A stretch of 55,861 nt of DNA from a bacterium (GTDB taxonomy: Bacteria > Patescibacteriota > Patescibacteriia > Veblenbacterales > UBA10138). Below are positions 1 to 55,861 of this stretch, in pieces. The notes beneath the pieces are model-generated. The model saw nothing but the letters and a program-made list of their open reading frames with translations, searched no databases and was not told where the DNA came from. Where the stretch lies: NCBI GenBank assembly GCA_020057885.1, contig JAGVEX010000015.1, forward strand, positions 1-55,861, given 5' to 3'. Position 1 is the stretch's first letter, and the number at the start of each line of letters is the position of its first letter. The position numbers were made by a program, and so were the translations under genes.

Positions 1-2
1 CC

Positions 3-65
3 CACAGCGTTGTCAGCGAATCAATCATCCGTAACTACATTAAGAATCAAAAACAAGACCGTTAA
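3..65 (+). CDS. C-terminal end of a probable IS200/REP-type (Y1) transposase, partial
   Basis: Only the last 20 codons before a TAA stop lie in the window. The peptide reads as a helix with the pattern VSESIIRNYIKNQ. This resembles the C-terminal helix of single-strand IS200/IS605-type and REP-associated tyrosine transposases, where a conserved Tyr in a pattern like I-x-x-Y-I-x-x-Q is the nucleophile. The call rests on this short motif only. A hairpin follows the stop immediately, which could be a terminator or an element end. Confidence 0.4.
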   Translation, partial: HSVVSESIIRNYIKNQKQDR

Positions 66-89
66 TACTGCGGGCTTTAGACCGCAGTA
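66..89 (+). terminator. hairpin after the partial transposase
   Basis: An 8-bp perfect stem (TACTGCGG / CCGCAGTA) with an 8-nt loop lies directly after the stop codon and is followed by a T-rich tract. It fits a rho-independent terminator. Single-strand transposons of the IS200 group also have subterminal hairpins, so it could be an element end. Confidence 0.5.
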
Positions 90-96
90 ATTTATT

Positions 97-198
97 TTAG
101 CCAAAAAAAGCTGGACTTATAGTGAGCAAAACCATCATAAGAGCCACTAGAATAGTTAATACGAGCCAGACTTTATGTTGCCAAGAACGTTTAGACAT
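97..198 (-). CDS. 33-residue single-span membrane protein
   Basis: A short open frame starts with ATG at 198 and ends with TAA at 97-99. The product begins with a basic, polar head (MSKRSWQHK) followed by about 20 hydrophobic residues, and ends in SPAFFG. That is one N-in transmembrane helix with almost nothing else. Its start lies only 32 bp from the start of the divergent PH-domain gene, so both would share a very short promoter region with TATA-like hexamers on either strand. No homologue can be named. The clean charge-then-hydrophobic layout is what supports it as a real gene. Confidence 0.5.
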   Translation of the reverse strand: MSKRSWQHKVWLVLTILVALMMVLLTISPAFFG

Positions 199-230
199 AG
201 AATACTATAAGTGTAGCAGTAATTAGCCAT

Positions 231-806
231 ATGCGTAAACTTGATAAATATTTAAAACCAGGCGAAGAGTTATGGCAAGTATATAAACGCCACGGCTTAA
301 CTTATTTTTTGTGGTGGATTATTGGCTGTCTTTTGGTATTAGGTGCCTTCTTTTTTTTATGGCCTTTGTTTAGAATTGGCGGTTGGGGAGTGTTAATATT
401 TTTAGTGTTATTTTTTGTCGGCGCTGGTATTATTATCCGCACCGTCAGATTATGGAATGGTAATTTATTACTGCTTACCAATCAGCGGGTAATAGATATA
501 AGTCGTAGTGGGCTTTTTGGCGAGACTGTTTCGGAAATGCCTTTTTATGATATTCAGGATATTTCTTGGGCACGTAAAGGTTTTTGGGCGGCTATTTGGC
601 GTTATGGTACAGTGCAGTTGGTGAGCGCAGGCGGAGCAGTGCGATTGCTTTTTCCCAATTTAATTAAACCAGCCGACATTGCAGCGCAAATCGCCGGCCT
701 AAAAGATAAAGCGCGTGGCTTAGCAAGTGAACCTAAAACTAATCCATTAGTCACCAGCCAAGAGCGAGCGGAAATAATTAAAGAGGTTTTTAAACAGAAA
801 CGTTAA
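231..806 (+). CDS. membrane-anchored bacterial PH-domain protein (bPH_2/YdbS-like)
   Basis: The 191-residue protein has a short basic N-terminus, two membrane helices (about residues 24-43 and 50-70) and then a cytoplasmic bacterial pleckstrin-like domain. The domain is recognisable by the LLLTNQRVID start, the hydrophobic-polar repeat around DIQDIS and the final FPNLIKPADIAAQI segment. Such proteins are common in Patescibacteria and Firmicutes, and their role is not settled (membrane or envelope stress is often suggested). The start codon follows a TATA-rich stretch without a Shine-Dalgarno sequence. The FtsB-like gene begins 3 nt after its stop, so the two are probably co-transcribed. Confidence 0.8.
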   Translation: MRKLDKYLKPGEELWQVYKRHGLTYFLWWIIGCLLVLGAFFFLWPLFRIGGWGVLIFLVLFFVGAGIIIRTVRLWNGNLLLLTNQRVIDISRSGLFGETVSEMPFYDIQDISWARKGFWAAIWRYGTVQLVSAGGAVRLLFPNLIKPADIAAQIAGLKDKARGLASEPKTNPLVTSQERAEIIKEVFKQKR

Positions 807-809
807 TTT

Positions 810-1196
810 ATGTCGTCGCCAACAAAATTTTGGAGCATTATAACATCTAGAATATTTTTTATAATTGCCAGCTTAGCGTTTTTGGGCGTTAGCATTGGTA
901 TAGTAAAGAGCGTAGTGCGGCGTGTGGAAGTGGAACGTGAAATTAGCGCCTTAAGGACTGATATTAAATCACTGGAAGGTAAGAATGAAGATTTAGCAAA
1001 ATTGATAAATTATTTTCAAACACCAGAATTTAAAGAACGTGAGGCGCGTTTGCGTTTGGGTTTGCAAAAACCAGGGGAGAACGTAGTGGTGATTCCTGGG
1101 CTCGAGGAAAGCGCGATAAATTCAACTAACACATCAAACGATTCAGTTTTTGTGCCTAATTGGAAAAAATGGGTTAACTATTTTTTTGGGCAGTAA
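810..1196 (+). CDS. FtsB/DivIC-like septum formation initiator
   Basis: The 128-residue protein has the FtsB/DivIC layout: a short cytoplasmic tail, one membrane helix (about residues 13-32), a heptad coiled coil (about 36-66, rich in E, L, I and K) and a small domain with the FKEREARLRLGLQKPGE pattern, which in this family precedes a beta-strand. Family members bridge FtsL and FtsQ at the division site. The length is typical. It follows the PH-domain gene in the TAATTT-ATG start context and ends just before a strong palindromic terminator. FtsB, FtsL and DivIC are hard to tell apart by sequence alone. Confidence 0.8.
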   Translation: MSSPTKFWSIITSRIFFIIASLAFLGVSIGIVKSVVRRVEVEREISALRTDIKSLEGKNEDLAKLINYFQTPEFKEREARLRLGLQKPGENVVVIPGLEESAINSTNTSNDSVFVPNWKKWVNYFFGQ

Positions 1197-1218
1197 AATA
1201 GCAAATAGTATATTTATA

Positions 1219-1262
1219 ACAATCGGGGAAAAATAAGCGATCGCTTATTTTTCCCCGATTGT
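1219..1262. terminator. 44-bp perfect loopless palindrome, bidirectional terminator
   Basis: The two 22-bp arms are exact reverse complements with no spacer. Each contains a GC block (CGGGG / CCCCG) at its outer end and an A5 or T5 run inside. It sits between the FtsB-like gene (plus strand) and tRNA-Thr (minus strand), which converge here, so it can stop transcription from either side. Confidence 0.75.
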
Positions 1263-1285
1263 GTATTTAGCAGTATTAGTAATTC

Positions 1286-1361
1286 TGGAGCCGACCGTGG
1301 GACTTGAACCCACAACCTACGGTTTACGATACCGTTGCTCTACCAGTTGAGCTAGGTCGGC
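1286..1361 (-). tRNA. tRNA-Thr (CGU anticodon)
   Basis: A 76-nt cloverleaf with an encoded CCA. The acceptor arms GCCGACC and GGTCGGC pair perfectly, the D-arm has AGCTCAACTGGTAGAGC, and the anticodon loop ATCGTAA gives anticodon CGT (reads ACG). The T-loop has GTTCAAGTC. All arms are intact. It is transcribed towards the palindromic terminator at 1219-1262. Just upstream lies a broken tRNA. Confidence 0.95.
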
Positions 1362-1385
1362 AAGTTAGATGTTAGTCTACTAATT

Positions 1386-1473
1386 AAGTCTGGTTCGGAA
1401 AATGAGGGAGCCCTGCCTGCATACCTCCGGCATGTAAACCGGCGGGCAGGTCTACCAACTGAGCTACTTCGGC
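1386..1473 (-). pseudogene. broken tRNA interrupted by a palindromic repeat
   Basis: On the minus strand positions 1473-1451 give a normal tRNA 5' half: a GCCGAAG acceptor followed by a TAGCTCAGTTGGTAGA D-arm. It then runs into a GC-rich palindrome (1450-1412) instead of an anticodon arm. The sequence beyond it (1410-1386) ends in CCGAACCA but cannot pair with the 5' acceptor strand and has no T-arm. The gene therefore cannot fold as a tRNA and looks like a casualty of repeat insertion or recombination. Confidence 0.6.
1412..1450. repeat. CCTGCC-type palindromic repeat inside the broken tRNA
   Basis: The arms begin CCTGCCTGC and end GGCGGGCAGG, with an inner CCGG...CCGG dyad. The same CCTGCC...GGCAGG arms, preceded by a GAGGGAG motif, recur after tRNA-Gln (5221-5240) and within the 3' end of the gene at 19596 (21181-21245). 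It is much richer in GC than the surrounding DNA. Confidence 0.65.
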
Positions 1474-1480
1474 AAATTTA

Positions 1481-1885
1481 TTATGGCGTCGTTTTTTTAG
1501 GATACAACCAAAGCAATAATCCAACCCAAATAAATCCTAGCACACCTTCCACAATAGTTTGAAGTTTTTTAGCAGGCGCGCCTAAACTTGCAAAGTCTAC
1601 TTTCCAAATAATTGCTATGCTAAAAATAGAGGCTAAGGTAGCGCAAATTATAACTAGATTTAGTATGTCTATATTTTTAATTGGGTTTTTAGCCACCACT
1701 ATTAATAACAAGGCAAAAATTATGGCGGTTAAGGCGATCACAGAATCCTGGTAGGGGGTATATAAATTACTATCAAAAAACGGAAAAAGAGTAATACCAA
1801 AAAAATGCACCAAGGCCCCTATTATATAATACAGAGCGCCTAAATTAAGTACTATTTTAAGAAAATTGAGTTTATTGATTGGCAT
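1481..1885 (-). CDS. four-helix membrane protein, possibly BphX-like
   Basis: The 134-residue protein is almost entirely hydrophobic and has four predicted membrane helices (about residues 12-32, 47-64, 75-94 and 109-127). The first two flank a loop reading FPFFDSNLYTPYQDS. This loop and the layout are reminiscent of the BphX family of small membrane proteins, whose function is unknown. That match is from memory and is not firm. It runs in the same direction as the PP2C gene upstream, 53 bp apart. Confidence 0.6.
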   Translation of the reverse strand: MPINKLNFLKIVLNLGALYYIIGALVHFFGITLFPFFDSNLYTPYQDSVIALTAIIFALLLIVVAKNPIKNIDILNLVIICATLASIFSIAIIWKVDFASLGAPAKKLQTIVEGVLGFIWVGLLLWLYPKKTTP

Positions 1886-1938
1886 AGTGAGATTATATTA
1901 AATAGTGTATCACGCTTGATATTACTATAGTTTTTAAA

Positions 1939-2808
1939 TTATACTCTCACAGCAATAAGAGTTCTTTCTTTGCCAAATCTATCATCGTCCAATAAAGCCT
2001 TACTGAGGCTATAGGGTAACATTTTTTGGTCAATAGAGCTTGATGATTTTTGTAAGAGTATCTTTACAAATTTTTTATCATCTAAATATGAAGCAAAACC
2101 ATCAGTAAACAGAATGATTAAATCCCCGCTTTGCAAAGAGGCTTTATCAGAGTAGATAAAAGACTCGGCATTATTTTCACCTGTCAATGCACCATACGAT
2201 ACACAAACTTTTCCAATTTTCATATTGGGGTTATTACGATATTGACTGCGTACCGATTTTCTCCCCGCAGTAGTGTTCCAGTTGAATTTGATTTTACCAT
2301 TAGCTACGTATTTTTCGAATATTGCTACTGAATTTAAACTTCTATATTTCAACCTGCCATTACAATTAAAGACTGCTACGCCAGAATCTCCAATAACTGA
2401 CCAGTATAACTTTTTACCCTTAATGTATGCGCCTACGGCAGTACAACCGTATAAATCGTTCACCAAGTAGTCTACTTTTTTAAGGTGGTGCTTATTATAA
2501 GAGGCAATATTCTTATTAGCAATAAGAAAAGCTTTTTTAGTAGTTTGATGTAGCTTAATGGTAGCTATAAAAGTTTTACAGAAAATATCAGCAACCACCC
2601 TAGCACCGCTTGGATTTGGGTAATGTTTTTCAAAAATTTTTTCAACTATTTTTTTTCTAAAATCAAGGTGGTAGGTTGGATCTCTGGTGATACCGTCAGC
2701 AATCGCAAAAATTTTGTCATCATAAGAAAAAGAATCCTCGGGTGGCACCCGATGGCCGTGTTTATGACTCGGTAACGTCACTTGATATAATATTGTAGGC
2801 TTACTCAT
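1939..2808 (-). CDS. PP2C-family serine/threonine protein phosphatase
   Basis: The 289-residue soluble protein carries the metal-binding signatures of PPM/PP2C phosphatases: PPEDSFSYDD followed by IFAIADGITRDP near the N-terminus (the DG motif), WSVIGDSGVAVF in the middle (the GDS motif) and LIILFTDGFASYLDD near residue 235 (the TDG motif). The C-terminus ends DRFGKERTLIAVRV, as in the last PP2C strand. These enzymes use Mn or Mg to dephosphorylate proteins. No kinase partner lies nearby. The middle of the protein (about residues 150-200) is divergent, so the substrate cannot be guessed. Confidence 0.8.
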   Translation of the reverse strand: MSKPTILYQVTLPSHKHGHRVPPEDSFSYDDKIFAIADGITRDPTYHLDFRKKIVEKIFEKHYPNPSGARVVADIFCKTFIATIKLHQTTKKAFLIANKNIASYNKHHLKKVDYLVNDLYGCTAVGAYIKGKKLYWSVIGDSGVAVFNCNGRLKYRSLNSVAIFEKYVANGKIKFNWNTTAGRKSVRSQYRNNPNMKIGKVCVSYGALTGENNAESFIYSDKASLQSGDLIILFTDGFASYLDDKKFVKILLQKSSSSIDQKMLPYSLSKALLDDDRFGKERTLIAVRV

Positions 2809-2899
2809 GCTGTGATTATAACATAGACATTAACCAATTTATAAACCACCTCATAGGGTGGCTTATAGTTTGGAGCGGGTAACGGGAACCCAGAAGGAT

Positions 2900-2916
2900 A
2901 TCAGCCGTAGGCTGAT
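2900..2916. repeat. short palindrome next to the tRNA-Gly 3' piece
   Basis: Perfect 7-bp arms ATCAGCC / GGCTGAT with a 3-nt loop, flanked by CCCTACAGGG at 2917-2926. It replaces the T-loop side of broken tRNA-Gly 'B'. It belongs to the set of small hairpin repeats scattered through tRNA regions of this window. Confidence 0.5.
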
Positions 2917-2952
2917 CCCTACAGGGCAAGTCGGACCCATTAATGTTAGTCT

Positions 2953-3131
2953 TGGAGCGGGTGAGCGGAATCCCCGCCTGCCATAGCCTGAGCGGGATAC
3001 CAGAATCGAACTGGCACTTTCAGCTTGGGAAGCTGACGTACTACCACTATACTAATCCCGCTCAGACGGCGGGCAGGGGACCTACCTTATTTATTTGGGA
3101 AGCTTGCATACTACCATTGTACTACACCCGC
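2953..3131 (-). pseudogene. broken tRNA-Gly 'A': inner 5' and 3' pieces
   Basis: The 5' piece at 3131-3095 runs from a GCGGGTG acceptor through the D-arm to an anticodon loop TTCCCAA (CCC anticodon), then stops matching. The 3' piece at 2972-2953 resumes within the T-loop and ends CACCCGC-T-CCA, which pairs exactly with GCGGGTG. The 3' side of the anticodon stem, the variable loop and the 5' T-stem are lacking. An intact tRNA-Gly flanked by CCTGCC-type repeat arms occupies the gap. Confidence 0.55.
2991..3061 (-). tRNA. tRNA-Gly (CCC anticodon)
   Basis: A complete 71-nt cloverleaf: acceptor GCGGGAT / ATCCCGC with U discriminator, D-arm TAGTATAGTGGTAGTAC, anticodon arm TCAGC-TTCCCAA-GCTGA (anticodon CCC) and T-arm CCAG-TTCGATT-CTGG. 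CCA is not encoded; the sequence continues CAG. Just outside the acceptor stem, CTGA/TCAG and then CCTGCC/GGGCAGG blocks extend the pairing, so the tRNA sits as the loop of a palindromic repeat. Confidence 0.9.
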
Positions 3132-3158
3132 CTAATTATTTTTTAACAAGCGTATTTA

Positions 3159-3196
3159 CCCAGTATGAGACCAGCGAAGCTGGGCTTCATTCTGGG
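3159..3196. repeat. imperfect palindrome in broken tRNA-Gly 'B'
   Basis: A 38-bp dyad with outer arms CCCAG / CTGGG and inner arms CCAGC / GCTGG around a GAA loop. It starts exactly where the D-arm of the tRNA-Gly 5' piece ends, so it appears to have replaced or entered the anticodon arm. Confidence 0.55.
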
Positions 3197-3292
3197 CTAC
3201 CACTATACGATACCCGCCTGTTCAAGCAGACGTCAGTATACCTATGAGTATAGTATAAAGCAAGCCTAAATCTCCAATAATATAGTTTAATA

Positions 3293-3301
3293 TGCTATAG
3301 T
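3293..3301 (+). promoter_or_regulatory. extended -10 promoter of ftsE
   Basis: TGC-TATAGT forms an extended -10 element. The ftsE ATG follows 10 nt later at 3312, which leaves a leader of only about 3-4 nt. No good -35 hexamer is seen, which is usual for extended -10 promoters. Confidence 0.45.
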
Positions 3302-3311
3302 ATAAATACTT

Positions 3312-3998
3312 ATGGCCTTGATAGATTTCCGCAACATTTCAAAATTTTATCCCGGCGGCATTGTGGCGCTTAAGGATGTTAATTTATCCATAAATGAAGG
3401 GGAGTTTGTTTCTATAGTCGGCCAGAGCGGTACTGGCAAAACAACTTTAATTAAATTACTTATTGCTGAGGAGCCTGCTTCAGAGGGGCGGATTGTGGTA
3501 GGGGGTTGGGATATAAGTAATATAAAATCACGAGAGGTGCCTTTGTTACGCAAGCAGATTGGAGTGGTGTTTCAGGATTTTAAACTTTTACCGCGTAAAA
3601 CAGTTTATGAAAATGTGGCTTTTGCTTTGGAGGTTTCGGGTGCCTTACCCAAAACCGTGCATTCCATTGTACCTCAGCTTTTAAAAATAGTTGGGCTCGA
3701 GAATAAGACCGACCGGTTTCCGCGCGAGCTTTCGGGTGGGGAGCAACAGAGAGTGGTTATAGCGCGTGCCTTGGCGCACCGTCCTAAAATTTTAGTGGCT
3801 GATGAGCCAACCGGCAATTTGGATTCCATTAACACTAAAGAAATTATTGACCTTCTGCGAAAAATTAATGAATTTGGCACCACTGTTATTTTAGTTACCC
3901 ACAATAGGGAAGTGGTGAATGATTTAAAAAAGCGCGTGGTGGTTATGGACAAAGGCCGCGTGGCCTCTGATCAGCATAAAGGGCGTTATTTACTTTAA
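3312..3998 (+). CDS. ftsE: cell division ATP-binding protein FtsE
   Basis: The 228-residue ABC ATPase has Walker [10 protein letters not shown] (about residues 37-45), Q-loop in [10 protein letters not shown], signature LSGGEQQR, Walker [13 protein letters not shown] and H-loop VTHN. The N-terminus [13 protein letters not shown] and the EPTGNLD motif are typical of FtsE. Together with FtsX it forms a complex at the division site that activates peptidoglycan hydrolases. The ftsX start lies 3 nt after its stop, so the pair is an operon. The length is normal for the family. Confidence 0.95.
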
Positions 3999-4001
3999 TT
4001 T

Positions 4002-4916
4002 ATGTTTGCTGTTATTCTCCGCATTTTAAATTTCGGTTTGCAGAATTTTTGGCGTAATATTTGGCTCTCGGTAGTAACGGTTACTGTTATTAGCTTAAGC
4101 CTTTTTTCCGTTTCTGCGCTTGGCGTTTTAACCGTGCTTTCTAATCAAGCGTTGAGCAAGTTAGAAGAAAAAATTGATATCGCAGTTTATCTTAAACCGG
4201 AATTAAAAGATGAGCAGATACAAGTTGTAAAAAATGATGCTACTACTATTAGCGGAGTTAAGAGTATAGATTTAGTTACTCCGGAGCAGGCCTTGGTAAG
4301 TTTTCGTGAACGTGAAAAAGATAATCCTTTAATTGCGGAATCACTTTTGCTACTCGGTAATAATCCTTTGGGTGCTAGTTTGATAATTAAGGCAAGCTCG
4401 CAAGAAGGATATCAAAATATTTTAAAGGAGCTGCAAACCAATCGATTTATGCAGTATATTCAGGATACGCATCTTGATGATTATAGCCGCGTGATAAGCA
4501 GTGTGCAAAATATTACCGGTAAAATTAAAAATATGGCTGGTATAGTAAGTTTGCTATTTATCCTAATTACTCTCTTAATGGTGTTTAATACTATTCGCAT
4601 TAATATTTACACCCACCGTGAGGAAATAGGCATTATGCGCTTGGTAGGGGCCTCTAGCTGGTTTATACGCGCGCCTTTTTGGGTGGAGAGCGTAATTTAT
4701 GCTCTGCTCGCTACTTTGGTAACAGCCGTAATATTTTTCCCTCTGCTTTCGTTTATCCAACCTTACGTAGCCGAATTTTTTAACGGATTTAGTTTTAATT
4801 TGGTGGAGTATTTTAAAGATAGATCTTGGTGGTTCTTTGGCGCGCAATTTATAGGAGCAGTGTTGCTGAACATTTTAGCTTCCACTATAGCAATGAGAAA
4901 ATATTTGAAAGTATAG
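4002..4916 (+). CDS. ftsX: cell division protein FtsX (permease-like)
   Basis: The 304-residue protein has the FtsX layout: a membrane helix near residues 22-42, a large external domain (about 45-175; the IDIAVYLKPELKDEQI start is typical) and three further helices in the C-terminal half that carry the FtsX/MacB core, including the R-E-E-I-G-I-M-R-L-V-G-A motif near residue 210. It is co-transcribed with ftsE. FtsX passes the signal from FtsE to external hydrolases. The lytic transglycosylase at 10375 could be a target of that kind, but nothing in the sequence shows this. Confidence 0.95.
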   Translation: MFAVILRILNFGLQNFWRNIWLSVVTVTVISLSLFSVSALGVLTVLSNQALSKLEEKIDIAVYLKPELKDEQIQVVKNDATTISGVKSIDLVTPEQALVSFREREKDNPLIAESLLLLGNNPLGASLIIKASSQEGYQNILKELQTNRFMQYIQDTHLDDYSRVISSVQNITGKIKNMAGIVSLLFILITLLMVFNTIRINIYTHREEIGIMRLVGASSWFIRAPFWVESVIYALLATLVTAVIFFPLLSFIQPYVAEFFNGFSFNLVEYFKDRSWWFFGAQFIGAVLLNILASTIAMRKYLKV

Positions 4917-4965
4917 TTTTTGAACCACAATTCATAATTCAGTATTCGGTATTCGCCCAGACCTC

Positions 4966-4994
4966 TTGACCTTTTGTATTAAAATTCCTAATAT
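4966..4994 (+). promoter_or_regulatory. promoter of tRNA-Gln
   Basis: -35 TTGACC (4966-4971), 17-bp spacer, -10 TAATAT (4989-4994). The tRNA begins 15 nt downstream. Confidence 0.7.
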
Positions 4995-5008
4995 AGATCA
5001 GCTTATAT

Positions 5009-5082
5009 TGGGGGATCGTCTAACGGTAGGACTCAGGCCTTTGAAGCCTGCTATCATGGTTCGAATCCATGTCCCCCAGCCA
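5009..5082 (+). tRNA. tRNA-Gln (UUG anticodon)
   Basis: A full cloverleaf with encoded CCA: acceptor TGGGGGA / TCCCCCA, G discriminator, anticodon arm CAGGC-CTTTGAA-GCCTG (anticodon TTG) and T-loop GTTCGAATC. A T-rich hairpin terminator follows at once. The last 15 bp of the gene, including CCA, are repeated at 5241-5255. Confidence 0.95.
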
Positions 5083-5118
5083 TGAAAAAGTAACCAGTTT
5101 CTGCTGGTTGCTTTTTCA
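5083..5118 (+). terminator. terminator of tRNA-Gln
   Basis: Stem TGAAAAAG-AACCAG paired with CTGGTT-CTTTTTCA around a 6-nt loop, one unpaired base on each side, followed by TTTG. It directly abuts the CCA end of the tRNA. Confidence 0.8.
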
Positions 5119-5144
5119 TTTGTGATGGAGTACATTGGATTCGA

Positions 5145-5255
5145 AGGGCGCGAGAGAAAGCGAGCGGGCGCAGCTTTCGGTGCGTAGCGCCCAGGTGCCC
5201 GAACGGAGTGAGGGAGAATCCCTGCCTACCGACAGGCAGGCATGTCCCCCAGCCA
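5145..5255. repeat. GC-rich repeat ending in a copy of the tRNA-Gln 3' end
   Basis: A stretch far richer in GC than its surroundings (runs such as GGGCGCGAGAG and GAGCGGGCGCAG), then GTGAGGGAGAATC, then the 20-bp palindrome CCTGCCT-ACCGAC-AGGCAGG (5221-5240), then 15 bp identical to tRNA-Gln positions 5068-5082. A piece of inverted T-arm (GGATTCGAA) lies at its left end. An open frame through it reads SERAQLSVRSAQVPERSEGES, a low-complexity product of the repeat and not a gene. Confidence 0.65.
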
Positions 5256-5309
5256 GCATAATTTTTTATCGTAGGCGACCAGAGTTGGTTTATCGGTTTA
5301 GAATAATAT

Positions 5310-5966
5310 ATGCAGACTAGCGATTGGGTTTTAATTGCAACTACTTCTTTACTAGCAATTACTGCTTTTGTTGCACCTTATGTCATTGAGAGGTGGAAGT
5401 ATAAATTCTATTCAGCAAATTTGCTGTTCAAATTTTTTCACACCCCACCATATTGTCATCTGACAGAAACGAGAGATGGTGTTGGAAGTTTTCCCGTTTA
5501 TTACTTTAGATTTAAAGTAATAAACAATGGAAAGGTGCAGGCGGAACAGTGCGAGGCTGTGCTAGAGAAGATATGGAAACAAAATAGCGCAGGTGAGCCT
5601 AAGGAGCTCATTAGTTTTTCGCCGGTTTCACTCAAGTGGTCTGGAACGCAAGGTAATAAATATTTAACTATTCAGCCTGAGAGGGAATTTTTTTGCGACT
5701 TTGGTAGAATCCAGCACCCAGATTATGAGCCTGAGTCAGCGTACAGAGCCATAAGGCCTGAAGAAAAAGAACAAAATAAATTCTTTTTTGAAATGCCAGA
5801 GCGGTTTTATGCACAATGGGATTGTTTAGTTCCTGGTAAGTATCAAATTGAAATAGCAGTTTACAGTAAAAATGCGAAAAAGATTACAAAGATATTTAGT
5901 ATCGTATGGTCAGGCGTCTGGAAAGATCAGGAGGCGGAGATGTTAAATGAGTTGGTAATTTCATAA
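5310..5966 (+). CDS. unknown membrane-anchored protein
   Basis: The 218-residue protein has one N-terminal membrane helix (about residues 7-27) followed by a soluble region of alternating strands with the motif YYFRFKVINNGKVQAEQCEAVLE. That motif looks like an immunoglobulin-like or CARDB-type sandwich strand pair ('NNGK-x-A'). It is probably anchored by the N-terminus with the rest on one side of the membrane. No enzyme motif is seen. The following small gene starts 6 nt after its stop. I do not recognise the family. Confidence 0.65.
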   Translation: MQTSDWVLIATTSLLAITAFVAPYVIERWKYKFYSANLLFKFFHTPPYCHLTETRDGVGSFPVYYFRFKVINNGKVQAEQCEAVLEKIWKQNSAGEPKELISFSPVSLKWSGTQGNKYLTIQPEREFFCDFGRIQHPDYEPESAYRAIRPEEKEQNKFFFEMPERFYAQWDCLVPGKYQIEIAVYSKNAKKITKIFSIVWSGVWKDQEAEMLNELVIS

Positions 5967-5972
5967 ATAAAT

Positions 5973-6368
5973 ATGATTGGTGAAGTAATCTCATTAATTG
6001 ATTTTTTGAGAAGGAATTATCAAGAGTACTCAACAAAGAGTGCGTTATTTGATTATGAAGGAAAGAAAAAAGAAGGAGATGATCTTATTGAGGTTGAACG
6101 CATTAATACTGATAAACCGCATATATGGTTTTATAAGGTAAAAGAGAAGGATGAATATGTATTTATATACATGCCTGTAATTCCAGCACTTTACATAGAC
6201 TATGGGACACATAGTGGCACAACTAACCCCAATTCAAATATTTTTCGTTTTGTTGGTAGCCCAATGGCTAGTTTTTCTTCTGGTGGTGAAGCAAATGTAA
6301 TTTCGGACTTTATCGTCGTCGCTTATAAACCAAAAGAGCTGCTTAGATTGCATGAAGATCAAAAATAA
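5973..6368 (+). CDS. unknown small soluble protein
   Basis: The 131-residue protein has no membrane helix or signal peptide. The central part VERINTDKPHIWFYKVKEKDEYVFIYMPVIPALYI is strand-rich and aromatic, followed by a glycine/serine-rich loop. The composition matches its neighbours. It lies 6 nt after the membrane-anchored protein and they are probably co-transcribed. Function unknown. Confidence 0.6.
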   Translation: MIGEVISLIDFLRRNYQEYSTKSALFDYEGKKKEGDDLIEVERINTDKPHIWFYKVKEKDEYVFIYMPVIPALYIDYGTHSGTTNPNSNIFRFVGSPMASFSSGGEANVISDFIVVAYKPKELLRLHEDQK

Positions 6369-6473
6369 TCTAGACCCACATGCCTCGAATGGCTCTATGG
6401 ATTAGATCCCCAAAACCCCTTATAATACCTCTAGTAGTTTGATACCTAACTCGAGCACACAGCCATAATTTCG

Positions 6474-6497
6474 ACCACCCATTGAGGGTGGTTTTTG
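6474..6497 (+). terminator. terminator before the hydrolase gene
   Basis: Stem CCACCC / GGGTGG with a 5-nt loop followed by TTTTTG. It closes the 5310-6368 unit; the next promoter lies between here and 6542. Confidence 0.65.
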
Positions 6498-6541
6498 TGA
6501 ATAAAATCGCTTTCTGAGTAGTTTCTTGATATACTTTTATT

Positions 6542-7124
6542 ATGAGTAAAAGCATTAATTGCATTGTCATTCATGGATGTCCGTCTAATGTGGAGATGGC
6601 AATGAATCCAGAAACAAGAACCTATGATAAACATTGGATTCCGTGGATAAAGAAAGAATTAACTTCACGCCATATAAATACAGAAACTCCTCTTATGCCT
6701 ACACCTTGGGCACCTGATTATTATGCGTTTAAAAAAGAATTTGAAAAGTATCAGGTTGACGAAAACACCATTTTAATCGGGCATAGTTGTGGTTGTTCTT
6801 TTTTAGTACGTTGGTTAGGAGAGACAAAAAAAACAAATCAAAAAATTGATACTTGTTGCTCCTTGGAAGATTCCTGACAGTAATGATGAATTTAGAAAAT
6901 CTTTTTACATTTATTCAATAGATGAAAGTATTAAATCGCGAGTTAAAGAAATAGTGATGTTTACATCTGACGACGAAAGAGAAGGTGGCAAAGAAAATCT
7001 AAAAATTTATCACGATGCTCTGGGCGGAAAAATAATTAGTTTATCAGGCAGAGGCCACTATACTTTAAATGATATGGGGACAGAAGTGTTTCCAGAATTA
7101 TTCGAAACAGTAATGGCAAATTAA
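6542..7124 (+). pseudogene. alpha/beta hydrolase (RBBP9/YdeN-like), broken by one frameshift
   Basis: Two overlapping frames make up one protein. The first (from 6542) has the start VIHGCPSN, the conserved PTPWAPDYYAFKKEF region and the nucleophile elbow IGHSCGCSF. The second begins with VAPWKIPDSNDEF and ends with the catalytic His region GRGHYTLNDMG. Removing one A from the A-rich stretch around 6826-6847 (an A8 run and an A6 run) joins them as GETKKQIKKLILVAPWKIP, exactly what the RBBP9/YdeN serine hydrolase family predicts (about 193 residues). This may be a real pseudogene, a sequencing error in a homopolymer, or slippage. Confidence 0.75.
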
Positions 7125-7144
7125 GCTTAGGCGGTAATTATTAT

Positions 7145-7651
7145 ATGTCAGAAATGAACATTCAAGTAGATGAAAACGATAAAGTAATCGGTTTGCGGCC
7201 GAGAGAAGACTTTTATGGAGGAAAAATAATACATCGCGCTTCCCATCTTCTACTATTTAATTCTAAGAATGAATTATTAATTGTGAAGCGTTCCTCAAAT
7301 AAACGTTGGTATCCAGGGCTTTATGCTTTTTCAGTTAGTGGAACTGTTAAAAATGAGACTTATAATGAGTGCCTTCAGAGAGAAATGGTTGAAGAAATAG
7401 GAATAGATGTGCCTTTTAAGAAATTATTTACATTTAGACATTTTGACGATTCTGTTAATGCCTTTGCAACATTATACTCTGCTATTAGTGACCAAGAGAT
7501 TAATACAGAAGAACGGGAGATCGCTGATGTTAGTTGGGTTACGTTGGAATGGCTAAAAGAAGATATTGTATCAAATCCAAAAAAATATACCCACCCATTT
7601 CTACAAGGCATGAAAATCTATTGGGAAAAGTATGGTGTTAAATTAGCCTAA
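7145..7651 (+). CDS. Nudix hydrolase, IDI/YfcD-like
   Basis: The 168-residue protein starts with a strand containing DENDKVIGLRPRED and has a Nudix box at about residues 64-85 (E-x7-REMVEEIGI). The box glycine is shifted by one place (SGTVKNE), as in the isopentenyl-diphosphate isomerase-like branch. The KRSSNKRWYPGLYAFSVSG segment before the box is also typical of that branch. Such proteins hydrolyse nucleoside-diphosphate compounds or, rarely, isomerise IPP; the substrate is not predictable here. It is in the same direction as the hydrolase before it and the NRAMP-like gene after it. Confidence 0.85.
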   Translation: MSEMNIQVDENDKVIGLRPREDFYGGKIIHRASHLLLFNSKNELLIVKRSSNKRWYPGLYAFSVSGTVKNETYNECLQREMVEEIGIDVPFKKLFTFRHFDDSVNAFATLYSAISDQEINTEEREIADVSWVTLEWLKEDIVSNPKKYTHPFLQGMKIYWEKYGVKLA

Positions 7652-7679
7652 TGCTATATATTCTACAACAAATTTAGCT

Positions 7680-8936
7680 ATGAAATTATTAAAGAAAATT
7701 GCTAAACTTATTGGCCCGGGGTTTATTACGGGCGCTTCGGATGATGATCCTTCTGGCATAGCTACTTACGCCCAAACTGGTGCGCAATTTGGTTATCATC
7801 AGCTTTGGACCGCGTTCCTTACTACGCCATTCATGGTAACAATTCAAGAAATGTGCGGCCGTATTGGTTTGGTTACAGGCCGGGGACTCGCTGGAGTTAT
7901 ACGCGAGCATTATGCTCGTCCTTTTTTGTATGGGGCAGTTACTTTGCTTGTAATTGCCAATGGAGTGAATATAGGGGCCGATTTAGGAGCCATGGCCTCG
8001 GTTGGACAAATGCTGGTTGGTTTGCCTTTTGCAGTGTGGCTGATCGGATTGGCTATTCTTACTTTACTTTTGGAAATTTTTGTTTCTTATCGCACTTACG
8101 CCAAGTATTTAAAATATCTTACACTTTCTCTTTTAACTTACGTTTTAGTAACTTTTATAGTAAAGCAAGATTGGAGCCAAATATTTTATTCAACCATTAT
8201 TCCTCGCATTGAGCTTTCACGCGAATATATTTTTAATCTGGTAGCTATTTTTGGCACTACTATTTCGCCATATCTTTTCTTTTGGCAGGCAAGTGAGGAA
8301 GTGGAGGAGGAGGTGGCGCACCACAAGTTGCGCACTATGGGCAAGGGTGTGCCGCGCATTACCCTAGGTGATGTTAAGCAAATGGATAGAGATACAGTGG
8401 TGGGAATGATTTTTTCTAATCTCATTATGTTTTTTATTATTGTTACTGCCGCCTCTACTTTGCATTTAAATGGCATTACCAATATAGAAACAGCCAGTCA
8501 GGCCGCCGAAGCTTTGCGACCTTTGGCCGGAAATTTTGCTTATATTTTATTTGCTTTAGGAGTCTTAGGCACAGGGCTTTTGGCTATTCCTATTTTGGCT
8601 GGTTCGGCCTCTTACGCTGTAGCAGAGGCGGTAGGGTGGAGAGAGGGTTTGTATCGCAAATTTAAGCAAGCGCACGGGTTTTATGGAGTTATGGCGTTAG
8701 CCACGCTTTTTGGTATTTTAGTTAATTTTACGCCGATTAAGCCTTTTCAAATGCTTTATTATACAGCGGCTTTAAATGGCATACTAGCGCCACCTTTAAT
8801 GATTATGATTTTATTCATTGCGAATAATAAAAAAGTTATGGGGCAGTATACTAATACGCGTACCTCTAATGTAATGGGTTGGATTATTACTTTAGTTATG
8901 GGCGCGGGCGCCATTACATTAATTTGCACGTTATAG
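7680..8936 (+). CDS. NRAMP-family transporter with altered metal site
   Basis: The 418-residue protein has about eleven membrane helices and the NRAMP fold order. The first helix carries DDDPSGIATYAQTGA where metal-transporting NRAMPs have DPGN, and the helix-6 site reads GTTISPYLFFWQ where they have a MPH-type motif. The substrate Met, the His and the Asn are therefore absent. Known NRAMP relatives that have lost the Met no longer select transition metals, and some carry Mg. I infer a divalent cation carrier, perhaps Mg, with a proton-coupling mechanism that is uncertain. A soluble loop rich in Glu (EEVEEEVAHHKL) follows helix 6. Confidence 0.85.
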   Translation: MKLLKKIAKLIGPGFITGASDDDPSGIATYAQTGAQFGYHQLWTAFLTTPFMVTIQEMCGRIGLVTGRGLAGVIREHYARPFLYGAVTLLVIANGVNIGADLGAMASVGQMLVGLPFAVWLIGLAILTLLLEIFVSYRTYAKYLKYLTLSLLTYVLVTFIVKQDWSQIFYSTIIPRIELSREYIFNLVAIFGTTISPYLFFWQASEEVEEEVAHHKLRTMGKGVPRITLGDVKQMDRDTVVGMIFSNLIMFFIIVTAASTLHLNGITNIETASQAAEALRPLAGNFAYILFALGVLGTGLLAIPILAGSASYAVAEAVGWREGLYRKFKQAHGFYGVMALATLFGILVNFTPIKPFQMLYYTAALNGILAPPLMIMILFIANNKKVMGQYTNTRTSNVMGWIITLVMGAGAITLICTL

Positions 8937-8955
8937 TGTATAATTAAATGTAGGT

Positions 8956-10371
8956 ATGCGTATAACTTTTTATGGTGGCGTAGGGGGCGTTACCGGTTCT
9001 AAACATTTAGTAGAAATAGGCAATAACCGCATACTGCTCGATTGCGGTTTTTTTCAAGGGCATAGGCGCGAGGCGCGTGAATTAAACAGCGAGTTGCCTT
9101 TTGATCCCGCTTTGATTAACGCGGTTATTTTATCGCATGGACATTTGGATCATTGCGGCGCTTTGCCTTTATTATTAAAGCGGGGATACACCGGAAAAAT
9201 TTATGCCTCGGCTGCCACGCGCGATGTGGCCGAATGGATATTAAAAGACGCGGCCAATATTCAAAAACAGGATGCGCGGTATATGAATAAGCATCGTATT
9301 CAGGGCGCGGAATTGGCCAAACCGCTTTATAGATTATCCGATATAGGGCAAGTTATAAAGCGTTTTGTGGCCGTACCTTATGCCAGAGAGTTGAGTGGAT
9401 GGTTTAATTTGGGGCCTTATGCCCCTGGTGTGCAGATTAAATTTTACGACGCGGGACATATTTTAGGTTCATCGGTAGTAGTGTTGCAGGCGGAAGAAGA
9501 TGGCAAACAAGTTCGTTTGGCTTTTACCGGTGATTTGGGTAGAAGCAATACGCCGCTTATACCCGACCCGGAATTCATTAAAGAGGAAGTGCCGACTTTG
9601 TTATTGGAAAGCACTTATGGCCAGCGCGAGCATCAGCCTGTTAAGGAGGCAGTAGAGGAATTAGTGCGCGTAGTAAAGCGTGCCAATGAAACAGGTGGTA
9701 AAATTATTGTGCCTTCTTTTGCTCTTGGCCGTACACAGGAAATTGTTTATGTGTTGCACAAATTAACAGATGAGGGCAGAATTCCGCGTATTCCGATTTA
9801 CGTTGATAGTCCTTTGGCCACGCATATTTCTGATGTGTTTATGGAACACCCTGAGGATTATGATGAAGAATCATGGAAAGAATTTGGTCGTCGTGGCGAT
9901 TTGCCTTTATCTTTTAGAAATTTAGATTATATACGCACCCAAGAAGAATCCAAGGCGCTTAATGAAATTCCTGGTCCGTTTATGGTAATTTCCGCTTCTG
10001 GGATGTGTGAGGCTGGTAGAATTTTGCATCATTTAGCGAATAATGTGGAAGATCCTAAAAATACAATTCTTATTACTGGTTTTCAAGCAGAACATACTTT
10101 GGGCAGGCGTTTGGTGGAGGGTGAGAAAAGTATTAGAATTTTCGGAAAGTATTATGCGGTACGGGCGGAAGTTGTGGTTTTAAATGAATTCAGCGCTCAC
10201 GCTGATAGTAGTGATCTACAAAATTACGCTGAGCAAGTTAATGGTCTAAATAGAGTTTTTTTAATTCACGGTGAATCCTCACAGGCTGAAGGATTAAAAA
10301 CTAATTTACTTGCCAAACATCCAAATTGGCAAATTACTATTCCGCAAAGAGGAGATAGTTTTGATATTTAA
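8956..10371 (+). CDS. beta-CASP metallo-beta-lactamase ribonuclease (CPSF/YSH1-like)
   Basis: The 471-residue protein has the metallo-beta-lactamase signature SHGHLDHCGALP (about residues 57-68), the GHILGSS and FTGDLGR metal ligands, and the beta-CASP motifs PSFALGRTQE, SASGMCEAGRI and the final EFSAHAD. This is the CPSF-73-like branch found in archaea and many bacteria. It acts in RNA cleavage or 5'-3' trimming in the cytoplasm. All zinc ligands are present, so it should be active. The transglycosylase gene starts 3 nt after its stop. Confidence 0.92.
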   Translation: MRITFYGGVGGVTGSKHLVEIGNNRILLDCGFFQGHRREARELNSELPFDPALINAVILSHGHLDHCGALPLLLKRGYTGKIYASAATRDVAEWILKDAANIQKQDARYMNKHRIQGAELAKPLYRLSDIGQVIKRFVAVPYARELSGWFNLGPYAPGVQIKFYDAGHILGSSVVVLQAEEDGKQVRLAFTGDLGRSNTPLIPDPEFIKEEVPTLLLESTYGQREHQPVKEAVEELVRVVKRANETGGKIIVPSFALGRTQEIVYVLHKLTDEGRIPRIPIYVDSPLATHISDVFMEHPEDYDEESWKEFGRRGDLPLSFRNLDYIRTQEESKALNEIPGPFMVISASGMCEAGRILHHLANNVEDPKNTILITGFQAEHTLGRRLVEGEKSIRIFGKYYAVRAEVVVLNEFSAHADSSDLQNYAEQVNGLNRVFLIHGESSQAEGLKTNLLAKHPNWQITIPQRGDSFDI

Positions 10372-10374
10372 TTT

Positions 10375-11712
10375 ATGAAATATCCAAAAGCCATAATTTG
10401 CGCTGTGGTGTTGTTGGGGTTGTTTTTCGTTGTGAATATAGCTGCTCCCGTACAGGCGCAGGGTACTACGACGATTACTGAAGGGCAAAAGATATTTGCC
10501 GCTGTTAAACGGGCGCGTACTTTACTGCAGGAGCAGGTGAATCAAGTGGCTTTGGATAAAAAAGTTAAATCTAAAACAGTAACGAGCCGTAATGTAACAT
10601 TGGGTTTAACTCTGGCAGTGTGGAATGAGGTTAGTGATGAAATAGAATTTGTTAAAATTAAAAAATTTAACTTACAGATAACAACCGTTTCTGATCGTCC
10701 TTATAAATTTAAAGTGGTGCGTGACAATGGTGTAAATTCAGAGTTTGAGATAGTAGGGGAATCTAATTTGCACGTACTGGCATTAATACATCCTATTTTT
10801 GTGGATATTGGTACTACCAAGCGTCCTAAATATCGTTTGGATGATGTGGTTTATGTGCCTTATTCATCTTATCTTAAAAAACCAGAAATAATTCAGGCGG
10901 GTAAAGATTATTTAAATAAAAATGTACAGGCCGTTTACCAAGAGTTACGCGCTTTAGGTGTTCGTTCGCGCGCTTTTCCTGATCTTTCACTCGCAGAAGC
11001 TATATCTCCCGAGGTGGTAAAATCTATTATTGCTATTGAGCATATAGGAGTCAGTCTTCTTGTGCTTGGCAACACGGAAGACTATTTAGAAAATTTTTAT
11101 ATAATATTAGCAACTAATGAAAATACAGCTTACGCTTATTCGCGTTCTACTGCTTCAGCTCGCGGCTTGGCGCAGTTTATACCGTCAACCTATGCCAGTC
11201 TGGTTAAAAAACGACCCGACCTAGTGCTGGTAAAAGATTTTGTTCAAGGCACTACCGATCCATATAACATTATTAAAGCTCAAATAGCTTATTTGGATTT
11301 AAGTTTAACAGAATTATCGCAAGCAGTGCGTCAAGCGCACGAAGGTGACGGTTTAACTATTGGTTCTTATTTGGCTGCTATGTATAATGGTGGCGGTACC
11401 AGGACGCGGCGGGCTATAAAATTATGGGGAGATGCTTGGGCGGAGGATCATAGGGTGCAGGTAGCTGAATTTAAAAAACAAGCTTCTAGTGCTCAGTACG
11501 AAGTAAATCGGCTTAAAAAAGCTTTAGCCAAGAGCGGTTTAACAGCGGCGGAAAAGAAAAAGTTAAATACTGAGCTTCAAACTTACAAAAGTAAAGTAAT
11601 TTCTTTTACCAACCAGGCAGCCACAGCGGAAAGTTCGCGTTTAAAATTGGAAACGGTTTTGTATGTAGCTAAATTTAAGCTAGTATACGATAATTTAATT
11701 AAAGCACAATAA
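10375..11712 (+). CDS. secreted lytic transglycosylase (SLT domain)
   Basis: The 445-residue protein has a Sec signal peptide with an Ala-x-Ala end (VQAQ near residue 29). A strand-rich middle part leads to an SLT lysozyme-like domain at about residues 217-350. That domain contains the catalytic Glu in IIAIEHIG, the motif STASARGLAQFIPSTY and the final AAMYNGGG. These are the three classic Slt70-family motifs. The C-terminus (about 365-440) is a long Lys/Glu/Ala-rich coiled coil. It would cut peptidoglycan outside the membrane during growth or division. Expression is probably coupled with the nuclease gene. Confidence 0.88.
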   Translation: MKYPKAIICAVVLLGLFFVVNIAAPVQAQGTTTITEGQKIFAAVKRARTLLQEQVNQVALDKKVKSKTVTSRNVTLGLTLAVWNEVSDEIEFVKIKKFNLQITTVSDRPYKFKVVRDNGVNSEFEIVGESNLHVLALIHPIFVDIGTTKRPKYRLDDVVYVPYSSYLKKPEIIQAGKDYLNKNVQAVYQELRALGVRSRAFPDLSLAEAISPEVVKSIIAIEHIGVSLLVLGNTEDYLENFYIILATNENTAYAYSRSTASARGLAQFIPSTYASLVKKRPDLVLVKDFVQGTTDPYNIIKAQIAYLDLSLTELSQAVRQAHEGDGLTIGSYLAAMYNGGGTRTRRAIKLWGDAWAEDHRVQVAEFKKQASSAQYEVNRLKKALAKSGLTAAEKKKLNTELQTYKSKVISFTNQAATAESSRLKLETVLYVAKFKLVYDNLIKAQ

Positions 11713-11853
11713 TTATTGTTAACTAGGGTAACTATTTACAAAAATAGCTAAATATGCTACTATATACACGTTGCTGAAAAAAGTACATGAGTTTAGTTGA
11801 TATGGCCCCATATTTAATAAGCGGGCTCCATTTTTATAGAAAATCTATTCAAA

Positions 11854-13452
11854 ATGATTGGTACTACAAAACTCACCAGTGAATTAATGCAGCAATTAGA
11901 TGCTGCTGAGCGTGAATCTAAGGCGAGTAATACTGTTAATCGGATACATGTATCCGAACTTACCAGTGTGCCGTCTTTTTTGTATGAAAAAATTCGTAAT
12001 ATAGTGGATTATAAGGATGAGTATTTGTTACGTAAAAATGCTTTGCGCCGTTTTTTAAAACGCACTATAGTTTTGCCTAAATTTTCTCATTCGCCAGAGG
12101 CGGCAGCCACGGCTTTAGTGCGTGAACTCATATTATCGCGTTATTTGCCCAACGATACTGTTTCTGAGAAAATAGTACCTGCTTTGGCACAGATTATTGC
12201 GAAATATTTTTCTTTATTTGATAAGCTGGGCGATTCAAAATGCGACGTGCCTAAATGGAAAGAATTATTACTTGGTATAGCGGCTGTAGAGTGCGACTCA
12301 TATCTTGTTTCGCCACTTGAACGCAATGCCTACATATCTTATGGTTATAAATTATTAAAACCGGCCTTGGAATTGCCAGATGCCTTAGAATCAGATGAAG
12401 CTAAAAGTGTACAATTTGTTTTGACTATTCAACGAGTGCTGGAACGCGCGGACAGAGAAATATCAATGTATTATCTGTTGCGGCATTATTATGCTGATTG
12501 GTTTACTTTGCCACCAACAGAGGCGGCTGATATGTTAGCGCCACAAGTTCCTGCTATTTTAAGCACCTTCACAAATATCTTGGAACACCGTTTGGGCAAG
12601 AAATTGCTTACACCGATTAAAAAATTATTAGTGCCATTATTAGTTTATCGTGATTTATTACACAATTACCAAGGTTCAAAGCGTGAATTGCTGGCGAATT
12701 CCAATAAATTAGAGGAATTATCGCGCGAAACCTACCGCACTTATTGGCGCTCTACCCGACGTCGTGTTAGACGCAAGGGTTTTCATGCCATTGTTTATAT
12801 TTTTATTACAAAAATGTTGTTGGCTTTGTTATTAGAACTGCCCTATGAACGAATTTTTTTACAAGATATTCATTATTTACCATTGGCAATTAATTTACTT
12901 TTCCCGCTGCTTTTAATGACCATAATAACCATACTTATTAAATCACCCGGCATGGCTAACGAAGTTAGTGTAGTAAAAGGTATTAAAGAAATGATTTATG
13001 GCGGGGAAGCTAGTTTTTATAAGCTGCGTAAACTAAGAACAATACCGCCAACTTTTTGGAAACGATTTTTTTACGGCTTGTTATATTTAATAACTTTCGG
13101 CACCTCGTTTGGTATACTTGTTTCTGTGTTGTATAAATTGGAATTTAATTTGTTATCGGGTGCGTTATTTATATTATTCGTTAGTTTGGTTAGCTTTTTT
13201 GGTATTTCTTTGCGCCAACAAGCCCGCCAGCTTAAAGTGGTGGATGGTCGTGAAACCATTACCGTTTTTTTGATTGATTTTTTTACCTTGCCGGTAGTGG
13301 CCTTTGGTAAGTGGCTTTCTAATACTTTTGACAAAGTTAATTTTTTTGTTTTCTTTTTAGATTTTTTGTTTGAGGTGCCATTTAAGTCTTTGCTTAAAAT
13401 GATTGAGGATTGGTTTAACTTTCTTAAAGAAAAGAAAGATGAAATGTATTAA
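11854..13452 (+). CDS. unknown large membrane protein
   Basis: The 532-residue protein has a helical, mostly soluble N-terminal half (about 1-300) and then a cluster of hydrophobic helices at about 312-336, 344-362, 400-420 and 428-448, with a hydrophobic amphipathic tail (480-515). The segment [19 protein letters not shown] gives a strong basic stop before the first helix. I do not recognise the family; it is probably lineage-specific. It has its own 141-bp upstream region, and the cyclophilin gene follows within 10 nt. Confidence 0.7.
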
Positions 13453-13462
13453 TTTTTTATAT

Positions 13463-14095
13463 ATGTGTAAAACCAAAACATTTTTTTTAATTTTATTATT
13501 TAGTTTAGTACTCAGCGGTTGCGCTATTAAACCACCGTCGGTTGAACCACAGGCGGAGGATTATATAGCTGGCGGCGGTACTAATAACCAAGCCAAAACT
13601 ATGCCAACACCAGAAGTCAAAGTTACACAAGCTACTTTGCAAACCAATTACGGTAATATTGTTATTGCTTTTTATCCCGAATCACCTAATACAATAGCCA
13701 ATTTTGTTAAGTTGGCGGAAAGTGGATTTTACAATGGCGTAAAATTTCATCGCGTCATCAAGGATTTTATGGCGCAAACAGGCGACCCTAATTCTAAAGA
13801 TGATGATTGGTCAAACGATGGCACTGGCGGCCCTGGCTATGCTTTTGCAGATGAATTCAATAAACATCAGTTAGTACGTGGCTCAGTAGCTATGGCTAAT
13901 GCCGGACCAAATACAAACGGCAGTCAATTTTTTATTGTCACCGCCCAAAGCACTCCCTGGCTCGATGGTAAACATACTAATTTTGGCTACGTCGCACAGG
14001 GTATGGATGTGTTAGATAAGATTAATGTAGTTAAGACAGATAAAAATGATCATCCTTTGGAAGATATAACTATTAATTCCATAACTCTTAAATAA
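13463..14095 (+). CDS. lipoprotein cyclophilin-type peptidyl-prolyl isomerase
   Basis: The start at 13463 is preferred over upstream in-frame ATGs because it follows the preceding stop by 10 nt and gives a clean lipoprotein signal ([20 protein letters not shown]) with the lipid-modified Cys in LSGC. After a Pro-rich linker, the cyclophilin domain (about 55-205) shows [30 protein letters not shown], the active-site FADEF and [10 protein letters not shown], and LDGKHTNFG. It would speed folding of exported proteins at the outer face of the membrane. The length of 210 residues is normal. Confidence 0.92.
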
Positions 14096-14098
14096 TTT

Positions 14099-15553
14099 AT
14101 GGCCGTACAGCTTGATTATTTTGCACCTCTCGGTTGGCAACCGCCAAACGCTGATGAAGATTATGTTATAGCTTTATTTAAACTAGAGCTAGCCGAAGGT
14201 ATAGCAGAGGAAAAATTTTTAGATGCGGCCGCTTCAGTAGCAGCTGAATCATCAACTGGCACTTGGACTAAGGTTGATGCGGGCCCTGATTCGGGTATGG
14301 ATAATGCTGAAAAGTATAAGGCGGTTGTTTTTGATTTAGATAAAAAACGCCATATGTTTAAAGTGGCTTATCGTACAGATTTATTTGAGCCAGGCAATAT
14401 GTCCGGCTTTTTGGCTGGGCCGGTTGGAAATATTGCTGGTATGAAAATGGTGCAAGGCTTGAGAATATTTGATATTAGATTCCCGCGCAGTTTTGTGCAG
14501 TCGTTTCCTGGACCTCGTTTTGGTGTTGCTGGTTTGCGTGAAATGTTAGGGCATAAAGTTGCTCGGCCGATTATGGGTACTGTAGCAAAGCCAAAAGTTG
14601 GCCGAACAGCAGAACAGCAAGCTTTGTTAGCGCGTTTATTATGGACAGCTGGTGACGGTACCTATGAATTTATTAAAGATGATGAAAATTTAACCAGCTT
14701 GCCTTTTAATAAATTTGAAGATCGAGTGGAGAAAGTATTAGCTGTGCAACGCGAACTTGAATCAGCTGGCTCTCCTAAAAAATTATATTTATGTAATGTT
14801 ACGCATTCCAGCATAGACGTAATGATAGAGCGTGCCAATTTAATAAAACAAGCAGGCGGTCGTGTGATGATGATAGATGTTATTACTACTGGTATGGCCG
14901 CTGTTCACAGTATGCGCCTTAAAAATCCAGAATTATTTATACACGCGCATAGGGCTATGCATGGATTTTTTACACGAGAATCTGGTCCTGGTATTAGGGG
15001 TGACGGTAAATTGTGGGGGTTTAGTGTTTCCATGATAGTACTTGCTAAAATTTTCCGTTTACTCGGGGTAGATTCGCTTCATATTGGTTCGCCTAAGGCG
15101 AAAATGCAGGATTACGGTGAGAGTGAGGTTATTAATAAACTTATGAACGAAGCCGAGCACAATAATCCTTATGATCACTTTCATCTTTCACCAGAGGCTC
15201 ATCATATTCATCAGGCAATTACGGCAGATGAAACCAAGCCAGATGACAAATTTTTTACTCTAGGTCAAAAATGGTTTGGTTTAAAACCAGTGTGGTCGGT
15301 AGCTTCGGGCGGTTTGCATCCAGGCGTACTTGATACAGTGGTGGAAAAATTGGGTTTGGATATATTTATCCAGTTGGGCGGGGGAGTGCTGGGGCATCCG
15401 GGCGGTCCAGCCAGGGGTGTGGAGGCGGCCCTACAAGCTAGGGAAGCTATTATGCAAGGGCAAACTATTAAAGAATATGTTAAGAAGCATTCTGATTCAG
15501 CTTTAGCCGAGGCTGTAAAATTATGGGGTACCGAACCTAAAATTGTTTATTAA
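14099..15553 (+). CDS. RuBisCO large-chain family protein, form III-like
   Basis: The 484-residue protein keeps nearly all active-site residues. These are Glu in ESSTGTWT, Asn in GPVGNIAG, the two Lys of GTVAKPKVG, the carbamylated Lys with Asp and Glu in FIKDDEN, His-Arg in HAHRAMHGF, His in LHIGS, the SGG of SVASGGLH and the GGGVLGHPGG phosphate loop. Loop 6 is odd: SPKAKMQDYG instead of the usual G-K-L/M-E-G. In Patescibacteria such enzymes act in the AMP pathway, fixing CO2 on ribulose bisphosphate made from nucleotides; the partner genes for AMP phosphorylase and ribose-bisphosphate isomerase are not in this window. It sits between a cyclophilin and small membrane genes. Confidence 0.9.
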   Translation: MAVQLDYFAPLGWQPPNADEDYVIALFKLELAEGIAEEKFLDAAASVAAESSTGTWTKVDAGPDSGMDNAEKYKAVVFDLDKKRHMFKVAYRTDLFEPGNMSGFLAGPVGNIAGMKMVQGLRIFDIRFPRSFVQSFPGPRFGVAGLREMLGHKVARPIMGTVAKPKVGRTAEQQALLARLLWTAGDGTYEFIKDDENLTSLPFNKFEDRVEKVLAVQRELESAGSPKKLYLCNVTHSSIDVMIERANLIKQAGGRVMMIDVITTGMAAVHSMRLKNPELFIHAHRAMHGFFTRESGPGIRGDGKLWGFSVSMIVLAKIFRLLGVDSLHIGSPKAKMQDYGESEVINKLMNEAEHNNPYDHFHLSPEAHHIHQAITADETKPDDKFFTLGQKWFGLKPVWSVASGGLHPGVLDTVVEKLGLDIFIQLGGGVLGHPGGPARGVEAALQAREAIMQGQTIKEYVKKHSDSALAEAVKLWGTEPKIVY

Positions 15554-15563
15554 AACTATTTGT

Positions 15564-16031
15564 ATGTCCAATGAAATAGATTTTTTAAAAGAATCATTAA
15601 GGTTTAATCAGGAGTATAAAGAATCACTCGACCACAAGGCCTCTTTTGTGTTAGGTATTGCCTCAGTCGTTTTGGTACTAAGTTTGAATAATATTGAGAA
15701 ACCAGGATTTTTACTAGTGGCGACAGGCGCCTTACTTTCCAGTGTTTTTTCAATTTGGGTTATTAGTTTTCCTTTTCGTAAAACACATAAAGGCAAATTT
15801 AGTATATTATGCGCCTGGGGTTTTGAAGATTTGACCGAAGAAGAATATAATCAAAGACTTAATAAAGTATTACAGGATGAGGCTCAGGTAGTGGCTACTT
15901 ATAAGCAGGAAATATACGCACTCTCGGAATATTCTATAAAAATTAAATTGCGTTTTATAAAATTAGCTTCATTTACTTTAACCATCGGTTTAATAGTTGG
16001 TTTTGCGGCCATTATTATAGGACGCTTATAA
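15564..16031 (+). CDS. small membrane protein, SLATT/PycTM-like layout
   Basis: The start at 15564 (ATGTCCAATG) is chosen because it lies after the RuBisCO stop. The product is 155 residues. An N-terminal helix ending in YKESLDHKASFVLG leads into two membrane helices (about 30-45 and 50-70). A cytoplasmic helical stretch with Tyr and Glu follows (100-130), then a last membrane helix (about 133-152). The D-x-K-A motif just before the first helix recalls SLATT and PycTM effector domains of cyclic-nucleotide defence systems. The match is a resemblance only, and no cyclase lies nearby. Confidence 0.6.
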   Translation: MSNEIDFLKESLRFNQEYKESLDHKASFVLGIASVVLVLSLNNIEKPGFLLVATGALLSSVFSIWVISFPFRKTHKGKFSILCAWGFEDLTEEEYNQRLNKVLQDEAQVVATYKQEIYALSEYSIKIKLRFIKLASFTLTIGLIVGFAAIIIGRL

Positions 16032-16044
16032 ATCATAAAATAAT

Positions 16045-16485
16045 ATGAAAAAATTATCAGTTTCTATTTTTATTCTTTCTGTAATTGGTACATTATTTGC
16101 CGGTTCTGTTACTTTGCGTCAGTATATAGCGCCAGCTACTGAGCCTGGTATATTTTCCTGTGTGGGTTTTAAAATTTTTGGTATGTCGCCTTGTCCTTAT
16201 GGCTTAGCCCTGTTCTTTATTTTGGCTTTATTAAGTGGTTGGCATTTGCGCATATTTACTAATAATTTAAAGTTAGTGTGGCCGCTTCGTTTGGCCGGAA
16301 TTGCAGGAGTTATTTTTGCTGGTTGGGTCGGTTGGCGCGAGTTGGTGGCGCCAGCTCTGGCTTTAGGGCCGGCTTATTGGGAAATTTTTTCCATAGCGCA
16401 TGTGCCTGCTTGTGTTTGGGGTTTCTTTGTATTTTTAGCCGTTGCTATATTAACTTGGTGTTTGCCTAGTAAAAGAATCGTATGA
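16045..16485 (+). CDS. four-helix membrane protein with paired cysteines
   Basis: The 146-residue protein has four membrane helices (about 5-24, 52-68, 80-98 and 115-138). The loop between the first two has two Cys in FSCVGFKIFGMSPCPYG, and further Cys occur in VPACVW and LTWC. The paired loop cysteines suggest a redox or disulfide role, but the spacing does not fit a VKOR or DsbB active site that I can name. Its stop overlaps the start of the ZIP gene by 4 nt, so the two are translationally coupled and may work together. Confidence 0.6.
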   Translation: MKKLSVSIFILSVIGTLFAGSVTLRQYIAPATEPGIFSCVGFKIFGMSPCPYGLALFFILALLSGWHLRIFTNNLKLVWPLRLAGIAGVIFAGWVGWRELVAPALALGPAYWEIFSIAHVPACVWGFFVFLAVAILTWCLPSKRIV

Positions 16486-17228
16486 GTTTGTTTGTTTGGG
16501 CAACTTTAGCCTCGCTCGCTACAGGGATACTTTCTTTAGCTGGCGGAATAGTTTTGTTGTATCGTAAGCGTTTAAAACAATCAACTTTGCGTTGTTTGGT
16601 TAGTTTTGCAGCTGGTGCTATGTTAGCTGCCGCTTTTATTGATATTTTGCCAGAAGCTTTTGAGCGTGGTGACGCTCGTAGCATTTCAGCTTATATTTTG
16701 GTTGGTATTGTAATTTTCTTTTTGGCTGAAAAATTTTTACTTTGGCACCATCACAGCCATGAACATTCAGTTGAGGAAACAAAACCAGTTGGTACATTGG
16801 TTATATTGGGTGATACTATGCATAATTTTTTAGACGGTATTACGATTGGACTTACTTTTTTGGTGAGTGTACCACTTGGAATTATTACCACTATGGCGAT
16901 TATTTTTCATGAAATACCTCAAGAAATAGGAGATTTTGCTATTTTACTTGACGCTGGTTTTACTAAAACCCGAGTATTTTTTTATAACTTATTAAGTTCT
17001 TTTGCTACTTTGGTGGGTGCCTGGCTAGCTCTATTTTTTAGTGGAGTATTTGAAAATGCCATTCCTCAATTGATTGCCTTGGCGGCTGGCAGTTTTATTT
17101 ATATTTCGGCTGCTGATTTAATTCCAGAAATTCATCGCGAATCGAACACCAAAAATATTCGTTACCAAACATTGGCTTTAGTGCTCGGGGTAATTGTTAT
17201 TTGGTTGGCTGTTGGGCTCGCTGAATAA
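16482..17228 (+). CDS. ZIP-family metal transporter
   Basis: The 248-residue protein has eight predicted helices and the ZIP signatures: a His-rich loop WHHHSHEH between helices 3 and 4, HNFLDGITIG in helix 4 and HEIPQEIGDF in helix 5. The last two form the binuclear metal site. It probably takes up zinc or another divalent metal. Its ATG overlaps the stop of the preceding small membrane gene. With the NRAMP-like protein, this is the second metal transporter within 10 kb. Confidence 0.92.
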   Translation: MSLFVWATLASLATGILSLAGGIVLLYRKRLKQSTLRCLVSFAAGAMLAAAFIDILPEAFERGDARSISAYILVGIVIFFLAEKFLLWHHHSHEHSVEETKPVGTLVILGDTMHNFLDGITIGLTFLVSVPLGIITTMAIIFHEIPQEIGDFAILLDAGFTKTRVFFYNLLSSFATLVGAWLALFFSGVFENAIPQLIALAAGSFIYISAADLIPEIHRESNTKNIRYQTLALVLGVIVIWLAVGLAE

Positions 17229-17263
17229 TAAAATATATATTAAATTGAATAATTTAGTTTATC

Positions 17264-18766
17264 ATGCTTACTTGGTTGCTTAATCGTTTTCCTCGTCCAA
17301 CAGTTTATAGGTTTTTTGAAATTATTCCCGGCTTTTTGGTATGGGCGACTTTATTGGGCGCGGTAGTTGTTTCATTTTGGCGTCCACTGTGGGCTATTTA
17401 TTTTATAATTGTCTTTGATTTTTACTGGTTTTTACGCGTGGCTTATTTAATGGTATATCTTATAACTTCTTGGAAACGTTACCGTTCGGATATTACTATT
17501 AATTGGTTGGAAAAAGTTAAAATTTTACCGCGCTTTGACAACATACATCATCTCATAGTTTTACCGACTTATCGTGAACCCATTTCTGTATTACGTACTT
17601 CTATAAGTTCATTGGCGCGGGTAAGTTATCCACTCAATAAATTTATTTTAGTGCTGGCGGGAGAAGAACGTGACCATGATAATTTTTTAGCTAATGCGGA
17701 AATAATTAAAAAAGAATTTGGCAATACCTTTGCTCATTTGTTGATCACTTTACACCCCGCGGATATAGTAGGGGAGATTGCAGGCAAGGGCGCCAATATT
17801 AATTGGGCTGGTCATCGCGCTAAAGAACTTATTGATGAGTTGGAAATTCCTTATGAGGATATTATAGTGTCCACCTTTGATGTTGATTCTTGCGCTCATC
17901 CTGAATATTTTGCTTATTTGACTTATACTTATTTAACCTCACCAGACCCTTTACATTCCAGTTACCAGCCGGTAGCTGTTTATGGCAACAATGTTTGGGA
18001 TTCACCAGCTATAAATCGCGTAGTAGCTAATTCGACTACTTTTTGGTTGTTGACTGATTTGGCTCGGCCGGAGAGACTTTTTACTTTTTCTTCGCACTCT
18101 ATGCCTTTTAAGGCGTTAGTAGATGTTGATTTTTGGCAGAATGATATTGTAACCGAAGACTCACGTATTTTTTTACAATGCTTTGTTAGATACCATGGCA
18201 ATTATCGCGTGACGCCACTTTATTTGCCTATTTCTATGGATACGGTTTATGCTGGATCTTTTTGGCGTAGTTTGGTTAATCAATATAAACAACAGCGTCG
18301 TTGGGCTTATGGCGTTGAGAATTTTGCTTATATGGCGTGGCATTTTTGGCGTTCAAAAGATATTCCTTTTTTACGAAAATTTCGTTATTTGTGGAATCAA
18401 TTGGAAGGCGTTTATTCTTGGGCTACTGCGCCAATGATAATTTTTTTATTGGGACGTTTGCCTTTAATGTTTGCCAATGATGAGGTAAAAACCACACTCA
18501 TTGCTTATAATGCTCCGTATGCTCTGCAGTGGCTGATGAATGCCGCTATGTTTGGTTTATTTGTTAGTGCTATTTTTTCCACAATTTTATTACCACCCAA
18601 GCCAAAGCACCACACCTCGCTTAAATACATTGCTATGGTATTGCAGTGGGCCTTATTTCCCTTCTGCATGGTTATTTTTGGTTCAATACCGGCAATTGAC
18701 GCCCAAACCAGATTGATGATTGGAAAATATTTGGGTTTTTGGGTGACAGAAAAAAAACGTAATTAA
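17264..18766 (+). CDS. membrane-bound processive family-2 glycosyltransferase
   Basis: The 500-residue protein has two N-terminal membrane helices (about 22-60), a cytoplasmic GT-A domain and three or four C-terminal helices. The catalytic motifs are VLPTYREP at the start, the DxD-type FDVDSCAHP, the TEDSR acid and QQRRWAYG (the Q-x-x-R-W motif of cellulose/chitin synthase-like enzymes). It would polymerise or export a sugar chain. It opens a block of surface-polysaccharide genes in one direction, and the next gene starts 3 nt after its stop. Confidence 0.85.
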   Translation: MLTWLLNRFPRPTVYRFFEIIPGFLVWATLLGAVVVSFWRPLWAIYFIIVFDFYWFLRVAYLMVYLITSWKRYRSDITINWLEKVKILPRFDNIHHLIVLPTYREPISVLRTSISSLARVSYPLNKFILVLAGEERDHDNFLANAEIIKKEFGNTFAHLLITLHPADIVGEIAGKGANINWAGHRAKELIDELEIPYEDIIVSTFDVDSCAHPEYFAYLTYTYLTSPDPLHSSYQPVAVYGNNVWDSPAINRVVANSTTFWLLTDLARPERLFTFSSHSMPFKALVDVDFWQNDIVTEDSRIFLQCFVRYHGNYRVTPLYLPISMDTVYAGSFWRSLVNQYKQQRRWAYGVENFAYMAWHFWRSKDIPFLRKFRYLWNQLEGVYSWATAPMIIFLLGRLPLMFANDEVKTTLIAYNAPYALQWLMNAAMFGLFVSAIFSTILLPPKPKHHTSLKYIAMVLQWALFPFCMVIFGSIPAIDAQTRLMIGKYLGFWVTEKKRN

Positions 18767-18769
18767 TTT

Positions 18770-19627
18770 ATGCCTCTTATATCAATTATTGTAGTTTCCT
18801 GGAATGTTAAAGAGTATCTCAGGCGCTGTTTGAATAGTTTAAAACCAGGCGTTGATAGCGGCTACTGCGAAGTTTTGGTGGTTGATAATGCTTCTGGTGA
18901 CGGCAGTGCAGATACAGTGCGCCAGTATTTTCCTTGGGTAAAATTAATGGCTTTAACAGAAAACGTTGGTTTTGCCGCGGCTAATAATTTAGCTTTTAAA
19001 CAAACACAAGGAGAAATTTTATTACTTTTAAATCCTGATACAGAGATTGAACAAGATTTTTTGCAAAATTTACTTAATTTTTATAAACAATCACCGTCCG
19101 TTGGTGTAGTTGGTGGCAGGATCATTAATGAAAATGGTACTATACAACCATCAGTTAGGCGTTTTCCCGGACTTTGGTCCTCATTACTCGACTCATTGAA
19201 ATTATTGCGTCGTTTCCCAACGCTGGCTCCGCATTATTTAGCGCGTGATTTTAATTATAACAAAACACAAATAGCTGATCAGGTGATGGGTGCTTGTTTT
19301 GCGATAAGACGTGAGTGGTGGCAAAAATTAAATGGTTTTGATGAGAATTTTTGGATTTGGTTTGAGGAAGCAGATTTTTGCAAGAGAGTTTGGCAAGATG
19401 GTGGGGAAGTTTGGTACAATCAGCAAATGATTGTTAAACATACGGGAGCGGCTAGTTTTAGCCAATTATCTTATTTTGAGAGACATAGACTATTTACTCG
19501 CAGTTTACTTCACTATTTATATAAACATAATTCTCGTACAGTTTGGTTTTTAATTTGGCTTGTAAGCCGCCCAATGTTTTTAATAACTTATCTTATTGAC
19601 CGTGTGGTACCTCTCCCAGCTCGCTAA
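18770..19627 (+). CDS. family-2 glycosyltransferase (rhamnosyltransferase-like)
   Basis: The 285-residue protein has the GT2 pattern IIVVSWNVKEYLRRCLNSL, VVDNASGDGSADTV, the NVGFAAANN motif and LLLLNPDTEIE (DxD). The acceptor region reads VMGACFAIRREWW and GFDENFWIWFEEADFCKRVW, as in WbbL-type rhamnosyltransferases. A short hydrophobic tail may bind the membrane. It builds a cell-surface glycan. The reading frame of the next gene begins before this one ends. Confidence 0.88.
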   Translation: MPLISIIVVSWNVKEYLRRCLNSLKPGVDSGYCEVLVVDNASGDGSADTVRQYFPWVKLMALTENVGFAAANNLAFKQTQGEILLLLNPDTEIEQDFLQNLLNFYKQSPSVGVVGGRIINENGTIQPSVRRFPGLWSSLLDSLKLLRRFPTLAPHYLARDFNYNKTQIADQVMGACFAIRREWWQKLNGFDENFWIWFEEADFCKRVWQDGGEVWYNQQMIVKHTGAASFSQLSYFERHRLFTRSLLHYLYKHNSRTVWFLIWLVSRPMFLITYLIDRVVPLPAR

Positions 19628-21302
19628 AAGATTTATACCTAAAAATTATCCAGGGCAGTTAGTTTTGGCCTTGTTGAGTTTTTTTATTTTTGATTTATTA
19701 TCTTGGTTAGGCTGGCAGTATGTTTGGTCGGGGAATATTATTGTTATTATTTTAGTTTTGCTTTGGTATTTAGTGGCTTGCCGTAGTTTAAGTTTAGGTG
19801 TGACCTTATTATTAACCGAACTCATAGTCGGTTCTTTTGGCCATTCCTTGTCACTTGTCTTGGGGGATTTTACGGTTTCGCTTCGTATATTATTATTTTT
19901 GGCGGCTTTTACTTTATTAATTTGGTGTCTAGTTATAAAACGCACCTTAGTTGTGTTTAAATCAGGTAGGTTGGGATGGTGGTATTTGACTTGTTTGGCG
20001 GCTTTAGGATGGGGGAGTGCAGTAGCTTTACTGAGAGGACACGGTTTGGCCGATTTCTTTCTGGATTTAAATAATTATTTGTATTTGTTGTTATTTCCAC
20101 TTTATTGGGAAGCGGCAGTTGAACAAAAATCGCTTACTTGGTGGCGGTACTTACTTTTACCGGCTTTAGGTTGGTTAGCCTTTAAAACCATAATCACTCT
20201 TTATTTGTTTAGCCATTTAGATACTTTTACTTTGTTACCTTATTATCAATGGTGGCGCCAAACTGGTTTTGGTGAGATTACTTATGTGAGTGGTAATTTT
20301 TTTCGCGTTTTTTCACAAAGTCAAATTTATGCATGCTTGGCGAGTGTAGCGGGGTTAGCTTATCTTTGGTTTAATAGGAATAATGCGATTATTTGGCATA
20401 AAATTTTACCATTATATTTTTTTACCTGGGTTAATTTAATTGTCTTGTTGGCTAGTTTATCGCGCAGTTTTTGGCTTGGTAGTACAGTGGCCTTAGTATT
20501 AATGTTTGTGCCGGCTCTAATTTATCGGCGCGCGTCAGCTAATAATTTATTAAAGTATTTATTAACCGTTTTTATTCTTATTATTTCTGCTGCTGGATTT
20601 GTTATATTTGTAACAAGGGTGAGTTGGCCACTGCCGCCCTTAGGAGAGGCTAATGCTAAAATATTTTCTGAACGCTTAACTAGTGAACCAGCCGGACAAA
20701 GCCGTTTAAAACTTTTAGGACCGCTGTGGCAAGAAGTAACCAAGCATCCTTTGATGGGAAGCGGTTTTGGTGCCACAGTTACTTATTACAGTGCTGATCC
20801 TAGAATAGTAAAAAGCACAGCTGGTGGCTCTGGTTTGGTTACTACCTATGCTTTTGAATGGGGCTATCTTGATATGTGGCTTAAGTTTGGCTTGATTGGT
20901 TTGTTTGGTATCTTAGGTTTTTTTATTGTAGTTTTGTGGCCGGCTTTTAAATATTGGTGGCGAGAAAATTCTAAAGCAGGTATATTAGCTGTAGTTATCT
21001 TAGCGTTTTTAACAATAAATTTAACCACACCATATTTAAATCATCCTTTGGGTTTAGGCGTTATTATGGCAATGGCAGCTTATTTATCCACCTTCGCGGA
21101 AGATCATGGCCGTCAGGCTGTGGATGAATGCGAATGGTGGACCCTCCGAAGCTCTAAAAGCGAAGGAGGGTGCTTCGGTGCCTGCCTGTCGGCAAGGCAG
21201 GGATTCCGCCAAAAAGATAATGAGGCGCCTGCCTGTCGGCAGGCGGGTAAGTCATCAGAGGCTTCATTTAACCAATCAGGTAAGGCTAAAACACTTTTAT
21301 GA
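19596..21302 (+). CDS. O-antigen ligase/polymerase-like membrane protein, tail altered by repeats
   Basis: The 568-residue protein has about twelve membrane helices and a large external loop with LMGSGFGATVTYYSADPR, the layout of O-antigen ligases and polymerases (WaaL/Wzy). It would join or extend surface glycan. The start (TTG at 19596, or GTG at 19602) is uncertain and lies within the previous gene. The last 65 residues or so are unlike the rest: polar and Cys-rich (GACLSARQGFRQ, APACRQAG), encoded by three GC-rich palindromes at 21141-21245. The frame stays open and still ends in an ATGA overlap with the next gene. Confidence 0.8.
   Translation: MTVWYLSQLAKRFIPKNYPGQLVLALLSFFIFDLLSWLGWQYVWSGNIIVIILVLLWYLVACRSLSLGVTLLLTELIVGSFGHSLSLVLGDFTVSLRILLFLAAFTLLIWCLVIKRTLVVFKSGRLGWWYLTCLAALGWGSAVALLRGHGLADFFLDLNNYLYLLLFPLYWEAAVEQKSLTWWRYLLLPALGWLAFKTIITLYLFSHLDTFTLLPYYQWWRQTGFGEITYVSGNFFRVFSQSQIYACLASVAGLAYLWFNRNNAIIWHKILPLYFFTWVNLIVLLASLSRSFWLGSTVALVLMFVPALIYRRASANNLLKYLLTVFILIISAAGFVIFVTRVSWPLPPLGEANAKIFSERLTSEPAGQSRLKLLGPLWQEVTKHPLMGSGFGATVTYYSADPRIVKSTAGGSGLVTTYAFEWGYLDMWLKFGLIGLFGILGFFIVVLWPAFKYWWRENSKAGILAVVILAFLTINLTTPYLNHPLGLGVIMAMAAYLSTFAEDHGRQAVDECEWWTLRSSKSEGGCFGACLSARQGFRQKDNEAPACRQAGKSSEASFNQSGKAKTLL
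21141..21245. repeat. three palindromic repeats inside the 3' end of the 19596 gene
   Basis: The hairpin ACCCTCC / GGAGGGT (21141-21171) is followed by CCTGCC-TGTCGGCAA-GGCAGG (21181-21201) and CGCCTGCC-TGTC-GGCAGGCG (21226-21245). The CCTGCC arms match those in the tRNA-associated repeats at 1412-1450 and 5221-5240. All are in frame, so the protein is extended and not cut. Confidence 0.75.
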
Positions 21303-22363
21303 TAACGAAGCGCTATCCAGTTTCTATTCACCTTGTAACTTACAATGGCGCGGCCTGGTTGCCGTGGTGTTTAAAATCCATTCTCCATTCTAGTGAACAG
21401 GAGTTTTTCCTAATGATAATTGACAATGGTTCAATTGATGAATCATGGTCTATTATTCAGACTTTTTTGAATAATAATCCAATTTTAGCTAGTCGTTCGC
21501 GCCTAGTGCAAAATAAAGTAAATTTAGGTTTTGCTCGTGCCCATAATCAGGCGTTAGCTTGGACCGATAGCGATTTTGTGTTAGTTCTTAACCAAGATGT
21601 TTTACTAGATGAAAATTATATAAAAGCGTGCAGTACTTGTTTGCAAAAAAGGCCCGATGTAGCGGCAGTAACCGGAAAAATTTTGCAATGGAATTTTGAC
21701 TCGGACAATTTTCATCCCACTGAGTTAAAAAATTTACAAGCGATAAGCAAAATAGATTCAATTGGTTTGAGTATAAAAAGAAATCGCCAAGTGGTTAATT
21801 TAGGTGCCGGTGTGGTTGATCACGGGCAATATGAGAGTGAATGTGAAGTTTTTGGCGTACCTGGCACCGCCCCGGTATATCGCCGATCCGCCTTAAACGA
21901 AATTATTCAAGGCAAAGAAATTTTTGACAACGATTTTATTTCTTACAAAGAAGACGTTGATTTAGCTTGGCGCTTGCGTTTAGCGGGGTTTAATTCCTGG
22001 TATTTGCCCCAAGCGGTGGCTTACCATGACCGAAGTTTGGGCGGTGGAAATAGTTGGCAAGAACAAATTAAAAAACGTAAATCTTGGCCGCGTGACTTTA
22101 AAATATATTCTTGGGTAAACCATTTGGCCGTTTTATTAAAAAATGATAGTTTTTTAAATCTTTTTTTAGATTTGCCATGGATAGCAATTCAGGAGTTTAA
22201 AAAAGCAATATACTTGTTAATTTTTGACGAGGGTGTCTTAAGAGGTGGTTTGGCGAGGCTAATAAGGTTATTTCCTGTTTTTTGGGGTAAACGTCGTTTG
22301 TTAAAAAAGATTCGTAAAATTAAGCCAATTGATTTACGTAAACATTGGAGGAATGTTAAGTAA
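21299..22363 (+). CDS. family-2 glycosyltransferase
   Basis: The 354-residue protein has GT2 motifs VSIHLVTYNGAAWLPWCLKS, IIDNGSIDESW, NLGFARAHNQA and VLVLNQDVLLDE, followed by the acceptor-side EVFGVPGTAPVYRRSA and YKEDVDLAWRLRLAGF. The catalytic loop reads QD where DxD is usual (NQDV), which is seen in this branch. The C-terminus is basic and hydrophobic. It overlaps the preceding gene by ATGA and belongs to the polysaccharide cluster. Confidence 0.85.
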   Translation: MITKRYPVSIHLVTYNGAAWLPWCLKSILHSSEQEFFLMIIDNGSIDESWSIIQTFLNNNPILASRSRLVQNKVNLGFARAHNQALAWTDSDFVLVLNQDVLLDENYIKACSTCLQKRPDVAAVTGKILQWNFDSDNFHPTELKNLQAISKIDSIGLSIKRNRQVVNLGAGVVDHGQYESECEVFGVPGTAPVYRRSALNEIIQGKEIFDNDFISYKEDVDLAWRLRLAGFNSWYLPQAVAYHDRSLGGGNSWQEQIKKRKSWPRDFKIYSWVNHLAVLLKNDSFLNLFLDLPWIAIQEFKKAIYLLIFDEGVLRGGLARLIRLFPVFWGKRRLLKKIRKIKPIDLRKHWRNVK

Positions 22364-22367
22364 ATAT

Positions 22368-23168
22368 ATGAAACTTTCTATTATAATTTTAAATTATCAT
22401 AGTATAGGTTTGGTAAAGCAATGTCTAAAAGGTATTGAATCAGCGAAGCCGAATTTAGATTATGAAATAATAGTAGTTGATAATGCTTCCCAAGACGGTT
22501 GTCGTGAAATGTTAGCAAATAGTTTTGCCCAAGTTACTTGTCTGGAATTAAAAACCAATCGCGGTTATGCCGCTGGTAATAATGCCGGTTTAAAACAAGC
22601 GCGGGGCGAATATTTATTAATTTTAAATCCCGATATTGCTATTTTACCAGGGAGTTTAGAGCAATTAGTTAAATTTATGGATGAGCAGCCCCAAGTCGGA
22701 TTGGCTGGCCCCAGGTTGGTAAATCCCGATGGTAGTTTACAATATTCTACTTATAATTTCCCTTATTTTTGGTTGCCACTTTTTAGGCGTACTCCTTTAG
22801 GTAAATTATCATTTATAAACAAATGGCTTCAACATTATCAAATGTTAGATTGGGATCATAAAAATAATAAGCCAGTGGACTGGCTTTTGGGGGCTTGTTT
22901 AGTAGTGCGAGCGCAGGCGATGCAAAAAGTGGGCCTGCTTGATGAGCGTTATTTTTTATATGTGGAAGATACGGATTGGTGCAGACGTTTTTGGCAAGCT
23001 AGTTTTGAAGTGTGGTATGTGGCTAACGTGGAAATTGTGCATTATCACGAGCGGCTTTCAGCTCAGGCCACTGTGGGCGCTTTTTTCCGCCGCATTACGT
23101 GGATTCATATTGCTTCGTGGGTAAAATATTTTTTAAAGTGGGGATTAAAAGTTCCTAAAGTAAAATAA
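22368..23168 (+). CDS. family-2 glycosyltransferase
   Basis: The ATG at 22368 is preferred over two upstream in-frame starts because it follows the previous stop by 4 nt in the usual AT-rich context and gives the standard KLSIIILNYHSIGLVKQCL start. The 266-residue GT2 protein shows VVDNASQDGC, TNRGYAAGNNAG, LLILNPDIAI (DxD) and the acceptor region LLGACLVVRAQAM with LYVEDTDWCRRFW. It is the last gene of the glycan cluster; the region beyond carries a terminator that mainly serves the opposite strand. Confidence 0.88.
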   Translation: MKLSIIILNYHSIGLVKQCLKGIESAKPNLDYEIIVVDNASQDGCREMLANSFAQVTCLELKTNRGYAAGNNAGLKQARGEYLLILNPDIAILPGSLEQLVKFMDEQPQVGLAGPRLVNPDGSLQYSTYNFPYFWLPLFRRTPLGKLSFINKWLQHYQMLDWDHKNNKPVDWLLGACLVVRAQAMQKVGLLDERYFLYVEDTDWCRRFWQASFEVWYVANVEIVHYHERLSAQATVGAFFRRITWIHIASWVKYFLKWGLKVPKVK

Positions 23169-23197
23169 AAAGGCCCTCTGCAAAATTGCTGCAGAGG
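23162..23197 (-). terminator. rho-independent terminator of the minus-strand RNA
   Basis: Stem CCTCTGCA / TGCAGAGG (23175-23182 with 23190-23197) with a 7-nt loop. On the minus strand it is followed by GGCCTTTTTATTTT, a proper U-tract. On the plus strand the tail is AACCTTATT, weaker, though it may also end the glycan cluster. Confidence 0.8.
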
Positions 23198-23446
23198 AAC
23201 CTTATTCGAGGACGAGGATAGAATTGTGTGATATATAAGGGTGTTCGGATTAAGGCGATAAATCCCTAAATTAAGGGAGAGTAAATGAGTCGCTCGAGGT
23301 GCGCCCTGTATTGTTGTTGTAAAACAACGCCCTCACGACGTTAACCCCACACAATTATCTTTGTAAATGTCCTCTTGTTTTTGCACTTCTGCCGAACTCC
23401 TCTTAATGAGTGATAAAATACTCATTAATTTTGCCTATTAAGTGCT
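23172..23446 (-). ncRNA. novel structured RNA candidate, about 275 nt
   Basis: No protein is encoded between 23169 and 23528. On the minus strand a consensus promoter (-35 at 23481-23476, -10 at 23458-23453) and a strong terminator (23197-23162) delimit a transcript of about 275 nt. It starts with a 9-bp hairpin (TTAATGAGT / ACTCATTAA, 23403-23428). A closing stem then brings 23374-23369 to 23213-23208 (GAGGAC / GTCCTC) and 23356-23348 to 23230-23222 (AATTGTGTG / CACACAATT). Inside are a GTCG...CGAC arm with a GTTGT-loop-ACAAC hairpin and a TCCCT-TAATT-AGGGA hairpin. I find no hallmark of tmRNA, RNase P RNA or SRP RNA. A 6S-like regulator or an unknown class is possible. Confidence 0.65.
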
Positions 23447-23452
23447 GGGAAT

Positions 23453-23481
23453 AACTTAGCAAATTAGTCTATTTTTGTCAA
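23453..23481 (-). promoter_or_regulatory. promoter of the structured RNA
   Basis: Minus strand: -35 TTGACA (23481-23476), 17-bp spacer, -10 TAAGTT (23458-23453). The perfect -35 and optimal spacing make this one of the strongest promoters in the window. It is back to back with the mreB promoter, whose -35 starts 11 nt away. Confidence 0.7.
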
Positions 23482-23491
23482 TAGTTTAAAG

Positions 23492-23520
23492 TTGACGGGA
23501 AGAGTTTTTTTAGCTAAGAT
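23492..23520 (+). promoter_or_regulatory. promoter of the second mreB, nearly leaderless
   Basis: -35 TTGACG (23492-23497), 17-bp spacer, -10 TAAGAT (23515-23520). The ATG follows after only 8 nt, so transcription must start at or within 1-2 nt of the start codon. Confidence 0.7.
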
Positions 23521-23528
23521 AAGCCTAT

Positions 23529-24536
23529 ATGTTTGTCAAAAAAATTGGCATAGATTTGGGTACAACTTACTCGCTCGTGCATGTGCCCGGGCGCGGAATT
23601 GTTATTAACGAACCTTCAGTAGTAGCTATTTCTACAGCTGATCATAGTGTTTTGGCTGTGGGCGAAGAGGCTAAAGAAATGATAGGTCGCACCCCTGACA
23701 CAATTGTGGCTCTTAGGCCTCTTAAAGATGGAGTAATAGCAGATTATAGAACCACTGAAGCTATGTTGCGCTATTTTATTAATAAGGCGCTGGGTGGTAT
23801 TCGTTTTTTTAAACCAGAAGTAATGATAGCTGTGCCTGCTGGTATTACTTCTACTGAAAGACGCGCTGTCATAGACGCTACTATGGCGGCTGGTGCTAAA
23901 GCGGCTTACATTATCAAAGAGCCAATCGCCGCGGCCATTGGGGCTAATATTCCAATTGGTTCGGCTTCAGGACATATGATAGTTGATATGGGCGGCGGCA
24001 CAAGTGAAGTGGCAGTTATTTCTTTGGGTGGAATTGTGGCCAATACCTCAGTGCGCATTGGTGGTAATAAATTAGATGCTGCTATTATGGACTTTATTAG
24101 AAAAAAATATGGGCTGGCTATAGGCGAGCAGAGCGCCGAAGAAGTTAAAATTAAAATTGGTTCAGCTATGTATTTAGAAGATAAGTTATCTATGGATGTT
24201 CGTGGACGTGATATGGTTTCTGGCTTACCGCGTACAGTCACTGTAACTTCCGATGATATTACCGAAGCCATTCAAAACGAGCTAGAAGGAATTATTCACG
24301 CGGCTAAATCTGTTTTGCAGGTAACACCACCTGAATTATCAGCTGATGTTATAGATAAAGGCATGGTGCTTTCCGGCGGTACGGCGCTTTTGCGCAACAT
24401 TGATAAACTTTTTGCGCAGGCGACAGGTGTTAGTGCTTATTTGGCTGATGATGCGCTTTTGTGTGTGGCTAAAGGTACTGGCGTAGCATTGGATAATTTG
24501 GAATCGTATAAGAGGAGTATATTGTCAACAAAGTAA
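23529..24536 (+). CDS. mreB: MreB-family actin homologue (second copy, stand-alone)
   Basis: The 335-residue protein has all actin-fold motifs of MreB: phosphate 1 KIGIDLGTTYSLVHV, connect 1 GMVIADY-type region (DGVIADYRTTEAML), phosphate 2 MIVDMGGGTSEVAVISLGG, and adenosine motif GMVLSGGTALLRNIDKL. MreB filaments guide cell-wall synthesis on the inner membrane face. A second, canonical MreB heads the mreBCD operon at 40546. This one is alone, has its own leaderless promoter and has LGTTYS where the other has LGTANT, so it is a diverged paralogue. Confidence 0.9.
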   Translation: MFVKKIGIDLGTTYSLVHVPGRGIVINEPSVVAISTADHSVLAVGEEAKEMIGRTPDTIVALRPLKDGVIADYRTTEAMLRYFINKALGGIRFFKPEVMIAVPAGITSTERRAVIDATMAAGAKAAYIIKEPIAAAIGANIPIGSASGHMIVDMGGGTSEVAVISLGGIVANTSVRIGGNKLDAAIMDFIRKKYGLAIGEQSAEEVKIKIGSAMYLEDKLSMDVRGRDMVSGLPRTVTVTSDDITEAIQNELEGIIHAAKSVLQVTPPELSADVIDKGMVLSGGTALLRNIDKLFAQATGVSAYLADDALLCVAKGTGVALDNLESYKRSILSTK

Positions 24537-24539
24537 AAG

Positions 24540-24632
24540 CATAAATCCTAAATCCGAAACTCTAAACAATATAGGATATAAAAATTTGGATTTTAATTTA
24601 TTTAGGATTTAGAAATTAGGATTTTTAAATTT
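24540..24632. repeat. AT-rich dispersed repeat, left copy
   Basis: A stretch of about 90 bp with recurring AATCCTAAAT / ATTTAGGATT words. Its reverse complement reappears at 27557-27661 with high similarity, including shared TATATCCTATATTGTTTAG and TTTCGGATTT segments. It fills the gap before the ligase-like gene and contains no gene. Confidence 0.7.
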
Positions 24633-25955
24633 ATGTTTTGGTTATTATCACTGTTTATTTTTTTATTGCTTTTTGCTGTTTTAGGTTGGTATAGCCGGCG
24701 TTTGGCTATTTTGACATTATTAGCTTTATTGCCAACTTATCTTTTGCGAATGCAGATAGCCGGCATTCCCACTACTTGGTTTGAACTGGCTTTATATATT
24801 GTTTTTATTATTGCATTGTTGCGTGGGGAATTAAGATTTTTAAATTTAGAATTTTTGAATCGTTGGTGGCGAGTATTGTTACCAGTTGGTTTTTTATTGG
24901 TAGCCGCTATTTTGGGAGTTATTGTTTCACCCCATATTCGTTTAGCTTTGGGGATTTTAAAAGGCTGGATTTTTGATCCACTTTTATTGAGTGTATTGTT
25001 TATTAGTTTATTTATTAAAATAGAAAATAAAGAAGCCGCCAAAATTTTATGGCGTGATGTTTTAATGTTTTTAATGCTCGGCGCTGTTGTAACAGTATTA
25101 TTCGCAATGTCTTTGGATTATTTAGGACAGGCTAGCCGGCTTAAGGGTTGGTATGATTCTCCCAATGTAATGGCCATGTATTTGGTTCCTATAACTTTAG
25201 CCAGTACTTTATGGTTTTTTTCTAAAATTGGTTTTAGCACTTTATCATCTCGGCTAAAAATTTTTTGGGCAGCCTCTTCTATTTTATTGTTAATTGGTGT
25301 TATTTTAACTTGGTCTTTTGCCGGTTGGTTGAGTTTAGTTGTGGCTTATGCAGTATGTTACTCTTTAAAAATATTTTCTTGGAAGAAATTAGCTGTTAGT
25401 ATTGGTTTAATTTTTATTTTAGCAGGTTTTGTTTTTCCTTGGATTGGCGTTTCTAATCCTAATTTAATCGGCGGTCATTTTAATTCAGCTTATAAAATTG
25501 GTTCAGGTGAAATTCGTTCTATTTTGTGGCGTGAGGCTAAAGCCATGATATTACAACATCCTGTTTTAGGAATAGGTTTGGGTCAATGGCAATCAAAATT
25601 TCAGCCCTTAATTAGCCCAGCGCTTAGGGGCGTACATAATCCCGGTTATTTAGTTGAGCTTTATTATGCTTCTCTTTTTCCGCATAATTTATGGTTGAAT
25701 ACTTGGCTTTCATTGGGATTACTTGGTGTTATTGCTTTGGGTTGGTTGGTGCTTTTGGTGTTTAAAAACAATAAAACACAGCAGGATTTTATTTATTTTA
25801 TTCCAGTTGGTGTATTGTCTACGATTTTAATTCAAGGTATGGTGGATACTCCGGTGTATAAAAATGATTTGGCTGTTATTTTTTGGCTGGCGTTTTTTGC
25901 CGCCACGATAATTGGCAATGATTTTTATAAGACAGAGATTATTGTAAAAAGTTAA
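24633..25955 (+). CDS. O-antigen ligase/polymerase-like membrane protein
   Basis: The 440-residue protein has about eleven membrane helices. A periplasmic loop carries the Wzy_C-type features WREAKAMILQHPVLGIGLGQW and, after about 40 residues, FPHNLWLNTWLSLGLLG, the conserved HN pair of the ligase/polymerase superfamily. It acts on lipid-linked glycan outside the membrane. It is shorter than the gene at 19596 and is separated from the glycan cluster by mreB. The DNA polymerase delta' gene follows 2 nt after its stop. Confidence 0.85.
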   Translation: MFWLLSLFIFLLLFAVLGWYSRRLAILTLLALLPTYLLRMQIAGIPTTWFELALYIVFIIALLRGELRFLNLEFLNRWWRVLLPVGFLLVAAILGVIVSPHIRLALGILKGWIFDPLLLSVLFISLFIKIENKEAAKILWRDVLMFLMLGAVVTVLFAMSLDYLGQASRLKGWYDSPNVMAMYLVPITLASTLWFFSKIGFSTLSSRLKIFWAASSILLLIGVILTWSFAGWLSLVVAYAVCYSLKIFSWKKLAVSIGLIFILAGFVFPWIGVSNPNLIGGHFNSAYKIGSGEIRSILWREAKAMILQHPVLGIGLGQWQSKFQPLISPALRGVHNPGYLVELYYASLFPHNLWLNTWLSLGLLGVIALGWLVLLVFKNNKTQQDFIYFIPVGVLSTILIQGMVDTPVYKNDLAVIFWLAFFAATIIGNDFYKTEIIVKS

Positions 25956-25957
25956 TT

Positions 25958-26971
25958 ATGACTAATACCGCTATTAAATTAATAGGCCATAAATCAGTTA
26001 GTGATTTTTTGTTTAATGCCTTACAAAACAATTCTTTAAATCATGCTTATTTAGTAACCGGGCCCAAAAGTATCGGTAAAACTACTTTGGTAAAAAACTT
26101 TTTACAAGTTTTACATTGTACCAATACTAACAACAACGAGCCATGCAATAAGTGCGGTGCTTGCCAGCAAGTGCAAAATTTTAGTCACTCGGATATATGT
26201 TGGATTAAACGCGACTCTAATAAACAAGATATTACTATTGAGCAAATTCGCGGATTATTGGATTTTACAAGACTAACTTCTTTATCTGGCGGGTGGCGAG
26301 CCGTGGTTATTGAAGATACAAGCAATTTAAATAAAGAGGCTGGTAATGCGCTTTTGAAAGTTTTAGAAGAGCCGGCGCAGGGGGTAGTTTTCTTTTTAAT
26401 TGACCATGAAACAAATAATTTATTACCAACTCTGCGTTCGCGTTGTATGGTTTTGCAGTTAGGTTTGGTACCGGCTGAAGAAATTGTTAATTTGTTTGGT
26501 GATTTAAATATCAATCAAGCTAAAAATTTGGCTCAGCAAGCAGGTGGCCGTCCAGGTGTGGCTATAGATTTATTTAATAATGACAATTTGTTAGGGGAGC
26601 GACAAAACTTAGCGCAAGAATTTATAAAAATTTTAACAGGTGGGTATTGGCAGAAATTTCAAGAATTTTTGAATTTACAATTTAAAGAAAAAACACTAGA
26701 CGGAGGCACATCCATACTAGAGAAGGGAAACAGTATTTTAAAAGTTTGGTTAGAAGTAGCACGTGACGTTTTATTAATACGTTTAGGCTTACCTAAATTA
26801 ATTCATTATTATAATTTACAAAATGAGTTAACTCAATTGGCCCAAAGTAAATCAATCCCTTCTATTCTTAAAATATGTTTGGAAATAATACGTGCTAGAC
26901 GTAAATTAGCTAGTAATGCTAATACTAGGCTTACGTTTGAATATCTGTGTTTAGCCTTACAAAATTTATAA
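25958..26971 (+). CDS. holB: DNA polymerase III delta' subunit
   Basis: The 337-residue AAA+ protein has a Walker A-like VTGPKSIGKTTLVK, a zinc-binding CNKCGAC cluster, the sensor region RAVVIEDTSNLNKEAGNALLKVLEEP and the arginine-finger SRC motif (LRSRCMVLQL). This is the clamp-loader delta' subunit, which works with DnaX (35905) to load the sliding clamp. The Walker A Lys is kept, unlike in many delta' proteins. A divergent C-terminal helical part (about 200-337) matches the collar domain. Confidence 0.88.
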   Translation: MTNTAIKLIGHKSVSDFLFNALQNNSLNHAYLVTGPKSIGKTTLVKNFLQVLHCTNTNNNEPCNKCGACQQVQNFSHSDICWIKRDSNKQDITIEQIRGLLDFTRLTSLSGGWRAVVIEDTSNLNKEAGNALLKVLEEPAQGVVFFLIDHETNNLLPTLRSRCMVLQLGLVPAEEIVNLFGDLNINQAKNLAQQAGGRPGVAIDLFNNDNLLGERQNLAQEFIKILTGGYWQKFQEFLNLQFKEKTLDGGTSILEKGNSILKVWLEVARDVLLIRLGLPKLIHYYNLQNELTQLAQSKSIPSILKICLEIIRARRKLASNANTRLTFEYLCLALQNL

Positions 26972-26998
26972 TTTAGTTATTAATTATTTTATTAATAT

Positions 26999-27553
26999 AT
27001 GCATCCACATCTTGAACAAGCCAAACAAAAATTCGCTAAGGCTTTAGAGCATCTTCATAGTGAATTTAGTTCTATACGTTCTGGTCGCGCTACACCAGCG
27101 CTCATTGAACAAGTTAAAGTTGAGGCTTATGGCGCTTTTACGCCCCTTATTGAACTAGCCTCTATTACAGCACCAGAGACAAGGTTATTGGTAGTACAAC
27201 CGTGGGATAAAAGCATACTGAAAAATGTTGAGAAGTCGTTACAACAGGCTAATTTGGGTGCCTCGCCAGTTATAGATGGTCAATTAATAAGAATAAATTT
27301 ACCAAGCTTAAGTGAAGAAAGACGCCGTGAGTTTGTTAAGCTGGTAAATAATAAAATTGAAGAAACGCGTGGTGTTTTTAGACATATTAGGGAAGAAGTG
27401 TTAAAACTAGGTAAGGATGAAAAAACAGCTGGCAAGTTACCCGAGGATGAATTTTTCGGCATACAAAAAGATTTGCAGAAATTAGTGGATGATAATAATG
27501 AAAAAGTTAAAAAGATGGGCGAGGATAAGGAAAAAGAAATAATGACAATTTAA
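26999..27553 (+). CDS. frr: ribosome recycling factor
   Basis: The 184-residue protein matches RRF along its whole length: the N-terminal helix ending EHLHSEFSSIRSGRATPALIEQVKVEAYG, the domain II strand LLVVQPWDKSILKNVEKSLQQANLGASPVIDGQLIRINLP (given here only as family landmark regions), and the C-terminal coiled coil with EERRREFVKLV and KKMGEDKEKEIM. It splits post-termination ribosomes with EF-G. The length is standard. It lies 27 nt after holB in the same direction. Confidence 0.97.
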   Translation: MHPHLEQAKQKFAKALEHLHSEFSSIRSGRATPALIEQVKVEAYGAFTPLIELASITAPETRLLVVQPWDKSILKNVEKSLQQANLGASPVIDGQLIRINLPSLSEERRREFVKLVNNKIEETRGVFRHIREEVLKLGKDEKTAGKLPEDEFFGIQKDLQKLVDDNNEKVKKMGEDKEKEIMTI

Positions 27554-27556
27554 TTA

Positions 27557-27661
27557 AAATTCTAATATCTAATTTCTAAATTCTAAATAAATTATAAATC
27601 CAAAATTAAAATTTTTATATCCTATATTGTTTAGGATTTCGGATTTGAGATTTAGGGTTTA
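27557..27661. repeat. AT-rich dispersed repeat, right copy (inverted)
   Basis: About 100 bp of TTTCTAAATTCTAAATAA-type sequence that matches the reverse complement of 24540-24632. The two inverted copies bracket the block of ligase-like gene, holB and frr. It is noncoding and ends a few bases before the rseP start. Confidence 0.7.
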
Positions 27662-27668
27662 ATATATT

Positions 27669-28778
27669 ATGTTCACAACTATTATAGTTTTTATAGTAAT
27701 ATTGGCGATACTGGTTTTGGCCCACGAAATAGGTCATTTTATTTCTGCCCGTAAACTCGGAGTGGCGGTGGAAGAGTTTGGCTTTGGTTTTCCTCCTCGT
27801 TTATGGAGTAAAAAGAGTGGTGAGACAACTTATTCTATAAATTGGATTCCTATTGGCGGTTTTGTGAGGTTAAAGGGGGAGGGAGGAGAAGATAAAAGTC
27901 CAGGTAGTTTTGCGGCTCAACCTGCTTGGAAACGCGCTGTAATTTTGGTAGCAGGTGTAACAATGAACATAGCATTGACTTTTGTTTTATTTAGTTTTGG
28001 ATTTGGCATTGGTTTTCCTACTGTAGTAACAGATGAGCAAATTCCGCAAGCGCGTGATGTAAAAATTCAAATTATTTCCTTAGCACCAGATTCTCCCGCT
28101 ACACAGGCTGGTTTGGAGGTGGGGGATAGTATATTATCTTTAGATGGTAAGAATGTAACAACTTTAACAGAGTTACAAAAATACATTGGCACTAAAGCTG
28201 GTGTAAGCATAGCAGTTACTTATGAGAGAGATAAAAAAACTTTTACTAAAGATATTGCGCCAGTTGTTTTGTCACAAGTAAAAGACCGTGCGGTTTTGGG
28301 TGTAAGTTTAATGCAAACCGGTACAATATCTTATTCTTGGTACCAAGCTATTTGGCAGGGTGCCGTGGCAACTGCCAATTTGAGCAAAGAAATCGTGCTG
28401 GCTTTTGGCAATCTTTTCAAAAATTTAATCATAAGTCATGAAGTACCAAAGGATATATCCGGGCCAGTTGGTATAGCTGTGCTGACAGGCGAAGTAGTGC
28501 AGTTAGGGTTTATTTATGTATTGCAATTTGCCGCTTTGCTCTCACTAAACCTTGCTATTATAAATATTTTACCTTTTCCCGCGCTTGATGGGGGGAGGTT
28601 ATTATTTGTTATTATTGAAAAAATCCGCCGTAAGCCTAACAATGAGCGTATAGAGGCAATAGTGCACCGTATTGGTTTTTCACTTTTGATGATTTTAATA
28701 ATTTTGGTAACTTACCGTGATGTCATGCGTTTTGGTGGCAGTTTTTTAGGTAATATATCTAAACTTTGGGGGTCTTAG
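27669..28778 (+). CDS. rseP: RIP site-2 metalloprotease (RseP/RasP family)
   Basis: The 369-residue membrane protein has the zinc motif LAHEIGHFISARKLGV near residue 18, the GGFVRLKGEGGED loop, a single PDZ domain at about 125-200 (APDSPATQAGLEVGDSILSLDG) and the second metal site NILPFPALDGGRLLF near residue 300, all within four helices. Such proteases cut membrane-bound anti-sigma factors or leftover signal peptides. E. coli RseP has two PDZ domains; this shorter form with one resembles that of Gram-positives. Confidence 0.95.
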   Translation: MFTTIIVFIVILAILVLAHEIGHFISARKLGVAVEEFGFGFPPRLWSKKSGETTYSINWIPIGGFVRLKGEGGEDKSPGSFAAQPAWKRAVILVAGVTMNIALTFVLFSFGFGIGFPTVVTDEQIPQARDVKIQIISLAPDSPATQAGLEVGDSILSLDGKNVTTLTELQKYIGTKAGVSIAVTYERDKKTFTKDIAPVVLSQVKDRAVLGVSLMQTGTISYSWYQAIWQGAVATANLSKEIVLAFGNLFKNLIISHEVPKDISGPVGIAVLTGEVVQLGFIYVLQFAALLSLNLAIINILPFPALDGGRLLFVIIEKIRRKPNNERIEAIVHRIGFSLLMILIILVTYRDVMRFGGSFLGNISKLWGS

Positions 28779-28827
28779 TTTAGTTAGTCATAATTATGGA
28801 ATAGTTAAAAAATTAAAATCTAAGTTT

Positions 28828-29442
28828 GTGGCGGTGCGTTCATCTGCTACGGCGGAAGATTCTACCCAAGCTAGTTGGGCAGGGGAGCTAGAAAGTTACT
28901 TAAACACCACCGAGAAAAATCTATTAGGTCACGTGAAGCAATGTTGGTCTTCGCTTTTTACTCCGCGTGCTATTTTTTATCGCCATGAAAAAAAACTTCA
29001 TAAGGCTAAGGTTTCCGTGGCAGTCGTAATACAAACTATGGTGCAATCAACTATTGCTGGTATTGCTTTTACAGTACATCCTGTAACCAAGGATAAAAAT
29101 CAAATGATTATAGAAGCAGGCTATGGTTTAGGTGAGGCAGTAGTTTCTGGACAAATTACACCTGATTCGTATGTGGTCAATAAAAAAACCTTGGCGCTTT
29201 TGGATATTAATGTGGCAGAACAGCTTAAATATTTACAAGGCAAGCCAGCGGGTGGAAATGTATGGAAATCAGTTTCGCCGCATTCCAGGCGTACTCAAAA
29301 ACTTACTGGTAAAGAAATCGTGGTTTTAGCCAAGATTTGTTTAGGTATAGAAAAACATTACGGTTTTCCTTGTGATATAGAGTGGGCTTTTGCGGGAGGT
29401 AAATTTTATATTACTCAATCCCGCCCCATCACCACACTTTAG
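28828..29442 (+). pseudogene. fragment of a PEP synthase/PPDK ATP-binding domain
   Basis: The 204-residue frame begins at GTG in the middle of the PPDK_N domain: VAVRSSATAEDSTQASWAGELESYLN, then SLFTPRAIFYR, VVIQTMVQSTIAGIAFTVHP, EAGYGLGEAVVSGQITPD and the domain end FYITQSRPITTL. The first ~100 residues of the domain and the phosphohistidine and TIM-barrel domains are missing. A well-placed ATG at 28796 in the TAATT-ATG context runs into a stop after one codon; a single inserted base would join it to this frame. It is therefore probably a decaying remnant, though a stand-alone ATP-grasp half cannot be excluded. Confidence 0.65.
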
Positions 29443-29464
29443 TTAAATAAATTTTCACTTAAAT

Positions 29465-29498
29465 ACCAAAGAATCGTTCGTACGAACGATTCTTTGGT
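29465..29498. terminator. 34-bp perfect loopless palindrome, bidirectional terminator
   Basis: Two exact 17-bp complementary arms (ACCAAAGAATCGTTCGT and its complement) with no spacer. It lies in the 65-bp gap between the convergent PEP-synthase fragment and the antiporter gene, the same kind of setting as 1219-1262. Confidence 0.7.
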
Positions 29499-29507
29499 TA
29501 TGATATA

Positions 29508-31214
29508 TTAATGGTTGTTGCGATTGGCGTAGTGAAGTTCTAATTCCTTTAGATGCTTATTCTTATCTACTAATACGCGATTTTTATTTAAAGCCATTTC
29601 TTGGAGTAGTAAACTAAAATGTTGGCTGGATAAATAGTGGGGGAATATTACATAATCTGCGCCGGCGGCGTATAGTTCACGGCAATCATGCCAAGTATCG
29701 GCTGTTAGATAAAGCGGAGTACGCAAGTCCTGCTGGCGTATATTTTTAACAATCATTAAATTATCTGCCAAATTAGAATTAGTGGAAATAACCATTTCCG
29801 CCTTTTCAATATTAGCGCGTTGTAATATTTCTATATCACCCATATCACCATAAAGACAGGGCTTTTTGTCTGCCACTAAACGCCGAATAACACTAGGATT
29901 AAAATCAACTATTAAAGTGGTTTTGCCAAGTTCATTTAGGGTCGTGGCTAATTTTTCGCCCAAACGGTGATAACCAATCAAAATAACGTGATTAGTAAGG
30001 TTGTTGGGCAAGTTGGTCAATTCGTCCTGAATATCGTGGCGCTCAAAAGGAGTGAGATAGCGCGCTACAATTTGATATAAAGATTCAGCGTGCGTAATTA
30101 TAAATGAACTAATAGTAATTGTTACTACACCTACGCCAGTAATCAAAGCTACTTGTTCAGGAGTTAGATGACCAAGTTTTAAACCCATGCCTGCAAGAAT
30201 TAAAGAAAATTCCGAAATCATCCCCATTGTTAAACCAACTAAAAAACTTAACCGTTTTCGGTAACCCAAAAGCCACATTAATATAAATACAATTAGCGGA
30301 TTTCCAATTAGAACAAAAACAATTAGAGTCCAAAATAATGGTTGCAAACTGCCAAAACCACTTAAACTAAGCTGACTACCCAGAGCGATAAAAAATAACG
30401 TGATAAAAAAATCACGCAAGCTTTTTATGCGGGCTGATATTTCAAAATTATAAGGGAGTGAGGCCAGGGCCAAGCCTGCCAAAAAAGCTCCTATTTCAAT
30501 GGAGAAGCCAAGCCAACTACTAAACATCGCCATTGCGAAACACCAGGCCAGTGAAGTAAGAAATAAGAGTTCGGCCGAACGTGCTAAAAAGTTAAACAAT
30601 TTTGGCAAAACATAATAACTCAAAAAATAAACAGTTACAATTAACAGCATCCCCTTGCCGACGGCCCAAGTAATATGCCAGATTAATAAATTAGATGTTG
30701 AACCTAGTGAAGAAAGAGTAATAAGGGCAAAAATTGCCACCGCGTCCTGCATTAAAAGCATACTCATAGCTATTCTGCCGGCCAATGAATCTAATTCGTT
30801 TTGTTCTGTTAAAAGTTTTACTACAATAATGGTGCTGGAAAAAGCCAAAGCCAAAGCCATATACCAACTGGCTAAGTTATTTATCCCAAATAAACGAACT
30901 ATTAAATAACCTAATCCAGCAGTAAGTGCCATTTGCCCTATACCGATTAATGGTACTGTTTTCCCCAAACTCTTTAATTTTTTAAGGTCTAACTCCAAAC
31001 CAACCAAGAAAAGCAAAAAAGCAATGCCAAAAGAAGAAAGACCGAGCAAGAGCTGTTGCTCGGAGATTAAATTTAGCCCCCAAGGGCCTGCTATAACGCC
31101 TGTTAAAAGGTACGCCAAAAGGGGCGGCAGTTTTATTGTCTTTAATGCCAGCGCCACCAAGGTAGCTAATAAAATTAGTAACCCTATTTGTGTAAATAAC
31201 GATAATGGTGTCAT
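29508..31214 (-). CDS. CPA2 cation:proton antiporter with TrkA-N domain (KefB-like)
   Basis: The start at 31214 (MTPLSLFTQIGLL) is chosen because a strong TATAAT lies 10 nt upstream; an earlier in-frame ATG at 31244 lies before this -10 box and would not be transcribed. The 568-residue protein has twelve or thirteen helices with the family motif LLAYLLTGVIAGPWGL and GAFLAGLALASLP. A cytoplasmic RCK/TrkA-N domain follows (HVILIGYHRLGEKLA, VDFNPSVIRRL, YGDMGDIEIL) with a Rossmann GxxxxG-type site. It exchanges K+ or Na+ for protons under control of a nucleotide. Confidence 0.9.
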   Translation of the reverse strand: MTPLSLFTQIGLLILLATLVALALKTIKLPPLLAYLLTGVIAGPWGLNLISEQQLLLGLSSFGIAFLLFLVGLELDLKKLKSLGKTVPLIGIGQMALTAGLGYLIVRLFGINNLASWYMALALAFSSTIIVVKLLTEQNELDSLAGRIAMSMLLMQDAVAIFALITLSSLGSTSNLLIWHITWAVGKGMLLIVTVYFLSYYVLPKLFNFLARSAELLFLTSLAWCFAMAMFSSWLGFSIEIGAFLAGLALASLPYNFEISARIKSLRDFFITLFFIALGSQLSLSGFGSLQPLFWTLIVFVLIGNPLIVFILMWLLGYRKRLSFLVGLTMGMISEFSLILAGMGLKLGHLTPEQVALITGVGVVTITISSFIITHAESLYQIVARYLTPFERHDIQDELTNLPNNLTNHVILIGYHRLGEKLATTLNELGKTTLIVDFNPSVIRRLVADKKPCLYGDMGDIEILQRANIEKAEMVISTNSNLADNLMIVKNIRQQDLRTPLYLTADTWHDCRELYAAGADYVIFPHYLSSQHFSLLLQEMALNKNRVLVDKNKHLKELELHYANRNNH

Positions 31215-31224
31215 AAGTCTTTTT

Positions 31225-31235
31225 ATTATACCATA
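31225..31235 (-). promoter_or_regulatory. -10 promoter of the antiporter gene
   Basis: Minus strand: TGG-TATAAT, a consensus extended -10 about 10 nt before the ATG at 31214, so the mRNA is nearly leaderless. No clear -35 hexamer is seen. Confidence 0.6.
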
Positions 31236-31250
31236 AAATATCACTTAAAG

Positions 31251-31279
31251 TTGAAAGATAAGCCATTTTATGCTAAACT
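31251..31279 (+). promoter_or_regulatory. promoter of the 31291 gene
   Basis: -35 TTGAAA (31251-31256), 17-bp spacer, -10 TAAACT (31274-31279). The ATG follows after 11 nt, leaving a leader of about 4 nt. It is divergent from the antiporter promoter. Confidence 0.6.
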
Positions 31280-31290
31280 TATAACATATT

Positions 31291-31749
31291 ATGCCAGAAT
31301 TTAAACCTATAAATCCAGAAAAATTGTCAGTGCCAACCCCAGAAATAAAAGGTGATGCCTTGGAAACCACGTCCCCTGAGAGGCGCCAGGTTGCGCCTGC
31401 TGAAAAATCAGCTCCTGAAACGCAAGTTCCAGTGGCGCCTATTGCCATACCCACAGAAACTCCCATAACTCCGCCTGTTACCCCTTTACAGCGTCAAATT
31501 GAGGTAGTACTGGCAGAGGGGTTGGAGGATCTTTACCGCGCGCTTAATCCGGTAGAGCAGGAAAAATTTAGGAAAACAGGCGAAATTACAGCTGTTAAAA
31601 TTAGTTTGTTGTTGCAGAAGGTAAAAATTAAAGTAAGTGAAATTTTAAAGCTAATTCAAGAATGGCTCAGTACAATTCCGGGAGTAAATAAATATTTTAT
31701 AGAGCAAACTTCAAAAATTAAAGTTGATAAAATTTTTAAATTACACTAA
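31291..31749 (+). CDS. unknown Pro-rich protein upstream of the T4SS-like ATPase
   Basis: The 152-residue protein has a disordered N-terminal half rich in Pro, Glu and Thr (about 1-65) and a helical C-terminal half (LQRQIEVVLAEGLEDLYRALNPVEQEKFRKTGE and an amphipathic KISLLLQKVKIKVSEIL region, given as separate stretches). There is no signal peptide or membrane helix. It lies 17 nt before the ATPase gene, so it may be a small partner or adaptor of it. No family is recognised. Confidence 0.65.
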   Translation: MPEFKPINPEKLSVPTPEIKGDALETTSPERRQVAPAEKSAPETQVPVAPIAIPTETPITPPVTPLQRQIEVVLAEGLEDLYRALNPVEQEKFRKTGEITAVKISLLLQKVKIKVSEILKLIQEWLSTIPGVNKYFIEQTSKIKVDKIFKLH

Positions 31750-31766
31750 GTATTAGTTGTATAACA

Positions 31767-34337
31767 ATGTTGTTCCAAATTTTTCAATTTACCTCCTTGA
31801 ATAATTTAACTGAGCTACCCAACAAGGTAGTTGCGGAATTGCCAGCTCAATCATCGTCACCATCTTTTTGGGTGGTATTTTTTATAATTTTAGTAGCTAT
31901 TGTAACACTTTTAATATTGCGAGGCGTATATCATCACCTGACTACACTCAAAACTAGTTTTGAGTTAAAAGTTTTGTTAGTAAAATTACCGCGTGAAACA
32001 GGTTCAATTGATGAAAAACAATCCACTCCAACCAGTCAAAACATTCAGGAGCAGATTGGCGTGGCGGAAGTTTTGTGGTCAGCAATAGGCGGTTTAAAGG
32101 CTCAGCGCGGATTAACAAAATGGTTCAAAGGCCGTAATGATCATATGAGTCTAGAGTTAGTTGCCGAAGGCGGGCTAATTTCTTTTTATTTGGCGGTACC
32201 ACACAAATTATACAGTTTCATTGAGCAACAAGTTCACGCTCATTATCCCCATGCTACTTTGGAAGAAGTGAGTGATTATAATATTTTCTCTCCTCACGGC
32301 GTTACTTTGGCTAAAAGTTTACGCTTTGGCAGGTCGTGGGCTTTTCCCATTAAAACTTATAAGCAATTTGAAACTGATCCGTTAAATGCCATTACCAACT
32401 CGCTCGCTAAAATTCCTGCAGGCGACGGCGCGGCTGTACAAATTGTGGTTCGCTCGGCGCGGAAAAAGTGGCGCAAGAGGGGAGTAGAGATAGCTTCTCG
32501 TATGCAGCAAGGCAAGCGATTGGAAGAAGCGGCTGGGTTGGGTAAGGTTATGAAAGTATTTGGCGCACTCGGTGATTTTATACCCAAAGCAAAATCCAAT
32601 AAAAAGAACGACAAACCAAAAGAATTATATAAACTCTCACCTTTAGAGGAAGAAATGGTAAAAGGGGTAGAGCAAAAGGCCTCTAAGGCTGGTTTAGACG
32701 TTAATATCCGTTTAGTTGCCTGCGGCAGTAGCCATGAGGTAGCGGAGGCATATTTGGGTAATTTAGTAAATGCTTTTGCACAATTTAATATTTATCAATA
32801 TGGTAACCGCTTTGTAGCTGTAAACCCTTATAAGATTGATAAGTTTTTATTTAATTTTATTCACCGTGCTTTTGTGGAGCGTCGTTATTTAGTATTAAAT
32901 TCGGAAGAGCTTGCCTCGCTTTATCATTTCCCCTTGTCCACCACGGAAACTCCTAATATTAATAGATTAATAGCCAAGCAAGCTCCTGCGCCTGTTAATA
33001 TGCCCGAGGAGGGTATTATTTTAGGTGTTAATTCCGCCAGAGGTATTGATACCACTGTGCGTATTAAAACTGATGATCGGCGTAGGCATATGTACATAAT
33101 AGGTAAATCGGGCACTGGTAAATCAGTGATGTTGCAAAACATGATCATTCAAGATATTCGCGAAGGTAAGGGCGTATGCGTAATTGATCCTCATGGTGAT
33201 TTAGTGGAAAATGTTTTGAGTAATATGCCAGCTGAGCGCGCTGATGATGTAATTATTTTTGATCCTTCCGACGTGGAACGACCGATGGGTTTAAATATGC
33301 TTGAATATCACGATGAAAGCCAGAAAGATTTTGCCGTGCAGGAGATGATAGCTATTTTTTACAAACTCTTCCCACCTGAAATGATAGGCCCAATGTTCGA
33401 GCACAATATGCGTAATGTAATGCTTACCCTAATGGCCGACAAGGAATACCCAGGCACTATCGCTGATATTCCCCGTATGTTTACAGATCAGGCTTTTCAA
33501 AAATACAAAGTATCTAAGTTGCAAGATCCAATCGTACGAGCATTTTGGGAAAAAGAAATGGCTAAAACTACTGATTTCCATAAATCAGAAATGCTTGGCT
33601 ATTTAATTTCTAAAGTTGGCCGGTTTGTGGAAAATGAAATGATGCGTAATATAATTGGCCAATCCAGAAGCGGTTTTGACTTCCGCGAAGTAATGGATAA
33701 AAGAAAAGTATTGTTAGTCAATTTATCAAAAGGTAAAACTGGTGAGGTTAACTCTTCACTGTTAGGGCTTATTATAGTTTCTAAATTACAAATGGCGGCT
33801 ATGTCAAGAGCGGAATTGCCCGAGAACGAGCGTAAGGATTTTTATCTTTATATAGATGAGTTTCAAAATTTCATCACCGATTCTATTTCTACCATTTTAT
33901 CTGAAGCCAGAAAATATCGTTTGAATTTAATTGTTGCTCATCAGTATCTTGGTCAGTTGGTACAAAACAACGATACTAAAATTCGCGACGCAGTGCTTGG
34001 CACCACTGGTACGGTTGTTTGTTTTAAGATAGGAGTGGAAGATGCCGATATTATGTCTAAGGAATTTGCCCCTGTTTTTTCCAGTTATGACCTGATTAAT
34101 ATTGAGCAATATAATGCTTATATTAAGCTATTAATTGATAATCAGGCCGCTCGACCTTTTAATTTTAAAACCTTGGCGCCAAGCGCTGGTAACCCTGAAT
34201 TAGTGCTTAAATTAAAGCAATTATCCAGGTTAAAATACACCCGTCCACGCGCCGAGATTGAAGCTGAAGTATTAGAACGAACCAAGTTGGGCGAAGCCTC
34301 TACCCAGGTAAAAACTAATCCAGAGCCAACTGCCTAA
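31767..34337 (+). CDS. TraG/VirD4-like DNA-transfer ATPase
   Basis: The 856-residue protein has one membrane helix near residues 30-52, a long N-terminal domain of unknown type (60-400) and a HerA/VirB4-VirD4-like ATPase core. Walker A is IIGKSGTGKSVML (near residue 445), followed by VCVIDPHGDLVENVL, Walker B FYLYIDEFQNF and the sensor LIVAHQYLGQL. Such ATPases move DNA or proteins through membranes. No other T4SS, relaxase or pilus gene is nearby, so it is more likely a housekeeping relative widespread in Patescibacteria, perhaps for DNA uptake. Confidence 0.85.
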   Translation: MLFQIFQFTSLNNLTELPNKVVAELPAQSSSPSFWVVFFIILVAIVTLLILRGVYHHLTTLKTSFELKVLLVKLPRETGSIDEKQSTPTSQNIQEQIGVAEVLWSAIGGLKAQRGLTKWFKGRNDHMSLELVAEGGLISFYLAVPHKLYSFIEQQVHAHYPHATLEEVSDYNIFSPHGVTLAKSLRFGRSWAFPIKTYKQFETDPLNAITNSLAKIPAGDGAAVQIVVRSARKKWRKRGVEIASRMQQGKRLEEAAGLGKVMKVFGALGDFIPKAKSNKKNDKPKELYKLSPLEEEMVKGVEQKASKAGLDVNIRLVACGSSHEVAEAYLGNLVNAFAQFNIYQYGNRFVAVNPYKIDKFLFNFIHRAFVERRYLVLNSEELASLYHFPLSTTETPNINRLIAKQAPAPVNMPEEGIILGVNSARGIDTTVRIKTDDRRRHMYIIGKSGTGKSVMLQNMIIQDIREGKGVCVIDPHGDLVENVLSNMPAERADDVIIFDPSDVERPMGLNMLEYHDESQKDFAVQEMIAIFYKLFPPEMIGPMFEHNMRNVMLTLMADKEYPGTIADIPRMFTDQAFQKYKVSKLQDPIVRAFWEKEMAKTTDFHKSEMLGYLISKVGRFVENEMMRNIIGQSRSGFDFREVMDKRKVLLVNLSKGKTGEVNSSLLGLIIVSKLQMAAMSRAELPENERKDFYLYIDEFQNFITDSISTILSEARKYRLNLIVAHQYLGQLVQNNDTKIRDAVLGTTGTVVCFKIGVEDADIMSKEFAPVFSSYDLINIEQYNAYIKLLIDNQAARPFNFKTLAPSAGNPELVLKLKQLSRLKYTRPRAEIEAEVLERTKLGEASTQVKTNPEPTA

Positions 34338-34348
34338 GTACAAATATT

Positions 34349-34876
34349 ATGCTGAATGGTATTTATTCAATACTTTTGCTTTTTGTTCTGCTTATAATTT
34401 TTGGCACCTTAGCCTACGGCGCCTTATCGGCCGCTCCTTGGGTGCCCTTAAGAAAGAAAGATATTAAACGCTTGCTTGATTTAGCAAATTTAAAACCCGG
34501 TGAATTGGTTTATGATCTTGGTTGTGGTGATGGCAGATTGCTAATTGCGGCGGCTAAAATTTACGGCGTGCGCGCGATTGGTTTTGAAATAGCCTTAGTG
34601 CCATATTTAATAGCCAAATTAAAAATTTCACTACTCGGTTTAAATAAACAGGTAAAAGTTTTATATAAAGATTTTTGGCAAATACCTTTAGCGCCAGCGG
34701 ATGTGGTGGTGTGTTTTCTCACGCCTTATGCTATGAAAAAGTTGGAGAAAAAAATTCCGAGCGAGTTAAAACACGGCGCGCGTTTTGTTTCTTATGTTTT
34801 TCAGCTTCATTCAATGTCCAATAAAATTATTAGTAAGCCCTCCCCAAACGACGCTCCAATATACCTGTATACATAA
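34349..34876 (+). CDS. membrane-anchored SAM methyltransferase (FAM173/ATPSCKMT-like)
   Basis: The 175-residue protein has one N-terminal membrane helix (about 5-25), the segment PWVPLRKKDIKRLLDLANL and a class I SAM-binding site VYDLGCGDGRLLIAAAK, then an acidic GFEIALVPY strand. This order (helix, then P-L-R-K-K-D, then D-L-G-C-G-D-G) matches FAM173-type protein-lysine methyltransferases. The substrate is unknown in bacteria. It follows the ATPase by 11 nt. Confidence 0.8.
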   Translation: MLNGIYSILLLFVLLIIFGTLAYGALSAAPWVPLRKKDIKRLLDLANLKPGELVYDLGCGDGRLLIAAAKIYGVRAIGFEIALVPYLIAKLKISLLGLNKQVKVLYKDFWQIPLAPADVVVCFLTPYAMKKLEKKIPSELKHGARFVSYVFQLHSMSNKIISKPSPNDAPIYLYT

Positions 34877-34906
34877 ATTGTTCACCTAGTAATTACAACT
34901 TAGTTG

Positions 34907-34946
34907 ACCTGTGGATACCTAAGTTTGACCACAGGTTGTTTTTTTT
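34907..34946 (+). terminator. terminator after the methyltransferase gene
   Basis: Stem ACCTGTGG / CCACAGGT with a 14-nt loop followed by TTG and a run of eight T. Its right arm overlaps the -35 box of the next promoter. Confidence 0.8.
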
Positions 34947-34953
34947 ATATACT
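34925..34953 (+). promoter_or_regulatory. promoter of the AT-hook gene
   Basis: -35 TTGACC (34925-34930), 17-bp spacer, -10 TATACT (34948-34953). The leader of about 75 nt contains a hairpin (AAAGCC / GGCTTT, 34992-35011) and a Shine-Dalgarno-like AAGGA about 10 nt before the ATG. Both are exceptional in this window and suggest high, controlled expression. Confidence 0.65.
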
Positions 34954-35034
34954 AAATAAACAAACACACAACTTAAACACTAAAAAGCCATAAAGCCAAA
35001 ACTTCGGCTTTAAGACACAAAAGGAAAAATCAAT

Positions 35035-35784
35035 ATGTCAAACGATAACAAACTTGTGCTTATTAAACAATTAGTGGAGGGCGCGCGCAATAATCTTGAT
35101 ACCGTAACCCAGTTACTAGCTGGCTTAGGTGTTAAGGAATCTTTTTTACCAGGAGTGGAGGGCGCGTCACATGCCGGCGGTAGTGTACAACGCACTGAAC
35201 AAGGCGCTGTTATTATTGAAGGTGTGTTTGATGGCCAGAATATGGTTGGGCCAGATGGCAAACTTTATAGTGTACCAGCTAACTATGCTTCGAAATCAAA
35301 ATTAGTGGAAGGTGATTTATTAAAACTTACCATCAGTCCTGATGGTTCTTTTATTTACAAACAAATTGGTCCAGTTGAGCGTGACCGTGTGGTCGGTATT
35401 TTAAGTCACGACGATGAAACTGATGAATATCGCATTCTTGCTAAAACCAAATTTTACCGCGTTCTTTTGGCAAGTGTAACTTATTTTAAAGCTGAAATGG
35501 GCGATGAAGTGGTAGTATTGGTACCTAAGGGTACCACCTCATCTTGGGCGGCTGTGGAAAATGTTATTAAAAAGGGTGGCACTGCCGGTGGTTTGGGCAT
35601 AAACCAAGATATGGTATCTAATCCTATTACCAGCCAAGCAGAGCCTACGCCAGAGCGTAGAGGGCCTGGCAGGCCTCGTAAAAACCCCGCCGGAGCGCCT
35701 AAAGAGCCGAAAAGTGATGATTATAGTCCACAAAGCAATAAAGAGGCTGCTCAACTTACACCACCACCAGGAATTGAAATTTAA
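35035..35784 (+). CDS. AT-hook protein, probably nucleoid-associated
   Basis: The 249-residue protein has an N-terminal helical part (LIKQLVEGARNNLDTVTQLLAGL), a strand-rich middle with GVFDGQNMVGPDGKLYSVPANY and an exposed tail that contains an AT-hook, RRGPGRPRKNPAG (about 207-219), followed by a disordered Ser/Pro/Gln region. AT-hooks bind the minor groove of AT-rich DNA, so a chromosome-organising or transcription role is likely. It is monocistronic, and its strong promoter and Shine-Dalgarno sequence point to an abundant product. The middle domain is not recognised. Confidence 0.75.
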   Translation: MSNDNKLVLIKQLVEGARNNLDTVTQLLAGLGVKESFLPGVEGASHAGGSVQRTEQGAVIIEGVFDGQNMVGPDGKLYSVPANYASKSKLVEGDLLKLTISPDGSFIYKQIGPVERDRVVGILSHDDETDEYRILAKTKFYRVLLASVTYFKAEMGDEVVVLVPKGTTSSWAAVENVIKKGGTAGGLGINQDMVSNPITSQAEPTPERRGPGRPRKNPAGAPKEPKSDDYSPQSNKEAAQLTPPPGIEI

Positions 35785-35809
35785 GCCCCCTAGGCTTTAT
35801 TTAGAGGTT

Positions 35810-35843
35810 TAAAAAGGGTGTGCTGTTAGCCCACCTTTTTTAG
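35810..35843 (+). terminator. terminator after the AT-hook gene
   Basis: An A-rich left arm (AAAAAGG) pairs with CCTTTTT across a loop with partial GTG/CAC pairing, and the right arm itself forms the T-tract. The stem is imperfect. Confidence 0.5.
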
Positions 35844-35866
35844 TATGAATTTGAATAATTTAAGGT

Positions 35867-35895
35867 TTGCTTTTAATTCATTACATAGCTACAAT
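35867..35895 (+). promoter_or_regulatory. promoter of dnaX, nearly leaderless
   Basis: -35 TTGCTT (35867-35872), 17-bp spacer, -10 TACAAT (35890-35895). The ATG at 35905 follows 9 nt later. This fixes the dnaX start, since upstream in-frame starts lie before the -10. Confidence 0.55.
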
Positions 35896-35904
35896 ATTTA
35901 TACT

Positions 35905-37425
35905 ATGAGCCAAACACTTTATCGTAAATATCGTCCTCAATTTTTTGCTGAATTAGTTGGGCAGGATCACATTCGCACCACTTTGCAAAATCAAATCGCT
36001 ACAGGGAAATTAGCGCATGCTTATTTATTTTGCGGTATGCGCGGCGTGGGCAAAACTACCGTAGCGCGCCTATTGGCTAAAGCAGTTAATTGTGAAAGTC
36101 GTAAAAGTGGCGAAGGCGAGCCTTGCGGCAAATGTGAATCCTGTGTAGCAATTGCCGATGGCAAGTCGCTAGATTTAATTGAGATAGATGCCGCTTCCAA
36201 TCGGCGCATTGATGATGTTCGTGAAATACGTGAACATATTCCAGTGGGGCCGGTTAAATCGCGTTATAAAGTTATAATTGTGGATGAGGTGCACATGATG
36301 ACCACCGAAGCTTTTAATGCGCTTTTAAAAACTTTAGAAGAGCCACCAGCGCATGTAATATTTATTTTGGCTACCACCGAAGTGCATAAGGTGCCAGATA
36401 CTATTTTATCACGCTGTCAGCGTTTTGATTTTCGTCGTTTGTCGGTTAATGATTTAATTAAAAGATTAGAAACTTTGGTAGTAGCAGAGAAAGTTAAGGT
36501 GGAGGCGGAAATATTAAAACAAATTGCGCAACTAGCTGGCGGTTCTACTCGCGATGCCGAAAGTTATTTAGGAAAAATTTTAAGCTTGGGTGTAAAAAAT
36601 ATTACTCACCAAGAAGCCAGTTTAGTTTTACCCCATTCTGATATTAAGAGCACATTGGAGTTAGTTGAACATTTGGTAAATCGTCGCACCAGTGAAGCGG
36701 TGGCCCTAGTTAATAATTTTTTGGAAGAGGGTGGCGAGTTATCTACTTTCCATAAACAAGTTTTGGAAATAATGCGCAAATTGCTGTTAATAAAACTTGG
36801 TGGCACATCGCCAAGTTATGCCAATATGGAATTAACAACTGAGCAAGAAGCAAAACTTGCCGATTTGTCGCGAGAGATTACTTATGCCAGATTACAGGAT
36901 ATGTTGCGTCATTGGTTGGGGGCTTCAGAAAGTTTTCGGCAAACTGAATTATTACAATTACCAACAGAGCTCGCTATTGTGACAATTTGTGAAAATAGGG
37001 GAGAAGTAGCAGATTCTGTTATTACGCCAAAATCTACTAATAATAGTACCGGTGTCAGCACAGGCAAAAAAGAGGTGTTATTACCCAAAAATGATCTATC
37101 TGCTCCAGTAACATTAGCTCAAATTAGCGAACGTTGGAATGAAATAGTTATTAAACTTAGGGAGTTTAATCATTCCTTATCTTTTATTTTAAGCATAGCC
37201 AAGCCAGTAAAATTAGATGGTAAAACACTTACTATTTCTTTTCAATACAAATTACACCAGGAACGGGTTAATGACCATAAGGTAAAAGAGGCTATCCAAA
37301 AAGCTTTACTCGATGTGCTGGCAGTTGATTTTGTTATTAAAACTATTGTGAGTGAGGCTCAGGAAAAGCAGGGGGATTTACTCACAAATATTCTTAGCAC
37401 GTTTGGCGGGCAAGTGGTTGAATAA
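35905..37425 (+). CDS. dnaX: DNA polymerase III gamma/tau subunit
   Basis: The start at 35905 (MSQTLYRKYRPQFF) is fixed by the family N-terminus and the promoter just upstream. The 506-residue protein has Walker A CGMRGVGKTT, the zinc cluster with CGKCESC, Walker B VIIVDEVHMM, TLEEPPAHVIFILATTE and SRCQRFDF. The collar domain and a variable tail follow. It is the motor of the clamp loader and partners with delta' (25958). No frameshift signal for a gamma form is evident. Confidence 0.95.
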   Translation: MSQTLYRKYRPQFFAELVGQDHIRTTLQNQIATGKLAHAYLFCGMRGVGKTTVARLLAKAVNCESRKSGEGEPCGKCESCVAIADGKSLDLIEIDAASNRRIDDVREIREHIPVGPVKSRYKVIIVDEVHMMTTEAFNALLKTLEEPPAHVIFILATTEVHKVPDTILSRCQRFDFRRLSVNDLIKRLETLVVAEKVKVEAEILKQIAQLAGGSTRDAESYLGKILSLGVKNITHQEASLVLPHSDIKSTLELVEHLVNRRTSEAVALVNNFLEEGGELSTFHKQVLEIMRKLLLIKLGGTSPSYANMELTTEQEAKLADLSREITYARLQDMLRHWLGASESFRQTELLQLPTELAIVTICENRGEVADSVITPKSTNNSTGVSTGKKEVLLPKNDLSAPVTLAQISERWNEIVIKLREFNHSLSFILSIAKPVKLDGKTLTISFQYKLHQERVNDHKVKEAIQKALLDVLAVDFVIKTIVSEAQEKQGDLLTNILSTFGGQVVE

Positions 37426-37446
37426 AACAGTTTTAAGGCAGAGGGC

Positions 37447-37475
37447 TTGATTTTTGTGGAGTATTTTTTTATAAT
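37447..37475 (+). promoter_or_regulatory. promoter of tRNA-Gln (CUG)
   Basis: -35 TTGATT (37447-37452), 17-bp spacer, perfect -10 TATAAT (37470-37475), 32 nt before the tRNA. Confidence 0.7.
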
Positions 37476-37507
37476 GTGCGCGGGGTAGTTTAATTTCTCT
37501 TTAGCGC

Positions 37508-37578
37508 TGGGAGATCGTCTAATGGTAGGACACCTGCCTCTGGAGCAGGTAATCATGGTTCGAATCCATGTCTCCCAG
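37508..37578 (+). tRNA. tRNA-Gln (CUG anticodon)
   Basis: Acceptor TGGGAGA / TCTCCCA, G discriminator, anticodon arm CCTGC-CTCTGGA-GCAGG (anticodon CTG), T-loop GTTCGAATC. It is closely related to the UUG tRNA at 5009, but CCA is not encoded (GCATT follows). The two genes together read both Gln codons. Confidence 0.94.
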
Positions 37579-37597
37579 CATTGAAGAGAAAAATAAA

Positions 37598-37620
37598 AGG
37601 CATCACATTTGGTGATGCCT
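37598..37620 (+). terminator. terminator of tRNA-Gln (CUG)
   Basis: Stem AGGCATCAC / GTGATGCCT with a 5-nt loop followed by TATTGT. It stands between the tRNA and the convergent small zinc-ribbon gene and may serve both. Confidence 0.75.
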
Positions 37621-37644
37621 TATTGTATCCTCAATTTTTTTGAT

Positions 37645-37866
37645 TTAGCGCCCATCAAAAACATGGTTTTTTTTGTACTTAGCATTTGTTTCCAGCATCT
37701 TTACTCTTTCCAATATCTCATTCTGTCGAAGAGTGTGGGGGATTATCAATGGTCTGTCACATTTGGGGCAGTTTAGTCGTTTAACTCGTGTTAAATTGCA
37801 ACGACTGCAATAGCGACGAGTTGTGTGTTTATGGCGTTTGGGTTTATATGTAATTTCTCCATACAT
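37645..37866 (-). CDS. small zinc-ribbon protein
   Basis: The 73-residue protein has a basic N-terminus (KPKRHKHTTRR) and two CxxC pairs, CSRC and CPKC, separated by about 11 residues, a treble-clef or ribbon arrangement that would bind one zinc. A helical tail (LRQNEILERVKMLETN) follows. The basic residues suggest RNA or DNA binding. It lies between convergent and divergent neighbours, alone on its strand. Function unknown; the Cys spacing is the main support for a real gene. Confidence 0.6.
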   Translation of the reverse strand: MYGEITYKPKRHKHTTRRYCSRCNLTRVKRLNCPKCDRPLIIPHTLRQNEILERVKMLETNAKYKKNHVFDGR

Positions 37867-38024
37867 AGTATCTCCATATATTTGTTTGTGTTTATTTTTT
37901 TATATATTTTATTTAACTGAACATTAGTACTTCTTATTTAAAATGTCAAACATAATAATTAAATGGCTCTAAATATGTAAATCTGGTATTATTTTCTTAG
38001 GTTTATTAGTATGATTTTTTCACA

Positions 38025-39221
38025 ATGCCTCAAATATCAGAGCGTTTTAAAAATATACCAGTATCATCAATACGTAAACTAAGCCCTTTGGTGGCTCCGC
38101 TTAAGGCTCAGGGTATAAAGATTTATCACTTAAATATAGGTGATCCAGATGTCAAAACTCCAGAAGTTATGTTGGAGCCGCTTAAAAATTGGCAGGAAAA
38201 TCCTATACGCTATGCTCAAGCCGCTGGCGAGCCTGCTTTTATTCAGGCTTTGCTTAAGTATTATCATCAGCTTGGTTTTGATTTTTTAAAAAGTAATGAT
38301 ATTTTGGCCACCATTGGCGGTTCAGAGGCAATGGTGATGGCCTTTTTAGCAGTAGCAGAGGTTGATGACGAAATATTAGTGTTTGAACCTTTTTACAGCA
38401 ACTATAATGTTGGTGCGGCTGTTAGTGGCGTGAAATTAGTATCTGTAACTACTTCAATTAATAATGGTTTTCATTTGCCTCCGGTGGGGGATATTGAGGC
38501 CAAGATAACTCCTCGCACCAAAGCAATACTTTTTAGTAATCCTTGTAATCCCACCGGCACAGTTTATACCAAAGAAGAAATAAACGTTCTAGTTGAGTTG
38601 GCTAAAAAACATAATCTGTTTTTAATATCAGATGAAGTATATCGCGAATATGCTTTTGATAATAAAGTACCCGTATCACTTTTATCCTATATTTCAGAGT
38701 TACCCGATAGAATTATTGTGCTCGATAGTCTTTCTAAGCGCTATAGTTTGTGTGGGGCTCGTTTGGGTGTTCTTATTACATTAAATGAAAGTTTAATGCA
38801 AGGCGCTATTAAAATAGCCCAGTCAAGATTATCAGGTGGTTTAATTGATCAGGTTATTGGCGCGCAATTAACCAAGGTTTCAGCTTCGTATATTTCGGCA
38901 GTACAGCAAGAATATCAAAGCCGTAGGGATGTTTTGTATAATGAGCTCGTTAAAATACCAGGAGTAACAGCCTACAAACCAGAAGGTGCTTTTTATGTTA
39001 TGGTTAGCTTGCCTATAAAAGATAGTGATGATTTTTGTTTTTGGTTTTTAACAGAGTTTCATCCAAACAACGAAACTGTGATGTTAGCACCAGGTAGTGG
39101 ATTTTATACCACAGCAGGTATGGGTAAGAATGAGGTAAGAATAGCTTACGTGCTTAAGGAGCAAGATTTGAAAAGAGCGGTTGAGATAATAAAGTTGGGA
39201 TTAGAGGAATATAATAAATAA
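38025..39221 (+). CDS. class I/II pyridoxal-phosphate aminotransferase
   Basis: The 398-residue fold-type I aminotransferase resembles the aspartate/aromatic aminotransferase family: YHLNIGDPDVKTP at the N-terminus, GGSEAM, the SNPCNPTGTVYT motif, ISDEVYREYAF with the PLP-binding Asp/Tyr, and SLSKRYSLCGARLG with the Schiff-base Lys. The final Arg is in NEVRIAYV. It moves amino groups between amino acids and 2-oxo acids; the exact substrate is not clear. The length is normal. It is followed by proS. Confidence 0.92.
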   Translation: MPQISERFKNIPVSSIRKLSPLVAPLKAQGIKIYHLNIGDPDVKTPEVMLEPLKNWQENPIRYAQAAGEPAFIQALLKYYHQLGFDFLKSNDILATIGGSEAMVMAFLAVAEVDDEILVFEPFYSNYNVGAAVSGVKLVSVTTSINNGFHLPPVGDIEAKITPRTKAILFSNPCNPTGTVYTKEEINVLVELAKKHNLFLISDEVYREYAFDNKVPVSLLSYISELPDRIIVLDSLSKRYSLCGARLGVLITLNESLMQGAIKIAQSRLSGGLIDQVIGAQLTKVSASYISAVQQEYQSRRDVLYNELVKIPGVTAYKPEGAFYVMVSLPIKDSDDFCFWFLTEFHPNNETVMLAPGSGFYTTAGMGKNEVRIAYVLKEQDLKRAVEIIKLGLEEYNK

Positions 39222-39258
39222 TTTTGTATTTTGAAGCGTAATTTGCTATTCTAAACCT

Positions 39259-40503
39259 ATGTTACAATCACAACTTTTTACTAAAACGTCCCGCCATGTT
39301 TCGGGTGATGAGACGTCTATAAACGCTAAGTTACTTACTCAGGCCGGTTACATAGATAAACAAATGGCCGGTGTTTACTCATATCTGCCTTTGGGCTGGC
39401 GTGTTTTTCGTAAAATTGAACAAATTATAAGAGAAGAAATGAATGACATAGGTGGTCAAGAAATGGAGATGACAGCTCTGCAGTCAAAGGAATTATGGGA
39501 AACAACTTCACGCTGGGAAACATCTGAACAAATAATGTATAAATTTGAGGAAAAGGGCGCGGCACCAATAGGTTTGGCATGGACTCATGAAGAAGCCGTC
39601 ACCCGTATTGCCAAACGCTTTATAAACTCTTATCGTGATTTGCCGCGCTATGTGTATCAATTACAAACAAAATTTCGCAATGAACCACGCGCTAAAAGCG
39701 GTATTATAAGAACCAGAGAATTTGTCATGAAAGATTTGTACAGTTTTCATACTACTGAGGCTGATTTAGATGTTTATTATGAGCAAGTTAAAGAAGCATA
39801 TCTAAAAATATTCAAACGATGTGGGCTTGAGGCTTTGGTAGTAGAGGCTTCGGGGGGCGCTTTTACTAAAAAATACAGCCACGAATTTCAGGTTTTAACA
39901 GAGGCTGGTGAAGATTACGTTGTTTATTGTGAGGCTTGTAAATATGCCCAAAATAAAGATTTAGATAAGGCTAAAGCGGGGGATAACTGCCCACAATGTC
40001 AAACCAATAAACTTAAAGACGGTAAAAGTGTAGAGGTTGGTAATATTTTTAAATTAGGTACAAAATTTTCGGAAGCTTTTAAGCTTTATTTTACCGATGA
40101 GCAGGGCAAACAACAGCCTGTTATTATGGCCTCCTATGGTATTGGTCCGGGGAGAGTAATGGGAACTATTGTGGAAGTGCATAATGATAAAGATGGAATT
40201 ATTTGGCCGGAAAATGTTGCACCATTCCAATTGCATTTAATTTTATTGGGGGAATCAGCTGAAATTAAAAAACAAGCTGAAGATTTATATAAATATTTAA
40301 AAGATCAGAATATAGAAACACTTTTTGATGAACGTGATGAATCGGCTGGTACAAAATTTAAAGACGCCGATTTACTTGGTATACCATGGCGCGCAGTGGT
40401 TAGTGAAAAAACTAAAGGTAAAATTGAATTGAGGAATCGTTTAACTGGAAAGATTGAACTAATCTCCAATAAAGAATTGCTGAATAAGTTTAGTGTTCAG
40501 TAA
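39259..40503 (+). CDS. proS: prolyl-tRNA synthetase without editing domain
   Basis: The 414-residue class II synthetase has motif 1 PLGWRVFRKIEQIIREEM, motif 2 RNEPRAKSGIIRTREFVMKDLYSFH (landmark pieces RNEPRAK and REFVMKD), motif 3 GIGPGRVMG and a C-terminal anticodon-binding domain (residues 320-414). Typical bacterial ProRS is about 570 residues with an inserted editing domain between motifs 2 and 3. Here that insertion is replaced by a short stretch with CEAC and CPQC pairs. Mis-charged Ala-tRNA(Pro) would have to be cleared by a free-standing editor, which is not in this window. Confidence 0.95.
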   Translation: MLQSQLFTKTSRHVSGDETSINAKLLTQAGYIDKQMAGVYSYLPLGWRVFRKIEQIIREEMNDIGGQEMEMTALQSKELWETTSRWETSEQIMYKFEEKGAAPIGLAWTHEEAVTRIAKRFINSYRDLPRYVYQLQTKFRNEPRAKSGIIRTREFVMKDLYSFHTTEADLDVYYEQVKEAYLKIFKRCGLEALVVEASGGAFTKKYSHEFQVLTEAGEDYVVYCEACKYAQNKDLDKAKAGDNCPQCQTNKLKDGKSVEVGNIFKLGTKFSEAFKLYFTDEQGKQQPVIMASYGIGPGRVMGTIVEVHNDKDGIIWPENVAPFQLHLILLGESAEIKKQAEDLYKYLKDQNIETLFDERDESAGTKFKDADLLGIPWRAVVSEKTKGKIELRNRLTGKIELISNKELLNKFSVQ

Positions 40504-40545
40504 AATGCTAGACAATATTCAAACCTTTCTCTAAACTAGAGGCGT

Positions 40546-41592
40546 ATGTTCTCTAGTCTACTTAATCGTTTTTCACGGGACATTGGTATTGATTTAGGTA
40601 CAGCCAATACCCTTGTTTTTGTAAAAGACAAAGGAATTATTATAAATGAGCCATCGGTAGTGGCTATTAACACGCGAACTGATCAAATTGTAGCGGTAGG
40701 GCAAGATGCCAAAAAAATGATAGGTAAAACACCGCCTCACATTGTTACCTCCCGGCCATTAGTTGATGGCGTTATTTCTGATTTTGAAGTGGCGGAAAAA
40801 ATGTTAAAATATTTTATTGATAAGGTTTATCGTGGTAGTTATCCCTTAGCGCCGCGACCAAGAGTTGTAATTGGTATTCCTTTGGACGTAACCGAGGTAG
40901 AGCGGAAAGCAGTAGAGGATGCGGCACTTTCAGCTGGAGCACGCGAAGTCCTTTTAATAGAAGAGCCTATGGCAGCAGCTTTAGGCGCAAGGTTGCCTGT
41001 GCGTGACGCCACAGGCCATTTGTTGGTGGATATTGGCGGAGGAACAACAGAAATCGCCGTTATCTCTTTGGGTGGCGTGGTGGTGTGGCGATCACTAAGA
41101 ATTGCAGGTGACGAACTTACTGAAACTATTATCCAATACGCTCGTGATCATTTTAATCTACTTTTAGGTGATCATACAGCTGAGGAAATAAAGCTTAAAA
41201 TTGGCTCAGCTATACCACTGCAAAAGCCTCTAGAAATGAAAATGAGGGGGCGTGATCTTATGACTGGTTTGCCTCGTGAAGTAACAATAAATGATACTCA
41301 AATACGAGAGGCTTTGCAAAAAATATTAAAATTAGTAGTAGAAAATATTAAAAATACTATTGAAAGCACGCCGCCGGAGTTGGTAGCTGATATATATGAA
41401 CGTGGATTGGTTTTGACAGGTGGTGGCTCACTGCTTAAAGGATTAGATAAAATGTTGAGTGCTGAATTAAGTATTCCTGTACAAGTTATTGATGATCCAC
41501 TGACGGCTGTGGTACGAGGCACTGGCATAGTGCTCGAAGATATTGAAATGGTACGTGATTTGTTACTACAGTCACCGTCTGGGCGTCGATAA
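40546..41592 (+). CDS. mreB: rod-shape determining protein MreB
   Basis: The 348-residue protein is canonical MreB: DIGIDLGTANTLVFVKDKGI, GDAKKMIGKTP-type loop, LVDIGGGTTEIAVISLGGVV, GLVLTGGGSLLKGLD. It starts the elongasome operon mreB-mreC-mreD-mrdA with short gaps (11, 17 and -8 nt). A small hairpin (CTCTA / TAGAG) lies just before its start. The filament positions the MreCD-PBP2 wall-synthesis complex, so these cells are expected to be rod-shaped or elongated. Confidence 0.97.
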   Translation: MFSSLLNRFSRDIGIDLGTANTLVFVKDKGIIINEPSVVAINTRTDQIVAVGQDAKKMIGKTPPHIVTSRPLVDGVISDFEVAEKMLKYFIDKVYRGSYPLAPRPRVVIGIPLDVTEVERKAVEDAALSAGAREVLLIEEPMAAALGARLPVRDATGHLLVDIGGGTTEIAVISLGGVVVWRSLRIAGDELTETIIQYARDHFNLLLGDHTAEEIKLKIGSAIPLQKPLEMKMRGRDLMTGLPREVTINDTQIREALQKILKLVVENIKNTIESTPPELVADIYERGLVLTGGGSLLKGLDKMLSAELSIPVQVIDDPLTAVVRGTGIVLEDIEMVRDLLLQSPSGRR

Positions 41593-41603
41593 ATAATTTT
41601 AAT

Positions 41604-42416
41604 ATGAGCTCTTCTATTAGGCGCCGACTCATTATATTAGCCGCCCTAGTGCTACTGGTAGTTGTTTTTTTATTTACGCCCTTGTGGCGCTATTTTAAAA
41701 ATAATGTACAGATTTTAACCTTGCCATTGGCGCAATTTTCGTCGCGCTTAGGACGTGATATTAACGCTTGGATTCAGGCCCCACGGTTAAATTATCAAAT
41801 AGAAAATCTTCAACACGAATTAGCTAACCTTAAAGCCAAGCAAACAGAGTCTAATACTTTAATGGCTGAAAATTTGGAATTAAGGAATTTAAGTTTAGTG
41901 CCAGCGCCGATTAATTTTAAAAAATTAGGCGTGGAAATTATAGGACGTCAAAACGATGAATCTGGTACTTATTATTTAATAAATCGAGGAGCGGAAGAAG
42001 GGATGGAATTAGGTATGCCATTGGTGGCTGGTTTATTGCAAGAGTCAGCTCGTCCACGTGCCATATTAGTTGGAATTATAAAAAACGTTAGCGCTCATAC
42101 CTCTTTGTTTAGTTTAACTACTTCAAATTCCAGCCAAATCTTAGCAGAGGTTGTAAACGAGACTCATTCCAGGGGATTAGCCCAAGGTGAATATAATTTA
42201 GCAATTAAACTAAAATTTATTCTGCTAACCGAAACAATCACACCTTCCTTAGATGTTGTAACTAGTAATCTTGATGAGTTAATTCCCCCCGGACTACTTA
42301 TTGGGACTATTACATCAGTGGATAGACCAGAAGGCGATTTCTTTTTAAATGCCACTGTGGCTCCATCTATTCCACTTGAGGAATTTCATTTTCTCTACGC
42401 TTTAAAACGTTCGTAG
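41604..42416 (+). CDS. mreC: rod-shape determining protein MreC
   Basis: The 270-residue protein has one N-terminal membrane helix (about 10-28), a coiled coil (YQIENLQHELANLKAKQ, about 62-95) and a beta-rich external domain with AEIIG-type start (GVEIIGRQNDESGTYYLINRG) and the final GLLIGTITSVDRPEGDFFLNATVAP. This is the MreC arrangement. It binds PBP2 and MreD outside the membrane. It lies 11 nt after mreB. Confidence 0.93.
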   Translation: MSSSIRRRLIILAALVLLVVVFLFTPLWRYFKNNVQILTLPLAQFSSRLGRDINAWIQAPRLNYQIENLQHELANLKAKQTESNTLMAENLELRNLSLVPAPINFKKLGVEIIGRQNDESGTYYLINRGAEEGMELGMPLVAGLLQESARPRAILVGIIKNVSAHTSLFSLTTSNSSQILAEVVNETHSRGLAQGEYNLAIKLKFILLTETITPSLDVVTSNLDELIPPGLLIGTITSVDRPEGDFFLNATVAPSIPLEEFHFLYALKRS

Positions 42417-42433
42417 AAACAGCCTCTAAATTT

Positions 42434-42955
42434 GTGTCTTATTTGTTAAGTTCAATTTTAATCACTATTTTTTTATGGTTGGCGCAATATAGCGCTAACC
42501 TGTTAATTGGCTCATTCGCCATTCTCTTTTTAATAGTTATACCGCATTCGTTTTGGATAAATAAATACAACAAACAAGCGTTAGTGATTTTATTATTAGG
42601 TGGTTTATTACTTGATATTTTAAATCCTTGGACTGTGCCGATTTATTTTTTAATTAATTTGATAGCTGGCGCTGTTTATTTTGAAATCATTGAACCGTAT
42701 TTATCAATCGGTAATACTTTAATAAAATTTTTAAGCTCTATTATTTGGTTGGTGTTGTGGCGTGTGTTGTACCTTTTAATAATAACTTTGGGTGGTTTAT
42801 TAAATTTATTACCAACGCCGAGGGGAGAATTTATGTTTATTTTTTGGTTAAAATGGATAGGTGGGGGATTGATAATTTGGTTGATAATGGAATTAATTTT
42901 TAAGGTTATAAATCATTTTATGAAAAAAAGTATTCGTTATAAAAAATATGCCTAA
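42434..42955 (+). CDS. mreD: rod-shape determining protein MreD
   Basis: The 173-residue protein begins with GTG and has five predicted membrane helices. There is little sequence conservation, but its place between mreC and mrdA, its length and its all-helical membrane profile with GLLLDILNPWTVPIYFLI identify it. It overlaps mrdA by 8 nt, so their translation is coupled. It is the membrane partner of MreC in the elongasome. Confidence 0.85.
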   Translation: MSYLLSSILITIFLWLAQYSANLLIGSFAILFLIVIPHSFWINKYNKQALVILLLGGLLLDILNPWTVPIYFLINLIAGAVYFEIIEPYLSIGNTLIKFLSSIIWLVLWRVLYLLIITLGGLLNLLPTPRGEFMFIFWLKWIGGGLIIWLIMELIFKVINHFMKKSIRYKKYA

Positions 42956-44870
42956 GCGCAAAGATCCATTTACTATTAAAGAAGTTGGCGGCGATATTAG
43001 TGATCGTGAAGTGAGTGGTTTTTCATACCGTAGATTTGAAGGTACTAGTTTGGGCGAACCCGGTGTAGGCAGTTTAAGACGCGTTATTACCCAAACCTTA
43101 CCTTATATTTTAGGTGTGGGAACTATTTTAGTATTCATCATTTTATCAGGTAGACTAATTTACCTGCAAGGGGTAAAAGGGAAGTATTTACGAGATGTAG
43201 CCGAAGGTAATCGTATACGTTTGGAAATAATCACCCCACGGCGCGGAATAATTGTAGATCGCAACGATAAAGAGCTTGCTTTTAACACACCTAGTTTTAG
43301 ATTAGTGGCTGTGCCAGCTGATTTACCACAAGATGAGACAGAGCGGCAAGAGGTGTTGACAAAAGTATTAGCCGATGTGCCGACTGAATTATTAGATCAG
43401 GAAAATTTGTCTAATCTGTCTATTTTGTCATACCTGCCGCGTGTTATTGTTTATGATTTACCACACGAATTAGCTTTAACTTTAATGGCTAAGGTTTCAC
43501 ACTACAGTGGTTTGCGTATAGAGGCAACCAGCGAACGTGATTACGCAGGTGGGGCGGCGATGGGAAATTTTTTGGGCTATCTTAATAAAATTTCTCCTGA
43601 AGAATATGGTGTTAAAAGAAACGATTATCAGCTTACTGATACTATTGGTAAGTCTGGAATAGAACTAAGCTACGAAGAACTTTTGCATGGTCAACCAGGA
43701 AAACGCGAGGTGGAAGTTGACGCACAGGGTAAGGAACATAAAGTTTATGCCACAGAATCCGCTGTACCAGGCGCAAAACTCAAATTAACCATTACTAGTG
43801 ATTTACAGACTTTAATTTATAACTTACTTAAAACTAATATTGGTTCTGGTAGTAGGGGCGGCAGCGCAATAGTAATGAACGCAAAAAATGGCGAAATTTT
43901 GTCACTGGTCAGTTATCCTAGCTATGAACCGAGTTTATTCACCACTAATCGTCAGCCAGGAAAAATAAATGAATTATTACAAGATAAGCAACAACCTTTT
44001 TTTAATCGAGCTATTGCCGGCCAATATCCACCCGGCTCCACTATCAAGCCTCTGTTAGCCGCCGCGGCTTTGCAGGAAGGTATTATAACTCCACAAACTG
44101 CCATACTTAGCACTGGTGGAATTAGACTGGGTGATCAATTTTTTGCTGATTGGAAACTAGGCGGACATGGTTTGGTTGATGTTTATCAAGCTATTGCCGA
44201 ATCAGTAAATACTTTTTTTTACACCATTGGCGGTGGTACAAGTGAGCGCGCTGGGTTGGGAGTTACTAAAATAATACAATACTTAGCTCAATTTGCTTTG
44301 GCGCAAAGTTTAAATATTGATATACCAGGAGAACGCGAGGGATTTTTACCCACTCCAGCTTGGAAGCAAGAAAAATTTAAAGATCGTTGGTATCTTGGTG
44401 ATACCTATAATATTTCCATTGGTCAAGGTAATTTATTGGTCACACCATTGCATATGGCCGTCGCTTACGCGGCCTTAGTTAATGGTGGTGATTTAGTACA
44501 ACCGCATTTATTAAAAAGCATCACTTATCCTAACAGTCAAACCACTTTAAACGCGCCAACCAATATAGGCGCTATTAATTTATCAGCCGATTGGCTTAAA
44601 GTGATACAAACCGCTATGCGTCAAACAGTAACCAGTGGCAGTGCTCGTAGTTTGGGGAATTTATCAATTCAAGTGGCTGGTAAAACAGGCACAGCGCAAA
44701 CGGGTACCAAAACCCAGCCCCACGCGTGGTTTGCCGGCTATGCTCCAGCGGCTAATCCAGAAATTGTAGTAGTAGTTATGCTTGAAAATGGAGGTGAAGG
44801 TTCTAGTGTGGCTGTGCCTATAGCACGCGAAATTTTTAATTGGTATAGTGCCAACAAAACGTTAAATTAA
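42948..44870 (+). CDS. mrdA: penicillin-binding protein 2 (elongation transpeptidase)
   Basis: The 640-residue class B PBP has an N-terminal cytoplasmic stretch, one membrane helix (about 50-70), a dimerisation domain that includes RRGIIVDRNDKELAFN and a transpeptidase domain with SxxK in PPGSTIKP, SxN in SVNTFFY and KTG in AGKTGTAQT. It cross-links peptidoglycan during elongation. No RodA gene follows, so the glycosyltransferase partner lies elsewhere. It is the last gene of the mre operon. Confidence 0.96.
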   Translation: MPKRKDPFTIKEVGGDISDREVSGFSYRRFEGTSLGEPGVGSLRRVITQTLPYILGVGTILVFIILSGRLIYLQGVKGKYLRDVAEGNRIRLEIITPRRGIIVDRNDKELAFNTPSFRLVAVPADLPQDETERQEVLTKVLADVPTELLDQENLSNLSILSYLPRVIVYDLPHELALTLMAKVSHYSGLRIEATSERDYAGGAAMGNFLGYLNKISPEEYGVKRNDYQLTDTIGKSGIELSYEELLHGQPGKREVEVDAQGKEHKVYATESAVPGAKLKLTITSDLQTLIYNLLKTNIGSGSRGGSAIVMNAKNGEILSLVSYPSYEPSLFTTNRQPGKINELLQDKQQPFFNRAIAGQYPPGSTIKPLLAAAALQEGIITPQTAILSTGGIRLGDQFFADWKLGGHGLVDVYQAIAESVNTFFYTIGGGTSERAGLGVTKIIQYLAQFALAQSLNIDIPGEREGFLPTPAWKQEKFKDRWYLGDTYNISIGQGNLLVTPLHMAVAYAALVNGGDLVQPHLLKSITYPNSQTTLNAPTNIGAINLSADWLKVIQTAMRQTVTSGSARSLGNLSIQVAGKTGTAQTGTKTQPHAWFAGYAPAANPEIVVVVMLENGGEGSSVAVPIAREIFNWYSANKTLN

Positions 44871-44899
44871 TTTCTCCCGCGTCTTTTTAATTTAAAGGC

Positions 44900-44928
44900 T
44901 TGACAAACTAGGCGCAATTCTTTATCTT
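44900..44928 (+). promoter_or_regulatory. promoter of greA
   Basis: Perfect -35 TTGACA (44900-44905), 17-bp spacer, -10 TATCTT (44923-44928). The leader is about 30 nt, AT-rich and without a Shine-Dalgarno sequence. Confidence 0.7.
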
Positions 44929-44963
44929 TGTATTTGTATTTAATCAACTAAAAAATATTATTT

Positions 44964-45440
44964 ATGATGGCTGATGGACAAGCCTATTTAACCAAAGATG
45001 GCTTAGTAAAACTTAAAGCTGAGCTTAAGAATCTTAAAACGGTTAAACGCAAAGAAATAGCCGCTCGTATTCAAGATGCCAAAGAACTTGGTGATCTTTC
45101 TGAAAACGCGGAGTACGGTGAAGCTAAAAACGAGCAAGCTTTTAGCGAAGGACGTATTATTGAGCTCGAGAATATTATTAAAAACGCCACCGTAATAGAA
45201 GAAAATGATCATACTAATGGCACTGGCGTAGTTCATATTGGCTCTACAGTAGCTATTAAAAGCGAAGATGGGGAAAAGCAATACACTATTGTAGGCTCGA
45301 ACGAAGTTAACCCCCTTAAAGGATTTATTTCAAATGAGTCGCCATTGGGGCAAGCTTTGATCGGCAGAAAAGTAGGGGATAAAATAGAACTTAAGGTCCC
45401 CAAGGGCATAGTAGAATACACCCTTTTAAAGGTTAGTTAA
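44964..45440 (+). CDS. greA: transcription elongation factor GreA
   Basis: The 158-residue protein has the N-terminal coiled coil with the ELGDLSENAEYGEAKNEQ tip, where the acidic pair reaches into the polymerase secondary channel, and the C-terminal FKBP-like domain with GSTVAIKSEDGEKQYTIVG and SPLGQALIGRKVGD. It helps stalled RNA polymerase cut back its transcript. Two consecutive ATGs start the gene; either could be used. It is single, with its own promoter and terminator. Confidence 0.97.
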   Translation: MMADGQAYLTKDGLVKLKAELKNLKTVKRKEIAARIQDAKELGDLSENAEYGEAKNEQAFSEGRIIELENIIKNATVIEENDHTNGTGVVHIGSTVAIKSEDGEKQYTIVGSNEVNPLKGFISNESPLGQALIGRKVGDKIELKVPKGIVEYTLLKVS

Positions 45441-45457
45441 ACATTGCATTATCATAG

Positions 45458-45482
45458 CCCCGCTTACGTTGGCGGGGTTTTT
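45458..45482 (+). terminator. terminator of greA
   Basis: Stem CCCCGC / GCGGGG with an 8-nt loop followed by TTTTTGTT. Confidence 0.85.
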
Positions 45483-45529
45483 GTTATTAAGATTGCTAAA
45501 ATAGGCATTTTTGGCTAAGATATTTATAT

Positions 45530-47023
45530 ATGTCTATACGTGAAGACCAAGAAAAAGCCAGCCGTCAACAAAAACTGGGAGCTTTAAAAAAGTTAGGCTT
45601 AGAGGCTTATCCGGCTATTTTTGATAAACAGCACAGCACGGCTGATATTTTAAAATTAGCAGAGAAAAAAGAACTACCTGTGTTGGAAGGTTCTGAAATA
45701 CCTAAAAGCCAAATTGTGCAAACTGCCGGTAGATTAATGACCATTCGTCCGCATGGCCAATTGGTATTTGCTAATTTACAAGACCAAAGCGGCAAGGTAC
45801 AAATTGCTTTTGTGGAAAATGTGTTAGATAAAAAAGTATGGGAATTAGTGCAGCTTTTGGATATGGGCGATATTGTAGGCGTGGCTGGACCATTGGTTAA
45901 AACCAAAAGAGGTGAGGTTACGGTGCTCGTAACTGAACTTACACCACTCGTCAAAGCCCTGCACCCCTTGCCGGAAAAATGGCACGGGCTTAAAGATATT
46001 GAAATTAAATTGCGCCAGCGTTATTTGGATTTAATGACGTCGTCTGAAACGCGCGATATGTTTATAAAGAAATCAAAGTTTTGGGCTACTGTACGCGAAT
46101 TTTTAACCAAAGATGGATTTATTGAAGTTGATACACCGGCGCTGGAGGCGGTGGCTGGCGGGGCAGATGCTAATCCATTTAAAACTCATCACGATACTTT
46201 GGATCAAGATTTTTATTTGCGTATCTCACTAGAATTACCACTAAAAAAATTATTAGTTGGTGGTTTTGAAAAAGTATTTGAAATTGGTAAAGTGTTCCGC
46301 AATGAAGGTATAGATACCGAGCATTTACAGGATTATGATATGTGCGAATTTTACTGGGCTTACGCTGATTATAATAAGCTAATGGATTTTACCGAAAAAA
46401 TGTATCAGCAGATTGTGAAAAGCATAACCGGCGGGCTTAAAACAACTTATGATGGCAAAGAGATAGATTGGAGTGGTAAATGGCCAAGAAAAGATTATTT
46501 TGAGCTTATTAAAGAAATTTCGGGTGTAGATTTGGCAGGTGTGACAAATGTAGACGATTTAAGAAAGCTTCTGGAAAAACATAAGGTGCGCTATGAGAAA
46601 AATATGGGCGCTGGTCGCTTAATAGATTTATTCTGGAAAAAATTAGTGCGACCAAAAGTTATAGGGCCATTATTTTTAATAAATCACCCAGTAGAAGTTT
46701 CACCGCTAGCTAAGCGTGATTCAAAAAATCCTGAGCGTGTGCAAAGAATGCAAATAATTGTGGCAGGTAGCGAGCTTGGAAATGGTTTTAGTGAGCTAAA
46801 TGACCCAGCAGATCAAAGAGTAAGGTTTGAAGAGCAGGCTAAATTACGCGAAGCAGGGGATAGTGAAGCTATGATGCTAGATGAAGATTTTATAACAGCG
46901 CTTGAATATGGTATGCCCCCAGCCGCTGGTTTTGGTTTAAGTGAACGTCTATTCGCATTTATTATGGATAAACCAATTCGGGAAACAGTTTTATTTCCTC
47001 CAATGAGGAATAAAATAATATGA
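45530..47023 (+). CDS. lysS: lysyl-tRNA synthetase, class II
   Basis: The 497-residue enzyme has an OB-fold anticodon domain (TAGRLMTIRPHGQLVFANLQ) and a class II core with motif 1 around FIEVDTPALEAVAGGADANPF, motif 2 FRNEGIDTEHLQDYDMCEFYWAY (landmark FRNEGID) and motif 3 ending GLSERLFAFIMDKPIRETVLFPPM. The length is normal. The next gene overlaps it by 4 nt. Its last residues, RETVLFPPM-x-NK, recur at the end of the gene at 47384. Confidence 0.97.
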   Translation: MSIREDQEKASRQQKLGALKKLGLEAYPAIFDKQHSTADILKLAEKKELPVLEGSEIPKSQIVQTAGRLMTIRPHGQLVFANLQDQSGKVQIAFVENVLDKKVWELVQLLDMGDIVGVAGPLVKTKRGEVTVLVTELTPLVKALHPLPEKWHGLKDIEIKLRQRYLDLMTSSETRDMFIKKSKFWATVREFLTKDGFIEVDTPALEAVAGGADANPFKTHHDTLDQDFYLRISLELPLKKLLVGGFEKVFEIGKVFRNEGIDTEHLQDYDMCEFYWAYADYNKLMDFTEKMYQQIVKSITGGLKTTYDGKEIDWSGKWPRKDYFELIKEISGVDLAGVTNVDDLRKLLEKHKVRYEKNMGAGRLIDLFWKKLVRPKVIGPLFLINHPVEVSPLAKRDSKNPERVQRMQIIVAGSELGNGFSELNDPADQRVRFEEQAKLREAGDSEAMMLDEDFITALEYGMPPAAGFGLSERLFAFIMDKPIRETVLFPPMRNKII

Positions 47024-47379
47024 CGGAGAATTTATCAATTCGTTATGTAAATTCACCAATCTCTGCCGAGTTCCTTAAGCAAGTAGCGGCGGAACGATTT
47101 GGTGATATGGTTAAAGTAGTGGTTGATGTGGAACGCAAGGTAATGGCTATAGGTGGTGAGCTTCATGCTGATGAAGAGCAATATCTTTTGGAAAATGGTT
47201 CCACTCAAACTAATTTGTGGGGTATTAACATTTATATTGATCAACCCCTACCTGCGGCTATTGAATTTGATTCTATGATTAATGTGCGTCCCAGCCAAGC
47301 CAATCGTTCACGTGGTGTCGATAATGAGGAATTGCGAAAAAAAATTATTGAGATTGTTCAGTTGTTACTAACTTTGTAG
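47020..47379 (+). CDS. DUF5674 family protein
   Basis: The 119-residue protein has the DUF5674 pattern: FLKQVAAERFGDMVKVVVD, AIGGELHADEEQYLLENGS, NLWGINIYIDQP and EFDSMINVRPSQANRSRGVDNEELR (last two read as landmarks). The family is common in Patescibacteria and of unknown function; the conserved acidic and Arg residues suggest a small enzyme or nucleotide-binding fold. It overlaps lysS by ATGA and is therefore translationally coupled to it. Confidence 0.85.
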   Translation: MTENLSIRYVNSPISAEFLKQVAAERFGDMVKVVVDVERKVMAIGGELHADEEQYLLENGSTQTNLWGINIYIDQPLPAAIEFDSMINVRPSQANRSRGVDNEELRKKIIEIVQLLLTL

Positions 47380-47383
47380 TTAT

Positions 47384-47749
47384 ATGCAACATCGTGATTT
47401 ATCAGTTGGCAGGTGGAATGAACTTTCGGTGAGCGCACAGTTCGCAAATATCGGGAGCGAGGTTGGGCGAGCTATGTCTGCTCACGAACAAGGTCTTACA
47501 GCACGTCAGGAAGCGGCTCTTACACGTGCGTTTGAACTAATTGATTTGACACTAGTCAATCCTGCCTTGCGTTCGTCCGCTAGGCGCGAGGCCTCAAGAG
47601 TGCGAGAATTAGTGGCTGATTATTTCTATGGAGATAATAGTTACAAAACCAGTCGTGAACAATGGGACAGGTATTTTATGCCATTCGCCGTCGCTACCAA
47701 CGCCGCCCGCAGGGAAACTGTGCTTTTTCCACCAATGATGAATAAATAA
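47384..47749 (+). CDS. lineage-specific helical protein ending in a LysRS-like tail
   Basis: The 121-residue all-helical protein contains LSVGRWNELS, FANIGSEVGRAMSAHEQG, ALTRAFELIDLTL, VRELVADYFYGDN and WDRYFMPFAVATNAARR. This pattern is known to me from small uncharacterised Patescibacteria proteins, probably a helical bundle. The last twelve residues, RETVLFPPMMNK, copy the C-terminus of lysyl-tRNA synthetase encoded about 700 bp upstream. The nucleotide differences between the two copies are mostly silent. Confidence 0.75.
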   Translation: MQHRDLSVGRWNELSVSAQFANIGSEVGRAMSAHEQGLTARQEAALTRAFELIDLTLVNPALRSSARREASRVRELVADYFYGDNSYKTSREQWDRYFMPFAVATNAARRETVLFPPMMNK

Positions 47750-47793
47750 TTTTGTATGACTACCAATTTAATTAAATAATTAATAATCTATTT

Positions 47794-48183
47794 ATGGACC
47801 AAACTCAAACGCAACAGCCTAACACACCATCAAGTCCATCAAATAACCAGCTTACTAACTTGCATGGTCAATTAAATCAAAACAAATCCAACACCATTAA
47901 TATATTGCAAATACTCATAGCGACCATAGAAGTTACTTTTTTAGTTTGGTATGAAAAGTTCGGTGGACGAGTTCTTAAATATTGGTTTGATAACTTTTCT
48001 TGGAAATTCTTTTTTATCACTTTTTTCTTTTCTGGATTAATTATTTTTTTCTTACATTATTTATCAACTAAAAATAAAGTTATCGGTAATATTTTTAATG
48101 CTATAATTTATTTTGTTTTTCCTATATTAATTCTTCTACTTATTTTCATTGCATATATTTTTTCAGATTGGATACATTATTAA
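47794..48183 (+). CDS. unknown small membrane protein
   Basis: The 129-residue protein has a polar Gln/Asn/Ser-rich N-terminus (about 1-32) and three membrane helices (about 38-52, 70-92 and 100-125). No motif is recognised. It lies in a stretch of lineage-specific genes between lysS and the HD hydrolase, 12 nt before another small membrane gene, and the two are probably co-transcribed. Confidence 0.55.
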   Translation: MDQTQTQQPNTPSSPSNNQLTNLHGQLNQNKSNTINILQILIATIEVTFLVWYEKFGGRVLKYWFDNFSWKFFFITFFFSGLIIFFLHYLSTKNKVIGNIFNAIIYFVFPILILLLIFIAYIFSDWIHY

Positions 48184-48195
48184 GGAGTAAATAAT

Positions 48196-48480
48196 ATGAA
48201 TTTAAAAGATTTATTTAAAATATCGTGGCGTAAAATGGTTTTTACTTTAGGCTTTTTTATAATATTTTTTCTGATTAGTATACAATATCGTTATTTTAGC
48301 TGGATTAATTATGATGAAATTTTGGTATGGGACAAGCGTCCTGGGGTAATTTCCACAGGAATGAGTGAAAATGCAGTAGGAGTAGTTATAATCAGGTTTC
48401 TAATTACAATTCTTTTTTCGTACTTATTAGCTGTTATAACTAGTTATCTAGTTTCGTATTTTAAGACGGTAAAAAAGTAA
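48196..48480 (+). CDS. unknown small membrane protein
   Basis: The 94-residue protein has two membrane helices (about 13-32 and 66-88) separated by an external loop with YFSWINYDEILVWDKRPG. A weak Shine-Dalgarno-like AAGGAG lies 11 nt before the ATG, unusual here. It is followed at once by a fragment of the HD-hydrolase gene. Function unknown. Confidence 0.55.
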   Translation: MNLKDLFKISWRKMVFTLGFFIIFFLISIQYRYFSWINYDEILVWDKRPGVISTGMSENAVGVVIIRFLITILFSYLLAVITSYLVSYFKTVKK

Positions 48481-48481
48481 T

Positions 48482-48577
48482 ATGACTCGTGATGAAGATT
48501 GGCAATTTGTTCAAGAAAAAGTACATAAAGATTTTACCTTGAAGTATTCATTAGTATTGAATAAGTTATGTCCATAG
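48482..48577 (+). pseudogene. duplicated 5' fragment of the HD-hydrolase gene
   Basis: The 31-codon frame starts MTRDEDWQFVQEKVHKDFTL and then diverges to a stop. It matches the first 21 residues of the HD-hydrolase at 49557 (MSRDIAWQLVQEKVHKDFTL), with mostly silent changes in the shared part. The full gene lies 1 kb downstream, after the 327-residue unknown gene, so the fragment marks an old duplication or insertion boundary. Confidence 0.75.
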
Positions 48578-49551
48578 AAAATTCACGCGAGTTTGCTGAG
48601 CAGGATAAATCAACAGAATTTAATCCGGGAAAGGAATTGGTTCGTCTTATCAAACCATTATATCCCTTGGCTGCTATTGAAATTGAACATCAATTAGAAA
48701 GCGATCCATCTTATGATGCTCTTGCCTATAAATATCAATTAAGATGGGAACAGATCGACGATTATCGTCAACGTTTGCAGGCAAGACATGATATTGAATT
48801 GCGTAATCAACTCGAAGAGGAGGATCGCGCTGAGGATGAGGAAATGAGCGCAACTAAACAGATACAAGATTGGAATGAATTTAATGATGAGCAAATAAAG
48901 GCTATAGAATCATGGTTCGCTAAATATAACGGCGGCGATGATAGCAAAAACAATTATAGTAATTACATTCAACAAATTGAGACCATCATGCAGGTCATCC
49001 ATGAAGTTGATGCGGCTAACAGGGCTGATGTCGTAGATTTTGCTCATTTACCAAAAATACCTTGGGATGAGCAAGACGACGCTGTCCTTAAGGAAATGCA
49101 AAATTTAAGTCAAAAAAATCCGGCGGCGGAATTATTTGCATCAGAATGGCAGCGTATGCGCAAAACAGGTTATCATCCTTATGAAATAAGAAAACATTTA
49201 TTTGAACAATACCTTCCCCAAAAATTGATGACGGAATATCCATTAAAGGAAGACCGAGAACGTTATATGATTGAAGTCAATCATCAACAATATCGTGCGC
49301 AAGCACATCGTTCGTTAGTAAGTGATTGTAGGTTTTTCAGTGAGCGTGGGAATAAATTTGCGCCAACTGTTTTAGCAAAACTAGAGGAAATGACACCTGA
49401 AGAACGCGCAGATTACCACAAGGTTCGGGAACAGTGTCTTAGCGCTATAGGTGCTGCTCGAGATAGACTAGGCAATTCGACCCCAGATGAAAAAAATATA
49501 CAAAGCGAACGTGTGCTACGCGAGCAAATTGATTTATATACAATCGATTGA
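48568..49551 (+). CDS. unknown acidic soluble protein
   Basis: The 327-residue protein is rich in Glu, Asp, Gln and Arg and predicted to be almost all helical. It has no membrane helix and no catalytic motif that I can name. The region LAYKYQLRWEQIDDYRQRLQ looks like a helix-turn-helix of the 'ALAYKYxxxWEQIxxYR' kind, and the C-terminal half has FFSERGNKFAPTVLAKLEEMTPEE (landmark SERGNKF). It begins within the HD-gene fragment and ends 5 nt before the start of the complete HD gene. Confidence 0.65.
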   Translation: MSIENSREFAEQDKSTEFNPGKELVRLIKPLYPLAAIEIEHQLESDPSYDALAYKYQLRWEQIDDYRQRLQARHDIELRNQLEEEDRAEDEEMSATKQIQDWNEFNDEQIKAIESWFAKYNGGDDSKNNYSNYIQQIETIMQVIHEVDAANRADVVDFAHLPKIPWDEQDDAVLKEMQNLSQKNPAAELFASEWQRMRKTGYHPYEIRKHLFEQYLPQKLMTEYPLKEDRERYMIEVNHQQYRAQAHRSLVSDCRFFSERGNKFAPTVLAKLEEMTPEERADYHKVREQCLSAIGAARDRLGNSTPDEKNIQSERVLREQIDLYTID

Positions 49552-49556
49552 ATTAT

Positions 49557-50111
49557 ATGAGTAGAGATATTGCTTGGCAATTAGTTCAAGAGAAAGTACA
49601 TAAAGATTTTACTTTAAAGCACTTATTGGCGTCAGAGGCGATTATGCGTGCATTGGCGCGGCATTTTAATCAAGATGAGGAATTGTGGGGGATAGCAGGG
49701 TTAGTGCATGATATTGATTGGGAACAAACTGAAACTACACCAGAGCAACATTCTCTAATAGGCGCAGAATGGTTAAAACAAGCTGGTTTTGCTCCGGATA
49801 TAGTGGAAGCGGTGCGAGTGCATAATCATATGCACGGAATAGAACCAAAAACTTTGTTAGAAAAAGCTTTGTGGTGCGCAGAGGAGTTAACAGGCCTTAT
49901 TGTGGCTTGTGCTTTTGTTCAACCAGATAAAAAATTAGCTAGTGTTAAAACATCATCAGTAAAAAAGAAATTTAAAGATAAATCCTTCGCCGCTGGTGTG
50001 AATAGGGAGATAATTTCCAAATGTGAAGAAATGATTGGGTTAACTTTGGACCAATTAATAGAAATTGAACTTAAAGCGATGCAAGCCATCGCCCCTAGCT
50101 TAGGACTATAA
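49557..50111 (+). CDS. HD-domain hydrolase
   Basis: The start at 49557 is chosen over 49548 because it gives the sequence shared with the upstream duplicated fragment. The 184-residue HD protein has His in LASEAIMRALARHF, the metal pair GLVHDIDWEQT, EQHSLIGAEWL and VHNHMHG, as in HDIG-type phosphohydrolases. It probably acts on a nucleotide or phosphate ester. It precedes the ArsR and Nudix genes, which suggests a role in nucleotide clean-up. Confidence 0.88.
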   Translation: MSRDIAWQLVQEKVHKDFTLKHLLASEAIMRALARHFNQDEELWGIAGLVHDIDWEQTETTPEQHSLIGAEWLKQAGFAPDIVEAVRVHNHMHGIEPKTLLEKALWCAEELTGLIVACAFVQPDKKLASVKTSSVKKKFKDKSFAAGVNREIISKCEEMIGLTLDQLIEIELKAMQAIAPSLGL

Positions 50112-50131
50112 AACTTTACCCTTCACCCCAG

Positions 50132-50169
50132 TTACTACTTTCTTACTTGCCTAAGTAGGAAAGTAGTAA
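50132..50169. promoter_or_regulatory. operator of the ArsR-family regulator
   Basis: A 38-bp dyad with 17-bp arms (one mismatch) around GCCT: TTACTACTTTCTTACTT and AAGTAGGAAAGTAGTAA. It lies 12 nt before the regulator start. A weaker copy with the same core (CTTTCxTAxTTGCCTAAxTA) lies over the start of the next gene (50445-50478). Such a dyad is what a dimeric winged-helix repressor would bind. Confidence 0.7.
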
Positions 50170-50181
50170 TAAAATATAATT

Positions 50182-50442
50182 ATGAATTCAACTGAACATA
50201 TTTTAAAAGCTTTAGCTAACAGAAGGCGCTTAAAGATTGTTAGTTTGTTAAAGACAAGGCGCCGTGCTTCTGTAGGCGAGTTAGCAGACAATCTTAAAGT
50301 AACTCTTCCAACTACATCCAAACATTTAGCTATTTTAGCTACGGCCGATATAGTAGAGTACGACAGAGAGAGTCTGCTGGTGTATTATCGTTTGGCAGAT
50401 AAATTACCGCCAGCAGTTACTGCCTTATTAAAATTCATCTAA
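50182..50442 (+). CDS. ArsR-family transcriptional regulator
   Basis: The 86-residue winged-helix protein shows the ArsR pattern: ILKALANRRRLKIVSLL, the recognition helix in VGELADNLKVTLPTTSKHLAIL and the wing IVEYDRESLLVYYRL. It lacks cysteines, so it cannot sense metals through thiols as ArsR/SmtB do; another ligand or simple autorepression is more likely. It is shorter than most family members. It sits between the two operator copies and probably controls itself and the Nudix gene downstream. Confidence 0.88.
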   Translation: MNSTEHILKALANRRRLKIVSLLKTRRRASVGELADNLKVTLPTTSKHLAILATADIVEYDRESLLVYYRLADKLPPAVTALLKFI

Positions 50443-50444
50443 AA

Positions 50445-50478
50445 ACTACTTTCCTATTTGCCTAAATATGAAACTAAT
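50445..50478. promoter_or_regulatory. second ArsR-type operator, over the Nudix start codon
   Basis: Arms ACTACTTTCCTATTT and AAATATGAAACTAAT around GCCT; 12 of 15 pairs match. The left half is nearly identical to the operator at 50132-50169. The ATG of the Nudix gene (50468) lies within the right arm, so a bound repressor would cover the start of a leaderless mRNA. Confidence 0.65.
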
Positions 50479-50890
50479 ACAAATGATTGTTGCTCAGGGA
50501 ATTATTATAAAAAATGGCAAGGTTTTAGTTGGTTTGAGAAATTCTCCACATGACCCATCTGCTCATGGTTTATGGCAATTACCAGCTGGTAAAGTTGAAT
50601 TTGCTGAAAACCTCTATCAAACAGTAATTAGAGAGATGAAAGAAGAAACTGGATTTAAAGTTAAGCCGACCACTATATTACCTCATATTGAAAATGTATT
50701 ATGGAGGCATAAAACCTATCAAGTGCAGGTAATTTTATTAACCTATCCTTGTAGAATAATCGGCGGTAAATTATTAATAGGCGAACGAGAAAATTCTGAA
50801 TGGAAATGGATAACTAAAAAAGATTTTAAAAAATATAAATTTACACCAGGTAGTAATCAGGCACTTAAGTGGTGGTTTGGTAATAAATAA
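50468..50890 (+). CDS. Nudix hydrolase (MutT-like)
   Basis: The 140-residue protein has a full Nudix box at about residues 42-64: GKVEFAE, then E-x7-REMKEETGF, with all catalytic acids. The preceding LWQLPAGKVEF segment is MutT/ADP-ribose-type. It hydrolyses a nucleoside diphosphate linked to another group, perhaps oxidised or odd nucleotides. Its start codon lies inside a copy of the ArsR operator. Followed 3 nt later by a second Nudix gene. Confidence 0.9.
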   Translation: MKLIQMIVAQGIIIKNGKVLVGLRNSPHDPSAHGLWQLPAGKVEFAENLYQTVIREMKEETGFKVKPTTILPHIENVLWRHKTYQVQVILLTYPCRIIGGKLLIGERENSEWKWITKKDFKKYKFTPGSNQALKWWFGNK

Positions 50891-50893
50891 TTT

Positions 50894-51373
50894 ATGCCTT
50901 ACGAAAAATCTAACAAACTTCATATTTTAGCTGTAACGGCAGTCATTAGAAATCAGGACGGTAAATATTTAGTGCTAAAAAGGCATCCGCGAGAAATTGC
51001 TTTTCCAGAGCATTATTGTTTTCCTGGCGGAAAAGTTGATGGCGGGGACTCTATAGAAGAAACTTTAGTTAAAGAAATTAAAGAGGAATCTGGATTGGTA
51101 ATGAAACCCGGCAAAATTTTAGTAAAAGACGCCAGTTACCTAAGACCAGACGGCCAAACTGTTAAAGTACTAGCTTATTTAGTTGAAGTAGAGAAGGGTG
51201 AGGCAAAGTTTGATCCTAATGATTTTACAGAATATAAATGGGTTACGGCAGATGAATTGAAAAAACTTCCGCATGTTGGTCTTGAAGAAGAAATAAGAAA
51301 AGCCGAAGAAATAATTAACTTGGATATACCATTAAATAAACTACAAACTATTTCGGAAAAACCGTGGGAATAA
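50894..51373 (+). CDS. Nudix hydrolase
   Basis: The 159-residue protein has a Nudix box in FPGGKVDGGDSIEETLVKEIKEESGL in which the first Glu is Asp and the box Arg is Lys. The metal-binding EExxEE-type part (KEIKEES) is kept, so activity is likely. It differs clearly from the Nudix protein before it, so the pair is not a recent duplication. It belongs to the ArsR-Nudix-Nudix-rdgB group, which looks like a nucleotide-sanitation cluster. Confidence 0.87.
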   Translation: MPYEKSNKLHILAVTAVIRNQDGKYLVLKRHPREIAFPEHYCFPGGKVDGGDSIEETLVKEIKEESGLVMKPGKILVKDASYLRPDGQTVKVLAYLVEVEKGEAKFDPNDFTEYKWVTADELKKLPHVGLEEEIRKAEEIINLDIPLNKLQTISEKPWE

Positions 51374-51422
51374 ATAATAAACCATACCCTAATTCGCGCG
51401 AATAGGAGAATAGTTAAATATT

Positions 51423-52046
51423 ATGAATAAACTTTTGATCGCCACTAAAAATCCGGCAAAATTGAAACAACTAACACAATTACTCTCTAATTACAAATTA
51501 AAGCTTATCACTTTAAATAATATTGGCATAACAACCGATGTTCAAGAATCCGAATTAACTTTTGAAAGTAACGCTATTTTGAAGGCAAAGACTTATTATA
51601 AATTAAGTAACATGCCAACTTTAGCTGATGATGGCGGATTGGAGATTCAATCACTTAATGGCTGGCCCGGGATATATTCTAGGAGGGTATGGGGACCTAA
51701 TGAGCGTGAAGCAACTGACGATGAAGCAATAAAAGAAGTAATGCAACGTATGAAGGATATATCAACAAACAAACGTCAAGCTAAATTGGTAGCTGTTATT
51801 GCTCTAGCTATGCCAAACGGCACCATACATATAGGTCGTGGAGAGGTAACAGGGAATATTTCCACTACTATAGGTTCCAAAATTATACCTGGCTTTCCTT
51901 ACCATACGATATTTATTCCATATGGGGAAATAAAAACAATTTCTGAATTAGAATCTCAAGGTTCAAACCACGATTACCTTAAACAGCGAAAAAATGCTAT
52001 AATAAAACTCGGGCCTTATCTTAAGAAATTAGAAAAACATGAATAA
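51423..52046 (+). CDS. rdgB: XTP/dITP pyrophosphatase (RdgB/HAM1 family)
   Basis: The 207-residue protein has the family start LLIATKNPAKLKQL, the substrate loop LADDGGLEIQSLNGWPGIYSRR and the C-terminal GRGEVTGNI and PGFPYHTIF landmarks. It removes inosine, xanthosine and similar triphosphates from the nucleotide pool. The last motif differs from the usual GFGYDP, which is a family variant. It overlaps the next gene by 8 nt. Confidence 0.92.
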   Translation: MNKLLIATKNPAKLKQLTQLLSNYKLKLITLNNIGITTDVQESELTFESNAILKAKTYYKLSNMPTLADDGGLEIQSLNGWPGIYSRRVWGPNEREATDDEAIKEVMQRMKDISTNKRQAKLVAVIALAMPNGTIHIGRGEVTGNISTTIGSKIIPGFPYHTIFIPYGEIKTISELESQGSNHDYLKQRKNAIIKLGPYLKKLEKHE

Positions 52047-53028
52047 GTGGATTTTATCAATAACATTTTTATTTTTGGGATTTATATTGGGTTTGGGGTT
52101 ATATTTAGTTTTACCCCAAAAAACAGTTAATGTATCTAATAACAACGTTATGGTTGGTACATCTACTGAAATCGAAAAAGATATTGGTGGCCAATTAATT
52201 ATTACCAAAGAAATTCAAGAGGCCAATTTAATCGCAAAAAAAGTTCCAGCAAATTGGGGAGAATTAGTTGCTATAGAAACAATTAAAGGAACAGAATTAT
52301 TACGGATTATTTTTAATAATAAAGTGCGAGTTATATTTCAACCAGGTGTACAGATGGTTTATTGGGAACAAATGACTGATAGTGGTGATTGTGATTTGTT
52401 AATGAAGAAATATAATACAGAAAAAGAAATTGGTGGCGAATGTGCTATGTATAAAAGTGGATTTTTTGATTTAAATACCAAGCAAGTTAAAGAAATATTA
52501 TTAACAGATGCTAGTAATTATTTATATGGTCGCGATAAGTTTCCCGAAAGGTATAATTTTTTTGAGCTTGGTTATGATAGATCCAAAACGGCTTTTAGTC
52601 CTGAGGGTAATTATTTAGCTTTTAGAGCTGATTTATGGGAAGGGTGTGGTACAATGCTTATTTCTACAAAAACCGGACAACCATTATCTGTATTTAATAC
52701 TGAAGATAAAGTATATACATTTGATTGTTTGGCGTCATTGTCATTTACGCCAGATGAAGATCTTATTTCTATAAGAACGGGATATGCTGGCATGGCAAGC
52801 CCACAACCAGAGTTTACTGTTATTAAAAATAATATGGCACATAAAATTTTGCCTTTATTGGAAAAACAATCAAATATAAGAGTATTACCATTAAGTGATA
52901 TTGATATTTATTCTCTTGATAATGATAGCATTGGTTTTGCTTTACAAAATTTTAATCTTGAATCGCCATATTTTGATGCGAATATATATGAGTATAATTT
53001 TAAAACATTACAATTAATTAAACAATAA
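52039..53028 (+). CDS. unknown membrane-anchored extracytoplasmic protein
   Basis: The 329-residue protein has an N-terminal membrane helix (about 5-24) and a strand-rich external part with paired cysteines (SGDCDLL and GGECAMY). Repeated phrases such as AFSPEGNYLAFRADLW and LSFTPDEDLISIRTGY look like WD40/TolB-type propeller blades. Only two or three blades are visible, so a full propeller is doubtful. It overlaps rdgB and precedes serS by 9 nt. Function unknown. Confidence 0.6.
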   Translation: MNKWILSITFLFLGFILGLGLYLVLPQKTVNVSNNNVMVGTSTEIEKDIGGQLIITKEIQEANLIAKKVPANWGELVAIETIKGTELLRIIFNNKVRVIFQPGVQMVYWEQMTDSGDCDLLMKKYNTEKEIGGECAMYKSGFFDLNTKQVKEILLTDASNYLYGRDKFPERYNFFELGYDRSKTAFSPEGNYLAFRADLWEGCGTMLISTKTGQPLSVFNTEDKVYTFDCLASLSFTPDEDLISIRTGYAGMASPQPEFTVIKNNMAHKILPLLEKQSNIRVLPLSDIDIYSLDNDSIGFALQNFNLESPYFDANIYEYNFKTLQLIKQ

Positions 53029-53037
53029 ATTTTGAAT

Positions 53038-54264
53038 ATGCTTGATATTAAATTAATCCGTGAAAACCCAGAAGAGGTTAAAAAAGGTATCAAGGCCAAA
53101 GGCCGCGATATTGATATTAGCGCTATTCTAAAATTAGATGAGACAAAAAGGTCTTTACAAACCGAAGTTGATTCCATGCGCCAGGGTCGTCATGATAAAA
53201 CAGAGGATAGGGAAGCGGCTCGTAAACTAAAAGAGCAAGTTAAGGTTAAAGAGGAAGAGTTGGATAAAATTTCTCAAGATTTAAATAAATTATTAGCTGA
53301 TGCTCCAAACTTGCCGCGACCTGATGTAAAAGTTGGTAAGGATGAATCAGAAAATGAAGTGTTGAAAAAAGTCGGTAAGCCGCCGAAATTTGATTTTAAA
53401 GCTCGTGATTACATGGAGCTTGCCAAAATGCATGATCTTATTGATATGGAACGCGCTGGTAAAATATCCGGTTCGCGTTTTAGTTATTTAAAAAACGAAG
53501 TAGCGTTATTAGAATTCGCACTTTTGCAATATGGTTTGGATTTAATGTTGAAAAATAATTTTATACCAGTTATACCCCCTGTGTTGGTGGGGGAGAAGGC
53601 CATGCGAGCTATGGGATATTTGGAACACGGAGGTGAAGAAGAAACATATCATTTTGAAAAAGATAATTTGTATTTAGTTGGCACTTCGGAACAATCAGTT
53701 GGTCCAATGCATATGGACGAGGTGTTGAATCTAAAAGATTTACCAAAACGCTATGTAGCTTTTTCCACTTGCTTTAGGCGAGAGGCTGGGTCATACGGCA
53801 AAGATACGCGGGGAATTTTACGCGTCCATCAATTTAATAAATTAGAAATGGTTATTTATACCAAACCAGAAGATTCTGACAAAGAACACGATTTTATTTT
53901 GAGTTTAGAAGAGCAATTAATGCAGGGGTTAAAGTTACCTTATCAAGTAATTAAGATGTGCTCGGCTGATTTAGGTGATCCGGCGGCTCGTAAGTATGAT
54001 ATTGAAACTTGGATACCATCGGAAGGTAAATATCGCGAAACTCATTCATGTTCCACCACTACCGACTTTCAAAGCCGCCGTTTAAATATAAAATTCAAAG
54101 ATACAGATGGAAAATTAAAATTAGTTCATATGTTAAATGGTACGGTGTTTTCCGAACGGCCCATCATCGCTATTTTAGAAAATTATCAGCAAGAGGATGG
54201 CACAATTTTAATTCCTGAAATTTTGCAACCCTACATGGGCGGTAGAAAGGTAATTGGGAAATAG
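53038..54264 (+). CDS. serS: seryl-tRNA synthetase
   Basis: The ATG at 53038 gives the standard MLDIKLIRENPEEVKKG start; the upstream TTG is less likely. The 408-residue enzyme has the N-terminal coiled-coil arm (about 25-100, Lys/Glu-rich) and a class II core with motif 2 CFRREAGSYGKDTRGILRVHQF (landmark FRREAGS) and motif 3 HMLNGTVFSERPIIAILENYQ. The core has GTSEQSV where many enzymes have a T-A-E motif, a variant I have seen in relatives from this phylum. Confidence 0.95.
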   Translation: MLDIKLIRENPEEVKKGIKAKGRDIDISAILKLDETKRSLQTEVDSMRQGRHDKTEDREAARKLKEQVKVKEEELDKISQDLNKLLADAPNLPRPDVKVGKDESENEVLKKVGKPPKFDFKARDYMELAKMHDLIDMERAGKISGSRFSYLKNEVALLEFALLQYGLDLMLKNNFIPVIPPVLVGEKAMRAMGYLEHGGEEETYHFEKDNLYLVGTSEQSVGPMHMDEVLNLKDLPKRYVAFSTCFRREAGSYGKDTRGILRVHQFNKLEMVIYTKPEDSDKEHDFILSLEEQLMQGLKLPYQVIKMCSADLGDPAARKYDIETWIPSEGKYRETHSCSTTTDFQSRRLNIKFKDTDGKLKLVHMLNGTVFSERPIIAILENYQQEDGTILIPEILQPYMGGRKVIGK

Positions 54265-54292
54265 AATAAAACGAATTTTGTAATCAATAAAA

Positions 54293-54320
54293 ATCCTCCG
54301 TAAAAAAATTCACGGAGGAT
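54293..54320. terminator. terminator between convergent serS and the 54345 gene
   Basis: Perfect 9-bp stem ATCCTCCGT / ACGGAGGAT with an A-rich 10-nt loop. Both sides have A/T tails, so it can work in both directions. Confidence 0.75.
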
Positions 54321-54344
54321 AAACATTTACGTCCAAAGGACTTT

Positions 54345-54878
54345 TTAAGCACAGGATAAGTTTTTCATTCGTTCCTGTAAATTCCTGTGGTGGCCGGAAA
54401 AATCCCAACCATATTCTTGGCATATTTTTAGTAAAAAATACGCCGCATCTTTTTTTTGTGCGATTTCAGATTGAATTTTCTTTAATTCAATAGCAGTAAT
54501 AACTTCATTGCACAAAGTTTGAAATTTACCCTCAGCCATAGTTTTTCGCTTTGCTGAAGACAGCTTCGAATGGTAACCAACAATCTTCGCAATACGGTGT
54601 CGTAGTGCCATACGTCTAATGATTATAAATGTTAAATAACACGATATAGCACTCAGAAATATGACGGAAAGCCATACGCTTATCCATAGAACTAAAGGAA
54701 TTGGTTTTTCCCAATAAGTATCTAATTCATAAATGCGTAAGTTTTGCAGATTTACGTTATATCCCTGTGCACAGAATACAACAAGGTACAACACAGCAGT
54801 GCTCAAGCCAACGATTAGACCCAAAAAAACAGCTTTAAACGCCTGCAGTCGTGACCATTGCGACCAATTGTAACTCAT
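54345..54878 (-). CDS. unknown two-helix membrane protein
   Basis: The 177-residue protein has two membrane helices (about 15-37 and 62-87) with an external loop YNVNLQNLRIYELDTYWEKPIP, then a basic stop (RRMALRHRIAK) and a cytoplasmic helical tail rich in Lys, Ala and Gln. No family is recognised. Its promoter lies about 240 nt upstream, leaving a long leader with several hairpins, in contrast to the leaderless genes around it. Regulation through this leader is likely. Confidence 0.65.
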   Translation of the reverse strand: MSYNWSQWSRLQAFKAVFLGLIVGLSTAVLYLVVFCAQGYNVNLQNLRIYELDTYWEKPIPLVLWISVWLSVIFLSAISCYLTFIIIRRMALRHRIAKIVGYHSKLSSAKRKTMAEGKFQTLCNEVITAIELKKIQSEIAQKKDAAYFLLKICQEYGWDFSGHHRNLQERMKNLSCA

Positions 54879-55115
54879 ATAAAACTTCTTTCTGATCAGT
54901 TTTAGCTGATCAAAGCCCCAACCCTTTCTAGGAGCAGGTTTAAGAGATTTTACTGCTAATCTCTATGGCGGTTTATGGTTAGAGTTTGTTTGTTTTGTTA
55001 ATTATTTTACTCTCACCAGCAGCACTCTAGAGACCTAATCTCCAAGGTGCTACCGGCAAGATTTTGGCTAGTTTTAGTTTATTCAGTTTTTAAATTGCAA
55101 ACACTTCATCTAAAA
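54879..55115 (-). promoter_or_regulatory. long structured leader of the 54345 gene
   Basis: The stretch 54879-55184 holds no gene. Hairpins lie at 55021-55051 (AGCAC / GTGCT with an inner GAGA / TCTC), 54944-54963 (GAGATT / AATCTC) and 54893-54912 (TGATCAG / CTGATCA). No known riboswitch signature is recognised. It could be a leader with regulatory structure or a separate small RNA. Confidence 0.5.
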
Positions 55116-55121
55116 CAATTT

Positions 55122-55150
55122 ATCATACATCTAAACACAAAATTTGTCAA
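55122..55150 (-). promoter_or_regulatory. promoter of the 54345 gene or leader RNA
   Basis: Minus strand: -35 TTGACA (55150-55145), 17-bp spacer, -10 TATGAT (55127-55122). The -35 overlaps that of the alanine racemase promoter on the other strand. Confidence 0.65.
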
Positions 55151-55172
55151 GACCTTAAGAAAAGCATAAAAT
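55144..55172 (+). promoter_or_regulatory. promoter of alanine racemase
   Basis: -35 TTGTCA (55144-55149), 17-bp spacer, -10 TAAAAT (55167-55172). The ATG lies 12 nt further on, giving a leader of about 5 nt. Confidence 0.6.
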
Positions 55173-55184
55173 AAGGCTATCTAT

Positions 55185-55861
55185 ATGCATCAACATCCAG
55201 CACATTCTTGGGTAGAAGTTAGCGAGCGGGCACTGGTATCAAATATCCGCGCCCACCGTTGTCTATTGGCGCCCAAAACACAATTGATGGCTGTGGTTAA
55301 AAGTAATGCCTACGGTCACGGCCTAGAGCTTGTATCGCGTGTGGCAGAGCGTTCGCATTTGGTGGATTGGCTCGGCACAGCCTCACTTGCCGAAGCAGAA
55401 CAAATTCGTGGCGCAGATGTTAAGTTGCCAATTTTAGTTTTAAGTTACTATCATCCTTTAATACCAGCTGAATTAGCGCGTGGCATAAGTCACCGCATAT
55501 CATTTATGGTGTATGAAGAGGGAGAACTTAAAGCCTTGGAACATGCGGCCAAGCAAGCAGGCAAACCAGCGCATATACACTTAAAATTGGAAACCGGTAT
55601 GGCGCGCTTGGGACTTTTTCCGGCTCAAGCCAAAAAAATGCTTAATCTTATTTTAAAATCGCCTTATTTAAAATTAGAAGGTGTGGCTTCGCATTTTGCC
55701 ACTGCGGAATCCAAGGATCAATCTTTTTTAAAAAAACAACTAGCAACCTATCATCAATTTTTAGAAGAGGTAAAACAAATTATTCCACCCAACATTATTC
55801 AGCATACGGCTTGTAGCGCAGCTATTACTGCGGCGCCCGAATCACATTTGGGGCTAGTGCG
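55185..55861 (+). CDS. alr: alanine racemase, cut by the window end
   Basis: The first 225 codons are in the window. The frame shows SWVEVSERALVSNIRAHR at the start, the PLP-lysine motif MAVVKSNAYGHG, LGTASLAEAEQIR, the substrate-side HLKLETGMARLGLFP and LEGVASHFATAESKD. These are the standard fold-type III alanine racemase motifs. It makes D-alanine for peptidoglycan, which fits the mre genes and the transglycosylase in the window. The C-terminal half lies beyond the edge. Confidence 0.95.
   Translation, partial: MHQHPAHSWVEVSERALVSNIRAHRCLLAPKTQLMAVVKSNAYGHGLELVSRVAERSHLVDWLGTASLAEAEQIRGADVKLPILVLSYYHPLIPAELARGISHRISFMVYEEGELKALEHAAKQAGKPAHIHLKLETGMARLGLFPAQAKKMLNLILKSPYLKLEGVASHFATAESKDQSFLKKQLATYHQFLEEVKQIIPPNIIQHTACSAAITAAPESHLGLV

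Follow-up and report, generated by a model that had tools for sequence, protein, structure and literature searches.

A 360-bp gap next to mreB, a gene for cell shape, in the genome of an uncultured ultrasmall bacterium, is best read from its sequence, and with moderate confidence, as holding a single-copy, lineage-restricted candidate gene for an orphan small RNA (sRNA). The putative transcript of ~280 nt would occupy positions 23160–23446 on the minus strand of the window (the whole stretch of 55,861 nt analysed here), its ends being placed from the promoter spacing and the terminator. To our knowledge little is known about the small RNAs of Patescibacteria, and a candidate so well delimited, its promoter and terminator both being clear, merits a transcriptome check. 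It is probably a local curiosity and not a new housekeeping RNA.

Layout of the gap and its promoters

The gap (23169–23528) was found to contain no open reading frame (ORF) of at least 70 aa, in agreement with the first-pass annotation, which had described it as gene-free. It is bordered by a convergent glycosyltransferase-like gene (22329–23168, plus strand) and by a divergent mreB-like gene (23529–24536, plus strand), the product of which shows 88–94% amino acid identity within the family. Read along the minus strand, the gap presents in order a TTGACA hexamer, a 17-nt spacer, a TAAGTT hexamer, a probable transcription start at ~23446, then a body that folds and finally the terminator. This is, at the level of sequence, the layout of an independent sRNA gene, with a non-coding body flanked by its own promoter and intrinsic terminator.

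The putative RNA promoter (23453–23481, minus strand) consists of a −35 TTGACA (23481–23476) and an extended −10 TAAGTT (23458–23453) with a TG directly upstream. As this −10 fits just three of the six consensus positions, the promoter was not listed by a consensus scan; the window has four occurrences of the motif TTGACA-17-TANNNT, where 0.76 would be expected. Back-to-back with it lies the mreB promoter TTGACG-17-TAAGAT (23492–23520, plus strand), which is conserved in the family, where mreB promoters take the form TTGAC[A/G/T]-17-TA(A/G)nnT. This form was established by script for five genomes and, for the other three, the loci of which the script had left un-reoriented, by eye from oriented sequences. 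In this lineage TAAGTT is a credible −10, since the family mreB promoters have the same layout as the RNA promoter. Conservation of the mreB promoter (TTGACn-17-TAnnnT) extends through the whole family, although everything upstream of it differs from genome to genome.

The intrinsic terminator hairpin (23170–23203, minus strand; z −5.8) has its stem at 23198–23174, followed by the T-rich tail CCTTTTTATT, and the U-tract reaches the stop codon of the glycosyltransferase gene that converges on it, where the transcript would end. The sequence thus bears out the promoter and the terminator described in the first-pass annotation.

Elsewhere in the window, palindromic GCCTGTCGGCAGG-type repeats at 21180–21245 lengthen the C-terminus of an O-antigen-ligase-like ORF (19596–21302) and translate as PACRQAG, which suggests that repeats were inserted into the end of that gene.

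Predicted fold

The predicted fold comprises two domains upstream of the terminator. The 5′ domain (23383–23445, minus strand; z −3.4) is formed by GCACTT/AAGTGC around both a hairpin TTAATGAGT/ACTCATTAA and an unpaired AAGAGGAG stretch. The core domain (23208–23374, minus strand) is closed by a first helix, GAGGAC (23374–23369) with GTCCTC (23213–23208), and by a second, (A)ATTGTGTG (23355–23348, without the bracketed base) with CACACAAT(T) (23230–23223, likewise). The 5′ hairpins and each closing helix reached mean pairing probabilities of ~0.96–0.98, which bears out the 5′ hairpin and two-part closing stem of the first-pass annotation. The "at least three inner arms" described there were not confirmed: the inner 107 nt of the core are not clearly above chance (z −1.7, with 10 of 150 shuffles as good) and, with the exception of TCCCT/AGGGA, most inner pairs have a probability of ~0.55, so the arms must be regarded as uncertain.

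Compared with dinucleotide shuffles, the 288-nt segment folds with a z of −4.63, the body without the terminator with −3.55 and the 171-nt core with −3.57. A z of −3.5 was reached by only three of 278 windows of 171 nt sampled over the 55.9 kb. On the plus strand the core has a fold of about the same quality, an unavoidable property of inverted repeats, and the strand assignment therefore depends on the promoter and terminator. Of 95 gap segments associated with terminators in the relative G006, 33 gave z ≤ −3.5, a rough figure obtained with 12 shuffles per segment and some overlapping segments; a good gap fold is therefore commonplace in the family.

Search for relatives

Besides the promoter, terminator and stems, the sequences show the absence of a detectable copy from relatives. 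Searches by blastn with the segment in 57 relatives and 380 genomes of the phylum returned chance matches of 20–34 nt only, and the best family and class matches inspected fall in apparent protein-coding sequence. A single-sequence covariance model, which is insensitive, recovered nothing but the candidate itself in the eight family genomes, with no copy in the other seven, and in 286 class genomes it gave, besides the candidate, one chance-level match (E 0.09). Applied to the whole of G006 (872 kb), it found nothing beyond chance. As a control, the RNase P RNA and tmRNA of the present genome were found by blastn in G006, the one relative examined in full, at ~67% identity (E 3.5e-30 and 5e-17, respectively). 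Any housekeeping RNA conserved to a similar degree should therefore have shown; a faster-diverging RNA could have escaped the searches.

The abundant, phylum-level housekeeping RNA imagined in the first-pass annotation is hence unsupported, since no copy was found in the 7 family, 286 class and 380 phylum genomes searched, and we dropped the claim on account of this missing conservation. The same annotation had held that stems lacking conservation in relatives would be due to chance, and such a lack is largely what these genomes revealed. The other part of its proposal, a new structured RNA gene, fared better: with its own promoter and terminator and without a match to any Rfam family, it stands as the best reading.

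Within its own genome the candidate is single-copy, its other blastn matches being fragments of 20–28 nt with E 0.08 or worse, which rules against a multi-copy mobile element of MITE-like type. Phage and plasmid records gave no match beyond one 27-nt stretch. In viral contigs two exact 17-mers match five stretches, extending to at most 18–20 nt, and an 18-mer matches none. The structured, terminator-bearing gaps of G006 were also read by eye for a diverged homologue and none was convincing; a 1,119-bp gap in G006 C1 (AATTAATTGTG) initially resembled the candidate but differs in helix order when read by eye. Two long gaps of that genome, L150 (G006:C1:30821-31939) and L159 (G006:C6:197001-197930), have in common a sequence (GCCACCATATTTAAGCCC...) that folds strongly and is in part repeated; it may be a structured element present in several copies.

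Function and alternative explanations

Under the favoured reading, a sigma70-type promoter of its own would drive the minus-strand transcription of an RNA of ~280 nt. This RNA would begin with the 5′ hairpin domain, continue with the core that the two-part stem closes, and finish with the intrinsic terminator where the convergent glycosyltransferase gene ends. We infer that it would act in trans by means of exposed segments, the unpaired AAGAGGAG linker being an example. None of the mRNA start regions inside the window paired with it better than with shuffled RNA, and no preferred target emerged. As the −35 hexamers of the RNA (23476–23481) and of mreB (23492–23497) are only 10 bp apart, simultaneous occupancy by two polymerases is hardly possible, and this back-to-back arrangement leads us to propose mutual promoter interference, in which a polymerase at one promoter would exclude the other and transcription of the RNA would also temper mreB. 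Both the trans-acting role and the interference with mreB are functional proposals.

The case for an sRNA gene is made by a fold beyond shuffles, by a strong terminator and a matching promoter on one strand with proper spacing, by the identity in form between this promoter and the mreB promoters of the family, by the lack of a coding ORF, and by the syntenic gene pair of G006, whose short spacer without the RNA makes the segment a discrete insertion or loss. Against it stand the lack of a homologue, the frequency of strong folds beside terminators in this family, the similar folding of the plus strand of the core and the failure of any mRNA start region in the window to pair better than with shuffled RNA.

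The main rival, which we consider unlikely but to be taken seriously, is that the segment is DNA of no function, either inserted or in decay, whose inverted repeats are due to chance and whose promoter and terminator are leftovers or serve only to insulate the neighbouring genes. The context of mreB speaks for this. In G006 an orthologous glycosyltransferase gene (62% identical) directly precedes mreB with a spacer of ~63 bp and no RNA. Every family genome has different contents before mreB, and "upstream of stand-alone mreB", offered by the first-pass annotation as a landmark for finding relatives, is consequently not common to the family. Absence from all relatives, the abundance of strong folds in family gaps and inner arms at chance level point the same way. 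On the other hand, promoter, folded body and terminator are correctly ordered and spaced on one strand, only about 1% of the sampled windows fold as well as the core, and a single copy does not suggest a mobile element present in several copies.

A short-peptide mRNA is a good deal less probable. An ATG-initiated frame of 30 codons, MSILSLIKRSSAEVQKQEDIYKDNCVGLTS (23333–23425, minus strand), lies downstream of the promoter, possibly together with an overlapping 27-codon frame, and an AGGAG is found within the former ahead of an in-frame GTG. However, neither frame has a Pfam match or more than chance-level matches in G006, and the 30-aa frame has no tblastn match in phages. Its start codon is sequestered in the 5′ hairpin, the structure reaches well past the frame and, by our own estimate, a frame of such length would be no surprise by chance in ~280 nt of like composition.

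We give still less credence to a conserved but fast-diverging housekeeping RNA of 6S type, for which the relatives would be too distant for detection. The 6S slot does appear empty, as the Rfam model RF00013 detects no such RNA in the family, and the insensitivity of a single-sequence model would leave room for such an RNA. Nevertheless, RNase P RNA and tmRNA of 67% identity were recovered in G006 by blastn and the candidate was not, the covariance model finds no second genome with it, and a branched core with a separate 5′ domain is unlike the 6S rod. A new structured-RNA class of one patescibacterial genus, the transcription of which, back-to-back with mreB, would coordinate cell-wall or shape growth with surface-glycan synthesis, seems just as improbable, and as it stands a candidate known from one genome opens no new RNA class.

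Comparison with known RNAs

Rfam models at the gathering threshold gave no match over the interval, and permissive thresholds yielded chance matches only, with E 2.9 or worse (e.g. ctRNA_p42d at E 2.9). The Rfam search proposed in the first-pass annotation places the interval in no known family, and the models of the four RNAs whose landmarks that annotation could not find (tmRNA, RNase P RNA, 6S and SRP RNA) do not match here either. The tmRNA (RF00023) and RNase P RNA (RF00010) are of a size class like that of the candidate; their identity with it is ruled out, as their models do not match here and the genuine copies lie elsewhere in the same genome, at G000:C5 and G000:C6.

Bacterial SRP RNA (RF00169, RF01854) has a large form whose size range includes the candidate, but neither model matches anywhere in the genome and the helix-8 GGAA/AGCA motif is lacking from the candidate, both by reading and by local scan. 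The pathway itself may be absent from the family: RF00169 matched neither in this genome nor in 57 relatives (RF01854, applied to this genome, gave none), the Ffh M-domain PF02978 was found in none of the eight family genomes (G000–G007), and the fully read G006 has no ORF with the Ffh/FtsY GTPase motifs searched. Controls were positive for RF00169 in 11–12 of 14 and for PF02978 in 14 of 14. We found no statement on the absence of the SRP pathway in this family in the literature.

With 6S RNA (RF00013) the candidate shares a similar size class and a closing stem with an internal loop. The model has no match in the window and weak matches only elsewhere (E 2–7), and whereas 6S RNA, which binds RNA polymerase and templates pRNA, forms one long rod around a large central bubble, the candidate is predicted to have a 5′ domain set apart from a core with a branched interior. 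The closest likeness is to the orphan intergenic sRNAs of bacteria, lineage-restricted RNAs with sigma70 promoters. The candidate, for which no relatives were found, has in common with them a position in a gap between convergent and divergent genes, a promoter of its own, a folded body and a terminator hairpin followed by a U-tract.
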